Source of the DNA: an uncultured SAR86 cluster bacterium
GTDB taxonomy: Bacteria; Pseudomonadota; Gammaproteobacteria; Magnimaribacterales; D2472
Assembly (NCBI GenBank): GCA_902563835.1
Contig: CACEZB010000004.1
Location: 24,147 to 88,146, forward strand
Length of the DNA stretch: 64,000 nt
Direction: 5' to 3'
The notes beneath the pieces were generated by a model that made no database searches, was not told where the DNA came from, and was given only the letters and a program-made list of their open reading frames with translations. A program made the translations under genes and the position numbers. This document shows positions 1 to 64,000 of this stretch, piece after piece (within the stretch, counting starts at the first letter, position 1; each line of letters begins with the position of its first letter).

Positions 1-2
1 TA

Positions 3-488
3 CCTTTAGCATTTATAGCAATGTTTTATATCCTTTTGACAGAGGAGGACGCATATCCTGGAACTGATTATAAAACATTTGATGTTCCGAAATTTCAGCT
101 TGAAAATCTAGAAAATACTAAATTAATTGATAATGATGAAATCAAAGGCAGCTTTATTCTGAATGTATGGGCTAGTTGGTGCATTACTTGTAGAGTTGAG
201 CACCCATTCTTAATGAATCTTAAAAATCAAGGAATTAAAATAATTGGATTAAATTATAAAGATGAAAGATCCGATGCTATTCAATGGTTGGATAAATATG
301 GGAACCCATATGAGATAACAGTTCATGATTTAAAGGGCTCTTTAGCACTCGATCTTGGTGTAACAGGCGCACCTGAAACATTTTTGGTTAGTAATGGAAA
401 AGTAGTGGCACATTACCAGGGAGAAGTTAATGATGCTATATGGAGCAATGTATTCTTACCAATCATTAAAGAAAAGGGAATGTTTTAA
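3..488 (+). CDS. ccmG: CcmG/DsbE-like thiol:disulfide interchange protein (5' partial; frame open to window edge)
   Basis: Thioredoxin-like WASWCITC motif, GAPETFLV cis-Pro region, followed by CcmH-like gene; reading frame continues upstream of the listed ATG with hydrophobic residues (PLAFIA-MFYILL). Confidence 0.85.
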   Translation, partial: PLAFIAMFYILLTEEDAYPGTDYKTFDVPKFQLENLENTKLIDNDEIKGSFILNVWASWCITCRVEHPFLMNLKNQGIKIIGLNYKDERSDAIQWLDKYGNPYEITVHDLKGSLALDLGVTGAPETFLVSNGKVVAHYQGEVNDAIWSNVFLPIIKEKGMF

Positions 489-489
489 A

Positions 490-861
490 ATGAAAATGTT
501 TCATATTTTTTTAATCTTAATTTCAGTAAATATTTCATCAGATTCTTTATATGGACTTGAAAATGAAGTAAATGAAACTAGATTTAATAATTTAATAAAA
601 GATATAAGATGTCCAAAGTGTACTTCAGGCTCATTATCAAGCTCTAATGCTCCGATATCAGAAGACTTAAAATTAAAAATTGTATCAATGATTCAGGAAG
701 GTAAAACTGATCAAGAAATAAAGGATTATGTTACATCGAGATTTGGAAAAGAATCATTGTATGAACCAGAATTTAATAATAGTACTTATATTTTATGGCT
801 TGCGCCATTTGTAGTTTTATTTCTCGCTTTATTCATTTTTATATTTAGAAAGAAAACGTAA
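490..861 (+). CDS. ccmH: CcmH-like cytochrome c maturation protein
   Basis: RCPKC motif, SNAPISEDLK..., C-terminal TM; start ATG at 490 preferred over ORF start at 430. Confidence 0.8.
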   Translation: MKMFHIFLILISVNISSDSLYGLENEVNETRFNNLIKDIRCPKCTSGSLSSSNAPISEDLKLKIVSMIQEGKTDQEIKDYVTSRFGKESLYEPEFNNSTYILWLAPFVVLFLALFIFIFRKKT

Positions 862-1646
862 TGCTTCCATTCTATTTGTTAACTTTTTTTGCAGCTTTAC
901 CTATTCTTGCATATGTCCTAGCACAGAAGACCAATAATAAAGGATTGGTTATTGGTTTTACTACAATAGTTCTATCTTTATGTTTGGTAGTATTTGTTAG
1001 TAAATTTGCAATATTGGGAAGTCTTCAAAAACAAATATTAAATAATAAGATTTTTGACCAAATATATGTTGATTCAAAAATTTCAAGTGAGCATTTAAAA
1101 GAAATAGAAACTCTTCTTAATGAGGATGAATTAAAGAATTGGTTAGTTGGACTTACCACCGAAGCAATTAATTTAAATAAGCTAAATTCAGCTGAAAGTT
1201 TAATAACATTCTCTGAAAGGTTTTTTATAACAAACAACGAAAAATTAATATTTTATGGGTTGTATACAAATTTAAGAGATGCAAGATTCCCTGAATATAA
1301 GGATGTAGTCTTTTCAGTAGATATTAAATCTGACTTACCTTGCTCAATAAAAAGCGGCAATATAGATCTTTTTATAATGAACGGTCCTGACATACCAATA
1401 GCAAAGAAGGAAATCGATGATATTAAAGACATGATATTAACTAATCTAGATAGTGTGATTCCTGGATTTGATTTGGCATCGGCCCACCTTAACCAAGAAA
1501 CAATAGAATTCAATATTAAAATATCTTGTATTGATAATTCTGACTTTTTTTATGTTAAAAATCTCATAGTTTTAAATCAAACTAGTACTGCTAATAAATA
1601 TAAAATTAATTTAAATGAATGGTTAAAAACACCACAAGAGTTATAA
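861..1646 (+). CDS. CcmI/CycH-like cytochrome c biogenesis protein, divergent
   Basis: Two N-terminal TM helices, overlaps the ccmH stop, position in ccm cluster. Confidence 0.5.
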   Translation: MLPFYLLTFFAALPILAYVLAQKTNNKGLVIGFTTIVLSLCLVVFVSKFAILGSLQKQILNNKIFDQIYVDSKISSEHLKEIETLLNEDELKNWLVGLTTEAINLNKLNSAESLITFSERFFITNNEKLIFYGLYTNLRDARFPEYKDVVFSVDIKSDLPCSIKSGNIDLFIMNGPDIPIAKKEIDDIKDMILTNLDSVIPGFDLASAHLNQETIEFNIKISCIDNSDFFYVKNLIVLNQTSTANKYKINLNEWLKTPQEL

Positions 1647-1670
1647 TATATTTAGTAAATAACTCTTAAA

Positions 1671-3869
1671 ATGCAGCTAAAACACATAAAACTATCAGGT
1701 TTTAAAAGTTTCGTCGATCCAACGAAAATATCATTTCCTACTAATATGGTTGGAGTTGTCGGTCCGAATGGATGCGGAAAATCAAATGTTATAGATGCTG
1801 TGCGTTGGGTGCTTGGAGAACTTTCAGCAAAAAATCTTCGTGGTGAATCAATGGCAGATGTTATTTTTAATGGCTCTGAAAAAAGAAAACCCTCTGGACA
1901 ATGCAGCATTGAACTTCTTTTTGATAATTCTAGCGCCAAAATTGGTGGCGAGTATGCATCTTTTAATGAAGTTTCCATTAAAAGGGTTATGACAAGAGAC
2001 GCTCAATCAGATTATTTTATTAATAATACAAAATGCAGGAGAAAAGATGTCCAAGATATTTTTCTTGGTACTGGTTTAGGCCCAAGCTCTTATGCAATTA
2101 TCGAACAGGGAATGGTTAGCAAGCTTGTAAGTGCAAAACCAGATGAACTTAGAACCCATATTGAAGAAGCTGCTGGAGTATCCAAATATAGAGAAAGAAG
2201 AAGGGAAACAGAGTCAAGAATTAAACGCACAAAAGAAAATCTCTCAAGAGTAAAAGATATTCGTGATGAAATTGGAAGACTTATTAGAAGATTAGAAAAT
2301 CAAGCCAAAGCCGCAGATAAGTACAATCAACTTAAAAAAGATAAAACAAAATTAGAGCTTGATAAAGCTATATTATTTTCGATGGAAGCAAAAAATAATC
2401 GAGATAAATTACAGAAGAAATTGGATGCGCATAATCGTGACCTGAAAATTAAAAATGCTGAATCAGAAACAATCCAATCGCAAATAGATCAATTTAGAAC
2501 TGAAAATGAGTCCCTATTGAGTGAATATGAATTAGCGCAAAAGAATTTCTATGCAGTTGGTGCAGAAATTGCAAAAAGAGAAGCCAATTTACAAAATATT
2601 AATAAATCAGAATCAGAGACTAAATATAGTCTTCAAAAAGCAAAAGATAATTATGAAAAAGCCAAAGAAACTGAGAAAAATTTTGATGAATTAAGTCCTA
2701 GTGAGAAAGCTATGCATATTCTGGATAGTATCATCCTTACAATAGATAAATTCAATATTAATAATGAAAGTATTAGAGAAAAAGCTATGGAGCTTAAAAA
2801 TTTACTTACAGAAATTTTAGATATTGCATCAGCTCAATCTAAAACATTAACTGATGAATATCTTTCTCGTCAAAATGACTTAGAAGAACAAATCGAGGAA
2901 GCAGAAAAACTTAAGAGTTCTATCCAAGATGAAATGAAAGACTTTGTTAGTAAAAGCTCAGATGCAGAGTCAATTCTAGTCGCGCTGAGACAAAAACAAT
3001 CAAAATTTAATGATGAATTAAGAAATCTAGAAAATAAAAAATCTATCGCAGATTTAGACTCTAAATCTATTTCTGAAAAAATAACAAATATTCGTCTTGA
3101 ACTTAAAACATATGAAATAAATTTAGATAATTCAAATAAAAAAATTAAGGAAGCTGGTATAGATATTGATACTGTTAATTTTTCAGATTATGAAGATACG
3201 ACATTAGATGAAATCGAAGATAGCTTAACTGCTATAGAGACTAAAATAATTAGATTGGGTGCAATTAACTTAGCTGCACCAGAAGAAATCGCGGATGAAT
3301 CAAAAAGAAAAGAAGAATTAGATGAGCAATACAATGACCTTACAGAAGCATTAGATAAACTTAATGGCGCTATTAAGAAAATTGATAACGAAACAAAAAC
3401 AATATTCAAAGATAGTTTTGATGCTGTCAATTTAAAACTTAAAGAGATGTTCCCAAAGTTATTTGGGGGAGGTGTTGCTGAGCTCACCTTAACCGATGAT
3501 GATCCATTGCATGCTGGAGTAGTTTTAATGGCAAGACCTCCAGGAAAAAAGAATTCATCTATTTCACAATTATCTGGTGGAGAAAAAGCTTTAACGGCTT
3601 TAGCTTTAGTATTTGCTATTTTTGATCTTAATCCAGCACCATTTTGCTTATTAGATGAAGTAGATGCACCTTTAGACGACTTAAACACTCTTCGATTTAT
3701 AAATATGGTTGAAGAAATGTCAAAGTCGATACAATTTATTTTTATTACTCATAATAAAGTTTCTATGGAGCGAAGTGATTATTTAATGGGAGTTACAATG
3801 CAAGAGGCTGGTGTTTCAAGAATGGTATCCGTTGACGTCAATCAAGCACTCAAACTAGCTGAATCATAA
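1671..3869 (+). CDS. smc: Chromosome segregation protein SMC, unusually short (732 aa), no recognisable hinge
   Basis: Walker A GPNGCGKSNVIDAVRWVLGE; signature LSGGEKALTALALVFAIF; Walker B CLLDEVDAPLDDLN; followed by ZipA. Confidence 0.93.
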   Translation: MQLKHIKLSGFKSFVDPTKISFPTNMVGVVGPNGCGKSNVIDAVRWVLGELSAKNLRGESMADVIFNGSEKRKPSGQCSIELLFDNSSAKIGGEYASFNEVSIKRVMTRDAQSDYFINNTKCRRKDVQDIFLGTGLGPSSYAIIEQGMVSKLVSAKPDELRTHIEEAAGVSKYRERRRETESRIKRTKENLSRVKDIRDEIGRLIRRLENQAKAADKYNQLKKDKTKLELDKAILFSMEAKNNRDKLQKKLDAHNRDLKIKNAESETIQSQIDQFRTENESLLSEYELAQKNFYAVGAEIAKREANLQNINKSESETKYSLQKAKDNYEKAKETEKNFDELSPSEKAMHILDSIILTIDKFNINNESIREKAMELKNLLTEILDIASAQSKTLTDEYLSRQNDLEEQIEEAEKLKSSIQDEMKDFVSKSSDAESILVALRQKQSKFNDELRNLENKKSIADLDSKSISEKITNIRLELKTYEINLDNSNKKIKEAGIDIDTVNFSDYEDTTLDEIEDSLTAIETKIIRLGAINLAAPEEIADESKRKEELDEQYNDLTEALDKLNGAIKKIDNETKTIFKDSFDAVNLKLKEMFPKLFGGGVAELTLTDDDPLHAGVVLMARPPGKKNSSISQLSGGEKALTALALVFAIFDLNPAPFCLLDEVDAPLDDLNTLRFINMVEEMSKSIQFIFITHNKVSMERSDYLMGVTMQEAGVSRMVSVDVNQALKLAES

Positions 3870-4478
3870 ATGACTACCAATTCAGAAATTTATTTAATTG
3901 GATTAGCAGTATTAACATTTTTAATAATAGTATTTTTGTATATAAGAAAAATTTCGAACTCAAGCAAACTTAAACTTAGGATTGAAGAACAGTCTGATGC
4001 TATTGAATCTCCTGAGGTAGATATCAATAATCAACAATCCTTTGAATATGAGAACAGTAAGGAAGAGCAAGAGTTAGCCATATTAAATTTAATTTCTGTA
4101 GACAGGTCTATGTATGATATAGAACAGATCTTTGGATTTCTTACTAACTATGGTGCAAAAATTAACAACAAATTTTTTTCTTTCAATAATAAAGATGGAA
4201 TGGAAAGATTTAGAGTTATAAATGCACTAAATCCTGGAACTTTTAAAAATGATACAAAGACCTTTGCAATTGCAATTGTTGCAGATCTTATGAAGGTAGA
4301 TGATCCATTAGATACAGTAAAACAAATGGTTGAATTTTCTATAAATTTTGCTGATAAATTTCATGCATCCCTTTGCGATGAAGAAAGGACTCCAATTACG
4401 AAACAGATGATTTCACATATGGAATCCAGGGCTCAAGATGTAGAAAGAATAAAACAACTTTCTAACCATAATGATTAA
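3870..4478 (+). CDS. zipA: Cell division protein ZipA
   Basis: N-terminal TM, C-terminal ZipA-like domain (NALNPGTF, DPLDTVKQMVEFS, DEERTPIT), position after smc. Confidence 0.75.
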   Translation: MTTNSEIYLIGLAVLTFLIIVFLYIRKISNSSKLKLRIEEQSDAIESPEVDINNQQSFEYENSKEEQELAILNLISVDRSMYDIEQIFGFLTNYGAKINNKFFSFNNKDGMERFRVINALNPGTFKNDTKTFAIAIVADLMKVDDPLDTVKQMVEFSINFADKFHASLCDEERTPITKQMISHMESRAQDVERIKQLSNHND

Positions 4479-4495
4479 TAAGGAATGTTAGTTGA

Positions 4496-5782
4496 ATGAA
4501 TGATCCATGGAAAATTATCAAAGAATTAGAAAGCGATAATAGCCGTTTATTTAAAGAGGGTGTTGTTGAAAATAATTTGAATAATATAGATTTTCAAGAA
4601 GGTCTTTCAATGTGTTTAGATCCACTTATAACCTTTGGAGTAAAACAAGTTCCAGAATCAGAAGAAGATGGAGATGGCTTGAAATGGAATGACTTCAAGA
4701 AAAATGTTTATCTATTAATTGAAAGAAAAAAAACAGGTCATGCAGCTAGAGATTTAATAATTGACTTAATGAGTTCTGCTAAAAAAGATCAATGGAATAA
4801 TTGGTATAGAAGAATATTAATAAAAGATCTAAGGTGCGGCGTGAGTGAGAAAACTGTCAATAATGTGGCAAAAAGGATGGATTTAGAATTTAAAGTTCCA
4901 ATTTTTTCATGCATGCTTGCCCATGATGGTGCAAAACATCCAAAAAAGATAAAAGGAGATTGTTTAGTTGAATATAAATATGACGGAGTTAGAGTAATCG
5001 CTATAGTTAAGAATGGAAAAGCAACCTTATACAGTCGTAATGGAAAGATATTTCACAATTTCCCCCATATCGAGAATGCTTTAAGTAAATCAGAATACAA
5101 TAATATTGTATTTGATGGAGAAGTTATGAGCGATGATTTCCAAGCTTTAATGAAACAAGTTTATAGAAAATCAGGAGCTCAAACAGATGATGCTTATCTT
5201 GCTCTTTTTGATATTCTTCCATTGAAAGAATTTAATGAAGGTAAAAGTAAACTTAGTTCAATTGAAAGAAAAGAGGAATTAAATAAATTATCAAAGAGTT
5301 TTGAAAATGCAATTAAATTAGTAGATTATGAAGTAATAAATTTTGATGAAAAGGATGGTCAGGATAAATTTGCAAGCATGAATAAAGAAGCTCTAGAAAA
5401 AGGTTTCGAAGGCTTGATGATCAAACCAAATGATAATTATTATGAATGCAAAAGAAGCCATGCATGGTTAAAAATCAAACCTTTTATTGAGGTTACTTTA
5501 AAAATTATAGATATTCAGGAGGGTACTGGAAAACATTCCGGTAAGCTGGGCGCATTTCATGTAGAAGGTGATGATGATGGAAAATTCTTTTCATTAAGCG
5601 TTGGAAGTGGTTTAACTGACGAGGAAAGAGAGAAATTTTGGGCATCAAAAGACAAATTAATAGGAAGACTTGTTGAAATTAGAGCAGATGCAATAACTCA
5701 AAGCATTGAAGGAGAACATTACAGCTTGAGATTCCCTAGATTCAAAAATTTTAGAGGTTTTAAAAAGGATGAAAAAATATAA
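4496..5782 (+). CDS. ATP-dependent DNA ligase, phage T4/T7-like
   Basis: Adenylation motif EYKYDGVR, FDGEVM, EGLMIKP, WLKIKP; N-terminal WYRRILIKDLRCGVSEKTVN resembling phage-type ligases. Confidence 0.92.
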   Translation: MNDPWKIIKELESDNSRLFKEGVVENNLNNIDFQEGLSMCLDPLITFGVKQVPESEEDGDGLKWNDFKKNVYLLIERKKTGHAARDLIIDLMSSAKKDQWNNWYRRILIKDLRCGVSEKTVNNVAKRMDLEFKVPIFSCMLAHDGAKHPKKIKGDCLVEYKYDGVRVIAIVKNGKATLYSRNGKIFHNFPHIENALSKSEYNNIVFDGEVMSDDFQALMKQVYRKSGAQTDDAYLALFDILPLKEFNEGKSKLSSIERKEELNKLSKSFENAIKLVDYEVINFDEKDGQDKFASMNKEALEKGFEGLMIKPNDNYYECKRSHAWLKIKPFIEVTLKIIDIQEGTGKHSGKLGAFHVEGDDDGKFFSLSVGSGLTDEEREKFWASKDKLIGRLVEIRADAITQSIEGEHYSLRFPRFKNFRGFKKDEKI

Positions 5783-6380
5783 ATTTAATTATTTTTTATT
5801 TCTAATAGCAATTATTTTTATACAATCTTGTGCTACAAGACCGCCAGAAAATCCTGATAACATATGTTTAATTTTTAAAGAGAAAAAAAATTGGTATAAG
5901 GCAGCAATTAGAAGTGAGAAGCGCTGGAAAATACCACCATATGTCTTAATGTCCTTTGTGTATCAGGAATCAAGTTTTAAATCTGATGCAAGGCCAGAAA
6001 GAGAAAAAATATTAGGTTTTATTCCTTGGTTTAGACCTTCTTCTGCTGTTGGCTATTCCCAGGCTTTAAAAAATACTTGGGAGGATTATAAAGATGAGAC
6101 TGGCAATAGTAGAGCAAATAGGAAAGATTTTAATGATTCAGCTGATTTTATTGGTTGGTATGCAAGTAAAGGATACTATCAAGGTTTTGAAAAAACAGAC
6201 GCTAGATCTTTATATCTTGCCTATCATGAAGGGTATGGAGGCTTTGAAAAGAAAACCTACAGAAAAAAACAGTGGTTGATTAAAGTTGCTGACAGAGTAC
6301 AAGCCAAATCAACAAAATATCAAAAACAATATTGGGGATGCGCAAAAGAATTAAAAAGAAAAAGATTTTTATTTTTTTGA
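5769..6380 (+). CDS. Lipoprotein with lytic transglycosylase (SLT)-like domain
   Basis: Lipobox IQSC; PPYVLMSFVYQESSFKSDARP and GYSQALKNTWEDY. Confidence 0.75.
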   Translation: MKKYKFNYFLFLIAIIFIQSCATRPPENPDNICLIFKEKKNWYKAAIRSEKRWKIPPYVLMSFVYQESSFKSDARPEREKILGFIPWFRPSSAVGYSQALKNTWEDYKDETGNSRANRKDFNDSADFIGWYASKGYYQGFEKTDARSLYLAYHEGYGGFEKKTYRKKQWLIKVADRVQAKSTKYQKQYWGCAKELKRKRFLFF

Positions 6381-9248
6381 CTAAATATTTCTTATATCAA
6401 AGTTCAGATTTTTAATTTCTTCAATATAACTTTCACCAGCAATTAATGATCTTTTTGATTCGTTGAATAAGTATTTTCTTGATACTTCAACAAGATCGTC
6501 AATAGTGCAGCCTTTTACTTTAGATCTAAAGGCTAATCTTTTTTCTTTATCTTTGTTTTCGAGCATACTTTTAAAATCACTTATTGCTTCGCCATAAGGT
6601 GACAGCGGCTTATCAATGCCAGATATCACACCTAGAATCCCTTCATCTAATTGATCTTGTGAAATATTTTTTATTGACCATTCCCTTGATTTTTTAAACT
6701 CATTAAAAGTTTCACTGCATCTAGGATCGCGATATGAGAAGAATTTAAAAATTTTATTATTTGAATCTTGTATTGCACCAGCACCATATGCGCCTCCTTT
6801 CTCTCTTATAGCTGGATGTAAATACCCCCATTTTAATACTTCTCCAAGTACAGTTAAGGTGGGCGCATCAGGATGAAATGAATCTACTGTAGCAAATGCT
6901 TCAGCACAATAACAAACCTGAGCACCTGTTATCCATCCAATAGAATTTTCTTGAATATCAAGATAATTTTGAGTTTCAACATTGTTATCAGAGCCATCAA
7001 ATTCAAATTTAATCCTAGTTTTTTCCTGCTCAATAGATGATGCTGTAAAGGTATAAATAGGCGACATTCCTATTTTATTTTTTATTGAAGATAGTAAATT
7101 AATATATTTTATTAGATTATCATTTTCATTAATATTTTTTGATAATTTATTTGTATTTGAAATAAAGTTTAAACCTGAGACCATATCATTTGTTGCAGCA
7201 AGGTTGTTTATTTGCGCTCCAGCATTGCTCATAGCAAGGATATGACCATTTTGAATTAGAGATTTTTCATTATCTGAGTCTATAAAATTTAGCAGATCTT
7301 TGATTCTATTTTCATTAGTAAAATCAGCTTCTAGAATAGTTTTGATTAATATATCCTGCATTTTGTTTTCATTCATTTCTAGTGATTTTGAAGTAATTTT
7401 TAAAGCTAATTTATTTTCATTGTTGCCATCACTTGGTAACAGTATAAAATTTGAATAAATACCACCAGTTATAGCTGATTGTATTTTTTGAACTTCCTCG
7501 TAATCCATATTACTGAAGCCTATATTGGTGAGTGTACTTGCAAATAATGAGGCAATTTTGAACTCTTCAGTTGAAAGGTTAGAACATGGATAAATTATTG
7601 AATGATATGTAATCCCATTTGTTCCAGTTTTATAAAAGTAATTATCTATATTTCCAGTCTTAGTTATAGTTGATTCTGCGTAATTTCTGATATGTGGAAT
7701 ATCTTCTTTTGTTACCTTTGGAAGCACTTCAGGGTCATCAATAGTTTCTTGTCTTTCTTTTAATTTTGATGAGAGGCTAATTATTTGTTGTTTATCCTTT
7801 TCTGATAATTTTTTTGATTTTTGGGTAATTTTGTTTTTAATCCTTTCTTCATTCTTATTATTGAACTCTGGATCAGGAATTAAAGCATAATTTACTCTAT
7901 GATTATTTTTAATAATCCTTTCTTCAATTATTTTCTCAATATAATTTTCTTCTTTTAATTTGTCCTTAATAATTGAAAATGATGAATCTAGATCTAAAAC
8001 TTTTAGCGGATCATCATTATGAATGCAAGCCGGCAGACAACTTAACATAATTTGAAGACCATAAGGCATCCCAGACCCAGTAATCTCTCTTTGTTTTATT
8101 TCTAATTGATGAAGGGAGGATTCAATAATATTTTTATCAATCCCTTTTTCTACAACATCTTTTAAACAATTCAATATTAAATCTTGGACCTCTTGTTGTT
8201 TATTAGATTCAACTCCCTCTAGGCCTGCTACAAAAACTAATTCTTTGTGATCAGCCTCAAGCCCAGTTAATGGAGAGAGTGATTTCCCAAGATTAGTTTT
8301 CTCAAGAGCTTTCTTAAGTGGCGATGCAGAATTATCTAATAATATATCAGTCATTAAAATTGACTCTAGCAATTCAACAGGGTTATGACTCTCGCCCAAA
8401 AGCCAGCTTAAGACCACATGATGATTGTTCTCATCATTTGGCATTGGATTATAAAATTCTTCAACAGTTTTGGGAGAAGTTATCCTATCTTCATTTTGAA
8501 CATTAATTGATTGATTGGATGGCTCAAAATTAGTTAATACATTTTCGTTTATAAAACTTTGTAGTTCATCAACATCAATATTTCCATATGAAAAGAAAGT
8601 AGCGTTTGAAGGATGGTAATGTTTTTGATGGAAGTTGACTAAATTTTCATGAGTAAGGTCAATAATATTTTCTGGGTTTCCACCGCTATTATGTTTATAT
8701 GTAGAAGATGGATATAAATGTTTTGATAATCCATGCCATAGTTGACTAGTTACAGTGCTCATAGCACCTTTCATCTCATTAAATACGACCCCTTTAACTT
8801 CTAATTCACTATTTATATTTTCTTGATCACTAAATTCAAGTCTATGACCCTCTTGATAGAAATCTAATTTATCTAGATTGGGGAAAAAGGATGAATCAAG
8901 ATATACACTTAGCAGGTTTTTAAAATCTTTATCATTAAGTGTAGCAAATGGATATGCAGTCCAATCGCTAGATGTAAATGCATTCATAAAAGTATTAAGT
9001 GATCTTCGTATCATCATAAAAAATGGGTCCCTAACAGGATATTTTTTAGATCCACAGAGTGCGGTATGTTCTAATATGTGTGCAACACCGGTAGAATCTT
9101 CAGGTATCGTCCTAAAAGCAACCATAAATACTTTTTCATCGCTATTAGAATCTAAATGAATATGCTTGCAATTAAATTCAGATTCAGTATATATTTGTGC
9201 ATTGAGGTCTAATAATTTTATAAATTTTTGGTCTTCTAAATTAAACAT
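6381..9248 (-). CDS. M16C family metallopeptidase, presequence protease (PreP)-like
   Basis: Inverted zinc motif HILEH; LCGSKKYPVRDPFFMMIRRSLNTFMNAFTSSDWTAYPF. Confidence 0.92.
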   Translation of the reverse strand: MFNLEDQKFIKLLDLNAQIYTESEFNCKHIHLDSNSDEKVFMVAFRTIPEDSTGVAHILEHTALCGSKKYPVRDPFFMMIRRSLNTFMNAFTSSDWTAYPFATLNDKDFKNLLSVYLDSSFFPNLDKLDFYQEGHRLEFSDQENINSELEVKGVVFNEMKGAMSTVTSQLWHGLSKHLYPSSTYKHNSGGNPENIIDLTHENLVNFHQKHYHPSNATFFSYGNIDVDELQSFINENVLTNFEPSNQSINVQNEDRITSPKTVEEFYNPMPNDENNHHVVLSWLLGESHNPVELLESILMTDILLDNSASPLKKALEKTNLGKSLSPLTGLEADHKELVFVAGLEGVESNKQQEVQDLILNCLKDVVEKGIDKNIIESSLHQLEIKQREITGSGMPYGLQIMLSCLPACIHNDDPLKVLDLDSSFSIIKDKLKEENYIEKIIEERIIKNNHRVNYALIPDPEFNNKNEERIKNKITQKSKKLSEKDKQQIISLSSKLKERQETIDDPEVLPKVTKEDIPHIRNYAESTITKTGNIDNYFYKTGTNGITYHSIIYPCSNLSTEEFKIASLFASTLTNIGFSNMDYEEVQKIQSAITGGIYSNFILLPSDGNNENKLALKITSKSLEMNENKMQDILIKTILEADFTNENRIKDLLNFIDSDNEKSLIQNGHILAMSNAGAQINNLAATNDMVSGLNFISNTNKLSKNINENDNLIKYINLLSSIKNKIGMSPIYTFTASSIEQEKTRIKFEFDGSDNNVETQNYLDIQENSIGWITGAQVCYCAEAFATVDSFHPDAPTLTVLGEVLKWGYLHPAIREKGGAYGAGAIQDSNNKIFKFFSYRDPRCSETFNEFKKSREWSIKNISQDQLDEGILGVISGIDKPLSPYGEAISDFKSMLENKDKEKRLAFRSKVKGCTIDDLVEVSRKYLFNESKRSLIAGESYIEEIKNLNFDIRNI

Positions 9249-9257
9249 ATAATATCT

Positions 9258-9791
9258 ATGAAAAATACAACAATTCTAACAAGCTTAATACTTCTAATTG
9301 GATGTTCAACCACTTATTCTAATCTTAAGATTGATTCAATTGAGACTTTTAATCTAGATAATTATAACGATTTTAATATAAAGATAAATGATTCAAGTAT
9401 TAGCGCAGATGTAAACCCCATTGTTCTTGAAAAATTCAAACAAAAATTAAAAAATGCAATTGAAGAGAAAGGATTGCAATATAAAAAAGATTCAAATTTA
9501 GTATTTGATATTAACTTTACTACAAAAGATGTAGTAGAGTCTGACAGGTTGGGCTATTATCCTCCAAATGCTACCTTTATTCATTCAAATTACTATAGGT
9601 ATAACTATGCTTTTAGAGATCATGTCTATACTTTTACTAATAACATTTTAAGAGTAAATTTAAAAGATATTGAACAGGATAAGACTGTTTGGACTGTTGT
9701 TACTGTATGGAGAGACGGTTCAAGCAGATCAATTTCATCAGAAGATGCTTCAAATGTTCTTGTTGATGAAATAATGATAAGTTTTTTATAA
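9258..9791 (+). CDS. DUF4136-like lipoprotein
   Basis: Lipobox LIGC; overall domain pattern. Confidence 0.6.
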   Translation: MKNTTILTSLILLIGCSTTYSNLKIDSIETFNLDNYNDFNIKINDSSISADVNPIVLEKFKQKLKNAIEEKGLQYKKDSNLVFDINFTTKDVVESDRLGYYPPNATFIHSNYYRYNYAFRDHVYTFTNNILRVNLKDIEQDKTVWTVVTVWRDGSSRSISSEDASNVLVDEIMISFL

Positions 9792-9799
9792 ATTAAGTT

Positions 9800-11515
9800 G
9801 TGTTTAAAAAATTTGCAGCATTTTCCATAATATTTTTTTTATTATCATGCTCTGACAATCAAGCGCTAGATATTGATGTGCCTTCAACCTCTAAAGTTGA
9901 AAAATTAATAGAACATTCCAAAGAATTTGAACGACAGGTTATATCATTTAATACACCAGGAGGAAAGATTCATTTTGCAATTGGGTTCGGTATTGCAAAT
10001 TCAATAATGGTGGAAGGGGATGGAGGAAATATTATTATTGATGCCTCAGATAGTGTTTTTGAAGCTGAAAAAATTTATTCCTTATTTGCTAAACAAAACT
10101 CCAATCCTATAAAGGCAATTATATACACCCATAACCATGGCGATCATACCTTTGGAACTGCATATTATTTAAAGAATCAAAAAGAAAAACCACAAATAAT
10201 AGCGCATGAAGATACAGATTATTATGTTCAAAGGATAATGGGTATTTTGAACCCAATTATTACTCAAAGAAGTACAAGAATGTTTGGAACACTTCTTCCC
10301 AAAGAAGACTTTATTAATGTTGGCATTGGGGCGAGTTTAAATGTATCGAAATCTCCAACCGGATATATAAAACCTGATATAACTTTTCAAGATACTTTAA
10401 AGACAAATATTGCAGGAATAGAAATTGAACTCTACCACGCCCCAGGAGAAACAGATGATCAGCTATTTGTTTGGCTACCAAATCATAAATCTTTGATGCC
10501 AGGAGATAATATTTATAAAACATTTCCAAATTTATATACCATAAGAGGGACCACGCACAGAGATGTAATAGGTTGGATAAATAGTATCGATCATATGCAA
10601 TCATTTGAGCCAGAGTTTCTTTTTCCAAGTCATACGAAGCCGGTAGTTGGAAGAAATAAAATCAAGGAAGTGCTTATAGTTTATAGAGACGCTATTCAGT
10701 ATATTCATGACCAAACAATTAGACTAATGAATCAAGGGTACTATCCAGATCAAATTGTTGAGATGGTTGAGTTGCCTGAGGATATCTCAAACTCACCTTA
10801 TTTATATGAGTTTTATGGAACAGTAAGATGGTCTGTTAAAAGTATATTTAATGGATATCTTGGATGGTTCAATGGAAATCCTTCAGAATTAGATCCATTA
10901 TCTAGAGAGGAAAAAGCTAAAAGAGTTTCTAATTTAGCAGGTGGTAATGACAATTTATTAAGCCAATTAAAAGCAGCTGTTAAAGATGAAGATATGCAAT
11001 GGGCTCTCGAACTAAGTGATTATTTAATTGCTTTAGATTTTTTTAATGATGAAGTTAAAAATTTAAGACAACAAGCATTAATATATGAAGGTTCAAGATC
11101 ATCTAATCCTAATAAAAGAAATTATTTTTTGACATCGGCATTGGAACTTCAAAAGGGGTTTAATGGATTTCCTATTTCAGTAACCAATGAAGAGCTATTA
11201 GAAGAAATTTCAATAGATACATTTTTTGATGTCCTTTCTGTTAGATTTAATCCCAAGAAGCATAATAATGATATTTTTAGGGTATGTTTTAATTTCTCTT
11301 CTGGAGTAACAAAAAATATTACTTTAAGAAACAGCGTTGCAGTTATATCAAATTCTAAACAAATAGATTGCAATATTTCTATTCAAACTAAAGAGGAAGA
11401 GTTTAAGAAAATATTAATGGGTATTGGTAACCCAGTTGCTTCAATAGCTTCAGGAAATATTACTGTAGAAGGTGGTAATATTGCTTTTTTAGAATTTTTA
11501 ACTAAGTTTCAATAA
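9800..11515 (+). CDS. Metallo-beta-lactamase-fold alkyl sulfatase-like lipoprotein (GTG start)
   Basis: THNHGDHTFG zinc motif, HAPGETDDQL, C-terminal SCP2-like region; lipobox LLSC. Confidence 0.8.
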   Translation: MFKKFAAFSIIFFLLSCSDNQALDIDVPSTSKVEKLIEHSKEFERQVISFNTPGGKIHFAIGFGIANSIMVEGDGGNIIIDASDSVFEAEKIYSLFAKQNSNPIKAIIYTHNHGDHTFGTAYYLKNQKEKPQIIAHEDTDYYVQRIMGILNPIITQRSTRMFGTLLPKEDFINVGIGASLNVSKSPTGYIKPDITFQDTLKTNIAGIEIELYHAPGETDDQLFVWLPNHKSLMPGDNIYKTFPNLYTIRGTTHRDVIGWINSIDHMQSFEPEFLFPSHTKPVVGRNKIKEVLIVYRDAIQYIHDQTIRLMNQGYYPDQIVEMVELPEDISNSPYLYEFYGTVRWSVKSIFNGYLGWFNGNPSELDPLSREEKAKRVSNLAGGNDNLLSQLKAAVKDEDMQWALELSDYLIALDFFNDEVKNLRQQALIYEGSRSSNPNKRNYFLTSALELQKGFNGFPISVTNEELLEEISIDTFFDVLSVRFNPKKHNNDIFRVCFNFSSGVTKNITLRNSVAVISNSKQIDCNISIQTKEEEFKKILMGIGNPVASIASGNITVEGGNIAFLEFLTKFQ

Positions 11516-11516
11516 A

Positions 11517-12737
11517 CTAAGAATTACCTGAAGGAATATCTTTATATGCTAATCCTTTATCAGCTCGAGGTTCTTGAGGAAGACCTAATACTCTTTCAGC
11601 AATAATATTTCTAAGAATTTCATCTGTACCACCTGCTATTCTCATACCTGGGGCTCCTAGCCAAGCCATTTGAAATTTTTTAATATCTGGATCATCAGTT
11701 TTAAGCATTCCTGCCATATCTAGTGAATCAATTCCAAAATTACCAATATCTTGAAGTTTACCAGCGCTAACAATTTTTGTAATAGAAGCCTCTGGTCCAG
11801 GTGTATCTCCTTTTGAAAGGGCAGACATAGTTCTTAGTTTAGTATTTTTTAAACCACTTTTTTCACAGTACCAATCAGCAATAGATGATCTAGCAGCTTT
11901 GTTATTTAATAAAGGTTCTCCTAGACTATCTTGAGTCTTAGCCCATCTAAAAGCATCCTCCACATCTACACCATCAGCATCTCCAACTGCTAGTCTTTCA
12001 TTCATTAGGGTAGTAATCGCAACCTTCCAGCCATCTCCAATTTCTCCAAGTCGTTGAGAGTCTGGTATTTCAACATCAGTAAAATAAACTTCATTAAAAC
12101 TTGAGCCACCAGTTATTTGTTTTATTGGTTTTACTTCGATACCAGGCGATTTCATATCAACAAAAAAGAAAGTAAGGCCTTTATGTTTTTCAAGTTCTGG
12201 ATCATGTCTAACTACTAAAATCCCATAATCTGAAAAGTGTGCACCCGATGTCCATACTTTTTGACCATTAATAATCCATTTATCACCATCTTGTACTGCT
12301 TTACTTCTTAATCCAGCAACATCGGATCCAGCAGACGGCTCAGAGAATAATTGACACCATATTTCTTTACCCTCTGCCATAGGAGGTAAATATCTTTCTT
12401 TTTGTTCTTCAGAAGCATATTGCATCATAACGGGTCCGCACATTCCTAATCCTATTTCAAAGATACCCTTAGGAACGTCAAATTTAGATTCTTCATTTGC
12501 CCAAATGATTCTTTCTATTGGTGAAGCACCTATACCTCCATATTCTTTTGGCCAATGCAGCATTGCCCAACCAGCATCATATTTTTTCTTTTGCCATAAT
12601 TTTGCTTCTTCAAGAACATCTTTATTTGCAAAAGACGGCTCTTTTGAAGCATTGTCTTTATGTTTAGCATTTTTTTCTAGCCATTCTCTGCAAGTTTTTC
12701 TAAATTTAGCTTGTTCTGGTGTATCGTTAAAATCCAT
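11517..12737 (-). CDS. Acyl-CoA dehydrogenase family protein
   Basis: CQLFSEPSAGSDVAGL, IINGQKVWTSGAH, AGGTDEILRNIIAERVLGLP. Confidence 0.92.
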   Translation of the reverse strand: MDFNDTPEQAKFRKTCREWLEKNAKHKDNASKEPSFANKDVLEEAKLWQKKKYDAGWAMLHWPKEYGGIGASPIERIIWANEESKFDVPKGIFEIGLGMCGPVMMQYASEEQKERYLPPMAEGKEIWCQLFSEPSAGSDVAGLRSKAVQDGDKWIINGQKVWTSGAHFSDYGILVVRHDPELEKHKGLTFFFVDMKSPGIEVKPIKQITGGSSFNEVYFTDVEIPDSQRLGEIGDGWKVAITTLMNERLAVGDADGVDVEDAFRWAKTQDSLGEPLLNNKAARSSIADWYCEKSGLKNTKLRTMSALSKGDTPGPEASITKIVSAGKLQDIGNFGIDSLDMAGMLKTDDPDIKKFQMAWLGAPGMRIAGGTDEILRNIIAERVLGLPQEPRADKGLAYKDIPSGNS

Positions 12738-12747
12738 ATTTATATTC

Positions 12748-13860
12748 CTAATTAATATTTGATTGTTCTAAACTAATCACTAACTTCTCTCTCCAATTAC
12801 TCAATGAACCTATATTTAATGATAAAAGCTTTGATCTTCTATAAAACATATGACAATCATATTCCCAAGTAAAACCATTTCCCCCATGTGTTTGAATATT
12901 TTCTTTTGAGCATAATTGGAAAGCTTTTGTAGCACTAACTCTTGCTGTGGCAGACGCTGAAGGTAAATCAGAAGCATTAGTCGATAATGCCCATGCAGCA
13001 TAATAACAGTTAGATTTGGCTAACGTTAAAGCTACATACATATCTGCAAGCTTATGCTTTATAGCCTGAAAAGATCCAATTGGTCTGCCAAAAGCATATC
13101 TTTCTTTTGCATAGTTAATCGCCATATCTAACGATGCTTGCGAACCACCAATTTGTTCATATGCAAATAAAACAGCTGCTTGGTTGATTAATAATTCGTA
13201 AAGATCCCAGCCACTTCCATCATCTCCTATAAGATCACATTTAGCATTTTCAAAAGCAATTGAAAAATGACCTCTACTTTCATCTATATTTTCTTGGTGT
13301 TCAACAGTTACCCCAGACGAGGACAAATCAACTAGTTGAAGAGAAATACCATTATTTGTTTTACATACTACTATTGTATGTGTTGCTATTTCCGCATCTG
13401 GGACTCCAATTTTTTTGCCATTTAGAGTTCCATTTTCAGATAAAGTTTCAATATTATCAGATGTAGGAGCTTGAAATGATTCAGTTATAGCTAGCGTACC
13501 TACGACTTCACCGCTAACAAGTTTAGGGAGAAGATCTTTTTTAATCTCATCACTTGCATAATTTATGATTGCTTCAGTGAATAAATATACTGAAGAAGAG
13601 AATGGAACAGGAGCAAGAAATCTACCTAGTTCTTCAGCAATAACACATAATTCAAGGTGACCTAAACCAAGCCCACCATAATCCTCTGGTACTCTTATGC
13701 CTGTCCAGCCCAAATCTACAATCTTTTTCCAAAGCTCTTTGTCGACTTTATTACTGTTTTCAAGAACAGATCTATTTCTAGAAAGTGTTTGTTCTTTATC
13801 GAGAAACTTTCTTGCTTCTTGCTGAAGAAACTTTTGATCATCTGAAAAGTCTAAATTCAT
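12748..13860 (-). CDS. Acyl-CoA dehydrogenase family protein
   Basis: RVPEDYGGLGLGHLEL, FGRPIGSFQAIKHKLADMYV, HGGNGFTWEYDCHMFYRR. Confidence 0.9.
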   Translation of the reverse strand: MNLDFSDDQKFLQQEARKFLDKEQTLSRNRSVLENSNKVDKELWKKIVDLGWTGIRVPEDYGGLGLGHLELCVIAEELGRFLAPVPFSSSVYLFTEAIINYASDEIKKDLLPKLVSGEVVGTLAITESFQAPTSDNIETLSENGTLNGKKIGVPDAEIATHTIVVCKTNNGISLQLVDLSSSGVTVEHQENIDESRGHFSIAFENAKCDLIGDDGSGWDLYELLINQAAVLFAYEQIGGSQASLDMAINYAKERYAFGRPIGSFQAIKHKLADMYVALTLAKSNCYYAAWALSTNASDLPSASATARVSATKAFQLCSKENIQTHGGNGFTWEYDCHMFYRRSKLLSLNIGSLSNWREKLVISLEQSNIN

Positions 13861-13930
13861 TAATACACTACTAAGTTAAGGTAAAATAGATAATTATTAT
13901 ATGCTAAAAAAAGTTTATTTTTAATTAGAT

Positions 13931-14572
13931 ATGGATAGAGATATAAAAGTTAATAAAAAACTACCCTCATATCTTGAGAGAGCGGGGAGTGGCGGGCTGC
14001 TTGTGGGCTTTATATATGTGGTTGCTTTTATGAGTATATTGTTATTAGGTATTTGGCAGACCTTTGAATCAGAGAACAATAAATCTACTTTAACAAGCAT
14101 TGATGAAAGAATTTCATTAATCGAAGAGCAAATTAATATAGTTGATGAGACTAACAATGACTCTATGACTGATATAACATCTTCAATTCAGTTTCTTGAT
14201 AAAGAAATTAGAAAATTATGGGATTTAAGTAATAAAAGAAATAAAGTAGATATTAAAAAATTGACTGAACAGCTTACCAATCTCGATAAATTATTTTCTA
14301 AACTACAAAAAGATGTTGAAGCAAATCAATTAAATCTAAACTCTATGAAAAAAAATATTGATTTAAATTTATCTAAAATTGATGAGTTAGGGCTCTCTGC
14401 AGAAGATTTACAGTCATTAAGACTTAGTCTCAGCAACATCAATACCCAATTAATGCTTCTAGACGATTCTGTGCAAGCATTAAATAATTATAAGAACCAA
14501 CTTAATCAAGTAATTTTAGAAATTCAAACTCAGGTATCTAGCATCCAAAATCAATCTATCGGTAACAATTAA
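13931..14572 (+). CDS. Hypothetical single-TM coiled-coil protein
   Basis: N-terminal TM followed by long heptad-like region. Confidence 0.55.
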   Translation: MDRDIKVNKKLPSYLERAGSGGLLVGFIYVVAFMSILLLGIWQTFESENNKSTLTSIDERISLIEEQINIVDETNNDSMTDITSSIQFLDKEIRKLWDLSNKRNKVDIKKLTEQLTNLDKLFSKLQKDVEANQLNLNSMKKNIDLNLSKIDELGLSAEDLQSLRLSLSNINTQLMLLDDSVQALNNYKNQLNQVILEIQTQVSSIQNQSIGNN

Positions 14573-14615
14573 CCATAAAATTGACAATCATAGTAAATAA
14601 TAGTTTTATAGGGTT

Positions 14616-14828
14616 ATGAATAAATTTGTTCTACAAGTTTTCTTATTTCTAGCTTTTATACCGCTTGCTATTTTAATAGGATATGGCGTTCTGGTAATAG
14701 CGCCAATTTTTTGTTGTTTTCTTGCAATTAATTCATATAAGTTTAACAATTATAGGGAAATGTATATTTGGATGGGCTTTGGAGTTTTATCCTTTTTACT
14801 TGCTTTATATATGTTGGGGGTTTTATGA
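14616..14828 (+). CDS. Small hydrophobic membrane protein
   Basis: 70 aa, hydrophobic; ATGA overlap with next gene. Confidence 0.55.
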   Translation: MNKFVLQVFLFLAFIPLAILIGYGVLVIAPIFCCFLAINSYKFNNYREMYIWMGFGVLSFLLALYMLGVL

Positions 14829-15223
14829 GATCATTAATTGCAAGATCAATACTTGTAATATTAGGCGGCACTATGGTCGCTATGGCACTAATCACAATTT
14901 TTTCTCCTGAAGTTGGTAATAGATTTTTGCCACCAGTTGAGTTAGGTAATGCTGCTTTATCTACAATGATTAGAACTTATGCAGGTTTTTGGTTGGGTTG
15001 CGGCTATCTTACAATTAGATTTGTATATTCATCTTCTAAAGTACAAATAGGAAGTGTTTTGTTATATATATTTGGATGTATGATTATAGGTAGATTAGCA
15101 AGCATATTTTACGATGGATATAATATTCATTCCTTGATAAGTTTGGGCTTAGGGATTTTATTATTCTTATCACTTTATACAGTTCATCAATTAAGAAAAA
15201 ATCAACTAGATTACAATCTTTAA
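14825..15223 (+). CDS. DUF4345-like membrane protein
   Basis: Four TM pattern; ATG at 14825 overlaps previous stop. Confidence 0.6.
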   Translation: MRSLIARSILVILGGTMVAMALITIFSPEVGNRFLPPVELGNAALSTMIRTYAGFWLGCGYLTIRFVYSSSKVQIGSVLLYIFGCMIIGRLASIFYDGYNIHSLISLGLGILLFLSLYTVHQLRKNQLDYNL

Positions 15224-15276
15224 AACACAAAATATTTTTCACTAAAAGAACATAACTATATATAATGCATAGGCTT

Positions 15277-15361
15277 GGGGATGTGGTGGAACTGGTAGAC
15301 ACGCTTGGCTTAGAACCAAGTGCCGCAAGGCGTGGGGGTTCGACTCCCTCCATCCCTACCA
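15277..15361 (+). tRNA. tRNA-Leu(TAG)
   Basis: Cloverleaf with long variable arm, acceptor GGGGATG/CATCCCT, loop with TAG, GGTTCGACTCC T arm, encoded CCA. Confidence 0.95.
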
Positions 15362-15370
15362 AATATTATT

Positions 15371-16003
15371 ATGAGCATGAATAAAGTTGCAATTTTTGGG
15401 AAAAAAGACTCAATAGCTAAGTATGATCTTACTGACAATAAACCAGTATGGGTCGGGGAATTACCTAAAGGACAAATACCATATGTAATTGCTCAATATG
15501 AGAATTATATTCTTGTCTTTAGTTGGGCTTGGTTTGGATCAAAAATGATTCATTGTTTTCGAGAAGATTCTGGTGACTCTTTATGGTCACATTACCAAGA
15601 AACATTGCACAGCTCGATGATCCCATTTCTCCCTCATACTTTTGAAAATCACATGTACTACTTAGCATCTTCAAAAGAGGTAGCAAAATTATCATGGGAG
15701 ACTGGAAAGATTGTTTTTAGAAAAAGATTTAAAAAATCAATTTTTAATCAATATGGGTTAGGAATAATATCTGATGAAGTAGTGTTAATATCAAAAAAAG
15801 ATGCATTAATTGTTAATAAAGAAACAGGTGATACAAAATCATATCCTGAACTTGCCAAGAAATTAAACTTAAAAGAAATAACTTCAGCATTAGGAAACGG
15901 AATCACATTTATGTCTTTAATATCTTTAACTCACCCTCAAGCTACAGATGGCGGAGTTTATGGCGGTGATGGTGGAGGTGGTGGCGGAGATGGCGGAGGA
16001 TAG
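15371..16003 (+). CDS. Hypothetical protein, propeller-like N-terminal part and Gly/Asp-rich C-terminal tail
   Basis: ATG at 15371 after tRNA; C-terminus GGVYGGDGGGGGGDGGG. Confidence 0.65.
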   Translation: MSMNKVAIFGKKDSIAKYDLTDNKPVWVGELPKGQIPYVIAQYENYILVFSWAWFGSKMIHCFREDSGDSLWSHYQETLHSSMIPFLPHTFENHMYYLASSKEVAKLSWETGKIVFRKRFKKSIFNQYGLGIISDEVVLISKKDALIVNKETGDTKSYPELAKKLNLKEITSALGNGITFMSLISLTHPQATDGGVYGGDGGGGGGDGGG

Positions 16004-16031
16004 ATCTATATATAACTAAAAGGAATAAAAT

Positions 16032-16529
16032 ATGGAACCAGATTTTAGAGCATTACAAGTTTTGGCTGAAGTATCGCTTGGTATTGTTGGGTTTTCTGCA
16101 ATACTCATAGGACTCAGTAGATCAAAGAAAGGATTTAGCAAACCAGATAATTTTAGAATACAACTATTAACCTTTTCTGCATTTGGGGCAATGTTTTGTG
16201 CTCTTTTGCCATTTGCAATTTTTAACCAAAATAATATAGATTTAAGCTGGGCAATTGTAAATTGGACATTATGTTTATACTCAACAATAGGGCTTTTAAT
16301 TTTTCCAAGACGAGTTTTTGATTTAAGAAGAGAGGGATATAAGGACTTGTTTCCATTCAAGATTATCGCCTTACAAGTTGGAATATTAATAACTATATTC
16401 ATTTTGTCAGGATCTATGATCTTGGGTTTGATTGATCAGAAAAATAATTTTTATATATTCTGCTTAATGTTATTTATTGTTCAAAGCACTGTTGCATTTA
16501 TTAGAACGATGTTTGTGAGAGTTGAATAA
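16032..16529 (+). CDS. Hypothetical four-TM membrane protein
   Basis: Hydrophobic segments; intact ORF. Confidence 0.6.
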   Translation: MEPDFRALQVLAEVSLGIVGFSAILIGLSRSKKGFSKPDNFRIQLLTFSAFGAMFCALLPFAIFNQNNIDLSWAIVNWTLCLYSTIGLLIFPRRVFDLRREGYKDLFPFKIIALQVGILITIFILSGSMILGLIDQKNNFYIFCLMLFIVQSTVAFIRTMFVRVE

Positions 16530-16533
16530 TTTG

Positions 16534-16561
16534 TTTACAAAACCTTGATTATCTATATACT
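16534..16561 (+). promoter_or_regulatory. Sigma70-like promoter (TTTACA-16-TATACT) for TonB receptor leader
   Basis: -35 TTTACA 16534-16539, -10 TATACT 16556-16561. Confidence 0.55.
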
Positions 16562-16597
16562 CTTAATTGTGAAAAATTTATTGATACATCGAAGCCG

Positions 16598-16662
16598 GGG
16601 TCAGTCAAGTTAGCTGGTTCTGTTCTTTGTTGAATTTGACCCAGCAGTTGCTGGGTTTTTTT
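16598..16662 (+). promoter_or_regulatory. Attenuator-like leader with alternative helices and terminator
   Basis: GGGTCA (16598-16603) pairs TGACCC (16637-16642); GCTGG (16613-16617) pairs CCAGC (16641-16645); terminator ACCCAGC-AGTT-GCTGGGT + T run (16639-16662). Confidence 0.5.
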
Positions 16663-16680
16663 GTTTTGGAGGATTAAATT

Positions 16681-19062
16681 ATGAACAAAATAAATTTATT
16701 TAAATGCTTCTTTCTTTTGATACCAATTTTGCTGGTTGCTCAAGAGCAGGAAGTTGAAGAGGTTATTGTTACTGCTAATAAAAAAGCTGAAACTGTTCAA
16801 GAAATACCAATGAATATTTCTGTGATTACCGAATCAGCATTAGAAGAAAGAGGAATAATGAACCCTGAAGATTATTTAAGATCTATCGCAGGTGTATCTA
16901 CACCAGGTGGCTCTAATTATTATACCTTTAGAGGATTAAATACTTCGACTTCACAGCGTTCCTCAGGAACCACTTCAACTTATATAGATGAAGTAAGTGG
17001 TTCATTAATGGGATTATTTGATGTTGAAAGAATAGAGGTTCTAAGAGGACCTCAAGGAACGTTATATGGTTCAAATGCTATTGGTGGAACTATTAGATAT
17101 ATTACAAATAAACCAGATTCAAGTGCATCTTATGGAAAGATAAGAGTTGGATATGGTAACAAAGTAAAAGCTGATGACCCTGAAACAAGTATTGAAATGA
17201 TGTATAACCTTCCTCTTTCTGATAGTTTAGCTGTTAGAGCTGTATATTCTCAGTTAGTTTCACCTGGAATATATAAAAATATTCAAACTGGTAATACAGT
17301 AGGTGAAGAGGATGACTCACAGCTTATGGTGACATTAGCTTTTGATGATGGTGGTAAGCTTACTGGAAGTTTAAGATATATGAATGTTAATAATAAAGCA
17401 TACGGTATATTAGAACCTGGTCAGAGCAAGCCTGGAAGTGCTGATGTTTATGTTTCAGACTGTCCGCAGGCTTCAAGTTGGTGGTATAACTGGGATGGAG
17501 ATCCTACTTGCGCACGTTTAAGTGCTATTTCTAATTTTGCAGCCACAGAGGCTGATTATCCTAATGGCAGCTCTGTTCTTACTAATTATGATCCAAGATT
17601 TGCACATGCATTGGCTGTGGATGAGAATGAGGATATTACTAAAGAAGTATTTATTGCAAATATTAAATATGATTTTGGTGTTTTTGATGCAAATTTGATT
17701 ATTTCTGATAAGACAACTAGTGAAGACGCTGTGACAGATTGGGCTAGAATTGATATGGATGATTATGTTCCGGCACCACTGATTGTAGATGGTGATGAAT
17801 ATTACCAAGAAACAACAGAGCTAAGATTAGTATCTAAGCCTGGAAAGTTTGAGTGGACGGTTGGATATTATAATTACAAGTTTAATGAAGAGCCAAACTC
17901 AATCTCACAAACTCAATATGCAATTGATGAGTATTGGTTAGATTATGTTACTTCAATAGCTGCAGGTGTTGATCCAGCTGTATATGATGCTACTGCTTAT
18001 TGTCCTCCATTTTGTGAGGGGCATTTAGGTTACCCGTATCTATATTATGCTTCATATACAGAATATAACGAGCAAGAAGAAACATCTTTATATGGGCAGT
18101 TTGACTATAACGTAAATGAAAAATTAACTCTTACATTTGGTATAAGAGATTATGAAATTAAAGATAAATCTAAATCATATCAATATGGTATTTTCTATAT
18201 GGATAGTAATGGATGCGATGGAAATGATCCTGCAGGAACAGATTGTTCAGAGTTATCTGGAAAAGAAGCAGATACAAGAATGAAATATGCAGCTAGCTAT
18301 AAAATTAATGATGATTTAACTTTATATGCTACAAAAGCGGCAGGGTACAGGCCTGGAGGCAACCAATCTCCTCTTCCTCCTTTTTGTAGTAGTGATGAAA
18401 CTGCACAGGAAACATGGGGGCCAAGATTTAATTCAGATGAAGCTGAGACAACAGAATTTGGTGTTAAATCGAGAGGTCAAAATTATACAGCGAATGTAAC
18501 ATATTTCGATGTAGCTTGGGATGGCATTATTATTTCTGTAACCCCTGGTTGCGGTTGGTCATATAACTTTAATGGCGGTAAAGCTGAAACTTCTGGTTGG
18601 GAAGTTGATTTTACTTATGCATTAAATGATGAAATTTCTCTTGATTTTGCTGGAAGCTCTATGACAGCAGAAACATCAATAGACATAGCTTCTTTGGGTG
18701 CTGCAGCTGGCGATAGATTGCCAAATACTGTTGAAACTCAATGGAATTTAGGACTTGTTTATGACACTACAATTATGTCATATCCATCATATGCGAGACT
18801 TGATATGAATTATTATGGCGATAGTTTTAATACTTTTGCAGAAAATCCAAATACAAGCTCTCCTGACTATACTAAGATTAATTTTAATTTAGGGTTAGAT
18901 ATAAACGAAAATTCAAAATTACAATTATCAATAGATAATTTAACCGATAAAAGAACTGAAGCATATATTTATGCTGTAGATGACACATCTTGGAGACCAA
19001 GAAACTGGATGCAGTGGATTCCTCCAAGAACTGTATCAGTAAAGTATAGCTATAGCTTTTAA
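16681..19062 (+). CDS. TonB-dependent receptor
   Basis: EEVIVTANKKAETVQEIPMNISVI TonB box/plug, LRGPQGTLYGSNAIGGTIRYITNKP, C-terminal beta strand ending VKYSYSF. Confidence 0.97.
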   Translation: MNKINLFKCFFLLIPILLVAQEQEVEEVIVTANKKAETVQEIPMNISVITESALEERGIMNPEDYLRSIAGVSTPGGSNYYTFRGLNTSTSQRSSGTTSTYIDEVSGSLMGLFDVERIEVLRGPQGTLYGSNAIGGTIRYITNKPDSSASYGKIRVGYGNKVKADDPETSIEMMYNLPLSDSLAVRAVYSQLVSPGIYKNIQTGNTVGEEDDSQLMVTLAFDDGGKLTGSLRYMNVNNKAYGILEPGQSKPGSADVYVSDCPQASSWWYNWDGDPTCARLSAISNFAATEADYPNGSSVLTNYDPRFAHALAVDENEDITKEVFIANIKYDFGVFDANLIISDKTTSEDAVTDWARIDMDDYVPAPLIVDGDEYYQETTELRLVSKPGKFEWTVGYYNYKFNEEPNSISQTQYAIDEYWLDYVTSIAAGVDPAVYDATAYCPPFCEGHLGYPYLYYASYTEYNEQEETSLYGQFDYNVNEKLTLTFGIRDYEIKDKSKSYQYGIFYMDSNGCDGNDPAGTDCSELSGKEADTRMKYAASYKINDDLTLYATKAAGYRPGGNQSPLPPFCSSDETAQETWGPRFNSDEAETTEFGVKSRGQNYTANVTYFDVAWDGIIISVTPGCGWSYNFNGGKAETSGWEVDFTYALNDEISLDFAGSSMTAETSIDIASLGAAAGDRLPNTVETQWNLGLVYDTTIMSYPSYARLDMNYYGDSFNTFAENPNTSSPDYTKINFNLGLDINENSKLQLSIDNLTDKRTEAYIYAVDDTSWRPRNWMQWIPPRTVSVKYSYSF

Positions 19063-19068
19063 CCGATA

Positions 19069-19103
19069 AACCCCTTACAACAACTATGTTGCTAAGGGGT
19101 TTT
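19069..19103 (+). terminator. Rho-independent terminator after TonB receptor
   Basis: AACCCCTTA-CAACA-ACTA-TGTTG-C-TAAGGGGTT then TT. Confidence 0.85.
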
Positions 19104-19151
19104 AGTTTAAGATATATATTGCAAAAATAAACATAATTTTCCAACACATAT

Positions 19152-20510
19152 ATGTCAAAAGGATTTATCTTATCTGATGAAGTTCTCAATCATGAGATCA
19201 ACAATCCTGCGTATAAAGAAAAATATAACTTTAATCCTAATGATCAATTAAACGATTTAGATTTATTTACAAAAGGTCAGCCCTTTAGTCTTTATAAAGA
19301 TCTTAGAGAAAACGCTCCTGTTTTTTATCATGAACCTATGCCCACAGACCCAGAACCAGGGTACTGGGTTTTAACAAGATATGAAGATATAAAATATGTT
19401 TCAATGAATCCAAAAATATTTTCATCTCAATATGCAACTGGAAATTTATTAACGCTCGGAAGAGAAGATAATAGACACCCTAAATTATTTAAATCAACTA
19501 TAGATCATATGCTTAATCTCGATGGTGAAATGCATCTTGGCTTAAGAAAAGAACATATGCCTTTTTTTAAACCTGATTATATTAATGACCTGCGAAAAAA
19601 AGTATCATCAAAAGTTAGCTTATTATTAGATAATATTGCGCCTTTAGGAGAATGTAACTTAGTAAGTGAAGTCTCCCAACAATTGCCGATATTTACACTT
19701 TCAGAAATTTTAGGAATACCTGAAGAAGATAGACAAAAATTAGTATCTTGGATGGAGTTTTTAGAATTAGCTCAGTATTTCACTTATGAAATGATAAAAG
19801 AACAAAATGAAGGTAAAACAGACTCAACCCCTGATCCAGCAATGATAGATATGTTTAATGCAATGGTTGATGAGATGTTTGATTATGGAAGATTTATTTT
19901 AAATAGCAAAAGAGAAGATCCATCGGAAGACTTATTAAGTGCAATAGCAAATGCTGAAATAGAAGGTGAGAAGTTATCACAAGAATTTTTAGATGGATCT
20001 TGGTTGCTAATTATTTTTGCAGGAAATGATACGACAAGGAATACTTTGAGCGGAGGCATTAAACTTTTATATGACAATCAAACACAAAAAGAACTATTAA
20101 TAGATGATTTGGAACTTCTTCCTAATTTTGTAAATGAAACAGTTAGATGTGTTTCACCAGTAATTCATATGAGAAGAACAACTCTTGAAGAAACAGAAAT
20201 AAATGGACAAAAAATTGGACCTCATGAAAAAATAGCACTTTGGTATGGTGCAGCAAATAGAGATCCAGAAATTTTTGAAAATCCAGATGATTTTAATATT
20301 TTAAGAGAGAATGCAGATAAACATCTTGCATTTGGCTTTGGAAGGCATTCATGTATAGGTAAGCCAGTTGCATTAATGCAATTACAAGAATTTTATTCAC
20401 AATTTTTAACCAGATTCCCTGATTTTGAGATGAATGGTAAATGGAAAGTTGCTCCAAACAACTTTGTTCATGCTATACAAGAGATGCCAATTAAATTTTC
20501 TCCAAAATGA
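19152..20510 (+). CDS. Cytochrome P450
   Basis: AGNDTTRN I-helix, ETVRCVSP, heme loop FGFGRHSCIGKPVA. Confidence 0.97.
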   Translation: MSKGFILSDEVLNHEINNPAYKEKYNFNPNDQLNDLDLFTKGQPFSLYKDLRENAPVFYHEPMPTDPEPGYWVLTRYEDIKYVSMNPKIFSSQYATGNLLTLGREDNRHPKLFKSTIDHMLNLDGEMHLGLRKEHMPFFKPDYINDLRKKVSSKVSLLLDNIAPLGECNLVSEVSQQLPIFTLSEILGIPEEDRQKLVSWMEFLELAQYFTYEMIKEQNEGKTDSTPDPAMIDMFNAMVDEMFDYGRFILNSKREDPSEDLLSAIANAEIEGEKLSQEFLDGSWLLIIFAGNDTTRNTLSGGIKLLYDNQTQKELLIDDLELLPNFVNETVRCVSPVIHMRRTTLEETEINGQKIGPHEKIALWYGAANRDPEIFENPDDFNILRENADKHLAFGFGRHSCIGKPVALMQLQEFYSQFLTRFPDFEMNGKWKVAPNNFVHAIQEMPIKFSPK

Positions 20511-21781
20511 GAATCCCATATAGATTCAAAGTTATTTTTTTATCATTCATTGCTGTATTTATTTGCTATATAGATAGAGTAAATATTTCTGTAGCAATCA
20601 TACCCATGCAAGAACAATTTGGGTGGTCTGAATTACAAGTAGGAATAGTTTTAGGAACTTTCTATGTTGGATATATGATTAGCATGACTTTAGGTGGTTA
20701 TCTAGCAGATAAATATGGAGGCAAGAAAGTTCTTGGCTATGCATTAATAATTTGGTCATTATTTACAATTATCACTCCATTTTTTGCATACAGTGGATTA
20801 TGGTGGCTTATTTTTATAAGAATCTTATTAGGTTTAGGAGAAGGGGTAACCTTTCCGGCTTGGCATTCTATTTATGCCAGATGGATTCCATTTAATGAAA
20901 GAACAAGGGCAGTAGGTTTTACCAATAGCGGAATAGCAGCAGGTACAGTATTTGGATATGTTGTAGCAGCTATCATAATAGCGAATTATTCTTGGGAGTG
21001 GGTTTTTTATTCTTTTGGGCTAATGGGTATATTTTGGTACTTATTTTGGCAGAGAATTGTTACATCTTATCCAGAGGATAATAAAAATCTATCAAATAAT
21101 GAATTGCAATTAATAAAAGCTGAAGCACCCTCAAATTCAACACCTCCGTCAATACCATTTCTAAAATTAATTAAAAATTGGCCTTTCTTAGCAATAGCAG
21201 TTGCAACTTTTTGTAATAATTGGGCTTTATTCACATTTATTTCTTATTTGCCAAAATTTATCAATGCTCCAATTGCTGATGGTGGAATGGGTATTGATTT
21301 AGGATCTAGTGCATTTATTTATTCATTATTAATGCCAAGTCTTGTTGCGATGTTTTCACTTATTTTAGGTGGTTATATATCAGATAGTTTTATAAAAAAA
21401 GGATATAAGGTAATTAATGTTAGAAAAACTGTTAATTCAATTGGATTTTTTGGATCAGCTATTTTCTTATATTTAATTTCTCTGCAAGATACTTTATTCA
21501 ATGCAATTTTTTTATTATGCCTAATTCAACTCTGTACAGGTATTTGCGCAGGAGGATTTGGAGTAAATCATGCTGATTTAGGTCCAAAATATACAGGAAC
21601 TTTAGTTGGTATTTCTGGAAGCATAGGTATGATAGCAGCGATTTTCAGCCCAATGGTTGCAGGCTTGGTTCTCGAAGTTACTAGATCCTGGGATGTTATA
21701 TTTTATATTTGTTCTGGTATTTTATTATTTGGCGGCCTTTTTTATCTTAAATTTGGAAGCGCTGACAGACAATTTAGTTAA
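20507..21781 (+). CDS. MFS transporter (anion:cation symporter-like)
   Basis: 12-TM pattern, YIDRVNISVAIIPM, GGYLADKYGGKKVLG; ATGA overlap with P450. Confidence 0.9.
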   Translation: MRIPYRFKVIFLSFIAVFICYIDRVNISVAIIPMQEQFGWSELQVGIVLGTFYVGYMISMTLGGYLADKYGGKKVLGYALIIWSLFTIITPFFAYSGLWWLIFIRILLGLGEGVTFPAWHSIYARWIPFNERTRAVGFTNSGIAAGTVFGYVVAAIIIANYSWEWVFYSFGLMGIFWYLFWQRIVTSYPEDNKNLSNNELQLIKAEAPSNSTPPSIPFLKLIKNWPFLAIAVATFCNNWALFTFISYLPKFINAPIADGGMGIDLGSSAFIYSLLMPSLVAMFSLILGGYISDSFIKKGYKVINVRKTVNSIGFFGSAIFLYLISLQDTLFNAIFLLCLIQLCTGICAGGFGVNHADLGPKYTGTLVGISGSIGMIAAIFSPMVAGLVLEVTRSWDVIFYICSGILLFGGLFYLKFGSADRQFS

Positions 21782-22280
21782 TCGATTTCATCTCCTGAAA
21801 GAAGTTAAAAATCTCTTGGCTGGATCTATCTCTTGCCGTTCTCCATTCTGTTGTATTTGAATTATTTAAAAGGTTTTTATTTTTATCAAACACTAAAACT
21901 CTTGGAATTCCCTCGGCTGAAGGTATTCCATATTCTTCCATTAATTCCATATTAATTTCATATCTTTTAACGTCTATATATAAAATTTGAAAGTTTTTGT
22001 CTATGTAAGATTTAATTTTAGGTATATTCATGGTACCTGAAAAAATTCTACAATCTGGACACCAATTAGCCCCAAATATTAATATTGGTTGTTTATCAGA
22101 CTGAATTGTTGTATTTATAAATTTATTTAAATCATTAACAGAATAAACTTTTCCATCATACGGCAAAGGAAGAGGTGTGGTTAATATATCACTATCATCA
22201 AGCATTATTTCTCCGTTTAATGTTAGACAAAATAAAAAAATGTATGAAATCGTATAATATTTTATTAAACTTTTGTACAT
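21774..22280 (-). CDS. Thioredoxin-family protein with signal peptide
   Basis: FGANWCPDCRIF motif. Confidence 0.8.
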   Translation of the reverse strand: MYKSLIKYYTISYIFLFCLTLNGEIMLDDSDILTTPLPLPYDGKVYSVNDLNKFINTTIQSDKQPILIFGANWCPDCRIFSGTMNIPKIKSYIDKNFQILYIDVKRYEINMELMEEYGIPSAEGIPRVLVFDKNKNLLNNSNTTEWRTARDRSSQEIFNFFQEMKSIN

Positions 22281-22335
22281 ATTAGATAAATAGATAATAT
22301 TACTATATTGTAATAAAAAAATTGGAGTATATAAG

Positions 22336-22749
22336 ATGATTTGGGTAATAAGACTATATTTACTAATAATGGCATTTATATATGCTTTGATTGGAGTATG
22401 GGCATTACTTGACCCATTATTGGGAGCGCTTGATCAAGGTTATCCTTCATTTTTGAATGCAGTTGGTTTATCAATAACATCTCCGTTAGGTTACTCAGAA
22501 ATTGCTGGTATATATGGAGGCTTGAATCTATGTATTGGTATTTTATGTTTAATTGGAATCTTTAAAAGAGATTTAGGAATTTTTGCAATTAAATTTATTA
22601 CATTTCTAGTTGGCTCTATTGCTCTAGGAAGAATACTCTTTTCTTTTCTTCCAACAACACCTAGTTTCTTTAATTCATATTTTGTCTTTGAGGTTTCGGC
22701 TTTGGTAATAGGTATATTTTTAATATATATGAGCAAGAAATTAGACTAA
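22336..22749 (+). CDS. DUF4345-like membrane protein
   Basis: Four TM pattern, resembles 14825..15223 product type. Confidence 0.55.
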   Translation: MIWVIRLYLLIMAFIYALIGVWALLDPLLGALDQGYPSFLNAVGLSITSPLGYSEIAGIYGGLNLCIGILCLIGIFKRDLGIFAIKFITFLVGSIALGRILFSFLPTTPSFFNSYFVFEVSALVIGIFLIYMSKKLD

Positions 22750-23694
22750 TTTACTTAAACTTAATAAATATCCAAAATAACCACTAACAAGCAATAAGCC
22801 CATAAAACGAATCATCAAAATATTTATATATTTTGATGAGGATAGGGCAACAAATAGAATAAAAATTATTGTAGCAACTATCATTATTAAATAATCACGT
22901 TCAAGTAAAAGCGATTCAAGTTGCACCATAGAAAAGAAACCAATAATTGGAACAACTAGTGTGATATTTAAAACATTTGAACCGATTACATTTCCAACAA
23001 CCATATCAGTTTTTTTCTTTAGCAAAGCGCTAATTGTTGCAGCCAATTCTGGCAAGCTTGTGCCAATTGCAATTATTGTTAAGCCAATAATTAATTCAGA
23101 AATATTTAGTAATATTGCAATATTCTCTGCATATATAACTGCGTATCTAGATCCAAAAATAAGTGCTAGTAAACCTGTAATTAAAAAAATACTTACAATA
23201 AGGTTGCTTTGAGATGATTCATTATCTATGTTGCTAAGGTTATCCAGAGATTTATATTTAAAAATTACATATAAAAAATATAAAAATACAATTAATAACA
23301 ATACACTTTCAATTGGTGATATTTGTAAATCTTGCAAGCAAAGACCAAGTACTAGCGCAGATATTAAAAAGGGTAAAAATTGAGCAAAAGGAGCATTCTT
23401 TGGCTTAAAAGATATTCCAATACAATAAACTCCAAATATCAAAGCAATATTAGAAATATTTGATCCAACCACAGTGCCCATTGCGATACTTTCACTTTGA
23501 TTTAAAACAGAAGAAATTCCAACAAAAATTTCTGGCGCAGATGTTCCGAGAGCTACAACGGTTAAACCAATGGTTAATTCATTTACTCCAAATTTTTTTG
23601 CTAACACAGAAGAACTGTCTACAAATTTATCAGCACCCCATATTAAGATAGCTAAAGAAAATCCTAAACCTATGAAATTTATAAGAAAATCCAT
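22741..23694 (-). CDS. Calcium/sodium antiporter (YrbG/CaCA family)
   Basis: Duplicated GTSAPE / GTSLPELAATI motifs with GSNISNI / GSNVLNI. Confidence 0.92.
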   Translation of the reverse strand: MDFLINFIGLGFSLAILIWGADKFVDSSSVLAKKFGVNELTIGLTVVALGTSAPEIFVGISSVLNQSESIAMGTVVGSNISNIALIFGVYCIGISFKPKNAPFAQFLPFLISALVLGLCLQDLQISPIESVLLLIVFLYFLYVIFKYKSLDNLSNIDNESSQSNLIVSIFLITGLLALIFGSRYAVIYAENIAILLNISELIIGLTIIAIGTSLPELAATISALLKKKTDMVVGNVIGSNVLNITLVVPIIGFFSMVQLESLLLERDYLIMIVATIIFILFVALSSSKYINILMIRFMGLLLVSGYFGYLLSLSKLV

Positions 23695-23788
23695 GAAACA
23701 ATTTTACCTTAGTTATTTGTTAAATAGATTATGTTTCAACAATTTAAAATAATATAATTGATAATTAATTTTAAAGAAGAGGCAAATA

Positions 23789-24586
23789 ATGAAAATAGAT
23801 AACTTGTTCAATATTCAAGATAAAGTAGCCATTGTTACAGGTGGCTCAAGGGGAATTGGTGAGATGATTGCGGCAGGCTTTTTAGCAAATGGTGCTAAAG
23901 TCTACATTTCTGCAAGAAAAGCACCCGCCTTAGTTGATAAAGCAAAAGAGCTTTCAGATAAATATAATCAAGAATGCATTCCTATATCTTGTGATTTAAG
24001 TTCTATGAATGGGATAGAAGAATTCACTAATGAAATTCAAAACAAAGAAAAAGGAATAGATTTTTTAATTAATAATGCTGGAGCAGCATGGGGAGAGCCA
24101 TTGGAAAGTTTTTCTGAAGGTGGTTGGGATAAAGTAATGGATTTAAATGTTAAATCTTTATTCTTTTTGACTCAAAAATTTAAAAATCTACTTTTAAATA
24201 ACGCTTCAGTAGAAGATCCATCAAGAGTTATCAATATTGGCTCAATTGATGGGTTAAATGTCCCGTCTATGGAGACATATTCATATGGTGCATCAAAAGC
24301 AGCAGTTCATCATTTAACTAGAGTGTTAGCAGCAAAATTAGTAAAAGAAAATATTCTGGTCAATGCAATTGCTCCTGGCCCATATCCAAGTGCTATGTTA
24401 GGTTCAGCTGTAAATCATGACTATTCTGAAATTGCTAAAAGAAACCCGAGGAAAAGGGTAGGCACCCCAGAGGATATGGCAGGATTGGCTATATTTTTAT
24501 GTTCTAGGGCTGGAGCCTATACAGTTGGAGAAACCATAACTTCAGACGGAGGTATTGTTAAGACCGCTAGTCATAATTTGAGTTAG
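23789..24586 (+). CDS. SDR family oxidoreductase
   Basis: TGGSRGIG, NNAG, YGASKAAVHH, IAPGPYPS. Confidence 0.95.
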   Translation: MKIDNLFNIQDKVAIVTGGSRGIGEMIAAGFLANGAKVYISARKAPALVDKAKELSDKYNQECIPISCDLSSMNGIEEFTNEIQNKEKGIDFLINNAGAAWGEPLESFSEGGWDKVMDLNVKSLFFLTQKFKNLLLNNASVEDPSRVINIGSIDGLNVPSMETYSYGASKAAVHHLTRVLAAKLVKENILVNAIAPGPYPSAMLGSAVNHDYSEIAKRNPRKRVGTPEDMAGLAIFLCSRAGAYTVGETITSDGGIVKTASHNLS

Positions 24587-24589
24587 TTA

Positions 24590-25492
24590 TTATTTTTGAG
24601 CTTCTTTGAACGCTTTTGTAATTAAATCTTTCATCCAGATATGACCCCCATCACCTTCATCGCTTTTATGCCATATCAAGAAATATTCCATAGATGGTAT
24701 TTCAATTGGGATTTCAACAAAAGATAAATTATTTCTTTTTGCAAAACTTCTAGTTGCCATTAATATTAAATCCGTTGACTTTATAATTGGAGGTGCAATT
24801 AAAAAATGCTGACATCTCAAAGCAACATTTCTTTTTAAACCAATTTTATCTAGCTCCATATCTATCATATGTTCTCCCATTTTTCTTCGAGAAACATGTA
24901 GATGCTTTTCATTGATAATATCTTCAATTGTTATATTTTTGATTTTTGAAATACTATGACCGTCTCTATGAATTGCTACAAAGTCGTCTTCAAAGACTTT
25001 TGATGAATTTATTTCATTTGAGATAGGTATTACCGGATCTACAACAAAGTCAAGATTGTTTGTTGAAAGAGCATGGACTTGATCAGCTCTTTTATAAGCA
25101 TAACTACCTAGAGAAATATTAGGCGCACTCCCATGGATTTCTTTCATTATAAAAGGTAGGACTCTACTCTCAGATATATCACCCAATGACAATTTAAAAT
25201 TTCTTTTTGATGAAGCAGGGTCGAAGGTATCAGGTTCATTTACGCTTTGTTGAATTAAAGTAAGTGCATTTTGAATATCTGAGATTATATTTTCTGTTTT
25301 TTGAGTAGGCACCATGCCGGAACCTGTTCTAACAAATAGATCATCATTAAATTTATCTCTTAATCTTGATAATGCATTACTTACTGCTGGCTGAGTAATA
25401 CCAACCACTTCGGCAGCTTTTGTTAGACTTCCTTCTGTATATATTGCATTTAATATTACAAATAGGTTTAGATCAAATGAGCTAATTTTCAT
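24590..25492 (-). CDS. LysR family transcriptional regulator
   Basis: N-terminal HTH: LNLFVILNAIYTEGSLTKAAEVVGITQPAVSNALSRLR. Confidence 0.95.
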   Translation of the reverse strand: MKISSFDLNLFVILNAIYTEGSLTKAAEVVGITQPAVSNALSRLRDKFNDDLFVRTGSGMVPTQKTENIISDIQNALTLIQQSVNEPDTFDPASSKRNFKLSLGDISESRVLPFIMKEIHGSAPNISLGSYAYKRADQVHALSTNNLDFVVDPVIPISNEINSSKVFEDDFVAIHRDGHSISKIKNITIEDIINEKHLHVSRRKMGEHMIDMELDKIGLKRNVALRCQHFLIAPPIIKSTDLILMATRSFAKRNNLSFVEIPIEIPSMEYFLIWHKSDEGDGGHIWMKDLITKAFKEAQK

Positions 25493-25554
25493 CTTAGAAA
25501 TTCCAAATAATCTAAAACAAACATTACCTTAATATGTTTATCTTCATATAGATT

Positions 25555-25609
25555 TGTATGTGACATACAGCTATTATAGAAATAGAAACCATTATTACTA
25601 TTCATAGTA
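25555..25609. promoter_or_regulatory. Candidate LysR operator pair in divergent intergenic region
   Basis: Palindromes TGTATG-TGA-CATACA (25555-25569) and TACTAT-TC-ATAGTA (25596-25609). Confidence 0.4.
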
Positions 25610-25655
25610 TTTATAATAGTAACAAAATTTTTAATATAACGGGAGACTAAAGCAC

Positions 25656-26873
25656 ATGATGCCTGAACTGAGACCAGAAGCAATTGAATTAGTAGAAAAA
25701 GTTAAAACTTTCATTAAAGACGAAGTTAAACCACAAGAACATGTTTTTCATGAACAAATAGTAGAAGGAGAAGATCGTTGGAAGACTTATCCAAAAGTAA
25801 TTGATGAGCTAAAAGAAAAAGCAAGATCAGCTGGGCTTTGGAATTTATTTTTACCTGAAAGCGAATTCGGTGCTGGACTTACAAATTATGAATATGCACA
25901 TTTAGCAGAAGAAATGGGTAAATCTCATATAGCCTCTGAGGCTATGAATTGTAGCGCGCCTGATACTGGCAATATGGAAGTTATTGCTAGATATGGTAAT
26001 GAGCAACATCAAGAAGAATGGTTACAACCATTGTTGGATGGCAAAATTAGATCAGCCTTTGGGATGACAGAACCAGGTACGGCATCATCTGATGCTACCA
26101 ATATGCAAGCAACAGCAGTTCTTGATGGGGATGAATATGTTATTAATGGTGAGAAATGGTGGACATCAGGAGCAGGCGATCCTAGATGTAAGATTATTAT
26201 TTTTATGTGTGTTACTAATCCAGACAACCCAAAGCATCAAAGACATTCAATGATACTAGTACCAATGGAAACTGAGGGAGTCGAAATTCAAAAAATGATG
26301 CATGTATTTGGATATGATGATGCACCTCATGGACATGCTCATATGAAATTTAATAACGTTAGGGTACCTAAAGAGAATTTACTTTTAGGTGAAGGCAGAG
26401 GATTTGAAATAGCTCAAGGTAGACTAGGGCCTGGAAGGATACATCATTGTATGAGAGCTATAGGTGTTGGAGAAATTGCATTAGAGTTAATGTGCAGACG
26501 AGGCATTGACCCAACTAAAATTGCTTTTGGAAAAAATTTAGCAAATTTAGGCGCTAATTTTGATTACATTGCTGAATCAAGAATGGAGCTTAATGCTGCA
26601 AGACTTTTAACATTAGATGCTGCTATAAAGATGGATACTGTAGGTAATAAAATTGCAGCCAGTGAGATAGCCCAAATAAAGGTTTACGTTCCTAATGTTG
26701 TATTAAAAATAATAGATAGAGCAATTCAAATTCATGGAGGTGAGGGCGTTTCACAATTAACTCCACTAGCATCTATGTATGCGCATATGAGAACACTTAG
26801 ATTAGCTGATGGACCTGATGAAGTTCATAGAAGAGCGGTTGCTAGGTATGAGCTTGGCAAATATATGAGTTAG
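25656..26873 (+). CDS. Acyl-CoA dehydrogenase family protein (ACAD10/11-like)
   Basis: [47 protein letters not shown]. Confidence 0.93.
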
Positions 26874-26878
26874 AGAAC

Positions 26879-28276
26879 TTGTCTAATAACTTAATTTTTT
26901 ACGACACAGAAACAACTGGAATTCATAAGGATTTTAGTCAGATAATTCAATGTGGTTCTATTCTTACAGATACTGTATTTAACGTTAAGGGAGAACAGAA
27001 TATTAATAGCAGACCATTACCATGGGTAATACCCCAGCCAATCGCTATGCTTACTAATAAAAAAATAAATTCTTTTACTTCTAACACATCTCATTATCAA
27101 ATGATGAAAGACATACAATATCAATGGAAAGAATGGTGTATTGAACGCCCATCTATATTTATTACTTATAACGGACATGCTTTCGATGAAGAATTAATTA
27201 GAAGGCAATTTTGGTGCAATCTTTTGGAGCCCTATATCACCAATACTAATCAAAATGGAAGATTAGATTTAATGTTAATGATTCACAACATAGCTTCTTT
27301 TTTTTCAGATGAAATATCAATTCCTTTATTTGAAGATGGTCCTGCTCTAAGTATAAAACTTGAACATTTAGCAGATAAACATGGCATAGACGTAAGTGAT
27401 GCTCATGATGCAATTTCAGATTGTCAATTTATGATTGGTTTATGTAAGGTGATAAAAGAGAAGATTCCAGATGTATTTGAATCTTTTTTAAATATATCTA
27501 CTAAAGAGGGTATTAAAAATCTTCTATACACTGGTGAGTTTCTTGCGTTGGGAGAAGTATATAGACGCCATCCTTTTAAATACCCAGTTGTTATTTGTGG
27601 TGCAGATAATTCTAGGCCTAATGAAATATGCTTTTTTGATTTAAGCTTTGATCCTGATGAAATCATTGATTTAGATTTCACTGAAATTAATAAAATGATT
27701 CAATCTGGATCAAGAGATTTGCCATTAAAAAAGTATAAAATTAACAAAACTATACCAATATGCTCTAGCAAGCTTCTTACAAAAAATAATCATTTTGATA
27801 TTACTCATGATGAACTGCAGAGGCGTGCTGATATTGTTAAAGCTAATAAAGATTTTTTTACAAAAGTTTCACAAGCAATGGAAGATAGAATTATGAATTT
27901 TCCAGAACCTAGCTATGTTGAAGGTACTATTTATTCTGGTGGATTTCCATCATATAGAGATCAAGATTTAATGAAAGAATTTCATCTTTCAGATGAGCCT
28001 GAACAATTAATTAAAATTTCAAGAAATTTTGAAGATGAACGCTTTCGTTTATTAGCTGAACGAATCATATGTAATGAATATCAAATAGATATTCCACAAG
28101 ATATAAAAGGTAGATATGACGACCTTATACATGAAAGAGTTCAAACAGAAGGTAAATGGGGCTCTGTTGATAAAGCTCTTCAAGAAATTGACAAGTTATT
28201 AGATGAAAAACATGATCAAGAAGATATCAATATTCTGAATGCAACGAAAGAAAAACTCTTATCTATGAAGAATTAA
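26879..28276 (+). CDS. sbcB: Exodeoxyribonuclease I (TTG start)
   Basis: FYDTETTGI DEDDh motif, YNGHAFDEELIRRQFW, HDAISDC. Confidence 0.93.
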   Translation: MSNNLIFYDTETTGIHKDFSQIIQCGSILTDTVFNVKGEQNINSRPLPWVIPQPIAMLTNKKINSFTSNTSHYQMMKDIQYQWKEWCIERPSIFITYNGHAFDEELIRRQFWCNLLEPYITNTNQNGRLDLMLMIHNIASFFSDEISIPLFEDGPALSIKLEHLADKHGIDVSDAHDAISDCQFMIGLCKVIKEKIPDVFESFLNISTKEGIKNLLYTGEFLALGEVYRRHPFKYPVVICGADNSRPNEICFFDLSFDPDEIIDLDFTEINKMIQSGSRDLPLKKYKINKTIPICSSKLLTKNNHFDITHDELQRRADIVKANKDFFTKVSQAMEDRIMNFPEPSYVEGTIYSGGFPSYRDQDLMKEFHLSDEPEQLIKISRNFEDERFRLLAERIICNEYQIDIPQDIKGRYDDLIHERVQTEGKWGSVDKALQEIDKLLDEKHDQEDINILNATKEKLLSMKN

Positions 28277-28278
28277 AA

Positions 28279-29025
28279 ATGAAGAAATTGAATATTTATT
28301 TTTATTTATTCTTATTTATTAGTTCTATAAATACCTCTAATATTAAAGCAGATGTATATTTAGAGAATTTTAGTTTAGTTGATGTTTTAAAAAATGGTAG
28401 AAGCTTAATGAGTCTTGATTATGGACTTCATTATTTAGAGCTTCAATCGAATGAGCAAAAGAAATTATTTATAGGTGTTCATGGGAGCAATAGCGAAGGG
28501 TATGAGTGGATATATCCTTATTTGACTATAGATTCATTGGCGACTTTGATGACTTTTTTTCGCTACAACGATAATTTTTGTCCAAATAGAGCTTATCAAA
28601 AACTTAATAATGAAATTAATTCAATATTAGATAAAAACAAGAATGTTGATCAAGTTATATTAATGGGTCATAGCTATGGAGCAATGATAGTTTCAATGTT
28701 CTCTGATAAGTGGACTAGTGAGACGCCTTTAATAATACATACAGTTGCAGGACCTTTAAATGGACCAGTATCATCAAATCTTAGATCCGGGCTTTTTAGA
28801 AATATATGTGATTATTATCCTCCTAATACGATCAGAGATAATGTAGTTTTTTATCAATGGAGAACAATCAAAGAATTAGATGGAGCATTTAATAATTTGG
28901 AATATGATCCTCAGATTATTGATTTAAAAGGTAGCTTAGTTACCAGACTGCCCGATACTTATAATGGAATGAGGTTAGGGCATAATTGGTCATTAAGTTG
29001 GGTAGCAGAGAAGATTGCAGAATAA
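28279..29025 (+). CDS. Alpha/beta hydrolase-like secreted protein
   Basis: Signal peptide; GHSYGA nucleophile elbow; VHGSNSEGYEW. Confidence 0.65.
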   Translation: MKKLNIYFYLFLFISSINTSNIKADVYLENFSLVDVLKNGRSLMSLDYGLHYLELQSNEQKKLFIGVHGSNSEGYEWIYPYLTIDSLATLMTFFRYNDNFCPNRAYQKLNNEINSILDKNKNVDQVILMGHSYGAMIVSMFSDKWTSETPLIIHTVAGPLNGPVSSNLRSGLFRNICDYYPPNTIRDNVVFYQWRTIKELDGAFNNLEYDPQIIDLKGSLVTRLPDTYNGMRLGHNWSLSWVAEKIAE

Positions 29026-29029
29026 ATAA

Positions 29030-29106
29030 TGGTGGGCGAGGAGAGATTCGAACTCCCGACTTCCTGCGTGTCGAGCAGACACTCTAACCAACTGAGTTAC
29101 TCGCCC
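29030..29106 (-). tRNA. tRNA-Val(GAC), with C33
   Basis: Minus-strand cloverleaf GGGCGAG..., anticodon stem TCTGC/GCAGG, loop TCGACAC, A73, encoded CCA. Confidence 0.9.
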
Positions 29107-29174
29107 AAATTGAAAGTAATTTTACACAAAAAATCGTATTGGGCGACATTATATCCAGTATTTAATAATTATTT

Positions 29175-29615
29175 TTAGATTTTGGAAAGATAATCATCAA
29201 GCCTAGATTGATTCATTACAAATACCGATTTAAATTGTGTAGCTGCTGTCTTAATAGTATCTAAGTTTGATTTATCATTTCCAACCTGGATAACTCCAAC
29301 CATCGCCATCATCACATGAGGAGTGCACTGATAAACATAAACTCCTGGTATATTGAAATCAATTGTAATATCTCTGCTAAGGTCACCGTTCCAAGCTTGT
29401 GCATTATTTGGAATCATTGAGGAAATTGATGCTGAATTATGTGCAGCATCAATAGATTTAAAGGTAACACTATCTCCAGGATTAATTTTTAAAAAAGCAG
29501 GCTCAAAAACCATTACTCCCTCAGTCCCCTGATTAAGCATTTTTACAATATGATTTGCTGAATATAAATTAATTTGAAAGGACAATATTACAATTAAAAG
29601 TATTATTTTGTTCAT
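29175..29615 (-). CDS. Pseudoazurin-like cupredoxin
   Basis: Signal peptide; copper-site AAHNS ... YQCTPHVMMAM. Confidence 0.9.
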   Translation of the reverse strand: MNKIILLIVILSFQINLYSANHIVKMLNQGTEGVMVFEPAFLKINPGDSVTFKSIDAAHNSASISSMIPNNAQAWNGDLSRDITIDFNIPGVYVYQCTPHVMMAMVGVIQVGNDKSNLDTIKTAATQFKSVFVMNQSRLDDYLSKI

Positions 29616-29718
29616 CTAAACTCCAATGGAAAATTATTATGTTTTTAAATATTTTATGTTTTTAATTTATACTAAAAAGATATATTATTAGCATAATTTA
29701 TATATAAGGATTTATAGA

Positions 29719-30924
29719 ATGAAATCAATAAAAATCAATAACATTTTAATACTTAGCTTTATCATTATGCCGATGATCTTATTTAAGGTGCAGGCATCCC
29801 CTGGTGAATATTGGGATGAAGCGTTACCAGAAGATAAGGGTATTTCAAGTGACAAAGTAAATAAATTATTTGATTTATCTTTTGAAGACGATGCAACTCA
29901 ATCAGTCGTTTTAATAAAAGATGGTGTTTTAATTGCGGAACGTTATGCTGACGGGTATGACAAAGATTCGTTTGGCACATCTTGGTCAATGGCAAAAAGC
30001 TTTTATGCTGCATTAATTTTAATTTCAGTAGATAAAGGTGAAATAGGAAGCCTAGATGACAAAGTATCTAAATATCTAGATTATTTTAATGATGATCGTT
30101 CTGTAATAACTATAAGACAACTATTAAATATGTCTAGCGGTCTTGAATACCCTGAAACACAACATGAAATGATGTTTTTTCAACCAGATCATTTGGAGTA
30201 TTCGAAACAAGTAAAACTTGAAAAAGAACCTGATACTCTTTTTGAGTATAACAACGTTAATTCAATGCTTTTAGGAGATATTCTTTTACAAGCAACTGGC
30301 AAGAAGGCAGATGTTCTTTTAGAAGAAAGAATATTAGATAAACTTGAGGTAAAAAATAAAACTTTATGGAGGGACTCTAAACAAAATGTTCTTACATATT
30401 GTTGTATAGACATGACAGCTAGAGATTATGCAAGATTTGGACAATTATTTTCAAATAGCGGTGCCTGGAAAGATGAGCAGATCATTTCTAAAGAATTAGT
30501 AGATGAAACATTTCAATATGTTTGGGATACGCCCAATTGGTGGACAGATTATAAAAGAGGGTATTCTTTGCATTGGTGGGTTTCTAGGTATAGTGAAGAC
30601 TCTAAAATCTTTAATGCAAGTGGAAGATTCGGACAATATATTTTTGTAGATAGAGAAAATGATATTGTGTTTGTAAGGATTACAAAAAATACTCCAGCAG
30701 AGGGACCAATTCAAGATTGGTCTAGATTATCTTGGTTTACTTGGATCAATAATGTTGAATTTTTAATAGCCTTTTTTCAAACCCTTGAAAGTTGGGGGAT
30801 TGTTAAAATAGGTGCAGACAGCAATGTAAAATCACCTAGCACAAGGGAAGATGGTGCATCAAAAGAATTTTATAGAGATTATGAGTTAGTAATGGATGCT
30901 ATGGCTGATCTTAGTCGGAGTTAG
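29719..30924 (+). CDS. Serine hydrolase / class C beta-lactamase family protein
   Basis: SMAKSF (SxxK), YNNVNS (YxN), ASGRFGQYIFV. Confidence 0.88.
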   Translation: MKSIKINNILILSFIIMPMILFKVQASPGEYWDEALPEDKGISSDKVNKLFDLSFEDDATQSVVLIKDGVLIAERYADGYDKDSFGTSWSMAKSFYAALILISVDKGEIGSLDDKVSKYLDYFNDDRSVITIRQLLNMSSGLEYPETQHEMMFFQPDHLEYSKQVKLEKEPDTLFEYNNVNSMLLGDILLQATGKKADVLLEERILDKLEVKNKTLWRDSKQNVLTYCCIDMTARDYARFGQLFSNSGAWKDEQIISKELVDETFQYVWDTPNWWTDYKRGYSLHWWVSRYSEDSKIFNASGRFGQYIFVDRENDIVFVRITKNTPAEGPIQDWSRLSWFTWINNVEFLIAFFQTLESWGIVKIGADSNVKSPSTREDGASKEFYRDYELVMDAMADLSRS

Positions 30925-31105
30925 TATTTAATTCGTTTACTTTTTTTAGATAACTAGCCATATCTTTTTTCCATTCTTCTAGATAATAACCATCATTACC
31001 ATGTTTATTTAGATACCTTAAAAAGACTCTACCAGATTCATCTTCAAACCCTGGTTCAAATGGCTCTCCAGTTAATTTATTTGGTCTTTTAAATTGATTA
31101 TCCAT
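30911..31105 (-). CDS. Small hypothetical protein
   Basis: TAATG stop/start overlap with upstream transporter; MDNQFKRPNKLTGEPFEPG... Confidence 0.6.
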   Translation of the reverse strand: MDNQFKRPNKLTGEPFEPGFEDESGRVFLRYLNKHGNDGYYLEEWKKDMASYLKKVNELNTNSD

Positions 31106-32871
31106 TAGGTCCAAACAAACAATATCATAGGAATCGAAACTAAAATTATAAGAATATCCATAGGCAAGCCTAATCTCCAATAGTCTGTGAATTTATAGTT
31201 TCCTGGACCCATAACCACTGTATTACATTGATGCCCAATCGGTGTTAAGAATGCACAACTAGCTCCAACCGCAACCACCATTAAGAAAGGTTCAATTGCA
31301 TAGCCAAGCTCTAAAGCAATTCCTGTAGAGATTGGCGCCATTATTACTGCTGTTGCAGCATTGTTAATTATGTCAGTTGTAGCCATTGTTACTACTAAAA
31401 TAGTAAAAAGTATCCAAAATAAACTTACATTTGATGCGTATTCAGATATTGAACTTGCTATTACATCGCTAAGCCCTGTAGTCTGCAACGCTGTTCCAAT
31501 TGGAATCATTGCTGCTAGCATGACTATTATTGGCCAATCTATTTCTCTATAAAAATTACTGTCTATAATTTTTATTCTTGCAAAACCTAAAACACAAAGT
31601 AAAAAGGCAGCAGCAGCACTCAAATAATTAAATGAAACTAAAAAAATAGACAGAGAAAAGAAAATTAATCCTTTAAGAAGTCTACTTCTGCTTGGAATAG
31701 TTTGAAGCTCTCTTTGACGTAAAGGCATTAAACCTAAATGCTTTATTTTATTAGAAACATCTTCTTCATCCAGATCTCTAACTCCTAAAAGCAAAACATC
31801 ACCTGATTTAAATGTTTCTCTTGTTAATCTCGTTCTATACTTTGATCCTTTTCTCCATAAGCCTAATAAATTTAACTCTTCAAAAGCTAGTTTAAGAAAA
31901 AAGTCATACTTTCTTCCTATTAGTCTTGATCCTGGTGTAATCATTACTTCTATTTCCTCAAGATCATCTTCATCAAAAGAATGTAATTCTTTAGGTATAG
32001 AAAAACCAAAAACATCTAAAATATTACCAATATCATCTGGCGGGGTTTTAATAACTAATATTTGACCAGATTTTATTTGCATATTATTTTGTACTTTCTT
32101 AACCGAACCATTTTCAGAAACAATTCCTAGAATCTCTGTATCTTCACCAGCTTGTTTTTTAAATTTATACAAAGTCATACCAATTGCTGAGCTTCCATCA
32201 TTTACACATACTTCAAATAAATATCCTTTAAGATTAATTAAGTGCTCGGTCTTAGAGCCAGTATTTCTTAATAAGATGAATTTATTACCCAGAAGCGCGA
32301 TAAATAATATGCTTAATAAAGTAATTACTATTCCAACATATGAAAAGTCAAAAAAATTAAAGCCTGAAGAAGAGATAGTTGCCTTATACTCAGAAATAAT
32401 AATATTTGGAGGAGTTCCAATAGCAGTGTTCATTCCACCTAAAATACAAGCAAATGCTAATGGCATTAAAAATTTTGAAGCATGCCATTCCATTTTTTGA
32501 CAGATATTTAGAGTAATAGGCAACAAGATTGCTAATGCTCCAATATTATTAATAAACGAAGAAAGAATTGCAGCAATAAACAAAAGGCAAACTAAAAATT
32601 GAAATTCAGTAAACGTTCTTGTTCCAATTAATTTTCCTACCAAACCTGTCAGACCGGAATTTTTTAAACCTTGGCTAATTATCAATACAAGTGCAACTGT
32701 TACTACAGCAGGATGTGCAAATCCAGCAAATGCATCATTGGCAGGAATTATTTCAAGTACTACAAGTACAAATAAAGCACCAATAGCTAACGCGTCATAT
32801 CTAACCTTACCCCAAATGAATAAACCTAACAGGGCTATAAGTGTTGCAGATAATAAAACTTGATCGTTCAT
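31105..32871 (-). CDS. SLC13 family permease with two TrkA-C-like domains
   Basis: Multi-TM with GMNTAIGTPPNIIIS and GASCAFLTPIGHQCNTVVMGPG; central soluble TrkA-C-like repeats. Confidence 0.9.
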   Translation of the reverse strand: MNDQVLLSATLIALLGLFIWGKVRYDALAIGALFVLVVLEIIPANDAFAGFAHPAVVTVALVLIISQGLKNSGLTGLVGKLIGTRTFTEFQFLVCLLFIAAILSSFINNIGALAILLPITLNICQKMEWHASKFLMPLAFACILGGMNTAIGTPPNIIISEYKATISSSGFNFFDFSYVGIVITLLSILFIALLGNKFILLRNTGSKTEHLINLKGYLFEVCVNDGSSAIGMTLYKFKKQAGEDTEILGIVSENGSVKKVQNNMQIKSGQILVIKTPPDDIGNILDVFGFSIPKELHSFDEDDLEEIEVMITPGSRLIGRKYDFFLKLAFEELNLLGLWRKGSKYRTRLTRETFKSGDVLLLGVRDLDEEDVSNKIKHLGLMPLRQRELQTIPSRSRLLKGLIFFSLSIFLVSFNYLSAAAAFLLCVLGFARIKIIDSNFYREIDWPIIVMLAAMIPIGTALQTTGLSDVIASSISEYASNVSLFWILFTILVVTMATTDIINNAATAVIMAPISTGIALELGYAIEPFLMVVAVGASCAFLTPIGHQCNTVVMGPGNYKFTDYWRLGLPMDILIILVSIPMILFVWT

Positions 32872-32882
32872 TGGCCATTAAT

Positions 32883-33968
32883 TTATTTAGGCATAGATTC
32901 AACATAAAGAGATGTAGAAGGATATGCAAATTCAGATTTATTTTCTTTAACTATTTTCATTATATTGAAAATTAATTTTTCTTTAACCTGATTGAATGCT
33001 GCAAAACCCATTGGATCCGCATATGCAACTATTAACATATCTATTGAACTACCTCCCAACTCGACAATTCTTACAACAGGATCTAGATCACCTTCTGTTG
33101 TAAAATCATTACTTGAAATGATATATTTTTTTACATCATTTCTTATGGATTCAAGCTGTTCTACGCTTGTTGAATAAATTAAATTAATTTTCCAATTAAT
33201 TCTTCTATTAATCATTTCACCATGGTTTATAACTTTTACATCTGAAAGATCCTTGTTTGGGATTACCATTGGAGCTGTATCAAATGTTCTTATAACAGTT
33301 GACCTAAAGCCTATACTTTCTACAATCCCATGTAATTGTCCGCTTACCTCAATTCTGTCACCTGGTTGAAATCTATGTTCACCAATAATAAGTATTCCAG
33401 ATATAAGATTTTTAAAGAAATCTTGTGCTCCTAATGCAACCGCAACTGAGAAAAGTCCTAATCCAGCAACTAGAGGCCCAATTTGAATACCAAAGATATC
33501 TAAAATTATTGCAATACCTATTACCCATACAATAAATTTAGAAGCACGCTCTAACCACATTTGCATTGATGCAGTTAACCATGAGCTTGTGGAAAGAGCT
33601 TCAAAGATTGGTTTTACACTATTTGCTAGAACACTAAAAATAGTAAAAATTACAAATGCTTTAACTATATTGGTTGCTATATCACCAATTACTCCTGACA
33701 AAGGAAGTATTAATGTGCATACATAAAGGGCTATTGTTATTGGCACTAAACCAATTGGCTTTTTTAGAGCATTTAAGATCTCATCATCAATTTTTGAATC
33801 TGTTTTATCAGCAAGTTTTGTAAACGCATTTAAGATTACAGAAATAATAAAACTTCTAAATAAAAATGCTATTAATATTACTATTAACGATAAGATGATA
33901 GAGCCAAGATCTATACCAAGAAAACCGCTATTCCAAACATCTATTACTAAATTGTTAAAATTTTCCAT
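32883..33968 (-). CDS. MscS family mechanosensitive channel
   Basis: VAGLGLFSVAVALGAQDFFKNLISGILII pore helix; FQPGDRIEV. Confidence 0.93.
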   Translation of the reverse strand: MENFNNLVIDVWNSGFLGIDLGSIILSLIVILIAFLFRSFIISVILNAFTKLADKTDSKIDDEILNALKKPIGLVPITIALYVCTLILPLSGVIGDIATNIVKAFVIFTIFSVLANSVKPIFEALSTSSWLTASMQMWLERASKFIVWVIGIAIILDIFGIQIGPLVAGLGLFSVAVALGAQDFFKNLISGILIIGEHRFQPGDRIEVSGQLHGIVESIGFRSTVIRTFDTAPMVIPNKDLSDVKVINHGEMINRRINWKINLIYSTSVEQLESIRNDVKKYIISSNDFTTEGDLDPVVRIVELGGSSIDMLIVAYADPMGFAAFNQVKEKLIFNIMKIVKENKSEFAYPSTSLYVESMPK

Positions 33969-34027
33969 ATAAATATATTTAAAATCCTATTTTATGTTGA
34001 TTTTATACTTTTAACAAAAAGTACGAT

Positions 34028-34729
34028 TTATTTACTTATCCTATCTTTTATAAAATATGGCAAGTAAATCAAATAAAAGACAGCAATTGCTAAAGGAGTG
34101 GTGTATAGAATATGTAATGGTGGATCAGGGAACATATCCATCAACGAAGCTCCATCAGGTTTTGCAATCAAGTACCAGAAATTTGCTGGTTCACCTAATA
34201 AAATATTAATAGCATAAACAATAGGCAATAAAATAAATAAAGTAATTGCTGTTACTTTTAATATATCCTTGCCATATGGACGGTTTCCTAAACTAACAGT
34301 TGCATACATTATTCCAACAACTATCATTCCATGACCGATCATAAAGAATATGTAATCTAAATCATGATGGCTTATATCTGGCGTAAGAATTGCCATGGTT
34401 GCACCACCTAACCCCCAAAAGAAAGCGCATAGATATAATATTTTTGGACCACCTAATAAAAATATAATTAAAAATATTTCTGAAAGATCACACATATGCA
34501 GGGGGATTGTTTCTCTCCAATCATATGGATTGGCCAAAAGATATAAATCTTTATATGGCGAGATAATGACATGTAAAAAAATTATGGCAGCTATAATTTT
34601 ACTCATTGTAGATTTTTGATCTTCTGTTTTATTTTTATAAAATTTTGGCAATAAAACAGATACAACTATAACCGTAGCTATTGTTATAAGATGAACAGTC
34701 CCAAACATTGCAAATGGTGTGCCAAACAT
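34028..34729 (-). CDS. TIGR02206/YwaF-like membrane protein
   Basis: LHMCDLSEIF motif, multiple TM, FPDPPLHILYTTPLA. Confidence 0.75.
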   Translation of the reverse strand: MFGTPFAMFGTVHLITIATVIVVSVLLPKFYKNKTEDQKSTMSKIIAAIIFLHVIISPYKDLYLLANPYDWRETIPLHMCDLSEIFLIIFLLGGPKILYLCAFFWGLGGATMAILTPDISHHDLDYIFFMIGHGMIVVGIMYATVSLGNRPYGKDILKVTAITLFILLPIVYAINILLGEPANFWYLIAKPDGASLMDMFPDPPLHILYTTPLAIAVFYLIYLPYFIKDRISK

Positions 34730-34772
34730 TACTCTTTACCTATCTGATTAATTTTTAAGATTATATTATTTT

Positions 34773-36752
34773 TTAGTTTAATTTTAAAATATCTAACAAC
34801 GTGCCTTCAGTTAATATTGCTGGCAATATTTTTGATTCTTGCATTCCAGGCTTCCAATATATATAAAGTGGAACCCCATTTCTATTATATTTTTCTAAGG
34901 TTCTTAAGATCTCATTATTTTTATTTGTCCAATCAGCTACAATATATTCAATATTATTTTCTTTGAGATATTGTTTTACCTTAGGCCTAGAAAGGGCAAT
35001 TTTGTCATTGGCTTGACATGTTATACACCAAGCAGCAGTAAAATTAATTAAATATGCTTGGTTATTTTTTTTAAAATTTTCTTCAATATTTGAATCCCAG
35101 ACACCATATTCAGAATATTGGTTTACAGAACCTAAATTAGTATCTCCTTTCTCACCAGATGTTATATATACTCCTTCAAAAGAAATTGTTGTAAGGATTA
35201 ATACCCAAATAAGAAGTTGTATTTTTTTATTTGTTATTTTTAATGTTAACCAGAATAGACTAGAAATAATAAGAATTGAAATTAATAAACTAATCACTAA
35301 ATTTGAATTTGTTTGCAGACTAAAAACCCATACAAGCCATAAAGTTGTAGCAAACATTGGAAAAGCAAAAAACTCTTTTAATGTAATCATCCATTTACCA
35401 GATTTTGGTAATAATTTAATTAGGCTTGGGTTGATAGATAAAATAAAGTAAGGCATTGCAAAACCTATTCCTAGTGATGCAAATATTGGCATTGTAATTG
35501 CAGACGGTTGAACTAATGCATATCCAAGGGCAGCCCCCATAAATGGAGCTGTGCATGGCGAGGCCACAATAACAGCAAGCACTCCTGTCAAAAAAGATCC
35601 GCTAACATTATTTGATCCAATGCCACCAAGTCTAGTTAAAGATGAGCCGATATTTACATCTGTTAATAAGATCATACCTATTAAGAACATTAATATGCTT
35701 AACATAGCAACTATTATTGGTGACTGTAGTTGAAAACCCCATCCAAGATAATTCCCTGTCTGTTTTAAAATTATAAGAGATAAACCAATTAGCAGGAATG
35801 ATATTAAAACACCTAAACAAAATGATAATGCATGTAATCTTATTTTTAATTTTGATTGATTCCCTAAAGAAACGAAACTTAAAATTTTTAAAGAAATTAT
35901 TGGAAATACACAGGGCATCAGATTCAATATCAGGCCGCCTAGAAATGCAAAAATAATTGCTTGTAAGAAAGTAATTGATAATGCTTGTAGTTTCTTATCA
36001 TTTACCTCAGCATTTATTAAAAATATTTCATCACCATTTACCGATAAAACTCCACTAATAGAACTTAGGTTTGATATCCCTTCAATAATAGGTACTTTTA
36101 GCAACCAATTATTTTCTTCTTTCGTAAGTATCTGTATTCCAGGATGATCTACAATATTTTGATTATCTATAAAAAATGTAATTAAATTAATTTGATTGTT
36201 ATAAGAAAATCTTAATTCAATGAACTGACTATCAATTTCAGCAAGAACAGGTAATGTTATAGAAGGGACTAAATCATTCCATGCTATCAATTCATTATCT
36301 ATTATAATTTCATCTATTGAGGTTTCTATTAATGCTTTTTCAGGTACACAAACATCATCACATATCAAAAAATCAATATTTAATTTTATTTTTGAATTTA
36401 AAGAATCCTTTTTAATATATTCAAATGGAAATATTACAAAATTCTTATAACCATAAGTCATCAATGGTTCGTATGGAATGAGTTCTGGTCTTGGCCATTT
36501 AATTTCACCAATTTTTATATTTTCATCAGTATCCCATTGAATTTTTATCGGTCCGCCTGAATCGCCAGGATTTTTCCAATAGGTATGCCAATTTTTTTGC
36601 ATATCCATTTTTATCCCAATTAGATTATTTTTATTTTCAGATTCTGGATAATTAAATTTAACTAATGAAACATTTGCATGACCAGTATTTACTGGTTCAG
36701 CTTCAATAAAAATGAATAATGTAAATAAGAAGAATATTTTTAGTAGCTTCAT
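34773..36752 (-). CDS. DsbD/ScsB-like thiol:disulfide interchange protein
   Basis: KNWHTYWKNPGDSGGP N-terminal domain, NLMPCVFPIISLKIL, C-terminal FTAAWCITCQAND. Confidence 0.93.
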   Translation of the reverse strand: MKLLKIFFLFTLFIFIEAEPVNTGHANVSLVKFNYPESENKNNLIGIKMDMQKNWHTYWKNPGDSGGPIKIQWDTDENIKIGEIKWPRPELIPYEPLMTYGYKNFVIFPFEYIKKDSLNSKIKLNIDFLICDDVCVPEKALIETSIDEIIIDNELIAWNDLVPSITLPVLAEIDSQFIELRFSYNNQINLITFFIDNQNIVDHPGIQILTKEENNWLLKVPIIEGISNLSSISGVLSVNGDEIFLINAEVNDKKLQALSITFLQAIIFAFLGGLILNLMPCVFPIISLKILSFVSLGNQSKLKIRLHALSFCLGVLISFLLIGLSLIILKQTGNYLGWGFQLQSPIIVAMLSILMFLIGMILLTDVNIGSSLTRLGGIGSNNVSGSFLTGVLAVIVASPCTAPFMGAALGYALVQPSAITMPIFASLGIGFAMPYFILSINPSLIKLLPKSGKWMITLKEFFAFPMFATTLWLVWVFSLQTNSNLVISLLISILIISSLFWLTLKITNKKIQLLIWVLILTTISFEGVYITSGEKGDTNLGSVNQYSEYGVWDSNIEENFKKNNQAYLINFTAAWCITCQANDKIALSRPKVKQYLKENNIEYIVADWTNKNNEILRTLEKYNRNGVPLYIYWKPGMQESKILPAILTEGTLLDILKLN

Positions 36753-36779
36753 TTCTTTATTATTTCTTTAATGCCATTA

Positions 36780-36798
36780 GGGGTGCATTATGCACCCC
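36780..36798. terminator. Inverted repeat, possible terminator between hsp20 and dsbD-like gene
   Basis: GGGGTGCA-TTA-TGCACCCC; no clear U run, so bidirectional/weak. Confidence 0.4.
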
Positions 36799-36818
36799 CA
36801 TTTCCACTTTGTGGAGTA

Positions 36819-37271
36819 TTATTTATTTGAGATTCTTTTTGGTGATTTAATCTCAATCATTCTAGGTTTTTTTTCATCAGGAATGATTTTTTCTAGATTT
36901 ACAGTTAATAACCCGTTTACTAGTTCTGCTCCTTGAACAACAACATCTTCAGATAATGTGAATTGTTGCTTAAAAGCTCTTTGAGCAATTCCTTGATATA
37001 CAACCTTATTTTCTCCATTTACTACCTCAGTTTTTGGTCCGTCGTAACTTACCGTTAAAACTCCATCGGCAAGCTCGATTTGAATATCATCTTTTGACAA
37101 ACCAGCAACTGCAATTTCAATAGCAAAAAAATTACCATCTTTACTTATGTTGTAAGGTGGATAGCTTGAAGAACGATCGTTAGATTCCGAAAGTCTTTGC
37201 AATCTATCAAATAAAGGTTCAAACCCTAATACGCGAGTGGTAAAAAATGGATCAGTAAAATTAAGTATCAT
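36819..37271 (-). CDS. ibpA: Hsp20 family small heat shock protein
   Basis: Alpha-crystallin domain: FAIEIAVAGLSKDDIQIELADGVLTV, GIAQRAFKQQFTLSEDV. Confidence 0.93.
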   Translation of the reverse strand: MILNFTDPFFTTRVLGFEPLFDRLQRLSESNDRSSSYPPYNISKDGNFFAIEIAVAGLSKDDIQIELADGVLTVSYDGPKTEVVNGENKVVYQGIAQRAFKQQFTLSEDVVVQGAELVNGLLTVNLEKIIPDEKKPRMIEIKSPKRISNK

Positions 37272-37358
37272 AATAGTCCTCCTTATAAGCGACTTTATTT
37301 ATGTGTATCTTTAAAAAAGCATACACTCGTTAATGCGAGAATCCGTTATGGCATTCTC
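37272..37358 (-). promoter_or_regulatory. ROSE-like RNA thermometer in hsp20 5' UTR
   Basis: Minus-strand GUCGCUUAUAAGGAGGAC (37276-37293) has UCGCU anti-SD pairing AGGA with bulged G; further hairpins at 37303-37326, 37326-37339 and 37337-37358. Confidence 0.8.
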
Positions 37359-37451
37359 ATCAATTAATATTTATAGGCAATTTTAGCTTTTTCAACCTTT
37401 ATTTTTTTTGTTAAATAAAATATGCTTATCTAAATAATTTTTATAATAAAA

Positions 37452-37853
37452 ATGATCAAAAATATAATAACTTTTACATTACTCATAATTTTAATCTCTT
37501 TCGATATCAATGCAGATGGCGATGAAGTAGTTATAGAAGAAGGGCAAAAATGGTCATTAGAAAAAAGAAGCAATAAATTATCTCCAACAAATAGTAAAGT
37601 CTTATATTTTTTTTCAACTGATGCATATAATACCTATCATGCCAGGATATTTTCAGACTTATATATAGTTGATGGAAGAAATTTAGTAAGACTGAATACT
37701 GGCGATAAGATAGAAGTCATTCAACCAAAACATCAATCAAGGGTATATGAAGTTAAACTACTATCTGGATATGAAAAGGATAGAAAGTATTTTGTGATAA
37801 AAGAAGATTTGTTAAATGATTATAAATTAGTTGAAAAAACAAATGAAATATAA
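37452..37853 (+). CDS. Hypothetical secreted protein
   Basis: Signal-peptide-like N-terminus; intact ORF. Confidence 0.5.
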   Translation: MIKNIITFTLLIILISFDINADGDEVVIEEGQKWSLEKRSNKLSPTNSKVLYFFSTDAYNTYHARIFSDLYIVDGRNLVRLNTGDKIEVIQPKHQSRVYEVKLLSGYEKDRKYFVIKEDLLNDYKLVEKTNEI

Positions 37854-38307
37854 AAAACAATACTATTACTTATGCATGTTATTTTTTATATTTTCATGCA
37901 CAAATATGTCATATCGACCTGATGTTGTAAGCAAATCTGATGCTCAAAAGCAACAATATGTAGTTTTAGGATCTATTTTACAGATAACAAAAGTTACCAT
38001 TGAAGGTGATAGAGAGACGGGTGCTGCTGCCGGGGCATTAATAGGAGCAGCAGCTGGAGAAAGTGTTACTGACTCTGAACCTGAATCGGATATTGCTGCA
38101 ATAGTTGGCGGGCTTGTAGGCTCAAAAGTTGGAGCAGAAGTTGGTTCGAATCTTACAAAAAAAGATGGAGTAGAATTATTAATTAAAACTGACAGTGGAA
38201 AGCTGATCTCTATAATTCAAGAAATTAGTAAATATAATTTTGAAATAAATCAAAAAGTACAAATTATTAAAAGAAATGGAAAATCAAGAGTTCTCCCTTT
38301 TGATTGA
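37843..38307 (+). CDS. Glycine-zipper outer membrane lipoprotein (SlyB/Pcp-like)
   Basis: Lipobox FSC; TGAAAGALIGAAAGE...VGGLVGSKVGAEVGS. Confidence 0.75.
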   Translation: MKYKKQYYYLCMLFFIFSCTNMSYRPDVVSKSDAQKQQYVVLGSILQITKVTIEGDRETGAAAGALIGAAAGESVTDSEPESDIAAIVGGLVGSKVGAEVGSNLTKKDGVELLIKTDSGKLISIIQEISKYNFEINQKVQIIKRNGKSRVLPFD

Positions 38308-38747
38308 TGAGCTCTGAATTATCATCTTTAATTTATAATAAAGCATTAGACATTCTTTCAAGAAGAGAGCACTCTGCACATGAGCTAAAATTAAAACTAC
38401 ATAAAAAATATGAAGCAATTTCTGAAATTGAAGAAGTTATTACCAAATTAGAAAGCAATAATTTATTAAATGATTTTAGGTTTGCTGAAACATATGCTCG
38501 TATTAGGAAGAGAAAAGGTTTTGGCCCAAATAAAATTCATTATGAGCTTACAAATAAAGGTATTAAGGAATCCATTTCAAATGAAATAATTTCAGCTGAA
38601 GATGGATGGGCGCATGCCGCATTACAAGCATTTAGAAAAAAATACAGAGATGGAATTTCTGAAGATACAAAAGAAAGATTAAAACAAAAAAACTTTCTTC
38701 ATAATCGAGGTTTTAGTTTTAAAGAAATTGAATCAGTTTTTAGTTAG
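38307..38747 (+). CDS. recX: Regulatory protein RecX
   Basis: ALDILSRREHSAHELKLKL, FAETYARIRKRKGFGPNKIHYELTNKGI. Confidence 0.9.
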   Translation: MSSELSSLIYNKALDILSRREHSAHELKLKLHKKYEAISEIEEVITKLESNNLLNDFRFAETYARIRKRKGFGPNKIHYELTNKGIKESISNEIISAEDGWAHAALQAFRKKYRDGISEDTKERLKQKNFLHNRGFSFKEIESVFS

Positions 38748-38768
38748 GACATGTTATGATTTATTGCT

Positions 38769-40337
38769 ATGTCTTATGAGGTTTTAGCAAGAAAATATAG
38801 ACCAACAAACTTTGAGGAAGTTGTTGGACAAGAGCATATTGTCAAAGCTTTAACTAATGGTATCGAGCAACAAAGAATTCACCAAGCATTTATTTTTTCA
38901 GGAACCAGGGGGGTTGGAAAAACAACTCTTGCAAGAATTCTAGCTAAATGTCTAAATTGTGAAAAAAAAGATATCCCCGTTACTATTCCTTGTGATAAAT
39001 GTTCAAATTGCGAAGAAATAAAATCTGGAAGAAATATAGATTTTCTTGAAATTGATGCTGCCTCAAATACACAGGTAGATAAGATTAGGGATCTTATTGA
39101 GACTGTTGAATATAAGCCAGCTAAAGGAAGGTATAAGGTATATTTAATAGATGAAGTTCACATGCTATCAACTCAGAGTTTTAATGCTCTTTTAAAAACC
39201 CTTGAAGAACCTCCACCTCATGTAATATTTATTTTTGCAACCACAAATCCAGAAAAGATTCCTAAAACAGTTCAATCTAGGTGTTTGCAACTAAATTTAA
39301 AGACAGTTAATGAAAAACTATTATCTAAACATATTCAAAAAATATTAAAAAAAGAAAAAATAAATTTTGATGATGAAAGTACTTTTATGATCTCTAGTTC
39401 TGCAAAAGGCTCAGTAAGAGATGCTCTTACCTTTTTAGATCAAGCACTTGCTCATGGAAAAGGAGAGCTCAAACAAGATGATGTTAAGAAGCTTTTAGGA
39501 ACAATAGATGACTCACTATTAATTGACCTTATTGATGGGGTTGTAGATGGAGACGGCAAAAAAGTCTTTAATACTTTGTATGAAATTGAGCAATTATCTC
39601 CTGAATACGATTCAATTTTAAAAGATATAATAGCGATGCTTCACCAGATATCATTAGAACAAGTTTTAGAGAATTCCAATATTGATCATATTAAAGAGAT
39701 GGCTACAAAGGTTGATAATGAGTTTTGTCAATTATTGTATGAAATAGCTATGAATGCTTATTCTAAATTTAATGTTCATCCCAATCCAAAAGAGGCATTA
39801 GAGATATGTCTTCTAAGAATGTTAACTTTTAATCCATTGAATAAATTATCTGAGAATTCATCAAACAAGCCTATAAAAGAAAAAAAAAATTTAAAAACAA
39901 ATAACTTAAAAGAAAAAAAATCAGATAAAACTAAATTACACTCATCAGACAAACCAATCGCCTCTAATGAAGATTGGATTAATTTTTTTAATACAAAAAA
40001 AATGAGCCCATTTGCTAGAAATTATTTCGGAAACATGTCTTTTAAAGATTTTGATGATGGTTCTATGACTTTATTAGTTAATTCTGAGTCTAGTGAAATA
40101 CCTGAAAATATTCTCTCAGAATTTAAAGCTATTTTAAAAGAATTATTTTCAAAAGAAGTTGAAGTTAATTTTGAAGTTGGTACTGTAATAGATTCACCAC
40201 TTGCAGTTAATGATGCTGAAAATACAAAGAAATATAATAAAGCAAAATCAAGTATTAAAGATGATAAAGATATTAAAAATTTTATGAAAAAATTTAACGG
40301 AAAAATTAAAGAAGATACTATTAAACCTATCAAGTAA
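38769..40337 (+). CDS. dnaX: DNA polymerase III subunit gamma/tau
   Basis: YEVLARKYRPTNFEEVVGQEH, GTRGVGKTT, CDKCSNCEEIKSGR, DEVHMLSTQSFNALLKTLEEPP. Confidence 0.98.
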   Translation: MSYEVLARKYRPTNFEEVVGQEHIVKALTNGIEQQRIHQAFIFSGTRGVGKTTLARILAKCLNCEKKDIPVTIPCDKCSNCEEIKSGRNIDFLEIDAASNTQVDKIRDLIETVEYKPAKGRYKVYLIDEVHMLSTQSFNALLKTLEEPPPHVIFIFATTNPEKIPKTVQSRCLQLNLKTVNEKLLSKHIQKILKKEKINFDDESTFMISSSAKGSVRDALTFLDQALAHGKGELKQDDVKKLLGTIDDSLLIDLIDGVVDGDGKKVFNTLYEIEQLSPEYDSILKDIIAMLHQISLEQVLENSNIDHIKEMATKVDNEFCQLLYEIAMNAYSKFNVHPNPKEALEICLLRMLTFNPLNKLSENSSNKPIKEKKNLKTNNLKEKKSDKTKLHSSDKPIASNEDWINFFNTKKMSPFARNYFGNMSFKDFDDGSMTLLVNSESSEIPENILSEFKAILKELFSKEVEVNFEVGTVIDSPLAVNDAENTKKYNKAKSSIKDDKDIKNFMKKFNGKIKEDTIKPIK

Positions 40338-40338
40338 G

Positions 40339-40935
40339 ATGAAGCAAGATTTAGTCACAGAACTTATAAATGCATTAACAATTTTACCTGGAGTAGGTAA
40401 AAAGTCTGCTCAAAGAATGGCCTTATATCTTTTGGATAGAAATAAAGATGGCGCAAGCATTCTTGCGAGCACCCTTAAAGAGGCAATTGATAATATTCAG
40501 CGATGCTCTTCTTGTCGAATGCTCACTTCAAATAGTCTTTGTAATATTTGTTCAGATAACTCAAGAGATAATAAAAGTATTTGTGTGGTAGAAAGCCCAT
40601 CAGATGTCCTTGCAATCGAATCAACGGGTGGTTATAAAGGACGTTATTTTGTATTACTTGGAAGGCTTTCTCCAATTGATGGTGTCGGACCAGATGAACT
40701 GGGTATTAACGATTTAATTCAAATAATTGATCAAGATGAAGTAAAAGAAATAATTCTAGCTACCAGCAGCACAGTAGAAGGCGATGCTACAGCGATATAT
40801 ATAAAGGATCATGTAAAGAAAGCTAAAGTTTCTAGAATATCTTATGGAATTCCAATAGGAGGGGAGTTAGAGTATGTTGATGGAACAACAATTGCTCGGG
40901 CTATAGAGGGAAGGGTAGAGATAAATGTCGATTAA
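40339..40935 (+). CDS. recR: Recombination protein RecR
   Basis: [43 protein letters not shown]. Confidence 0.98.
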
Positions 40936-41494
40936 ATCTGATAAATGGATAAAGTTAATGTCTACTAATCATGAAATGATTCAACCTTTTTCTGAGGATC
41001 AGATAAGAACGGATGAGAATGGAAATAAGCTAATTTCTTATGGGGTGTCTAGTTACGGGTATGATGTTAGATGTTCAAATGAATTTAAAGTTTTTACAAA
41101 TATACATTCTGCAATTGTAGACCCGAAGTCTTTTGATGAAAAAAGTTTTGTAGACATAACTTCAGATGTTTGTGTTATTCCTCCAAATTCATTTGCTTTA
41201 GCAAGAACAGTTGAGTATTTTAAAATACCTAGAAATGTTCTTACCATATGTTTAGGTAAATCTACTTATGCAAGATGCGGAATTATCGTAAATGTTACTC
41301 CGCTTGAGCCAGAGTGGGAGGGCCATGTAACACTTGAGTTTTCGAATACAACAAATTTACCAGCAAAAATTTATGCTGGAGAGGGGGTTGCCCAAATGTT
41401 GTTTTTTGAGTCAGATGAAGAATGTGACGTAAGTTATAAAGATAGGGGTGGAAAATACCAAGGTCAAACAGGCGTCACACTACCCAAGGCTTAA
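40925..41494 (+). CDS. dcd: dCTP deaminase
   Basis: [44 protein letters not shown]. Confidence 0.97.
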
Positions 41495-42163
41495 AATTTC
41501 TTGTAATTCTAATTTGTTAGTCGCTTCTGGACTTTTGTCTAGTATTTTAATAAACATATACTCCAATTCTTCTGCTAAATAATACTGAACCTTTCTTCTG
41601 CTCCCATCTCTAACACGCTCTACAACATGACAAGTTAATATTGAGTCATTAAACATACAATCTTGGACACTCTTAACTTTAAAAAAATATTTTTTTGAAC
41701 CACCTTGTTGCATATCTATGATATTTAATGAAAATTTCTTAGTACCTTTTTTAACAAATGTTCTAATCATAATTTGGGCATTAAGAGGATCGAGAATTAT
41801 TTTATTAAGATTGATACTCTCTTTCCATTTTTTTTCACCTGATGATTCAATAATATTATTTGCATAGTCAAAATTTATTGATTGATCTCTATTAAGAAAT
41901 TTAGGTTTAATTTTTATATTATATTTGTTTGAATAAACCTTATCGTTAGATATTTGAAATTCTGAAGAGAAATTCATGCTAGCTATTAAATTTGATGCAT
42001 TAAATGTCATTTCATAGGCATCATTATTTTTTTTGAATTCTCGAACTCCAGTTATTTTTATTTCATCAGATTCAAATTTATATTTTGCTGAATAAAAAGG
42101 TATATCATTTGAGCTGATATTGATTGTAAATATCAATGCAAATAGTATTTTTTTATATTTCAT
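41480..42163 (-). CDS. DUF3108-like protein
   Basis: Signal peptide, beta-rich fold pattern, adjacent to purN/purM. Confidence 0.65.
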
Positions 42164-42803
42164 AATTCTTAACTAAAATATCATTAGTAATATTATCAAT
42201 TTCTTTATAACTTACTTTATTATTCTTTAGAGTAATATTTTCATTACAGATTAAACCAATTATTTCGGGTAACAACATGTGTTCAATTTTATGAATTCTT
42301 TCTATGAGTTCATCAAGATTTTGATCTCCTTTAACTTTAATTATACCTTGTGCAATTAATGGTCCTGCATCTAACTTAGCAGAGACATAATGGATTGAGA
42401 TACCATGTATTTTATCCTTATTTATGATTACATTTTTATGAGTATTTAATCCAGGATATAGAGGAAGAAGTGAAGGATGAAGGTTTATTATTTTGCCGTT
42501 ATATTTCTCAGTAATTTTTTTTCCAAGCACCCTCATAAAACCAGCCAATACTATTAAATCAATATCTAATTTAGCCAAATACTCATCTACAGCTGCATCA
42601 AAATTATCTCTATTTAAATAATCTCCATGCTTTATTACTTTTGTTCTTAAATTATATTTTTCTGATCTTTTTAGACCATATGCATCTGGGTTGTTTGAAA
42701 TAACACACACAATTTTTCCATTTATACTATTTGAATTACATGCATTTATAATAGCTTCTAAATTACTACCACTACCAGATATTAGTACTGCTATTCTTTT
42801 CAT
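42153..42803 (-). CDS. purN: Phosphoribosylglycinamide formyltransferase
   Basis: VLISGSGSNLEAII, LAGFMRVLG, INLHPSLLPLYPGLNTH. Confidence 0.97.
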   Translation of the reverse strand: MKRIAVLISGSGSNLEAIINACNSNSINGKIVCVISNNPDAYGLKRSEKYNLRTKVIKHGDYLNRDNFDAAVDEYLAKLDIDLIVLAGFMRVLGKKITEKYNGKIINLHPSLLPLYPGLNTHKNVIINKDKIHGISIHYVSAKLDAGPLIAQGIIKVKGDQNLDELIERIHKIEHMLLPEIIGLICNENITLKNNKVSYKEIDNITNDILVKNYEI

Positions 42804-42809
42804 TAGTTA

Positions 42810-43841
42810 TTATGTATATATTACTGATTGCTCTTGATTTTTTTCTTTCACAGATCCAATCACATAATTTTTTAAATTCATTTCAGATATCTTATTTGAT
42901 ATATCTTTTACATCTTTTTTATCAACTATAAGAACCATACCAATGCCACAGTTAAATATTCTAAACATATCCTTATTTGATATATCACCTTCTTTTTTTA
43001 ACCATTTAAATACTTTTGGCATATCCCATGAATCAGTTTTAATCTCAACGCATAAATTTTTTGAGATCGACCTTGGTAGATTTTCTGTTAACCCGCCGCC
43101 AGTTATATGCGAGATAGAGTTAATTTTAAAATTATTAATTAAATTCATTACCAATTTAGGATATAGAATTGTTGGCTTTAAAACTTTTTCTTTTATAGCA
43201 TTTATTTCTTCTTCTTTAGCTTTTGAATTGTTAATTATTTTCCTTATCAGGGAAAAACCATTTGAGTGTGGTCCGCTTGATTCTATGCCAATTAAAATAT
43301 CTCCCGATTTAGTATTCTCATTATTTATTATTTTTTTCTCATCAACACAACCAACAGCAAAACCAGCTAGGTCAAAATTATTATCAATGTAATGCCCAGG
43401 CATTTCAGCTGTCTCGCCTCCCAACAATGCACAACCAGAATCATTGCAAGCATTAGCAATACTCTTAATGACAACAGAAGCTTCTTTAATATTTAGCTTT
43501 GAAGAAGCATAATAATCTAAAAAGAATAAAGGCTTTGCACCACAAACTATTAAGTCATTTACGCACATCGCAACAAGATCTTGGCCAATACCGCTTAAGT
43601 CATTAAAATCTTGAGCTAATGATACTTTTGTGCCCACACCATCTGTGCAAGCAACCAAAACCGGGTCTTCGTATTCTTTTTTGAGCCTATACATCCCAGC
43701 AAAACCGCCAATATTTTCAAGCACATTACTATTATGGGTTTTGGAGACGTCTTTTTTTATTTTTTCAACTAGTTCATTACCAGCATTTATATCAACACCA
43801 GCTAATTTATATGGATCATTTTCTATAATTTCTTTTGTCAT
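42810..43841 (-). CDS. purM: Phosphoribosylformylglycinamidine cyclo-ligase
   Basis: YKLAGVDINAGNELV, ACTDGVGTK, LLGGETAEMPG, HITGGGLTENLPR. Confidence 0.97.
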   Translation of the reverse strand: MTKEIIENDPYKLAGVDINAGNELVEKIKKDVSKTHNSNVLENIGGFAGMYRLKKEYEDPVLVACTDGVGTKVSLAQDFNDLSGIGQDLVAMCVNDLIVCGAKPLFFLDYYASSKLNIKEASVVIKSIANACNDSGCALLGGETAEMPGHYIDNNFDLAGFAVGCVDEKKIINNENTKSGDILIGIESSGPHSNGFSLIRKIINNSKAKEEEINAIKEKVLKPTILYPKLVMNLINNFKINSISHITGGGLTENLPRSISKNLCVEIKTDSWDMPKVFKWLKKEGDISNKDMFRIFNCGIGMVLIVDKKDVKDISNKISEMNLKNYVIGSVKEKNQEQSVIYT

Positions 43842-43867
43842 TTAAAATACCTATTGTGAGTAGCGTA

Positions 43868-44887
43868 GTGAAATTTATAAAACATATCATATTTTGCCTT
43901 ATTATCTTTTCTAATACATGCTTTGGAAAGGAGTTTAATGAACTTTTTGTTATTTATGAACCAATTGAAAGCGCCTCTCAGATAGAAAAATCAATCAATA
44001 ATTCATTTAATTCAATGATTTATAGATTAAGTGGCAATTCATCACCATCAAATGTATGGAAAATTATTAATGCAGGCAATGCTAGAAAAGATTTCATCAA
44101 AAGTTATGCAATTAAATATATTAATGATGAAAGCTATCTTCAAGTTTATTTCGAAAAAGATCTTTTAATAGAAAAGTTTAACGAATTATCAATACCGGTA
44201 ATTGGAAATTCAAGACCGTCAATACTATTCCTAATTAAAATAAATTCTGGATCAAAAACACCTTATTTTTTAAGCGGTTCTGAAATAAATTCAACTCTTG
44301 ATAGTCTTGTAGTAAATTTGTTAAGAGAAATTTCAAATTCAAGAGGAATTTTTTTAGAACTTCCAGAATTTGATCTTATAAATAAAAATGAATTAATTAG
44401 TCATGAAAGATTAATAAATCCAAATAATTTTATAGCCTCACAATATAAATCAGACGAAATAATTGAGATAGAAATTATCAATACAGGTTTAAATAGCTGG
44501 ATGGTGGAAGGCGATATTAATTTAATTCATGCCGGTGATAATTTTGAAAATAAGTTTATTAATGAATTCAATCAATTTTTAAATTTTAAAGTAGATAATA
44601 TTCTTAAAAATTATTTAATAGATACTAGAAAGAATAATTTAGTTACTATTTCTATAGCGAATATCAATAATTTTGAAAATTATAAAAAATTGAGAAACAT
44701 TATTGATAACCTGGTTGGAATAAAAGAAATAGATATAAATAAATTTGAAATCAATAATATAACTTATCAAGCAGAAGTTTATGGTGATCTTAATGATGTT
44801 GTAAATGAATTATCTTCTAATAGCTTTATTGAAATAAGTAATATTTTTATTGATACTAATAGTCTAGAACTCATATTTGAAGAATGA
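43868..44887 (+). CDS. DUF2066-like secreted protein (start uncertain; likely GTG)
   Basis: Signal peptide, position between purM and CDP-alcohol transferase/hda. Confidence 0.65.
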   Translation: MKFIKHIIFCLIIFSNTCFGKEFNELFVIYEPIESASQIEKSINNSFNSMIYRLSGNSSPSNVWKIINAGNARKDFIKSYAIKYINDESYLQVYFEKDLLIEKFNELSIPVIGNSRPSILFLIKINSGSKTPYFLSGSEINSTLDSLVVNLLREISNSRGIFLELPEFDLINKNELISHERLINPNNFIASQYKSDEIIEIEIINTGLNSWMVEGDINLIHAGDNFENKFINEFNQFLNFKVDNILKNYLIDTRKNNLVTISIANINNFENYKKLRNIIDNLVGIKEIDINKFEINNITYQAEVYGDLNDVVNELSSNSFIEISNIFIDTNSLELIFEE

Positions 44888-45435
44888 CCAAATATTTTAT
44901 CTTTATTCCTAATTTACTTTCTATCATTCGTATAGCTCTGGTTTACCCAATTCTTAATAATATTTTTTTGGGAAATTATCAAATAAGTATTTTATTTTTT
45001 ATTATTGCATCTATCACCGATGCTTTAGATGGCTTTTTAGCTAGAACAATGAATTGGCAAACAAGGTTAGGAACTATTTTAGACCCTGTTGCAGATAAGT
45101 TGCTCTTATCAGGCACGATATTTATTTTTTGGCTTAATGAATTAATACCCTTTTATATATTTATAATTTTTATTTCTAGAGATATTGCCATTTTACTTGG
45201 CGCAGCAATCCAGATGTCCTTAATAGATACTGAAACTCCTTTACCAAATTTCCTTGGCAAATTGACCACGGGATTGCAAATAGCATATATATCGATAATT
45301 TTTATAAAAGAAATTATTAATTTCGATATATCAACATATTTATTAGATGTATTTATAATCATAGTGACTTTATTGAGCCTAATTGTTTATGCTTACAATT
45401 GGCTTAAGGATCTAAGGATTTATCATAATGAGTAA
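44884..45435 (+). CDS. CDP-alcohol phosphatidyltransferase family protein
   Basis: DALDGFLARTMNWQTRLGTILDPVADK (DG-AR-G-D-D). Confidence 0.93.
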   Translation: MTKYFIFIPNLLSIIRIALVYPILNNIFLGNYQISILFFIIASITDALDGFLARTMNWQTRLGTILDPVADKLLLSGTIFIFWLNELIPFYIFIIFISRDIAILLGAAIQMSLIDTETPLPNFLGKLTTGLQIAYISIIFIKEIINFDISTYLLDVFIIIVTLLSLIVYAYNWLKDLRIYHNE

Positions 45436-46114
45436 TCCTAAACAGCTTACTTTTCCATGGAACAAAAGCAATAAATCAAATTTCAATAATTTTTATTTCG
45501 AAAGTTCTAACATTGAAGCTAAAGATGCTTTGCTTGCATCTGGAGATATTTTTTTATACGGTTTGGAAAAGACCGGAAAGACTTATTTACTCCAATCACT
45601 TTGTAATCATTATTTTGATGAGGGCAAAACTTCATTACTAATCCCTTTAAAAGAAGTAAAAGATCTTGGTAGTCAAATCACAGAATCCTTAGAAAACCTT
45701 GATTTAATTTGTATAGATGATGTTGATTTAATTGCGGGTGATAATTCTTGGGAGATAGCAATGTTTAATTTAATAAATAATTGTTTATTAACTAATTGTA
45801 GACTTGTTTTTTGTTCATCATTTAATCCATCTAATATTAATTTTGAGTTAAAGGATTTGATGTCTAGAATTAAAAAAATTAATCATATTGAGCTTTTTCC
45901 AGTTAATACAAATAATATATCTAAAGCAATTAAATTTATCGCAAATTCAAGATCTATAAATTTAGGTGAAAGGGAGATAAATTACTTAATTACATATTCT
46001 GAAAGAAGCATTTCGAATTTAATTAATATCATGGAAAAACTTGATGATTTATCTATGGAATTAAAAAGAAAGATAAGTGTTCCGTTAATAAAAGAAGTTA
46101 TTCGGGCTGAATAA
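45428..46114 (+). CDS. hda: DnaA-related regulatory inactivator Hda
   Basis: DnaA-like AAA+ without DNA-binding domain; YGLEKTGKTYLLQSL, CIDDVDLIAG. Confidence 0.88.
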   Translation: MSNPKQLTFPWNKSNKSNFNNFYFESSNIEAKDALLASGDIFLYGLEKTGKTYLLQSLCNHYFDEGKTSLLIPLKEVKDLGSQITESLENLDLICIDDVDLIAGDNSWEIAMFNLINNCLLTNCRLVFCSSFNPSNINFELKDLMSRIKKINHIELFPVNTNNISKAIKFIANSRSINLGEREINYLITYSERSISNLINIMEKLDDLSMELKRKISVPLIKEVIRAE

Positions 46115-47933
46115 AATCACATTCAAAACAGTAAGCAGCAATATTTATATTTTTTTCGTTATCAATAAATTGATACTGTGAATCAAATAAACTTAAAAGT
46201 TGTTTTGTTCTCTTGCCTATATTAATTTTGATATCAAAATTATCTAATATTTCTGAGATAAAAATATCAATAGGATCTAATTCTTTTTTATAGGTAACAA
46301 TTCTATATTCATTTATATTAGCTAATTTTGCTGCAGATTCAATAGCATCATTTAAATCACCAATTTCATCTACTAGGCCAAGTTGTTGTGCTTTTTCTCC
46401 AGACCATATCCTTCCAGCAGCTATAGCAAGAACTTCTTTGTATGGCATATCTCTGTTTTGAGCTACTTTTGATACAAATTCATCATATGTATGATCTACA
46501 TCAGCTTGTATTGCTTGAGAGACATAATTTGGCATTGGAAGTCTAGGATCCCATTCGCCTGCTTTTGTTGAAGCAATACCATCAACACTAACTCCTGCCC
46601 AATCATAAATTCCATCTATCGTAGTAATTATTCCATACACACCAATAGAACCAGTAAGAGTCTCAGGTTTTGCCCAAATTTCATCAGAAAGTGTTGTAAC
46701 CCAAACGCCGCCTGATGCAGCAATATCTCCCATTGATGAAACAATAGGTCTACCAGTTTCTTTAAATTCATTCAAAGAATTAGTTATTAATTCACTAGAC
46801 CAAACATCACCACCTGGACTGTTTACTCTTAAAACTAATGCTTTTACTGATTTATCTTTAATAGCCTTTTGGATATTTTCAACAATAGTATCTGCGCCAG
46901 CTATATTATAGGCAGCTTCGCCAGTTGTAATGGTTCCTTCCACATTAACTACAGCAATCTTATTTTTTGAATTATCTTTTTTCTCTTCTATCGTTGATAA
47001 ATATTCATATATGGAGACTGAATCTGGGAAATGATTTTTATCATTCTTTTTATTTGGTAATTCTTGAAACATCCAGTGCCTTAGCTCTTCTCTGGTTACA
47101 ATTCTATCTACTAAATTGAGATCTAAAGCAATCTCAGAAATTCGAGGGTTATCAATTGACAATTCCCATAGAGAATCTCCATACTTCTGCATAGTTCCTT
47201 TCGGAATACCTCTGCCAGCCTCCATCATATTTGTCATTTTTTGCCAAAGAGGATCAGCAAATTCTCTCCAAGAAAGCTTATCTTCTTCAGACATAGAGTT
47301 TCTAGTGTATGGCTCAGGCCCCGTTTTAAAGTCCCCGGCAATAAAAACATGGTAATTTAATTTAATATTTTCATATAAATCTTTTATGTATTCTCTTTTT
47401 CTTGATAATCCAAATGCTCCTACTCCTCCATAATTATTTAGAAAAACTTGATTTGCTTGAGAGCTAATTAGGTATGAATTATTTTCAAATATTTCAGCAT
47501 AAGCAATTACTTGTTTTCCATTATCTCTTATATTTTTTACAGCATTTGCAATTTCAAATGCTGAAGCATAATACATGCCTAATTCTGATACGTTTAAATA
47601 AACAGCTGATAAAGATTCATCAGTAGCAGCTTTTTCAAGAACTTTTAAAAGATCAGCAAGCTCATGTTGTTGAGTTGACATATTCGCTAGGATATCTTCA
47701 ATAGTAGGCGAAGAGGTGGTTTTAGTATCAACCACAACACCTACTGGCTTAAACCATAAAACTTTGTTTTCAGTATTAACTTTTTCCTCACTAGAGAATA
47801 TTGTTCCAATAGCAGCAATCATTGAGAATGTTATCAATATTAAAACCAGAATAGTTGCAGAATTTAAGAATATCTTCCTAGTTAAAGTTAAAAATTTATC
47901 AGCTTTAGACCATATAGATTGAGTTTTAGACAT
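46098..47933 (-). CDS. sppA: Signal peptide peptidase SppA, 67K type
   Basis: LRVNSPGGDVWSSELI, AASGGVWVTTLSDEIWA; tandem domains. Confidence 0.95.
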   Translation of the reverse strand: MSKTQSIWSKADKFLTLTRKIFLNSATILVLILITFSMIAAIGTIFSSEEKVNTENKVLWFKPVGVVVDTKTTSSPTIEDILANMSTQQHELADLLKVLEKAATDESLSAVYLNVSELGMYYASAFEIANAVKNIRDNGKQVIAYAEIFENNSYLISSQANQVFLNNYGGVGAFGLSRKREYIKDLYENIKLNYHVFIAGDFKTGPEPYTRNSMSEEDKLSWREFADPLWQKMTNMMEAGRGIPKGTMQKYGDSLWELSIDNPRISEIALDLNLVDRIVTREELRHWMFQELPNKKNDKNHFPDSVSIYEYLSTIEEKKDNSKNKIAVVNVEGTITTGEAAYNIAGADTIVENIQKAIKDKSVKALVLRVNSPGGDVWSSELITNSLNEFKETGRPIVSSMGDIAASGGVWVTTLSDEIWAKPETLTGSIGVYGIITTIDGIYDWAGVSVDGIASTKAGEWDPRLPMPNYVSQAIQADVDHTYDEFVSKVAQNRDMPYKEVLAIAAGRIWSGEKAQQLGLVDEIGDLNDAIESAAKLANINEYRIVTYKKELDPIDIFISEILDNFDIKINIGKRTKQLLSLFDSQYQFIDNEKNINIAAYCFECDFIQPE

Positions 47934-47975
47934 TATTCCTCCAAAAAAGACTTTGATGATATGTTAATAAGTTAA

Positions 47976-48308
47976 TCATGTAAATTTTTTAATTGTTTTA
48001 GGCCCAAACATAATATGAATAAATAGGGCACAGATAAACATCAATTCTAAAATATCTATCCAAAATGAGTTAGTGCCAAAAACTTTTAAAGATGAAAAAA
48101 GAAAGTATATTAATATAAAGAAACAAAACCACTGATACGCTCTTATCATTAACTTATTTATATAAAAATAGAATATCAACAGCGGACTTATCCATAACAA
48201 GAATAAATAAATATCTATTCTCTCTTGAACAACATTTAAAAATTTAATTATAAATAATAATAAAAATAAAATATGAGTAGTAATTTTGTATTGCTTTAAA
48301 TTAAGCAT
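47976..48308 (-). CDS. DUF2069-like membrane protein
   Basis: Four TM segments; adjacent to WrbA-like gene. Confidence 0.65.
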   Translation of the reverse strand: MLNLKQYKITTHILFLLLFIIKFLNVVQERIDIYLFLLWISPLLIFYFYINKLMIRAYQWFCFFILIYFLFSSLKVFGTNSFWIDILELMFICALFIHIMFGPKTIKKFT

Positions 48309-48897
48309 TTATTTTTTTAATTAATTGAGCCAATCTGGCACCTGAATTTTTTGCAATTTCGTATTCATCTTTTGTTAGTTCATTTGATGAATTGAAATTC
48401 TCAACATGGGATGGCCCGTAAGGGGTGCCACCTGACTTTGTTTTGTTAAGGTTAGTAAATGAATAGGGTGTTCCACTAATAATCATCCCATGGTGGAGCA
48501 TAAAAGTTATTAGATTAAAAATAGTCACCTCTTGGCCTCCATGCATTGACCCTGTTGAGGTAAATGCAATTCCAGGTTTATTTTCTAAAGCATTTGTTGC
48601 CCAAAGGTCACCTGTTGTATCAAGAAAATATTTAAGTGGAGCAGCCATTGATCCAAATCTTGTTGGAGATCCAAGAGCAAGACCGCTGCAGTTAATCAAA
48701 TCTTCTTTAGTGCAATATATTTCACCTGAATTAGGCACATCTGGATCAGACTTTTCAACGCTTGGAGATACTTTTGGAACAGTCCTAATTTTAATATCCA
48801 TACTTTCATTTTCTGCACCATCAGCTATTGCATGTGCAAGATTTTTAACTGAACCCGATGCAGAGTAAAATAGCACTAATAAAAAATTCTTTTCCAT
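48301..48897 (-). CDS. NAD(P)H:quinone oxidoreductase, WrbA-like flavodoxin
   Basis: LFYSASGSVKNLAHAIADG, GSPTRFGSMAAPLKYFLD, FTSTGSMHGGQE. Confidence 0.93.
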   Translation of the reverse strand: MEKNFLLVLFYSASGSVKNLAHAIADGAENESMDIKIRTVPKVSPSVEKSDPDVPNSGEIYCTKEDLINCSGLALGSPTRFGSMAAPLKYFLDTTGDLWATNALENKPGIAFTSTGSMHGGQEVTIFNLITFMLHHGMIISGTPYSFTNLNKTKSGGTPYGPSHVENFNSSNELTKDEYEIAKNSGARLAQLIKKINA

Positions 48898-48933
48898 ATT
48901 TACTTTTAAATTATTAATTATATTATGTACGCG

Positions 48934-49386
48934 ATGAAGATTAAGATTATACAACTTTTCTGTTTATTCATTCTCTTAAGTTGTCAGAATAATAATATAA
49001 AAGTATTTAATGGTTCTGATACTAGTTTAACTAAACTTAATGGTAATTGGATTGTAGTTAACTATTGGGCTGACTGGTGCGCACCCTGTATCAAAGAAAT
49101 ACCAGAATTAAATGAATTTGCAAAAGAAAACGAGGATTTATTTGTATATACCTTTAATTTCGATCATTTAGAAATTGAAGATTTAGCGCCTCTTGCAAAA
49201 AAATTTAAGATTTCAGTTCCATCATTAGTAACACATCCTCGAGAAATCTGGGGTATTCAAACCCCTCCAGCAGTTCCAGCCACTTTTTTCATAAACCCTA
49301 ATGGAGAACTGGTGCTATCTTTGTTTAGACCTCAGACAAAGGATAAATTGAATGAAATAATTATCGATTTAAAGAAGGCTTTTTAA
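48934..49386 (+). CDS. TlpA-like thioredoxin-family lipoprotein
   Basis: Lipobox LLSC; NYWADWCAPCIKEIPEL. Confidence 0.88.
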   Translation: MKIKIIQLFCLFILLSCQNNNIKVFNGSDTSLTKLNGNWIVVNYWADWCAPCIKEIPELNEFAKENEDLFVYTFNFDHLEIEDLAPLAKKFKISVPSLVTHPREIWGIQTPPAVPATFFINPNGELVLSLFRPQTKDKLNEIIIDLKKAF

Positions 49387-50154
49387 AAAATCTTCTTGAA
49401 TTATTAGCTCTGGATTTATTTTTACTTTATTTAAATATACTGTCCAATGAAGGTGTGGGCCAGTCACTCTTCCTGTTGAACCAACCTCACCAATTTTTTG
49501 ACCTTGCTCAACAAATTGATTTTTAATTACATTGACTTTTGATAGGTGACTGTATGAAGTTAATAACCCATATCCATGATCAATAATGATGAAATTTCCT
49601 GAATAAAAAAAATCACCTATTAAAATAATTTTTCCTTTAGCAGGAGCGACTATTTTGGTACCAGAGAGCGCAGCAATATCTAAGGCTAAATGAGGAGATC
49701 TGGGTAAGTCATTTATAAATCTGCGTTTACCATATCTGCTAGAGATAATTCCTTCCACAGGCTGTATAAAATTAAACTTAGGTTTATATACTGTGGTATA
49801 CGAATTTAAAGTATTTTTTATAATTTGAGATTCTTTGTATGCTCGTTGAGAATCTTCTTCACTTAAACTGACCATAGAAGTATTTTCAATTTTTATCCTA
49901 GATTCACCAAAATCTTTATTATTTACATAAATACTTTCATTATTTATTAATATTGATTTTCCTTGTTTATCAAATGGCAATGGAATTAATTCATAAATAT
50001 CACCCATAATGTTAACTGTAAGATTATTAGTAGTTTTATTTTTATTATTAAGCTTAATAGCAATAATTTCCCCAGGATCTCCTGAGAAAGAGGCATCCAT
50101 ATTATTTATTAGAAATGTTAACGAAAGAATTATTAAAAAATGAAATTTAGTCAT
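49369..50154 (-). CDS. M23 family metallopeptidase
   Basis: ISSRYGKRRFINDLPRSPHLALDIAA, GRVTGPHLHW. Confidence 0.93.
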   Translation of the reverse strand: MTKFHFLIILSLTFLINNMDASFSGDPGEIIAIKLNNKNKTTNNLTVNIMGDIYELIPLPFDKQGKSILINNESIYVNNKDFGESRIKIENTSMVSLSEEDSQRAYKESQIIKNTLNSYTTVYKPKFNFIQPVEGIISSRYGKRRFINDLPRSPHLALDIAALSGTKIVAPAKGKIILIGDFFYSGNFIIIDHGYGLLTSYSHLSKVNVIKNQFVEQGQKIGEVGSTGRVTGPHLHWTVYLNKVKINPELIIQEDFLKSLL

Positions 50155-51508
50155 TGTTTAAAACTTCAATATCCATCAAACCATCGCTTAATCTTGCTTT
50201 TAGCTTTTCTCCCTTAGCAACTTTTTTTGTAGATTTAATTGCTTCACCTTTTTTGTTCATTACAATTGCATAACCTCTATCTAAAATTGATAGAGGATTA
50301 AGTATTTCTATATTTTTATATAACTTCGCTAATAGGTTGATATTAAATTGGATCTTTTGACTAATTCCTCTATTAAGATTATTAAATAATGAATTAACCT
50401 TATCATGCATTAAATCCAATTTTGATATGGGGTTATTGTTATTCAGATTATCTGACAATCTTTCAAGTTTATTTTTATTATTAGATATTAATAATTTTTT
50501 TTGTTGCCTTATTTTTAAATCTAAATTATCAAGATGTTGTGATTTTTCTCTTAGCAAAGTTAAAGGATCTTTTAATTTAGACTTATTTAAATTAATTAAC
50601 TGATTAAGATTCTCAAGATAGTTGTAAATATTTTTCCTTAGCTCGTCTTTATATTTTAGAATTTCATCTTTTAACTTAAAATTAAATTCAGTTACTAGCT
50701 CAGCTGATGCAGTTGGTGTTGGGACTCTTATGTCTGAAACAAAATCACAAATAGTGAAGTCTATTTCATGACCGACACCTGATATTGTTGGAATGGGGAA
50801 TGAGAATATCTCTCTCGCTAATTCTTCATTATTAAAACACCACAAATCCTCAATAGACCCACCACCTCTTGAAAGTATTACTACATCTATTTTATTTTCA
50901 GGATTCTCTCTATTGAAGCTAATAATTCTATTTAAAGCATTTATTATAGATATATGTGCTTCATCTCCTTGAACAGTAGCTTCACTTAATGATATTTCCA
51001 AGGTAGGAGCTCTTCTATTAATAGTAGAAATGATATCTTGGAATGCCGCAGTACTAGAAGAAGTGATAATTCCAATATGTTTTGGTGATGAGGGCAGCTG
51101 CTTCTTTTTATCTAAATTAAATAATCCTTCTTGTTCAAGCTTATTTTTTAGAACTTCAAATTTTTGCATTAGATTTCCAGCTCCTGCTGGCTCAATTGTT
51201 TTAACAATTAATTGGTAATCGCCTCTTGGAGCATAAATGCTGACCTGACCCCTAAGAACACATTGATCGCCATCTTTAGGAGAGAAATTTAACTTAATAT
51301 TTTGATTCTTAAACATTGCACATCTAATTGCGCCATCTGCATCCTTTAGAGTGAAATACATATGTCCAGAACTTGGTTTTGCTAAGTTTGAAATTTCGCC
51401 AACAACAGATACATTACTGAAGTTATTCTCTAATAAATATTTAGCAGATTTGTTTAACTCACCTACTGAGATAATTTCATCATTCTGAATTACAATATTA
51501 TCAGCCAT
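50147..51508 (-). CDS. xseA: Exodeoxyribonuclease VII large subunit
   Basis: VGEISNLAKPSSGHMYFTLKD, RGGGSIEDLWCFN, VGHEIDFTICDFVSDIRVPTPTASAE. Confidence 0.97.
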   Translation of the reverse strand: MADNIVIQNDEIISVGELNKSAKYLLENNFSNVSVVGEISNLAKPSSGHMYFTLKDADGAIRCAMFKNQNIKLNFSPKDGDQCVLRGQVSIYAPRGDYQLIVKTIEPAGAGNLMQKFEVLKNKLEQEGLFNLDKKKQLPSSPKHIGIITSSSTAAFQDIISTINRRAPTLEISLSEATVQGDEAHISIINALNRIISFNRENPENKIDVVILSRGGGSIEDLWCFNNEELAREIFSFPIPTISGVGHEIDFTICDFVSDIRVPTPTASAELVTEFNFKLKDEILKYKDELRKNIYNYLENLNQLINLNKSKLKDPLTLLREKSQHLDNLDLKIRQQKKLLISNNKNKLERLSDNLNNNNPISKLDLMHDKVNSLFNNLNRGISQKIQFNINLLAKLYKNIEILNPLSILDRGYAIVMNKKGEAIKSTKKVAKGEKLKARLSDGLMDIEVLNND

Positions 51509-51525
51509 ATTTAAAGTATAACTTT

Positions 51526-52410
51526 ATGAAATATAATTTACAGCGAACAAATTATTTCCTTATTTTATCCTTTGGCGCAATGTTGATAGGTTTTGCACCA
51601 ATTTTTGTAAAGTTAAGCTCTTTATCTTCTACCGCAATAACTTTTTATAGAATGTTTTTAGCAATTCCATTCTTATTTATGCTCAACTATAAGCTTAATA
51701 AAAAATTTTTATTTAATGTAAAAAATAAGAAAACAATTATATATGCTGCATTTGCTGCGTTAGCATTTACAGTGGATTTAACTTTGTGGCATTTTAGTAT
51801 GGACATAACTTCAATTTCTAATGCCACAATAATAGTGAATTCTGCTCCAATTTTTGTTGCCATACTTTCTTTTATTTTTTTTAAAGAAAGATTATCTAAA
51901 GAATTTCTTATTTCATTCTTAATAACTTATATCGGTATTATAGGATTAATCTATTATTCAAATAATTATATTAACGGAAAAGTTTTAGGAGATATCTTGT
52001 GTCTAATAGCTGCTTTATTTTATGGTGTTTATTTACTTGTTATATCAAAGCTAGGCGATGAGGATTCTTTAAACATTATTTTTTATACAACTTTATTCTG
52101 TTGTATGTTTTCTATAGTTCCAATGCTTATAGAGAGAGGAGAGATGGTGCCTACATCTGCTTTTGATTGGATAAATTTATTATTGATGGCTGTTCTTTGT
52201 CAATTTGGAGGCCAATACTTTATAACACATGGAATTGGAAAAATTTCAGCATCTGATGGATCAATTGGGCTTTTAATGCAACCCTTAACGGCAACGATTC
52301 TTGCTACAATTATTTTTTCAGAAATTTTAAATTTTATACAAATAATATTTGTTCTTGTTACGCTCTTTGGTATTTATCTTGCAAGAATAAATATTGTAAA
52401 AGTTAATTAA
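51526..52410 (+). CDS. EamA/DMT family transporter
   Basis: Ten TM pattern, two EamA repeats. Confidence 0.9.
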   Translation: MKYNLQRTNYFLILSFGAMLIGFAPIFVKLSSLSSTAITFYRMFLAIPFLFMLNYKLNKKFLFNVKNKKTIIYAAFAALAFTVDLTLWHFSMDITSISNATIIVNSAPIFVAILSFIFFKERLSKEFLISFLITYIGIIGLIYYSNNYINGKVLGDILCLIAALFYGVYLLVISKLGDEDSLNIIFYTTLFCCMFSIVPMLIERGEMVPTSAFDWINLLLMAVLCQFGGQYFITHGIGKISASDGSIGLLMQPLTATILATIIFSEILNFIQIIFVLVTLFGIYLARINIVKVN

Positions 52411-52501
52411 CTTTTGATAAACATTTATTCGCATTAGATTCTTATTATAGACTTTGGTCTAAAGCTTTATATAATAAACGAAATCTTAGGATTGAAATTT
52501 T

Positions 52502-52578
52502 GGGTGATTAGCTCAGTTTGGTAGAGCATCTCGTTTACACCGAGAGGGTCGGCAGTTCGAACCTGTCATCACCCACCA
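52502..52578 (+). tRNA. tRNA-Val(TAC)
   Basis: GGGTGAT/ATCACCC acceptor, loop TTTACAC, CCA encoded. Confidence 0.96.
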
Positions 52579-52627
52579 TTTATAGTTGCAGTTTTATATA
52601 GAATATATATTATGCAAGCTTAAATGT

Positions 52628-52702
52628 GGTCCGGTAGTTAAACGGTTATAATTCCGCCCTGTCACGGCGGCGTTCGGGGTTCGATTCCCCGTCGGACCGC
52701 CA
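52628..52702 (+). tRNA. tRNA-Asp(GTC)
   Basis: GGTCCGG acceptor, anticodon GTC in CCGCCCTGTCACGGCGG, G73, CCA encoded. Confidence 0.95.
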
Positions 52703-52711
52703 CGTTTAGAC

Positions 52712-53119
52712 ATGAATACACTAATTATCAGTTTATTAATATTATGTTATTCCTTAATATTGGGGATAATTTTTGCTCAAGTCTTGATAACAGCGCCAGT
52801 TGTTTTTAAGGTTCTTGATGACCAAAATGCATCTAAATTTCTGAGAAAGATCTTTCCTAGATATTACTTTTTATTATTATTAATTTCTCTTTTAGCATTA
52901 TTAATATCTTATTTGTTTTTTAAGACATTTGATTTATATATATCTGTTGTAGCGGTCTTTTTTTCTTTTTTAGGCTATGTAATTATACCAATAACAAATA
53001 GTGCACGTGATAGGGGCTGGGATAGTATATTTAAATGGTTACATAACCTTAGTGTTTTTAATACTATTGTCATTATGGGTATAGCAATAATACAGATTTT
53101 TAGAGCAACCACTTTTTAA
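52712..53119 (+). CDS. DUF4149-like membrane protein
   Basis: Four TM segments; FLRKIFPRYY. Confidence 0.65.
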   Translation: MNTLIISLLILCYSLILGIIFAQVLITAPVVFKVLDDQNASKFLRKIFPRYYFLLLLISLLALLISYLFFKTFDLYISVVAVFFSFLGYVIIPITNSARDRGWDSIFKWLHNLSVFNTIVIMGIAIIQIFRATTF

Positions 53120-53128
53120 ATTAATAAT

Positions 53129-54139
53129 ATGAAAACTTTTAAAAAAGTTGCTGTTCTTGGGGGAGGAAGTTTCGGAACTGTCTTGGCAAACTTGGCTGCC
53201 TCAAATGGTTATAAAGTTTCTTTATGGGTAAGAGATGCTGAACAAGCATTAAGAATTAACTCCGAGGGAGCAAATACCTCATATCATCCAGAATTAAAAC
53301 TTTCTGATAATATACAAGCAACTGATGATCTAAATGAAGTAATGAGAAGTGCTTCGACTATTTTTATTGCAACCCCAAGTATTATTTTTGAACAGATTAT
53401 GCATCGTATTTCTGAATTAATAGATGACAAAGCTTATGTAATATCGTGTACAAAAGGAATATTAGGGAATCCATTTAGATCTATGACTGACGTTATTCAG
53501 AGCAAAATTAAGAATGATGTCGGTGTGCTAAGCGGGCCAAATTTAGCAAAGGAAATTGCACAGAATAAAATTGCCGGTACTGTAATAGCGTCTAATAATG
53601 ACGACCTAATAAAATTAGTTAAAGATATTTTATCTTCCAAAACATTTAAAATCTTTTCTAGCAATGACATACAGGGCGTTGAACTGGGAGGGGCTTTAAA
53701 AAATATCTATGCAATTATTTGTGGATTGGCTGATTCTCTCAAGGTCGGAGAAAATGCTTTGGGTTTGATTCTAACAAGAAGCATGGCTGAAATGAGCAGA
53801 TTTGCAGTAGCAAAGGGAGCTAATCCAGTAACATTCCTTGGGCTTTCAGGAATGGGTGATTTGGTAGCTACTTGCACATCAACTTTATCCAGAAATTATC
53901 AGCTAGGGTATAATTTGGGCACAGGAATGGGTTTAGATGATGCAAAAGATAATGTTGGTCAGGTTGCAGAAGGCATTAGAACGCTTGAGGTAATAAGAAA
54001 TGAATCTATAAGCTTAGATTTAAAGATGCCACTCATTGAGTCTTTATATAATATAATATATAAAAACTCATCCCCAGATTCATTAATTACTGATTTAATT
54101 AATAATCCTCATGAAGTTGATGTAGAATTTAAATTATGA
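53129..54139 (+). CDS. gpsA: NAD(P)H-dependent glycerol-3-phosphate dehydrogenase
   Basis: VLGGGSFGTVLANLAASNG, VLSGPNLAKEIA, GLSGMGDLVATCTSTLSRNYQLG. Confidence 0.97.
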   Translation: MKTFKKVAVLGGGSFGTVLANLAASNGYKVSLWVRDAEQALRINSEGANTSYHPELKLSDNIQATDDLNEVMRSASTIFIATPSIIFEQIMHRISELIDDKAYVISCTKGILGNPFRSMTDVIQSKIKNDVGVLSGPNLAKEIAQNKIAGTVIASNNDDLIKLVKDILSSKTFKIFSSNDIQGVELGGALKNIYAIICGLADSLKVGENALGLILTRSMAEMSRFAVAKGANPVTFLGLSGMGDLVATCTSTLSRNYQLGYNLGTGMGLDDAKDNVGQVAEGIRTLEVIRNESISLDLKMPLIESLYNIIYKNSSPDSLITDLINNPHEVDVEFKL

Positions 54140-54480
54140 ATAATATAGATATAGATAAAGAAGAAATCTTAAAAACAAGCAAATGGATAAGATTCATTTT
54201 TATGGTTGTATATGCGTTTGTTATTAATTTCGCTCTTACAATAAGCATTGGCTTAGCATTCATACAATTCCTATTTGTTTTATTTACATCAAAGGTGAAT
54301 GAATCTATAGCAAGTATTAATTCTCACATTATAGATTTTTTTAATGATTCTATTGCCTTTCTTTTATTTCAGACTGAAGAAAAACCTTTCCCTTTCAAAA
54401 GCACTAATAAAGATGAAGTGGTTATTGAGGTTGATTCAGATGATGTGTCTGAAGAAGATATTCAGGAATCCAAAGATTAA
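54136..54480 (+). CDS. DUF4389-like membrane protein
   Basis: TM pattern, F-QTEEKPFPF motif, ATGA overlap with gpsA. Confidence 0.75.
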   Translation: MNNIDIDKEEILKTSKWIRFIFMVVYAFVINFALTISIGLAFIQFLFVLFTSKVNESIASINSHIIDFFNDSIAFLLFQTEEKPFPFKSTNKDEVVIEVDSDDVSEEDIQESKD

Positions 54481-54484
54481 TCTG

Positions 54485-55318
54485 TTATTGCTTTTCAGCT
54501 GATTGCAATGTCTGAAGAATTAAAGTATTTATAGTCATTGGTCCTACACCACCAGGAACTGGGGTATAAGCAGAAGCTATATCCTCGATACCATCTAAGT
54601 CTATATCACCACATTTTTCAGGATGATAACCAGCATCAATCACAATAGCATCTTTTTTTATCCAGTCTGATTTTATAAATTTAGGGATTCCAACAGCTCC
54701 AACTATAAGATCTGCATTTTTTATAATAGCTTCTATATTTTTAGTTCTTGAATGACAAATTGTAACTGTTGCATGTAAATTAAGCAGCATCATTGCCATG
54801 GGCTTTCCAAGAATAGGGCTTCTTCCAACCACAACAGCATTTAGGCCTTTAACATCAAGTTTGTAATGTTCAATTAATCTTATAATTCCAGCAGGGGTGC
54901 ATGATCCATAAGCATCAATTCCCATGCTCATATTTCCAAATCCCAAACAAGTAACGCCATCTACATCTTTTTTTATATCAATCGCATCAAAGCATAATCT
55001 TTCATCTATTTGAGATGGAACAGGGTGTTGTAGCAAAATTCCATGAACGTTTTTATCATTATTTAGTTTATGAATAGCAGTAAGCAATTCATCAGTAGTT
55101 GTACTTTCAGGAAGCTCTACAGCAATAGATTCCATACCTACTCTAGTGCAAGTATTCCTTTTCATTTTTACATAAGTTTCTGATGCAGGGTCATTACCAA
55201 CAAGAATAGTTGCTAAAGTTGGTTTTACTCCATTTTTTACTAGATCATTAACTCTATTTTTTATTGCATCTTCAGAAATAGCTGATAATTCTTTTCCATC
55301 TAATTTAATTGCTGTCAT
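54485..55318 (-). CDS. folD: Bifunctional methylenetetrahydrofolate dehydrogenase/cyclohydrolase
   Basis: [54 protein letters not shown]. Confidence 0.98.
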
Positions 55319-55397
55319 GTTAATATTATCTCATTAATTAATATTTATGCCCATGAAGATTGCTTATTTATTCTATTAACTTTAACATTTGCATTCT

Positions 55398-55474
55398 CGG
55401 GGTATAGCGCAGTCTGGTAGCGCACTCGCTTTGGGAGCGAGTGGTCGTAAGTTCGAATCTTACTACCCCGACCA
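55398..55474 (+). tRNA. tRNA-Pro(TGG)
   Basis: CGGGGTA/TACCCCG, loop TTTGGGA, CCA encoded. Confidence 0.96.
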
Positions 55475-55475
55475 A

Positions 55476-55552
<77 letters not shown>

Positions 55553-55576
55553 TTTCAAGATATAATTATATTTACT

Positions 55577-56509
55577 ATGTTTGAAGTCGCTGCCTTATAT
55601 AAATTTTCAAAGATTTTGGATCCATTCAAAACTCATAACTTTATTCGTTCTAAATTAAAAGATTTATCTGTATATGGGACTATATTAGTTGGTAGTGAAG
55701 GGCTTAACGGAACTATTTCTGCAGCAAATAAAAAGAATTTATCTGATGCTATAAGTTTTTTAAAACAAATAAATGGCTTAGATGATTTGGATATAAAGTA
55801 TTCCAGTTCTAATAAAAACCCATTTGTTAGGCTTAAAGTTAAATTAAAAAAAGAAATTGTCACAATTGGAGATGAGTCTATAGATCCCACGATTGAGGTT
55901 GGAGAATATTTAAATCCTAATGAATGGAACAAGCTTCTAGAAGATGATGAAATAATTCTTATAGATACAAGGAATAATTATGAATATTCTATAGGCACAT
56001 TTAAAAAATCAATAAATCCAAATACAACTAAATTTAGAGAATTCCCCAAATGGCTCGAAAAACAGGAATTTTCAAATAGCGATAAAAAGAATAAAAAAGT
56101 AGCAATGTTTTGCACCGGGGGCATTAGATGTGAAAAGGCATCATCACTTATGAAAAAAAATGGTTTTAAAAACGTTTATCACCTTAAAGGTGGTATTTTA
56201 AAATATTTTGAATCTATGCCAGAAGAAAAAACTATGTGGCAGGGAGAGTGTTTCGTATTTGATGACAGAGTTTCTGTAAAACATGATTTGTCAGTTGGTA
56301 CATATGATATGTGTCATGGATGCAGAATGCCAATTACATCAAATGATAAGGCTTCAAAAAATTATATTAGAGGGGTTGCTTGTCCAAACTGTTTTGATAA
56401 AACAACAGAAGAACAAAAATCAAGATATATGAGCAGACAAAAGCAGGTTGACCTTGCAAAGGTACGTAATCAAAAACATATTGGACCTAAAGAAGAAATA
56501 TTTAATTAA
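55577..56509 (+). CDS. trhO: tRNA uridine hydroxylase TrhO/YceA-like rhodanese protein
   Basis: GSEGLNGTISA, rhodanese CTGGIRCEKASS, DDRVSVKHDL, CHGCRMPI. Confidence 0.93.
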   Translation: MFEVAALYKFSKILDPFKTHNFIRSKLKDLSVYGTILVGSEGLNGTISAANKKNLSDAISFLKQINGLDDLDIKYSSSNKNPFVRLKVKLKKEIVTIGDESIDPTIEVGEYLNPNEWNKLLEDDEIILIDTRNNYEYSIGTFKKSINPNTTKFREFPKWLEKQEFSNSDKKNKKVAMFCTGGIRCEKASSLMKKNGFKNVYHLKGGILKYFESMPEEKTMWQGECFVFDDRVSVKHDLSVGTYDMCHGCRMPITSNDKASKNYIRGVACPNCFDKTTEEQKSRYMSRQKQVDLAKVRNQKHIGPKEEIFN

Positions 56510-56514
56510 GATTT

Positions 56515-57162
56515 ATGAAAATACCAATACTATATTCATTTAAAAGATGTCCATATGCAATGCGAGCAAGGATGGCATTACAAATGGCAAATATTAAATG
56601 TGAAATTAGGGAAATAAAGCTAAATAACAAACCCCATCATATGCTAGCAGCCTCTTCAAAAGGAACAGTGCCTGTTTTAATTCTTGAAGATAAGGTGATT
56701 GATGAAAGCAACGATATTATTAATTGGGTTATGAATATAACAAATATATTTGAAAACAATCTCAATGAAGAGCAAATTGATCTTACTGAACATTTCATTA
56801 AAGTATTTGATGAAAGATTTAAATTTCATCTAGATAGATATAAATATTCAAATAGATATGTAGATTCTGATGCAGAATTCCATCGTTCTGAATGTTATAA
56901 AATTCTTCTTTACCTAGAAGATATCATATCTGATGATAATTGGATTTTTGGTTCTAAATTAGGGAAGCTTGATATCTCTATCTTGCCATTTATTAGACAG
57001 TTCAGAATTGCTAATATTGAATGGTTCGATTCTCAGTTAGAAATTATAAAAGTTCAAAAACTTCTAAATAATTTTTTAGATTCTAAATTGTATAAAAAAA
57101 TTATGCATAATTATGATGAGTGGGATATTGGCTCAAAGCCTGCTTATTTCCCCTTTAACTAA
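56515..57162 (+). CDS. Glutathione S-transferase family protein
   Basis: N-terminal SFKRCPYAMRARMAL and GTVPVLILEDKVIDES. Confidence 0.9.
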   Translation: MKIPILYSFKRCPYAMRARMALQMANIKCEIREIKLNNKPHHMLAASSKGTVPVLILEDKVIDESNDIINWVMNITNIFENNLNEEQIDLTEHFIKVFDERFKFHLDRYKYSNRYVDSDAEFHRSECYKILLYLEDIISDDNWIFGSKLGKLDISILPFIRQFRIANIEWFDSQLEIIKVQKLLNNFLDSKLYKKIMHNYDEWDIGSKPAYFPFN

Positions 57163-57173
57163 TCAGACAATCT

Positions 57174-57644
57174 TTACCACAAATGAACAATCACATCTTT
57201 ATTATCAACAATTATTGCCTTACTTTTATTGCAATACTTTACAGACTTTAGATCTGAAAAAGTTTCATATTCAATACATTTTTTTAATACAAACATGACC
57301 AGATTCTTTAATGCGGTTTTAAGTCTATTGAGCTGCCCATTGTCTAAATAAGGATTTTCATTAATTTCGTCTCCTATTGATATAAATTTATCATTTAGTT
57401 TACCAAAACTATTATCTTCTTTATCGCTCCATATTGGACCTACTTTTTGCAATTCATATTCCCATACTTTATCGTAAACCATCCATAAATGCTTATATCT
57501 TGCATTCCATAAAGTAACAGCATTAACATTATTAGATTTTCTTTTCTTTTTGTAATTAGCATCCTGAATTGTCATTCTAGACCAATAAACTGGATTACCA
57601 ATTCGCTTTGCTCCAGCCCCAGGCACATATGGGAATCTTGCCAT
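57174..57644 (-). CDS. Hypothetical protein
   Basis: Intact 156 aa ORF between two recognised genes; no family recognised. Confidence 0.5.
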   Translation of the reverse strand: MARFPYVPGAGAKRIGNPVYWSRMTIQDANYKKKRKSNNVNAVTLWNARYKHLWMVYDKVWEYELQKVGPIWSDKEDNSFGKLNDKFISIGDEINENPYLDNGQLNRLKTALKNLVMFVLKKCIEYETFSDLKSVKYCNKSKAIIVDNKDVIVHLW

Positions 57645-57678
57645 TATAAATTAACCCCCATCACAATAAATTAATAAT

Positions 57679-59079
57679 TTACAAGCCAATAAAATCATAA
57701 GAAAGTGCTATTTTTTCTATAGCAGTTTTAAATGCTGCGGTTCTAAAATCAGGAATTCTTTTATTCTCTAAAAATACTTTTTTTACACTTTGAAATCCAT
57801 CAATCATCATGTCATCTAATCCAGATCTAACTAAATCTATTTCTTCGATACCATTAGCAAAGTTATCTTTATATTTTTTTGGCATCGTCTTACCCGTCAT
57901 ATCTTCAATCGCTTCTATTAGACTATTTAATTGAAGTTGATTCCTTCTTTTTTCCAATCTTCCAAATCTTATATGCCTTATATTCTTTACCCATTCAAAA
58001 TAACTAACAGCAACACCACCACCATTTGCAAGAATGTCTGGGATGATAAATTTTTTATTTTTGTTCAATATTTGATTTCCCTTATAACTAATTGGGCCAT
58101 TTGCAGCTTCAACTATTAAATTTGCTGATATATCTGCTGCATTTTTTTCAGTTATGACATTTTCTCTAGCAGCGGGAACCAAAATATCACATTTTCTTTT
58201 AATTAATAAAGATGAGTCTTTCAAAAAGTCAGCTTTTGGATAATTTTTAAAAGACTTATGCTTAACAAAATATTTTTTTGCATGTTCAACATTTATACCA
58301 TCTTTGTTGTATATACCGCCGTTATGTTCAGCAATGGCAATTAACTTTACACCATCATCTTCTGTTAGGAATTTTGAAGCATGATATCCAACATTTCCAA
58401 AGCCTTGCAAAATAAAAGATTTTGTTGAAAGGTCTTCATCAAGTTTTACTTTTTTAAGAAGATCAGGATTTCTAAAGAACTCTCTTATTATAAATTGTAC
58501 GCCTCTACCTGTAGCTTCCTCTCTTCCTACAAGACCGTTCTTATTCTCGGGCTTTCCTGTAACACATGCTGCACCATTAATATCTGCGGGATGTATTTTT
58601 CTATATTCATCAGCAATCCATGCCATTTCTTTTGAAGATGTTCCAATATCAGGTGCTGGAACATTCATGGATGGACTTATTAAGTCTCTTTTAATCAATT
58701 CTTGTGCAAATCTTCTGGTAATTTTTTCTAATTCTCTTTTATCCCACATAGAGGGATCAATTTTAAGACCACCTTTTGAACCCCCATAAGGAACATTAAT
58801 AATTGCGCATTTGTAAGACATTAAAGCTGCTAGAGCTTCAACTTCTTCTGCATTGGTAGCCATATCAAACCTAATTCCGCCTTTTGTAGGCTCCATATGC
58901 TCGGAGTGAACAGAGCGCCAGCCTTCAAATGTAAATATTTTTCCTCTCAGCCTAACCCCGAATCGAACAGTATAAGTAGAATTACACGTAATTATTTTAT
59001 TCGCCAAGCCAGCAGATAAATTTGTGAACTTAAGCGCCTTATCCACGTATTTAGTTGTATCTAATAGAAATTTATTCAT
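57679..59079 (-). CDS. Glu/Leu/Phe/Val dehydrogenase family protein
   Basis: MEPTKGGIRF, MSYKCAIINVPYGGSKGG, PAPDIGTSSKEMAWI, QGFGNVGYHA. Confidence 0.96.
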   Translation of the reverse strand: MNKFLLDTTKYVDKALKFTNLSAGLANKIITCNSTYTVRFGVRLRGKIFTFEGWRSVHSEHMEPTKGGIRFDMATNAEEVEALAALMSYKCAIINVPYGGSKGGLKIDPSMWDKRELEKITRRFAQELIKRDLISPSMNVPAPDIGTSSKEMAWIADEYRKIHPADINGAACVTGKPENKNGLVGREEATGRGVQFIIREFFRNPDLLKKVKLDEDLSTKSFILQGFGNVGYHASKFLTEDDGVKLIAIAEHNGGIYNKDGINVEHAKKYFVKHKSFKNYPKADFLKDSSLLIKRKCDILVPAARENVITEKNAADISANLIVEAANGPISYKGNQILNKNKKFIIPDILANGGGVAVSYFEWVKNIRHIRFGRLEKRRNQLQLNSLIEAIEDMTGKTMPKKYKDNFANGIEEIDLVRSGLDDMMIDGFQSVKKVFLENKRIPDFRTAAFKTAIEKIALSYDFIGL

Positions 59080-59167
59080 TATCTCCCACCTATAATAATT
59101 CATAATATATCAGTATTAATAAAAAAATAGATAATAATATTTTTTAAACTATAATAGCGAGTCTTGT

Positions 59168-59245
59168 GGCGGGCGTAGCTCAGTTGGTTAGAGCGCTGGA
59201 TTGTGGCTCCGGAGGCCGTGGGTTCGAACCCCATCGCTCGCCCCA
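59168..59245 (+). tRNA. tRNA-His(GTG)
   Basis: G-1:C73 pair, anticodon GTG in GGATTGTGGCTCC, CCA encoded. Confidence 0.95.
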
Positions 59246-59262
59246 TTTACAAGGTAAATAAA

Positions 59263-60558
59263 ATGAAAGTAAACATAAAAAAATTAAAAGATTTAGAAAG
59301 GAAGATAACAATTTCTATTCCTGTTGAGGATTATGCTTCTAAATTTAGTTCTAAATTAAAAAATGTTAAAACTAAGGCAAAAGTTGATGGTTTTAGAAAG
59401 GGGAATGTTCCAAATGATGTGCTTGAGCAAAGATATGGACAATCTATTCATGCAGAAGTAATCAATGAGCTTATTCAAGAATCATACCCAAAAGCAATTT
59501 CAGAAAATAATGTGAGACCAGCTTCATCACCTCAAGTTACAATCGATACAGAAGATCCTAAAAAACCAATTACTTATTCTGCGACCATTGAAGTATTTCC
59601 AGAAATTAAACCTAAGTTCTCTAGATGGAGCAGTTATGAAGAATATAGTATTGATATAGAAGAAAGTGATATCGATCTTGCTATTAATGATATTAAAAAA
59701 AGGTATGGTGATTGGAACGATGTATCAAGAAAGGCTCAAACAGATGACCAAGTTATTATAGATTTTCTAGGAAAAATAGACGGAGAAGAATTCGAAGGAA
59801 ATTCTTCAAAAGATTTTAAACTTATATTAGGTAGCAAATCTATGATTCCAGGTTTTGAAGATGGAATTATTGGTAAAAAGGCCTCTAAATTCAATATTAA
59901 CTGTAAATTTCCAGATGATTATTTTAAGAAAGATTTAGCAGGAGTAGATGTAGAGTTTGAGGTAGACCTTAAAAATGTACAAGAAATTACAGAAGCAAAA
60001 ATAGATCAAGAATTATTCACTAAACTTCAAATGGAAATTAAAGATAAGTCTGAATTCAGAGATGAAATTATTAAAAGAATGAGAAATGAGGTATCAATTC
60101 AAGAAAAAGAATTAACTAAGGAGTCTATGTATGAAACTTTGCTAAAAACAAATTCATTTAAGGCGCCAAATTCAACAATTAAAGAACAAGCAGACTTAAT
60201 GCGAAAAGATGCATTAATGAGAATTGGACATACCGAGGAAAATGCAAGCGATGATTTATTTCCTATTGATACTTTTCAGGATAGAGCTGATAAAAGAGTA
60301 AGACTTGATCTATTATTTGCAGAATTGATAAAGCATTTTGAAATCACTGTAGATAAAGGTCAAATCGATAATTTTATTGAAGAAGAATCAAAAAGATATA
60401 AAGATCCAGATCAATATAAGAAATGGATTGAAGGACAGCCGCAGCAATTGGAGCAGTTTAGAATGATAGTTTTAGAGGAACAATTGGTTGAAAAATTAAA
60501 AAATGCACTTAAATCAAAGAAGAAAGTGATAAAATTTTCAGAATTAGCTAATAAGTAG
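59263..60558 (+). CDS. tig: Trigger factor
   Basis: [20 protein letters not shown], PPIase-like region; start at MKVNIKKL rather than the tRNA-overlapping ORF start. Confidence 0.95.
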
Positions 60559-60566
60559 GAATAATT

Positions 60567-61166
60567 ATGACAGATATTCATTCAGCCTTGATACCAATGG
60601 TTATAGAACAAACCCCTAGAGGTGAGAGGTCATTTGATATTTATTCGAGATTACTTAAAGAGAGAGTTATTTTTCTTTCTGGTGCAATTGATGACTATAT
60701 TTCTAATTTAGTGGTTGCACAATTACTATTCTTAGAATCTGAGAATCCAGAAAAAGATATTTCTATATATATTAATTCACCTGGTGGAAGTATTTCAGCG
60801 GGACTGGCAATTTATGACACTATGCAATTTATTACTCCATCTATTTCAACTATGTGTATTGGCCAAGCTGCCAGCATGGGTGCATTATTATTAGCTGGTG
60901 GAGATAAGAAGAAAAGATTTGCTCTTCCTAATTCTAGGATTATGATACATCAGCCTCTTGGTGGATTCCAAGGTCAAGCATCTGATTTTGAAATACATGC
61001 AAAAGAAATTATTCATATGAAAAAAATAGTCAATGAAATTCTTGCAAAACATACCGGCCAATCAATTAAAAAAATTGAAAAAGATACTGATAGAGATAAT
61101 TTCTTAGATGCAAATGCTGCTAAATCATATGGGATTGTAGATAGTATTTTGGAAGAGAGGAGCTAA
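60567..61166 (+). CDS. clpP: ATP-dependent Clp protease proteolytic subunit
   Basis: [45 protein letters not shown]. Confidence 0.98.
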
Positions 61167-61168
61167 AC

Positions 61169-62425
61169 ATGAACAAAGAACCATCGACAGATAAATTAAA
61201 TTGTTCATTTTGCGGTAAGGTTCAGGATGAAGTTAAAAAATTAATAGCAGGCCCAAGTGTATATATTTGTAATGAATGTGTCGATTTGTGTAATGATATT
61301 ATTGAAGAAGAAATTAAAAGTGATGATGATGCTCCCTATGATCATCTTCTATCTCCATTAGAGATTTATAGTAATCTTGATGATTACGTTATTGGCCAAG
61401 AAAAAGCTAAAAAAGTTCTTTCAGTTGCAGTCTATAATCATTACAAGAGACTAAAGAAAGTTAAGTCTAATAATGATGTTGAATTACAAAAGAGCAATGT
61501 TTTACTTTTAGGGCCAACAGGGAGTGGTAAAACTTTATTAGCCCAAACTTTAGCCAAGGTATTAAATGTCCCATTTACGATTGCTGATGCAACAACATTA
61601 ACAGAAGCTGGTTATGTTGGTGAAGATGTTGAAAATATAATACAAAAACTTCTTCAAAACGCAGATTATGATCCAGAAAAAGCTGAGCTAGGAATTGTAT
61701 ATATAGATGAAATAGACAAAATTGCAAGAAAATCAGATAACCCGTCCATCACAAGAGATGTTTCAGGCGAGGGTGTTCAGCAGGCATTGTTAAAGTTAAT
61801 TGAAGGAACTATTGCATCTATTCCTCCACAAGGAGGAAGAAAGCATCCTCAACAGGAATTTATACAAATAGACACATCGAATATATTATTTATATGCGGT
61901 GGTGCATTTTCAGGTCTTGATAAGGTAATTGATCAAAGAACAAACAAAGTAGGTATTGGGTTTAGTGCAGACGTAGATGCAAAATCTAATGTCAAACTTA
62001 TAAATAAGAATATTGAGGATTTGGAGCCTGAAGATCTTGTTAAATATGGATTAATACCTGAATTTGTAGGACGCTTACCAGTAATTTCAAATCTTCATGA
62101 ATTAGATGAAGAGGCTTTAGTAAGAATATTAAAAGAACCTAAAAATGCTTTGGTAAATCAGTATAAGCATTTATTTGATATCGATAATGTTGAATTATCT
62201 TTTAGGGATGAAGCTTTAAAAGAAATCGCTAAGCAAGCTATTAAAAGAAAGACTGGAGCTAGAGGATTAAGGTCTATTATGGAAGAGTTGCTAATGGAAA
62301 CAATGTTCGGTTTACCAAACGATGATTTAGAAAAAGTTATCATTGATGAAAAAACTGTTAAGTCCAAAACTGACCCAATAAAACTTCTAAAGACAAAATC
62401 TAAAAAAACATCTTCTGGCAATTGA
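61169..62425 (+). CDS. clpX: ATP-dependent Clp protease ATP-binding subunit ClpX
   Basis: Zinc finger CSFCGK...[35 protein letters not shown]. Confidence 0.98.
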
Positions 62426-62455
62426 TATTTACATAAATAGCCCTATATTAAATTA

Positions 62456-64000
62456 ATGAGCGAAGTTAAATCTGATTTACCATTAATTCCACTAAGAGAT
62501 GTTGTTGTTTTCCCTGGAATAGTAACCACTTTATTTGTTGGAAGACCTAAGTCTATTGAAGCATTAAATGTTGCTATGTCTTCAAATAAAAAACTTGTTC
62601 TTGTTAGCCAAAAAGATGCGTCATTAGAAGAACCAAAAATTTCAGATATTTACAAATTTGCATCTATTAGCAATTTACTTCAACTAATTAAACTTCCTGA
62701 TGGGACAATGAAAGTTCTTGTCGAAGGTTATAAGAGATGCTCAATAGAAAAAGTAATAGAAAAAGATTCATATACTATAGCAAGAGTAATTGAAGAAATT
62801 GATTCTCCTTTAAAGGGTAGAGAATCTGCAAATTTAGTTAGATTAATTAAAGCTAAATTTGAGGATTATATTAGTATTACTAAAAGAATACCCCCAGAAA
62901 TTGTTTCAACTGTAGACTCATTAGACGATCTATCTAGATTAATCGATACTATTACAGGACATTTACCAATTGAAAATTCTAAAAAACAAGAAGTATTAGA
63001 AACATTTGAATTAAAAGATAGAGCTGAGAAGGTTTTAACCTTTATTGAATCTCAACTTGATGTTGTAGATGTTGAGAAAAAAGTTCGAGATCGAGTTAAG
63101 AAACAAATGGAAAAGTCGCAACGAGAATATTATCTAAATGAACAAATTAAAGCTGCGCAAAAAGAATTAGGTGAAATAGGTGAAGAAGGTGATGAGTTAG
63201 AGAATTTAGAGAAAAAGATTCATGAAGTTGGCATGACTAAAGAGGCTCTAAAGAAGGCTAAAACAGAATTAGCAAAATTTAAACATATGGCACCATCATC
63301 AGCAGAAGCTTCCGTTGTTAGAACATATCTAGATTGTTTGGTTGATGTCCCATGGAAAAAGAAATCAAAAATAAGATCAGATATTAAAGAATCAATGGAG
63401 ATTCTCGAAGAAGATCATTATGGACTTGAGGAAGTTAAAGAAAGAATCGTTGAATATTTAGCAGTACAAAAAAGAGTTAAATCAATGAAAGCTCCTGTAC
63501 TTTGTTTAGTTGGGCCTCCAGGTGTTGGAAAAACATCTCTTGGAGAATCAATTGCTAGAGCAACTAATAGAAAATTTGTAAGAATGTCTCTTGGCGGTGT
63601 TAGAGATGAATCAGAAATTAGAGGACATAGAAGAACATATATAGGATCTATGCCAGGAAGAATTATTCAAAAATTAAGCAAGGTTGGAGTAAAAAACCCA
63701 TTATTTTTACTTGATGAAATTGATAAAATTGGCATGGATCATAGGGGGGACCCTTCGTCAGCTTTACTAGAGGTTCTTGATCCAGAGCAGAATAATACAT
63801 TTAGCGATCACTATCTTGAGGTTGATTATGATCTATCTGAAGTAATGTTTGTTTGTACAGCTAATAGCCTTAATATTCCAACTCCATTGTTGGATAGAAT
63901 GGAGATTATTAGAATTCCTGGATATATTGAAGATGAAAAAATTAATATAGCCAACAAATATTTACTCCCAAAGCAAATGAAAAGAAATGGACTTAAAGAC
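62456..64000 (+). CDS. lon: Lon protease (3' partial, runs off window)
   Basis: Translation MSEVKSDLPLIPLRDVVVFPG..., GPPGVGKTSLGESIA; not in ORF track because no stop within window. Confidence 0.96.
   Translation, partial: MSEVKSDLPLIPLRDVVVFPGIVTTLFVGRPKSIEALNVAMSSNKKLVLVSQKDASLEEPKISDIYKFASISNLLQLIKLPDGTMKVLVEGYKRCSIEKVIEKDSYTIARVIEEIDSPLKGRESANLVRLIKAKFEDYISITKRIPPEIVSTVDSLDDLSRLIDTITGHLPIENSKKQEVLETFELKDRAEKVLTFIESQLDVVDVEKKVRDRVKKQMEKSQREYYLNEQIKAAQKELGEIGEEGDELENLEKKIHEVGMTKEALKKAKTELAKFKHMAPSSAEASVVRTYLDCLVDVPWKKKSKIRSDIKESMEILEEDHYGLEEVKERIVEYLAVQKRVKSMKAPVLCLVGPPGVGKTSLGESIARATNRKFVRMSLGGVRDESEIRGHRRTYIGSMPGRIIQKLSKVGVKNPLFLLDEIDKIGMDHRGDPSSALLEVLDPEQNNTFSDHYLEVDYDLSEVMFVCTANSLNIPTPLLDRMEIIRIPGYIEDEKINIANKYLLPKQMKRNGLKD

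Follow-up and report, generated by a model that had tools for sequence, protein, structure and literature searches.

A viral-type, ATP-dependent DNA ligase appears to have replaced the NAD-dependent ligase LigA in the SAR86 cluster bacterium from which this DNA derives. Our preferred reading, to which we assign a probability of about 0.88, is that this enzyme is the sole general DNA ligase of the cell, that it took LigA's slot in the chromosome, and that it was captured once and then spread as a cassette. The window referred to below is the whole 64,000-nucleotide stretch that was analysed.

The ligase gene and its surroundings

The features of the window that bear on this reading are as follows.

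21..1646, + strand: ccmG-like and ccmH-like genes (labels by eye) and a 261-aa ORF, the kept outer upstream flank
1671..3869, + strand: smc, shortened coiled coil, 732 aa, the kept neighbour in both ligase states (TIGR02168, E 1.3e-245)
3870..4478, + strand: zipA (ZipA_C domain), the upstream flank of the ligase slot (PF04354, E 2.8e-12)
4479..4484, + strand: Shine-Dalgarno-like TAAGGA in the 17-nt gap between zipA and the ligase gene, 11 nt upstream of the ligase ATG (read from the sequence)
4496..5782, + strand: ATP-dependent DNA ligase, 428 aa, complete ORF (domain, phrog and structure matches), with a DNA-binding domain at residues ~1-135, an adenylation domain at ~150-330 (catalytic K161) and an OB domain at ~342-420
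5769..6380, + strand: SLT_4 lytic transglycosylase, the downstream flank of the ligase slot (PF19489, E 7.2e-73)
6381..9248, - strand: large peptidase-like gene (PreP-like, label by eye), the outer flank, in a position kept in both ligase states and used in the flank tree

The ligase ORF starts 17 nt past the zipA stop codon and overlaps the start of the SLT_4 gene by 14 nt, and the window has no room for LigA remnants. The 261-aa ORF (861-1646), located between ccmH and smc, had no Pfam match and is found in nearly all SAR86 family loci examined.

Identity of the ligase

The protein matched PF01068 (E 1.7e-23), PF14743 (E 1.4e-11) and phrog_114, 'ATP-dependent DNA ligase', the last over residues 6-425 (E 1.3e-93). 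A preliminary description had called it an ATP-dependent ligase on the strength of the motifs EYKYDGVR, EGLMIKP and WLKIKP, with a phage-like N-terminal segment and no NAD-ligase architecture. All three motifs are present in the protein, as is the N-terminal segment, and neither PF01653 nor any other NAD-ligase domain was matched, so the description stands on each of these points. Nucleotidyltransferase motifs I, Ia, III, IIIa, IV and V are all present, and K161, R166, R181, D207, G208, E209, F238, E305, K310, K326 and K328 were invariant across 41 diverse homologues. The ligase gene has a dN/dS of ~0.06, equally low as that of smc. This demonstrates, at the level of sequence comparison, purifying selection on a functional gene rather than a chance frame. 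ATP use and nick sealing are inferred from the family, as no activity data are available.

The nearest solved structure is that of the Prochlorococcus ligase, Pmar-Lig (PDB 6RAR, 6RAS, 6RAU and 6RCE), with 6RAU aligned over residues 6-428 (E 1.2e-136). Pmar-Lig resembles the SAR86 ligase in size, in its DB-AD-OB architecture and in its catalytic residues, and is 50% identical over the full length; unlike the SAR86 enzyme, it is not known from a ligA slot. A structure predicted from a shallow alignment was poor (pLDDT 57), and an AF2 model built from the 41-sequence alignment (pLDDT 87.6) was used instead. Its top PDB matches in Foldseek were Pmar-Lig (50% identity, E 5e-57) and then T4 ligase (E 3e-28). 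The TM-scores near 0.58 and the large rmsd suggest that the domains of the predicted model are placed unlike those of the DNA-wrapped crystal form. T4 DNA ligase gp30 has the same fold but only 23% identity to the SAR86 ligase. Pmar-Lig has been described as lacking the C-terminal helical extension of T4 ligase (PMC6698739).

Other classes of bacterial ATP-dependent ligase were considered and rejected. The scores against the LigD/NHEJ ligase models were far below their cut-offs (TIGR02776, 83 bits against 373; TIGR02779, 97 bits against 228), and none of the curated bacterial accessory-ligase models was matched at its cut-off. Lig E has only the core AD-OB domains without a separate DNA-binding domain, whereas the SAR86 ligase has an N-terminal helical domain of ~135 aa.

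Two ligases in one slot

The order of genes was the same in SAR86 relatives with either ligase: ccmG, ccmH, the unassigned ORF, smc, zipA, ligase, SLT_4 and the divergent peptidase-like gene. Both flanks were directly adjacent to the ligase in 41 of 44 ATP-ligase loci and in 39 of 45 LigA loci, and the remainder were contig ends, frame-broken assemblies or outgroup loci in which zipA was too divergent to be found. Since both ligases occupy the same smc-zipA-[ligase]-SLT slot, the change is a one-for-one exchange. NAD-dependent LigA (TIGR00575) thus shares its slot and presumed role with the SAR86 ATP ligase without being its orthologue. The two also differ in size, with a median of 712 aa for LigA and 429 aa, 40% shorter, for the ATP ligase. 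The proposal in the preliminary description that a viral-type enzyme had replaced ligA in situ was borne out by this synteny, as relatives carry LigA or the ATP ligase between zipA and SLT and never both. The comparison supports non-orthologous displacement of the NAD ligase in SAR86.

The same description had considered the locus doubly unusual on account of its odd SMC. This needs correcting: the 732-aa SMC occurs in LigA and ATP-ligase genomes alike. Since SMC length does not follow ligase state, the short SMC is a separate SAR86 trait, independent of the swap. SAR86 SMC proteins come in two lengths, ~730-745 aa and ~1000 aa, with switches inside both g8 and g9, and neither length reaches the ~1,180 positions of the SMC_prok_B model.

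Viral relatives and direction of transfer

The closest homologues outside SAR86 were on marine viral contigs, at up to 65% identity, compared to ~53% for Prochlorococcus; cultured phage ligases were all below 60%. One of the viral contigs, L195, carries its ligase among T4-type clamp-loader, GroES-like and PhoH genes, and the viral nature of other near contigs (e.g. L131 and L132) rests mainly on IMG/VR assignment. These marine viral ligases (phrog_114) lie beside the virus's own genes, in contrast to the SAR86 gene in its chromosomal housekeeping locus. The label of viral-type enzyme given in the preliminary description is therefore apt as to the branch, though the enzyme has its nearer affinity to the Pmar-Lig/marine-virus branch and a more distant one to T4 gp30.

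In a broad tree, the SAR86 ligases fell inside viral branches with moderate support. We consider it unlikely that the ligase is instead a cellular SAR86 gene picked up by marine viruses, in which case the in-slot enzyme would not be of viral origin. A sister arrangement of SAR86 and the viruses is possible within the close clade, and a single clade of the near viral ligases next to SAR86 was not rejected in an AU test (p 0.30). Several points weigh against a cellular origin. All other families of the order have LigA, as do the deep SAR86 genera; additional viral branches are placed beyond the group formed by SAR86 and its sister viruses; the ligases of Prochlorococcus fall within a different viral branch; and the protein family, taken as a whole, is spread across phages. 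With nesting in the broad tree and the sister placement not rejected, viral ancestry of the SAR86 ligase is likely, as judged from these phylogenies, but not proven. Statistically, it is not settled exactly which way the last transfer went; virus to cell is inferred from the wide viral spread of the ligase and from its absence from other families of the order.

Exchange history of the locus

A flank tree was built from smc, SLT and the peptidase gene and rooted on the other families of the order, all of which have LigA. It implied seven changes of ligase state, at least six of them forced by well-supported branches, and states were mixed inside genera g1, g5, g7 and g8. LigA sequences grouped by genus. 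All SAR86 ATP ligases fell into one clade (100%), which is either nested in the marine viral ligases or their sister. A single capture by SAR86 followed by spread would be the simplest reading.

For one of the exchanges, in a genome of genus g8 (G047), the donor could be identified. The G047 ligase is 84-88% identical to the nearest g5 ligases and was placed among them; trees keeping g5 apart from it were rejected (AU test, p 5e-7). By contrast, its ZipA, SLT, SMC and peptidase are closest to g8 and represent native flanks. Diagnostic sites, g8-like at first, became non-g8 within the final part of ZipA (p 5e-5) and were g8-like again from within the initial part of SLT (p 2e-4), with no significant switch in smc or the outer peptidase gene. 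With breakpoints in zipA and in SLT on either side of a foreign ligase, and flanks that are otherwise native, the sequence record of this genome demonstrates that the ligase cassette moved by homologous recombination. Equivalent breakpoint tests for the exchanges in G026, G024, G039 and G153 gave no clear signal beside the ligase.

The mixed states could in principle have arisen without recurrent exchange, by differential loss from a SAR86 ancestor that had both ligases, and the single ATP-ligase clade and vertically behaving LigA would fit such an old coexistence. We regard this as quite improbable, since no present genome has both ligases, both genes use the same slot, and G047 carries a ligase from another genus that is bounded by recombination breakpoints.

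Mutual exclusion of LigA and the ATP ligase

In the assembly that contains the window, which is 991 kb long and 73% complete, no PF01653 match was found, while control genomes gave the expected matches. As this assembly is incomplete, the absence of LigA rests partly on relatives. Across 108 genomes of the SAR86 family, 43 had the ATP ligase and 48 had PF01653, with one overlap (G145). The apparent LigA of G145 is a 188-aa fragment at a contig end and belongs to the phage-type NAD ligase family phrog_3359, which leaves 47 of the 108 genomes with cellular LigA and none with both ligases. The exclusion was significant even with every genome and the G145 overlap counted (Fisher p 3e-14). The search for an intact ligA elsewhere in the genome therefore returned nothing from the ATP-ligase relatives other than this one fragment. 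The phrog_3359 NAD-ligase fragment in which a SAR86 MAG contig ends (L233, 6929-7492) lies not far from chaperonin-like and cysS-like ORFs.

Among the ATP-ligase genomes without LigA are two that consist of a single contig, G034 and G039, and a PF01068 search revealed no further ATP ligase in these genomes. G039 is evidently CP097973 (D2474-A1-1), titled 'complete genome', and a GTDB genome scan with an alignment of close relatives returned SAR86 cluster records including SAR86A and D2474-A1-1. Neither ligase was found in 18 of the 108 genomes, mostly without the locus. Ten of these were checked: eight also lacked smc and in two smc lay close to a contig end, so that they look like assembly gaps. 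In the single-cell genome AG-422-O05 (G016), a change of frame at a T run interrupts the only ligase gene (L046, ~5587); this is probably a sequencing error, the alternative being a cell without an intact ligase.

That the ATP ligase is merely an accessory repair enzyme, with LigA missing from incomplete assemblies, would be compatible with the 73% completeness of the window's own genome and with the description of the related Pmar-Lig as an additional enzyme beside the replicative NAD-dependent ligase in some strains (PMC6698739), but is very hard to sustain when none of 108 genomes has both ligases, the two single-contig genomes without LigA include CP097973, LigA's own slot is filled by the ATP ligase, and the loss of LigA would need to have been selective, in 43 genomes but in none of the 47 others.

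LigA in other marine bacteria

No PF01653 match was found in eight marine alphaproteobacteria with a related ATP ligase. Among the first 32 genomes listed as nearest relatives of this alphaproteobacterial clade, LigA was present in one, compared to nearly all of the remaining, larger-bodied alphaproteobacterial genomes of the listing. In these small marine alphaproteobacteria, where LigA has been lost, the ATP ligase (L112, 5992-7308, and neighbours) sits in a kept neighbourhood beside a PDDEXK nuclease. A location in the ligA slot was considered and rejected here: the neighbours are the PDDEXK nuclease and a transketolase, whereas the ORFs next to LigA in a LigA-bearing relative are RecN-like and BamD-like (labels by eye). 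The in-place exchange is thus so far specific to SAR86.

Full LigA was absent from all 61 Prochlorococcus-genus genomes searched (ATP-ligase carriers among them were not counted) and from all 15 Prochlorococcus genomes with the Pmar-Lig type, while larger cyanobacteria have LigA. The neighbours of the Prochlorococcus ligase had none in common with the LigA loci of seven larger cyanobacteria; the nearer Synechococcus was not compared. The two counts conflict with the reported coexistence of Pmar-Lig and an NAD ligase (PMC6698739), and the accessory role reported for Pmar-Lig may need revisiting. Most of the Prochlorococcus genomes G167-G187 carry several short ORFs (150-300 aa) with an NAD-ligase adenylation domain, often near contig ends, and no full LigA. 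Such PF01653 fragments may explain the annotation of a coexisting NAD ligase.

Discussion

In the mechanism we propose, an ATP ligase of the marine-virus branch, most likely captured once by SAR86, would later have spread between SAR86 genera as a one-gene cassette through recombination in zipA (upstream) and SLT (downstream). A one-step swap of ligase for ligase by flank recombination would never leave the cell without this essential activity. By the chemistry inferred from the family, K161 would be adenylated by ATP, the AMP would be passed to the 5' phosphate of the nick, and the 3' OH would then attack. The enzyme would seal Okazaki fragments and repair nicks in place of NAD-dependent LigA. 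That it acts as the sole ligase of both processes is inferred from the failure to find any other ligase; there are no complementation data.

Unlike LigA, which has a zinc finger, the viral enzyme would require no zinc and no NAD, and it is the shorter protein; these possible advantages are perhaps the reason for the swap.

A 2016 review places NAD ligases in 'all bacteria' and regards them as essential (PMC5052709). The sole precedent that we found for an ATP ligase in place of an NAD ligase is Babela massiliensis, of TM6, in which the NAD-dependent ligase was lost and an ATP-dependent ligase is present instead (PMC4378268). Babela is an intracellular parasite, in contrast to the free-living and abundant SAR86, and the passage concerned mentions no in-slot exchange, viral source or recurrence. 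A published replacement of ligA in SAR86 or Prochlorococcus was not found in the open-access literature that was searched. Within that literature, three things appear to be new: an in-slot exchange that is both precise and recurrent, the affinity to marine viruses and the abundance of the organisms concerned.

We lean, by a little over even odds, towards a broader reading in which the SAR86 locus is a two-allele cassette, with NAD-dependent LigA and the viral ATP ligase swapped back and forth via shared flanks, and in which the same viral branch displaced LigA in Prochlorococcus and in small marine alphaproteobacteria. If both the two-allele reading and the parallel displacements are true, the rule that bacterial replication uses an NAD ligase does not hold for several of the most abundant cells in the ocean. 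LigA is regarded as essential in all bacteria and as an antibacterial target; here, a group that is among the most abundant in the surface ocean is found without it, its gene slot being taken by a viral-branch ATP ligase. That Prochlorococcus lacks LigA as well points to a common pressure in streamlined marine genomes. With both states within one genus and matched flanks, SAR86 provides a natural experiment on NAD use in ligation, on how cells can exchange an essential gene and avoid a lethal intermediate stage, and on the entry of virus genes into core replication.
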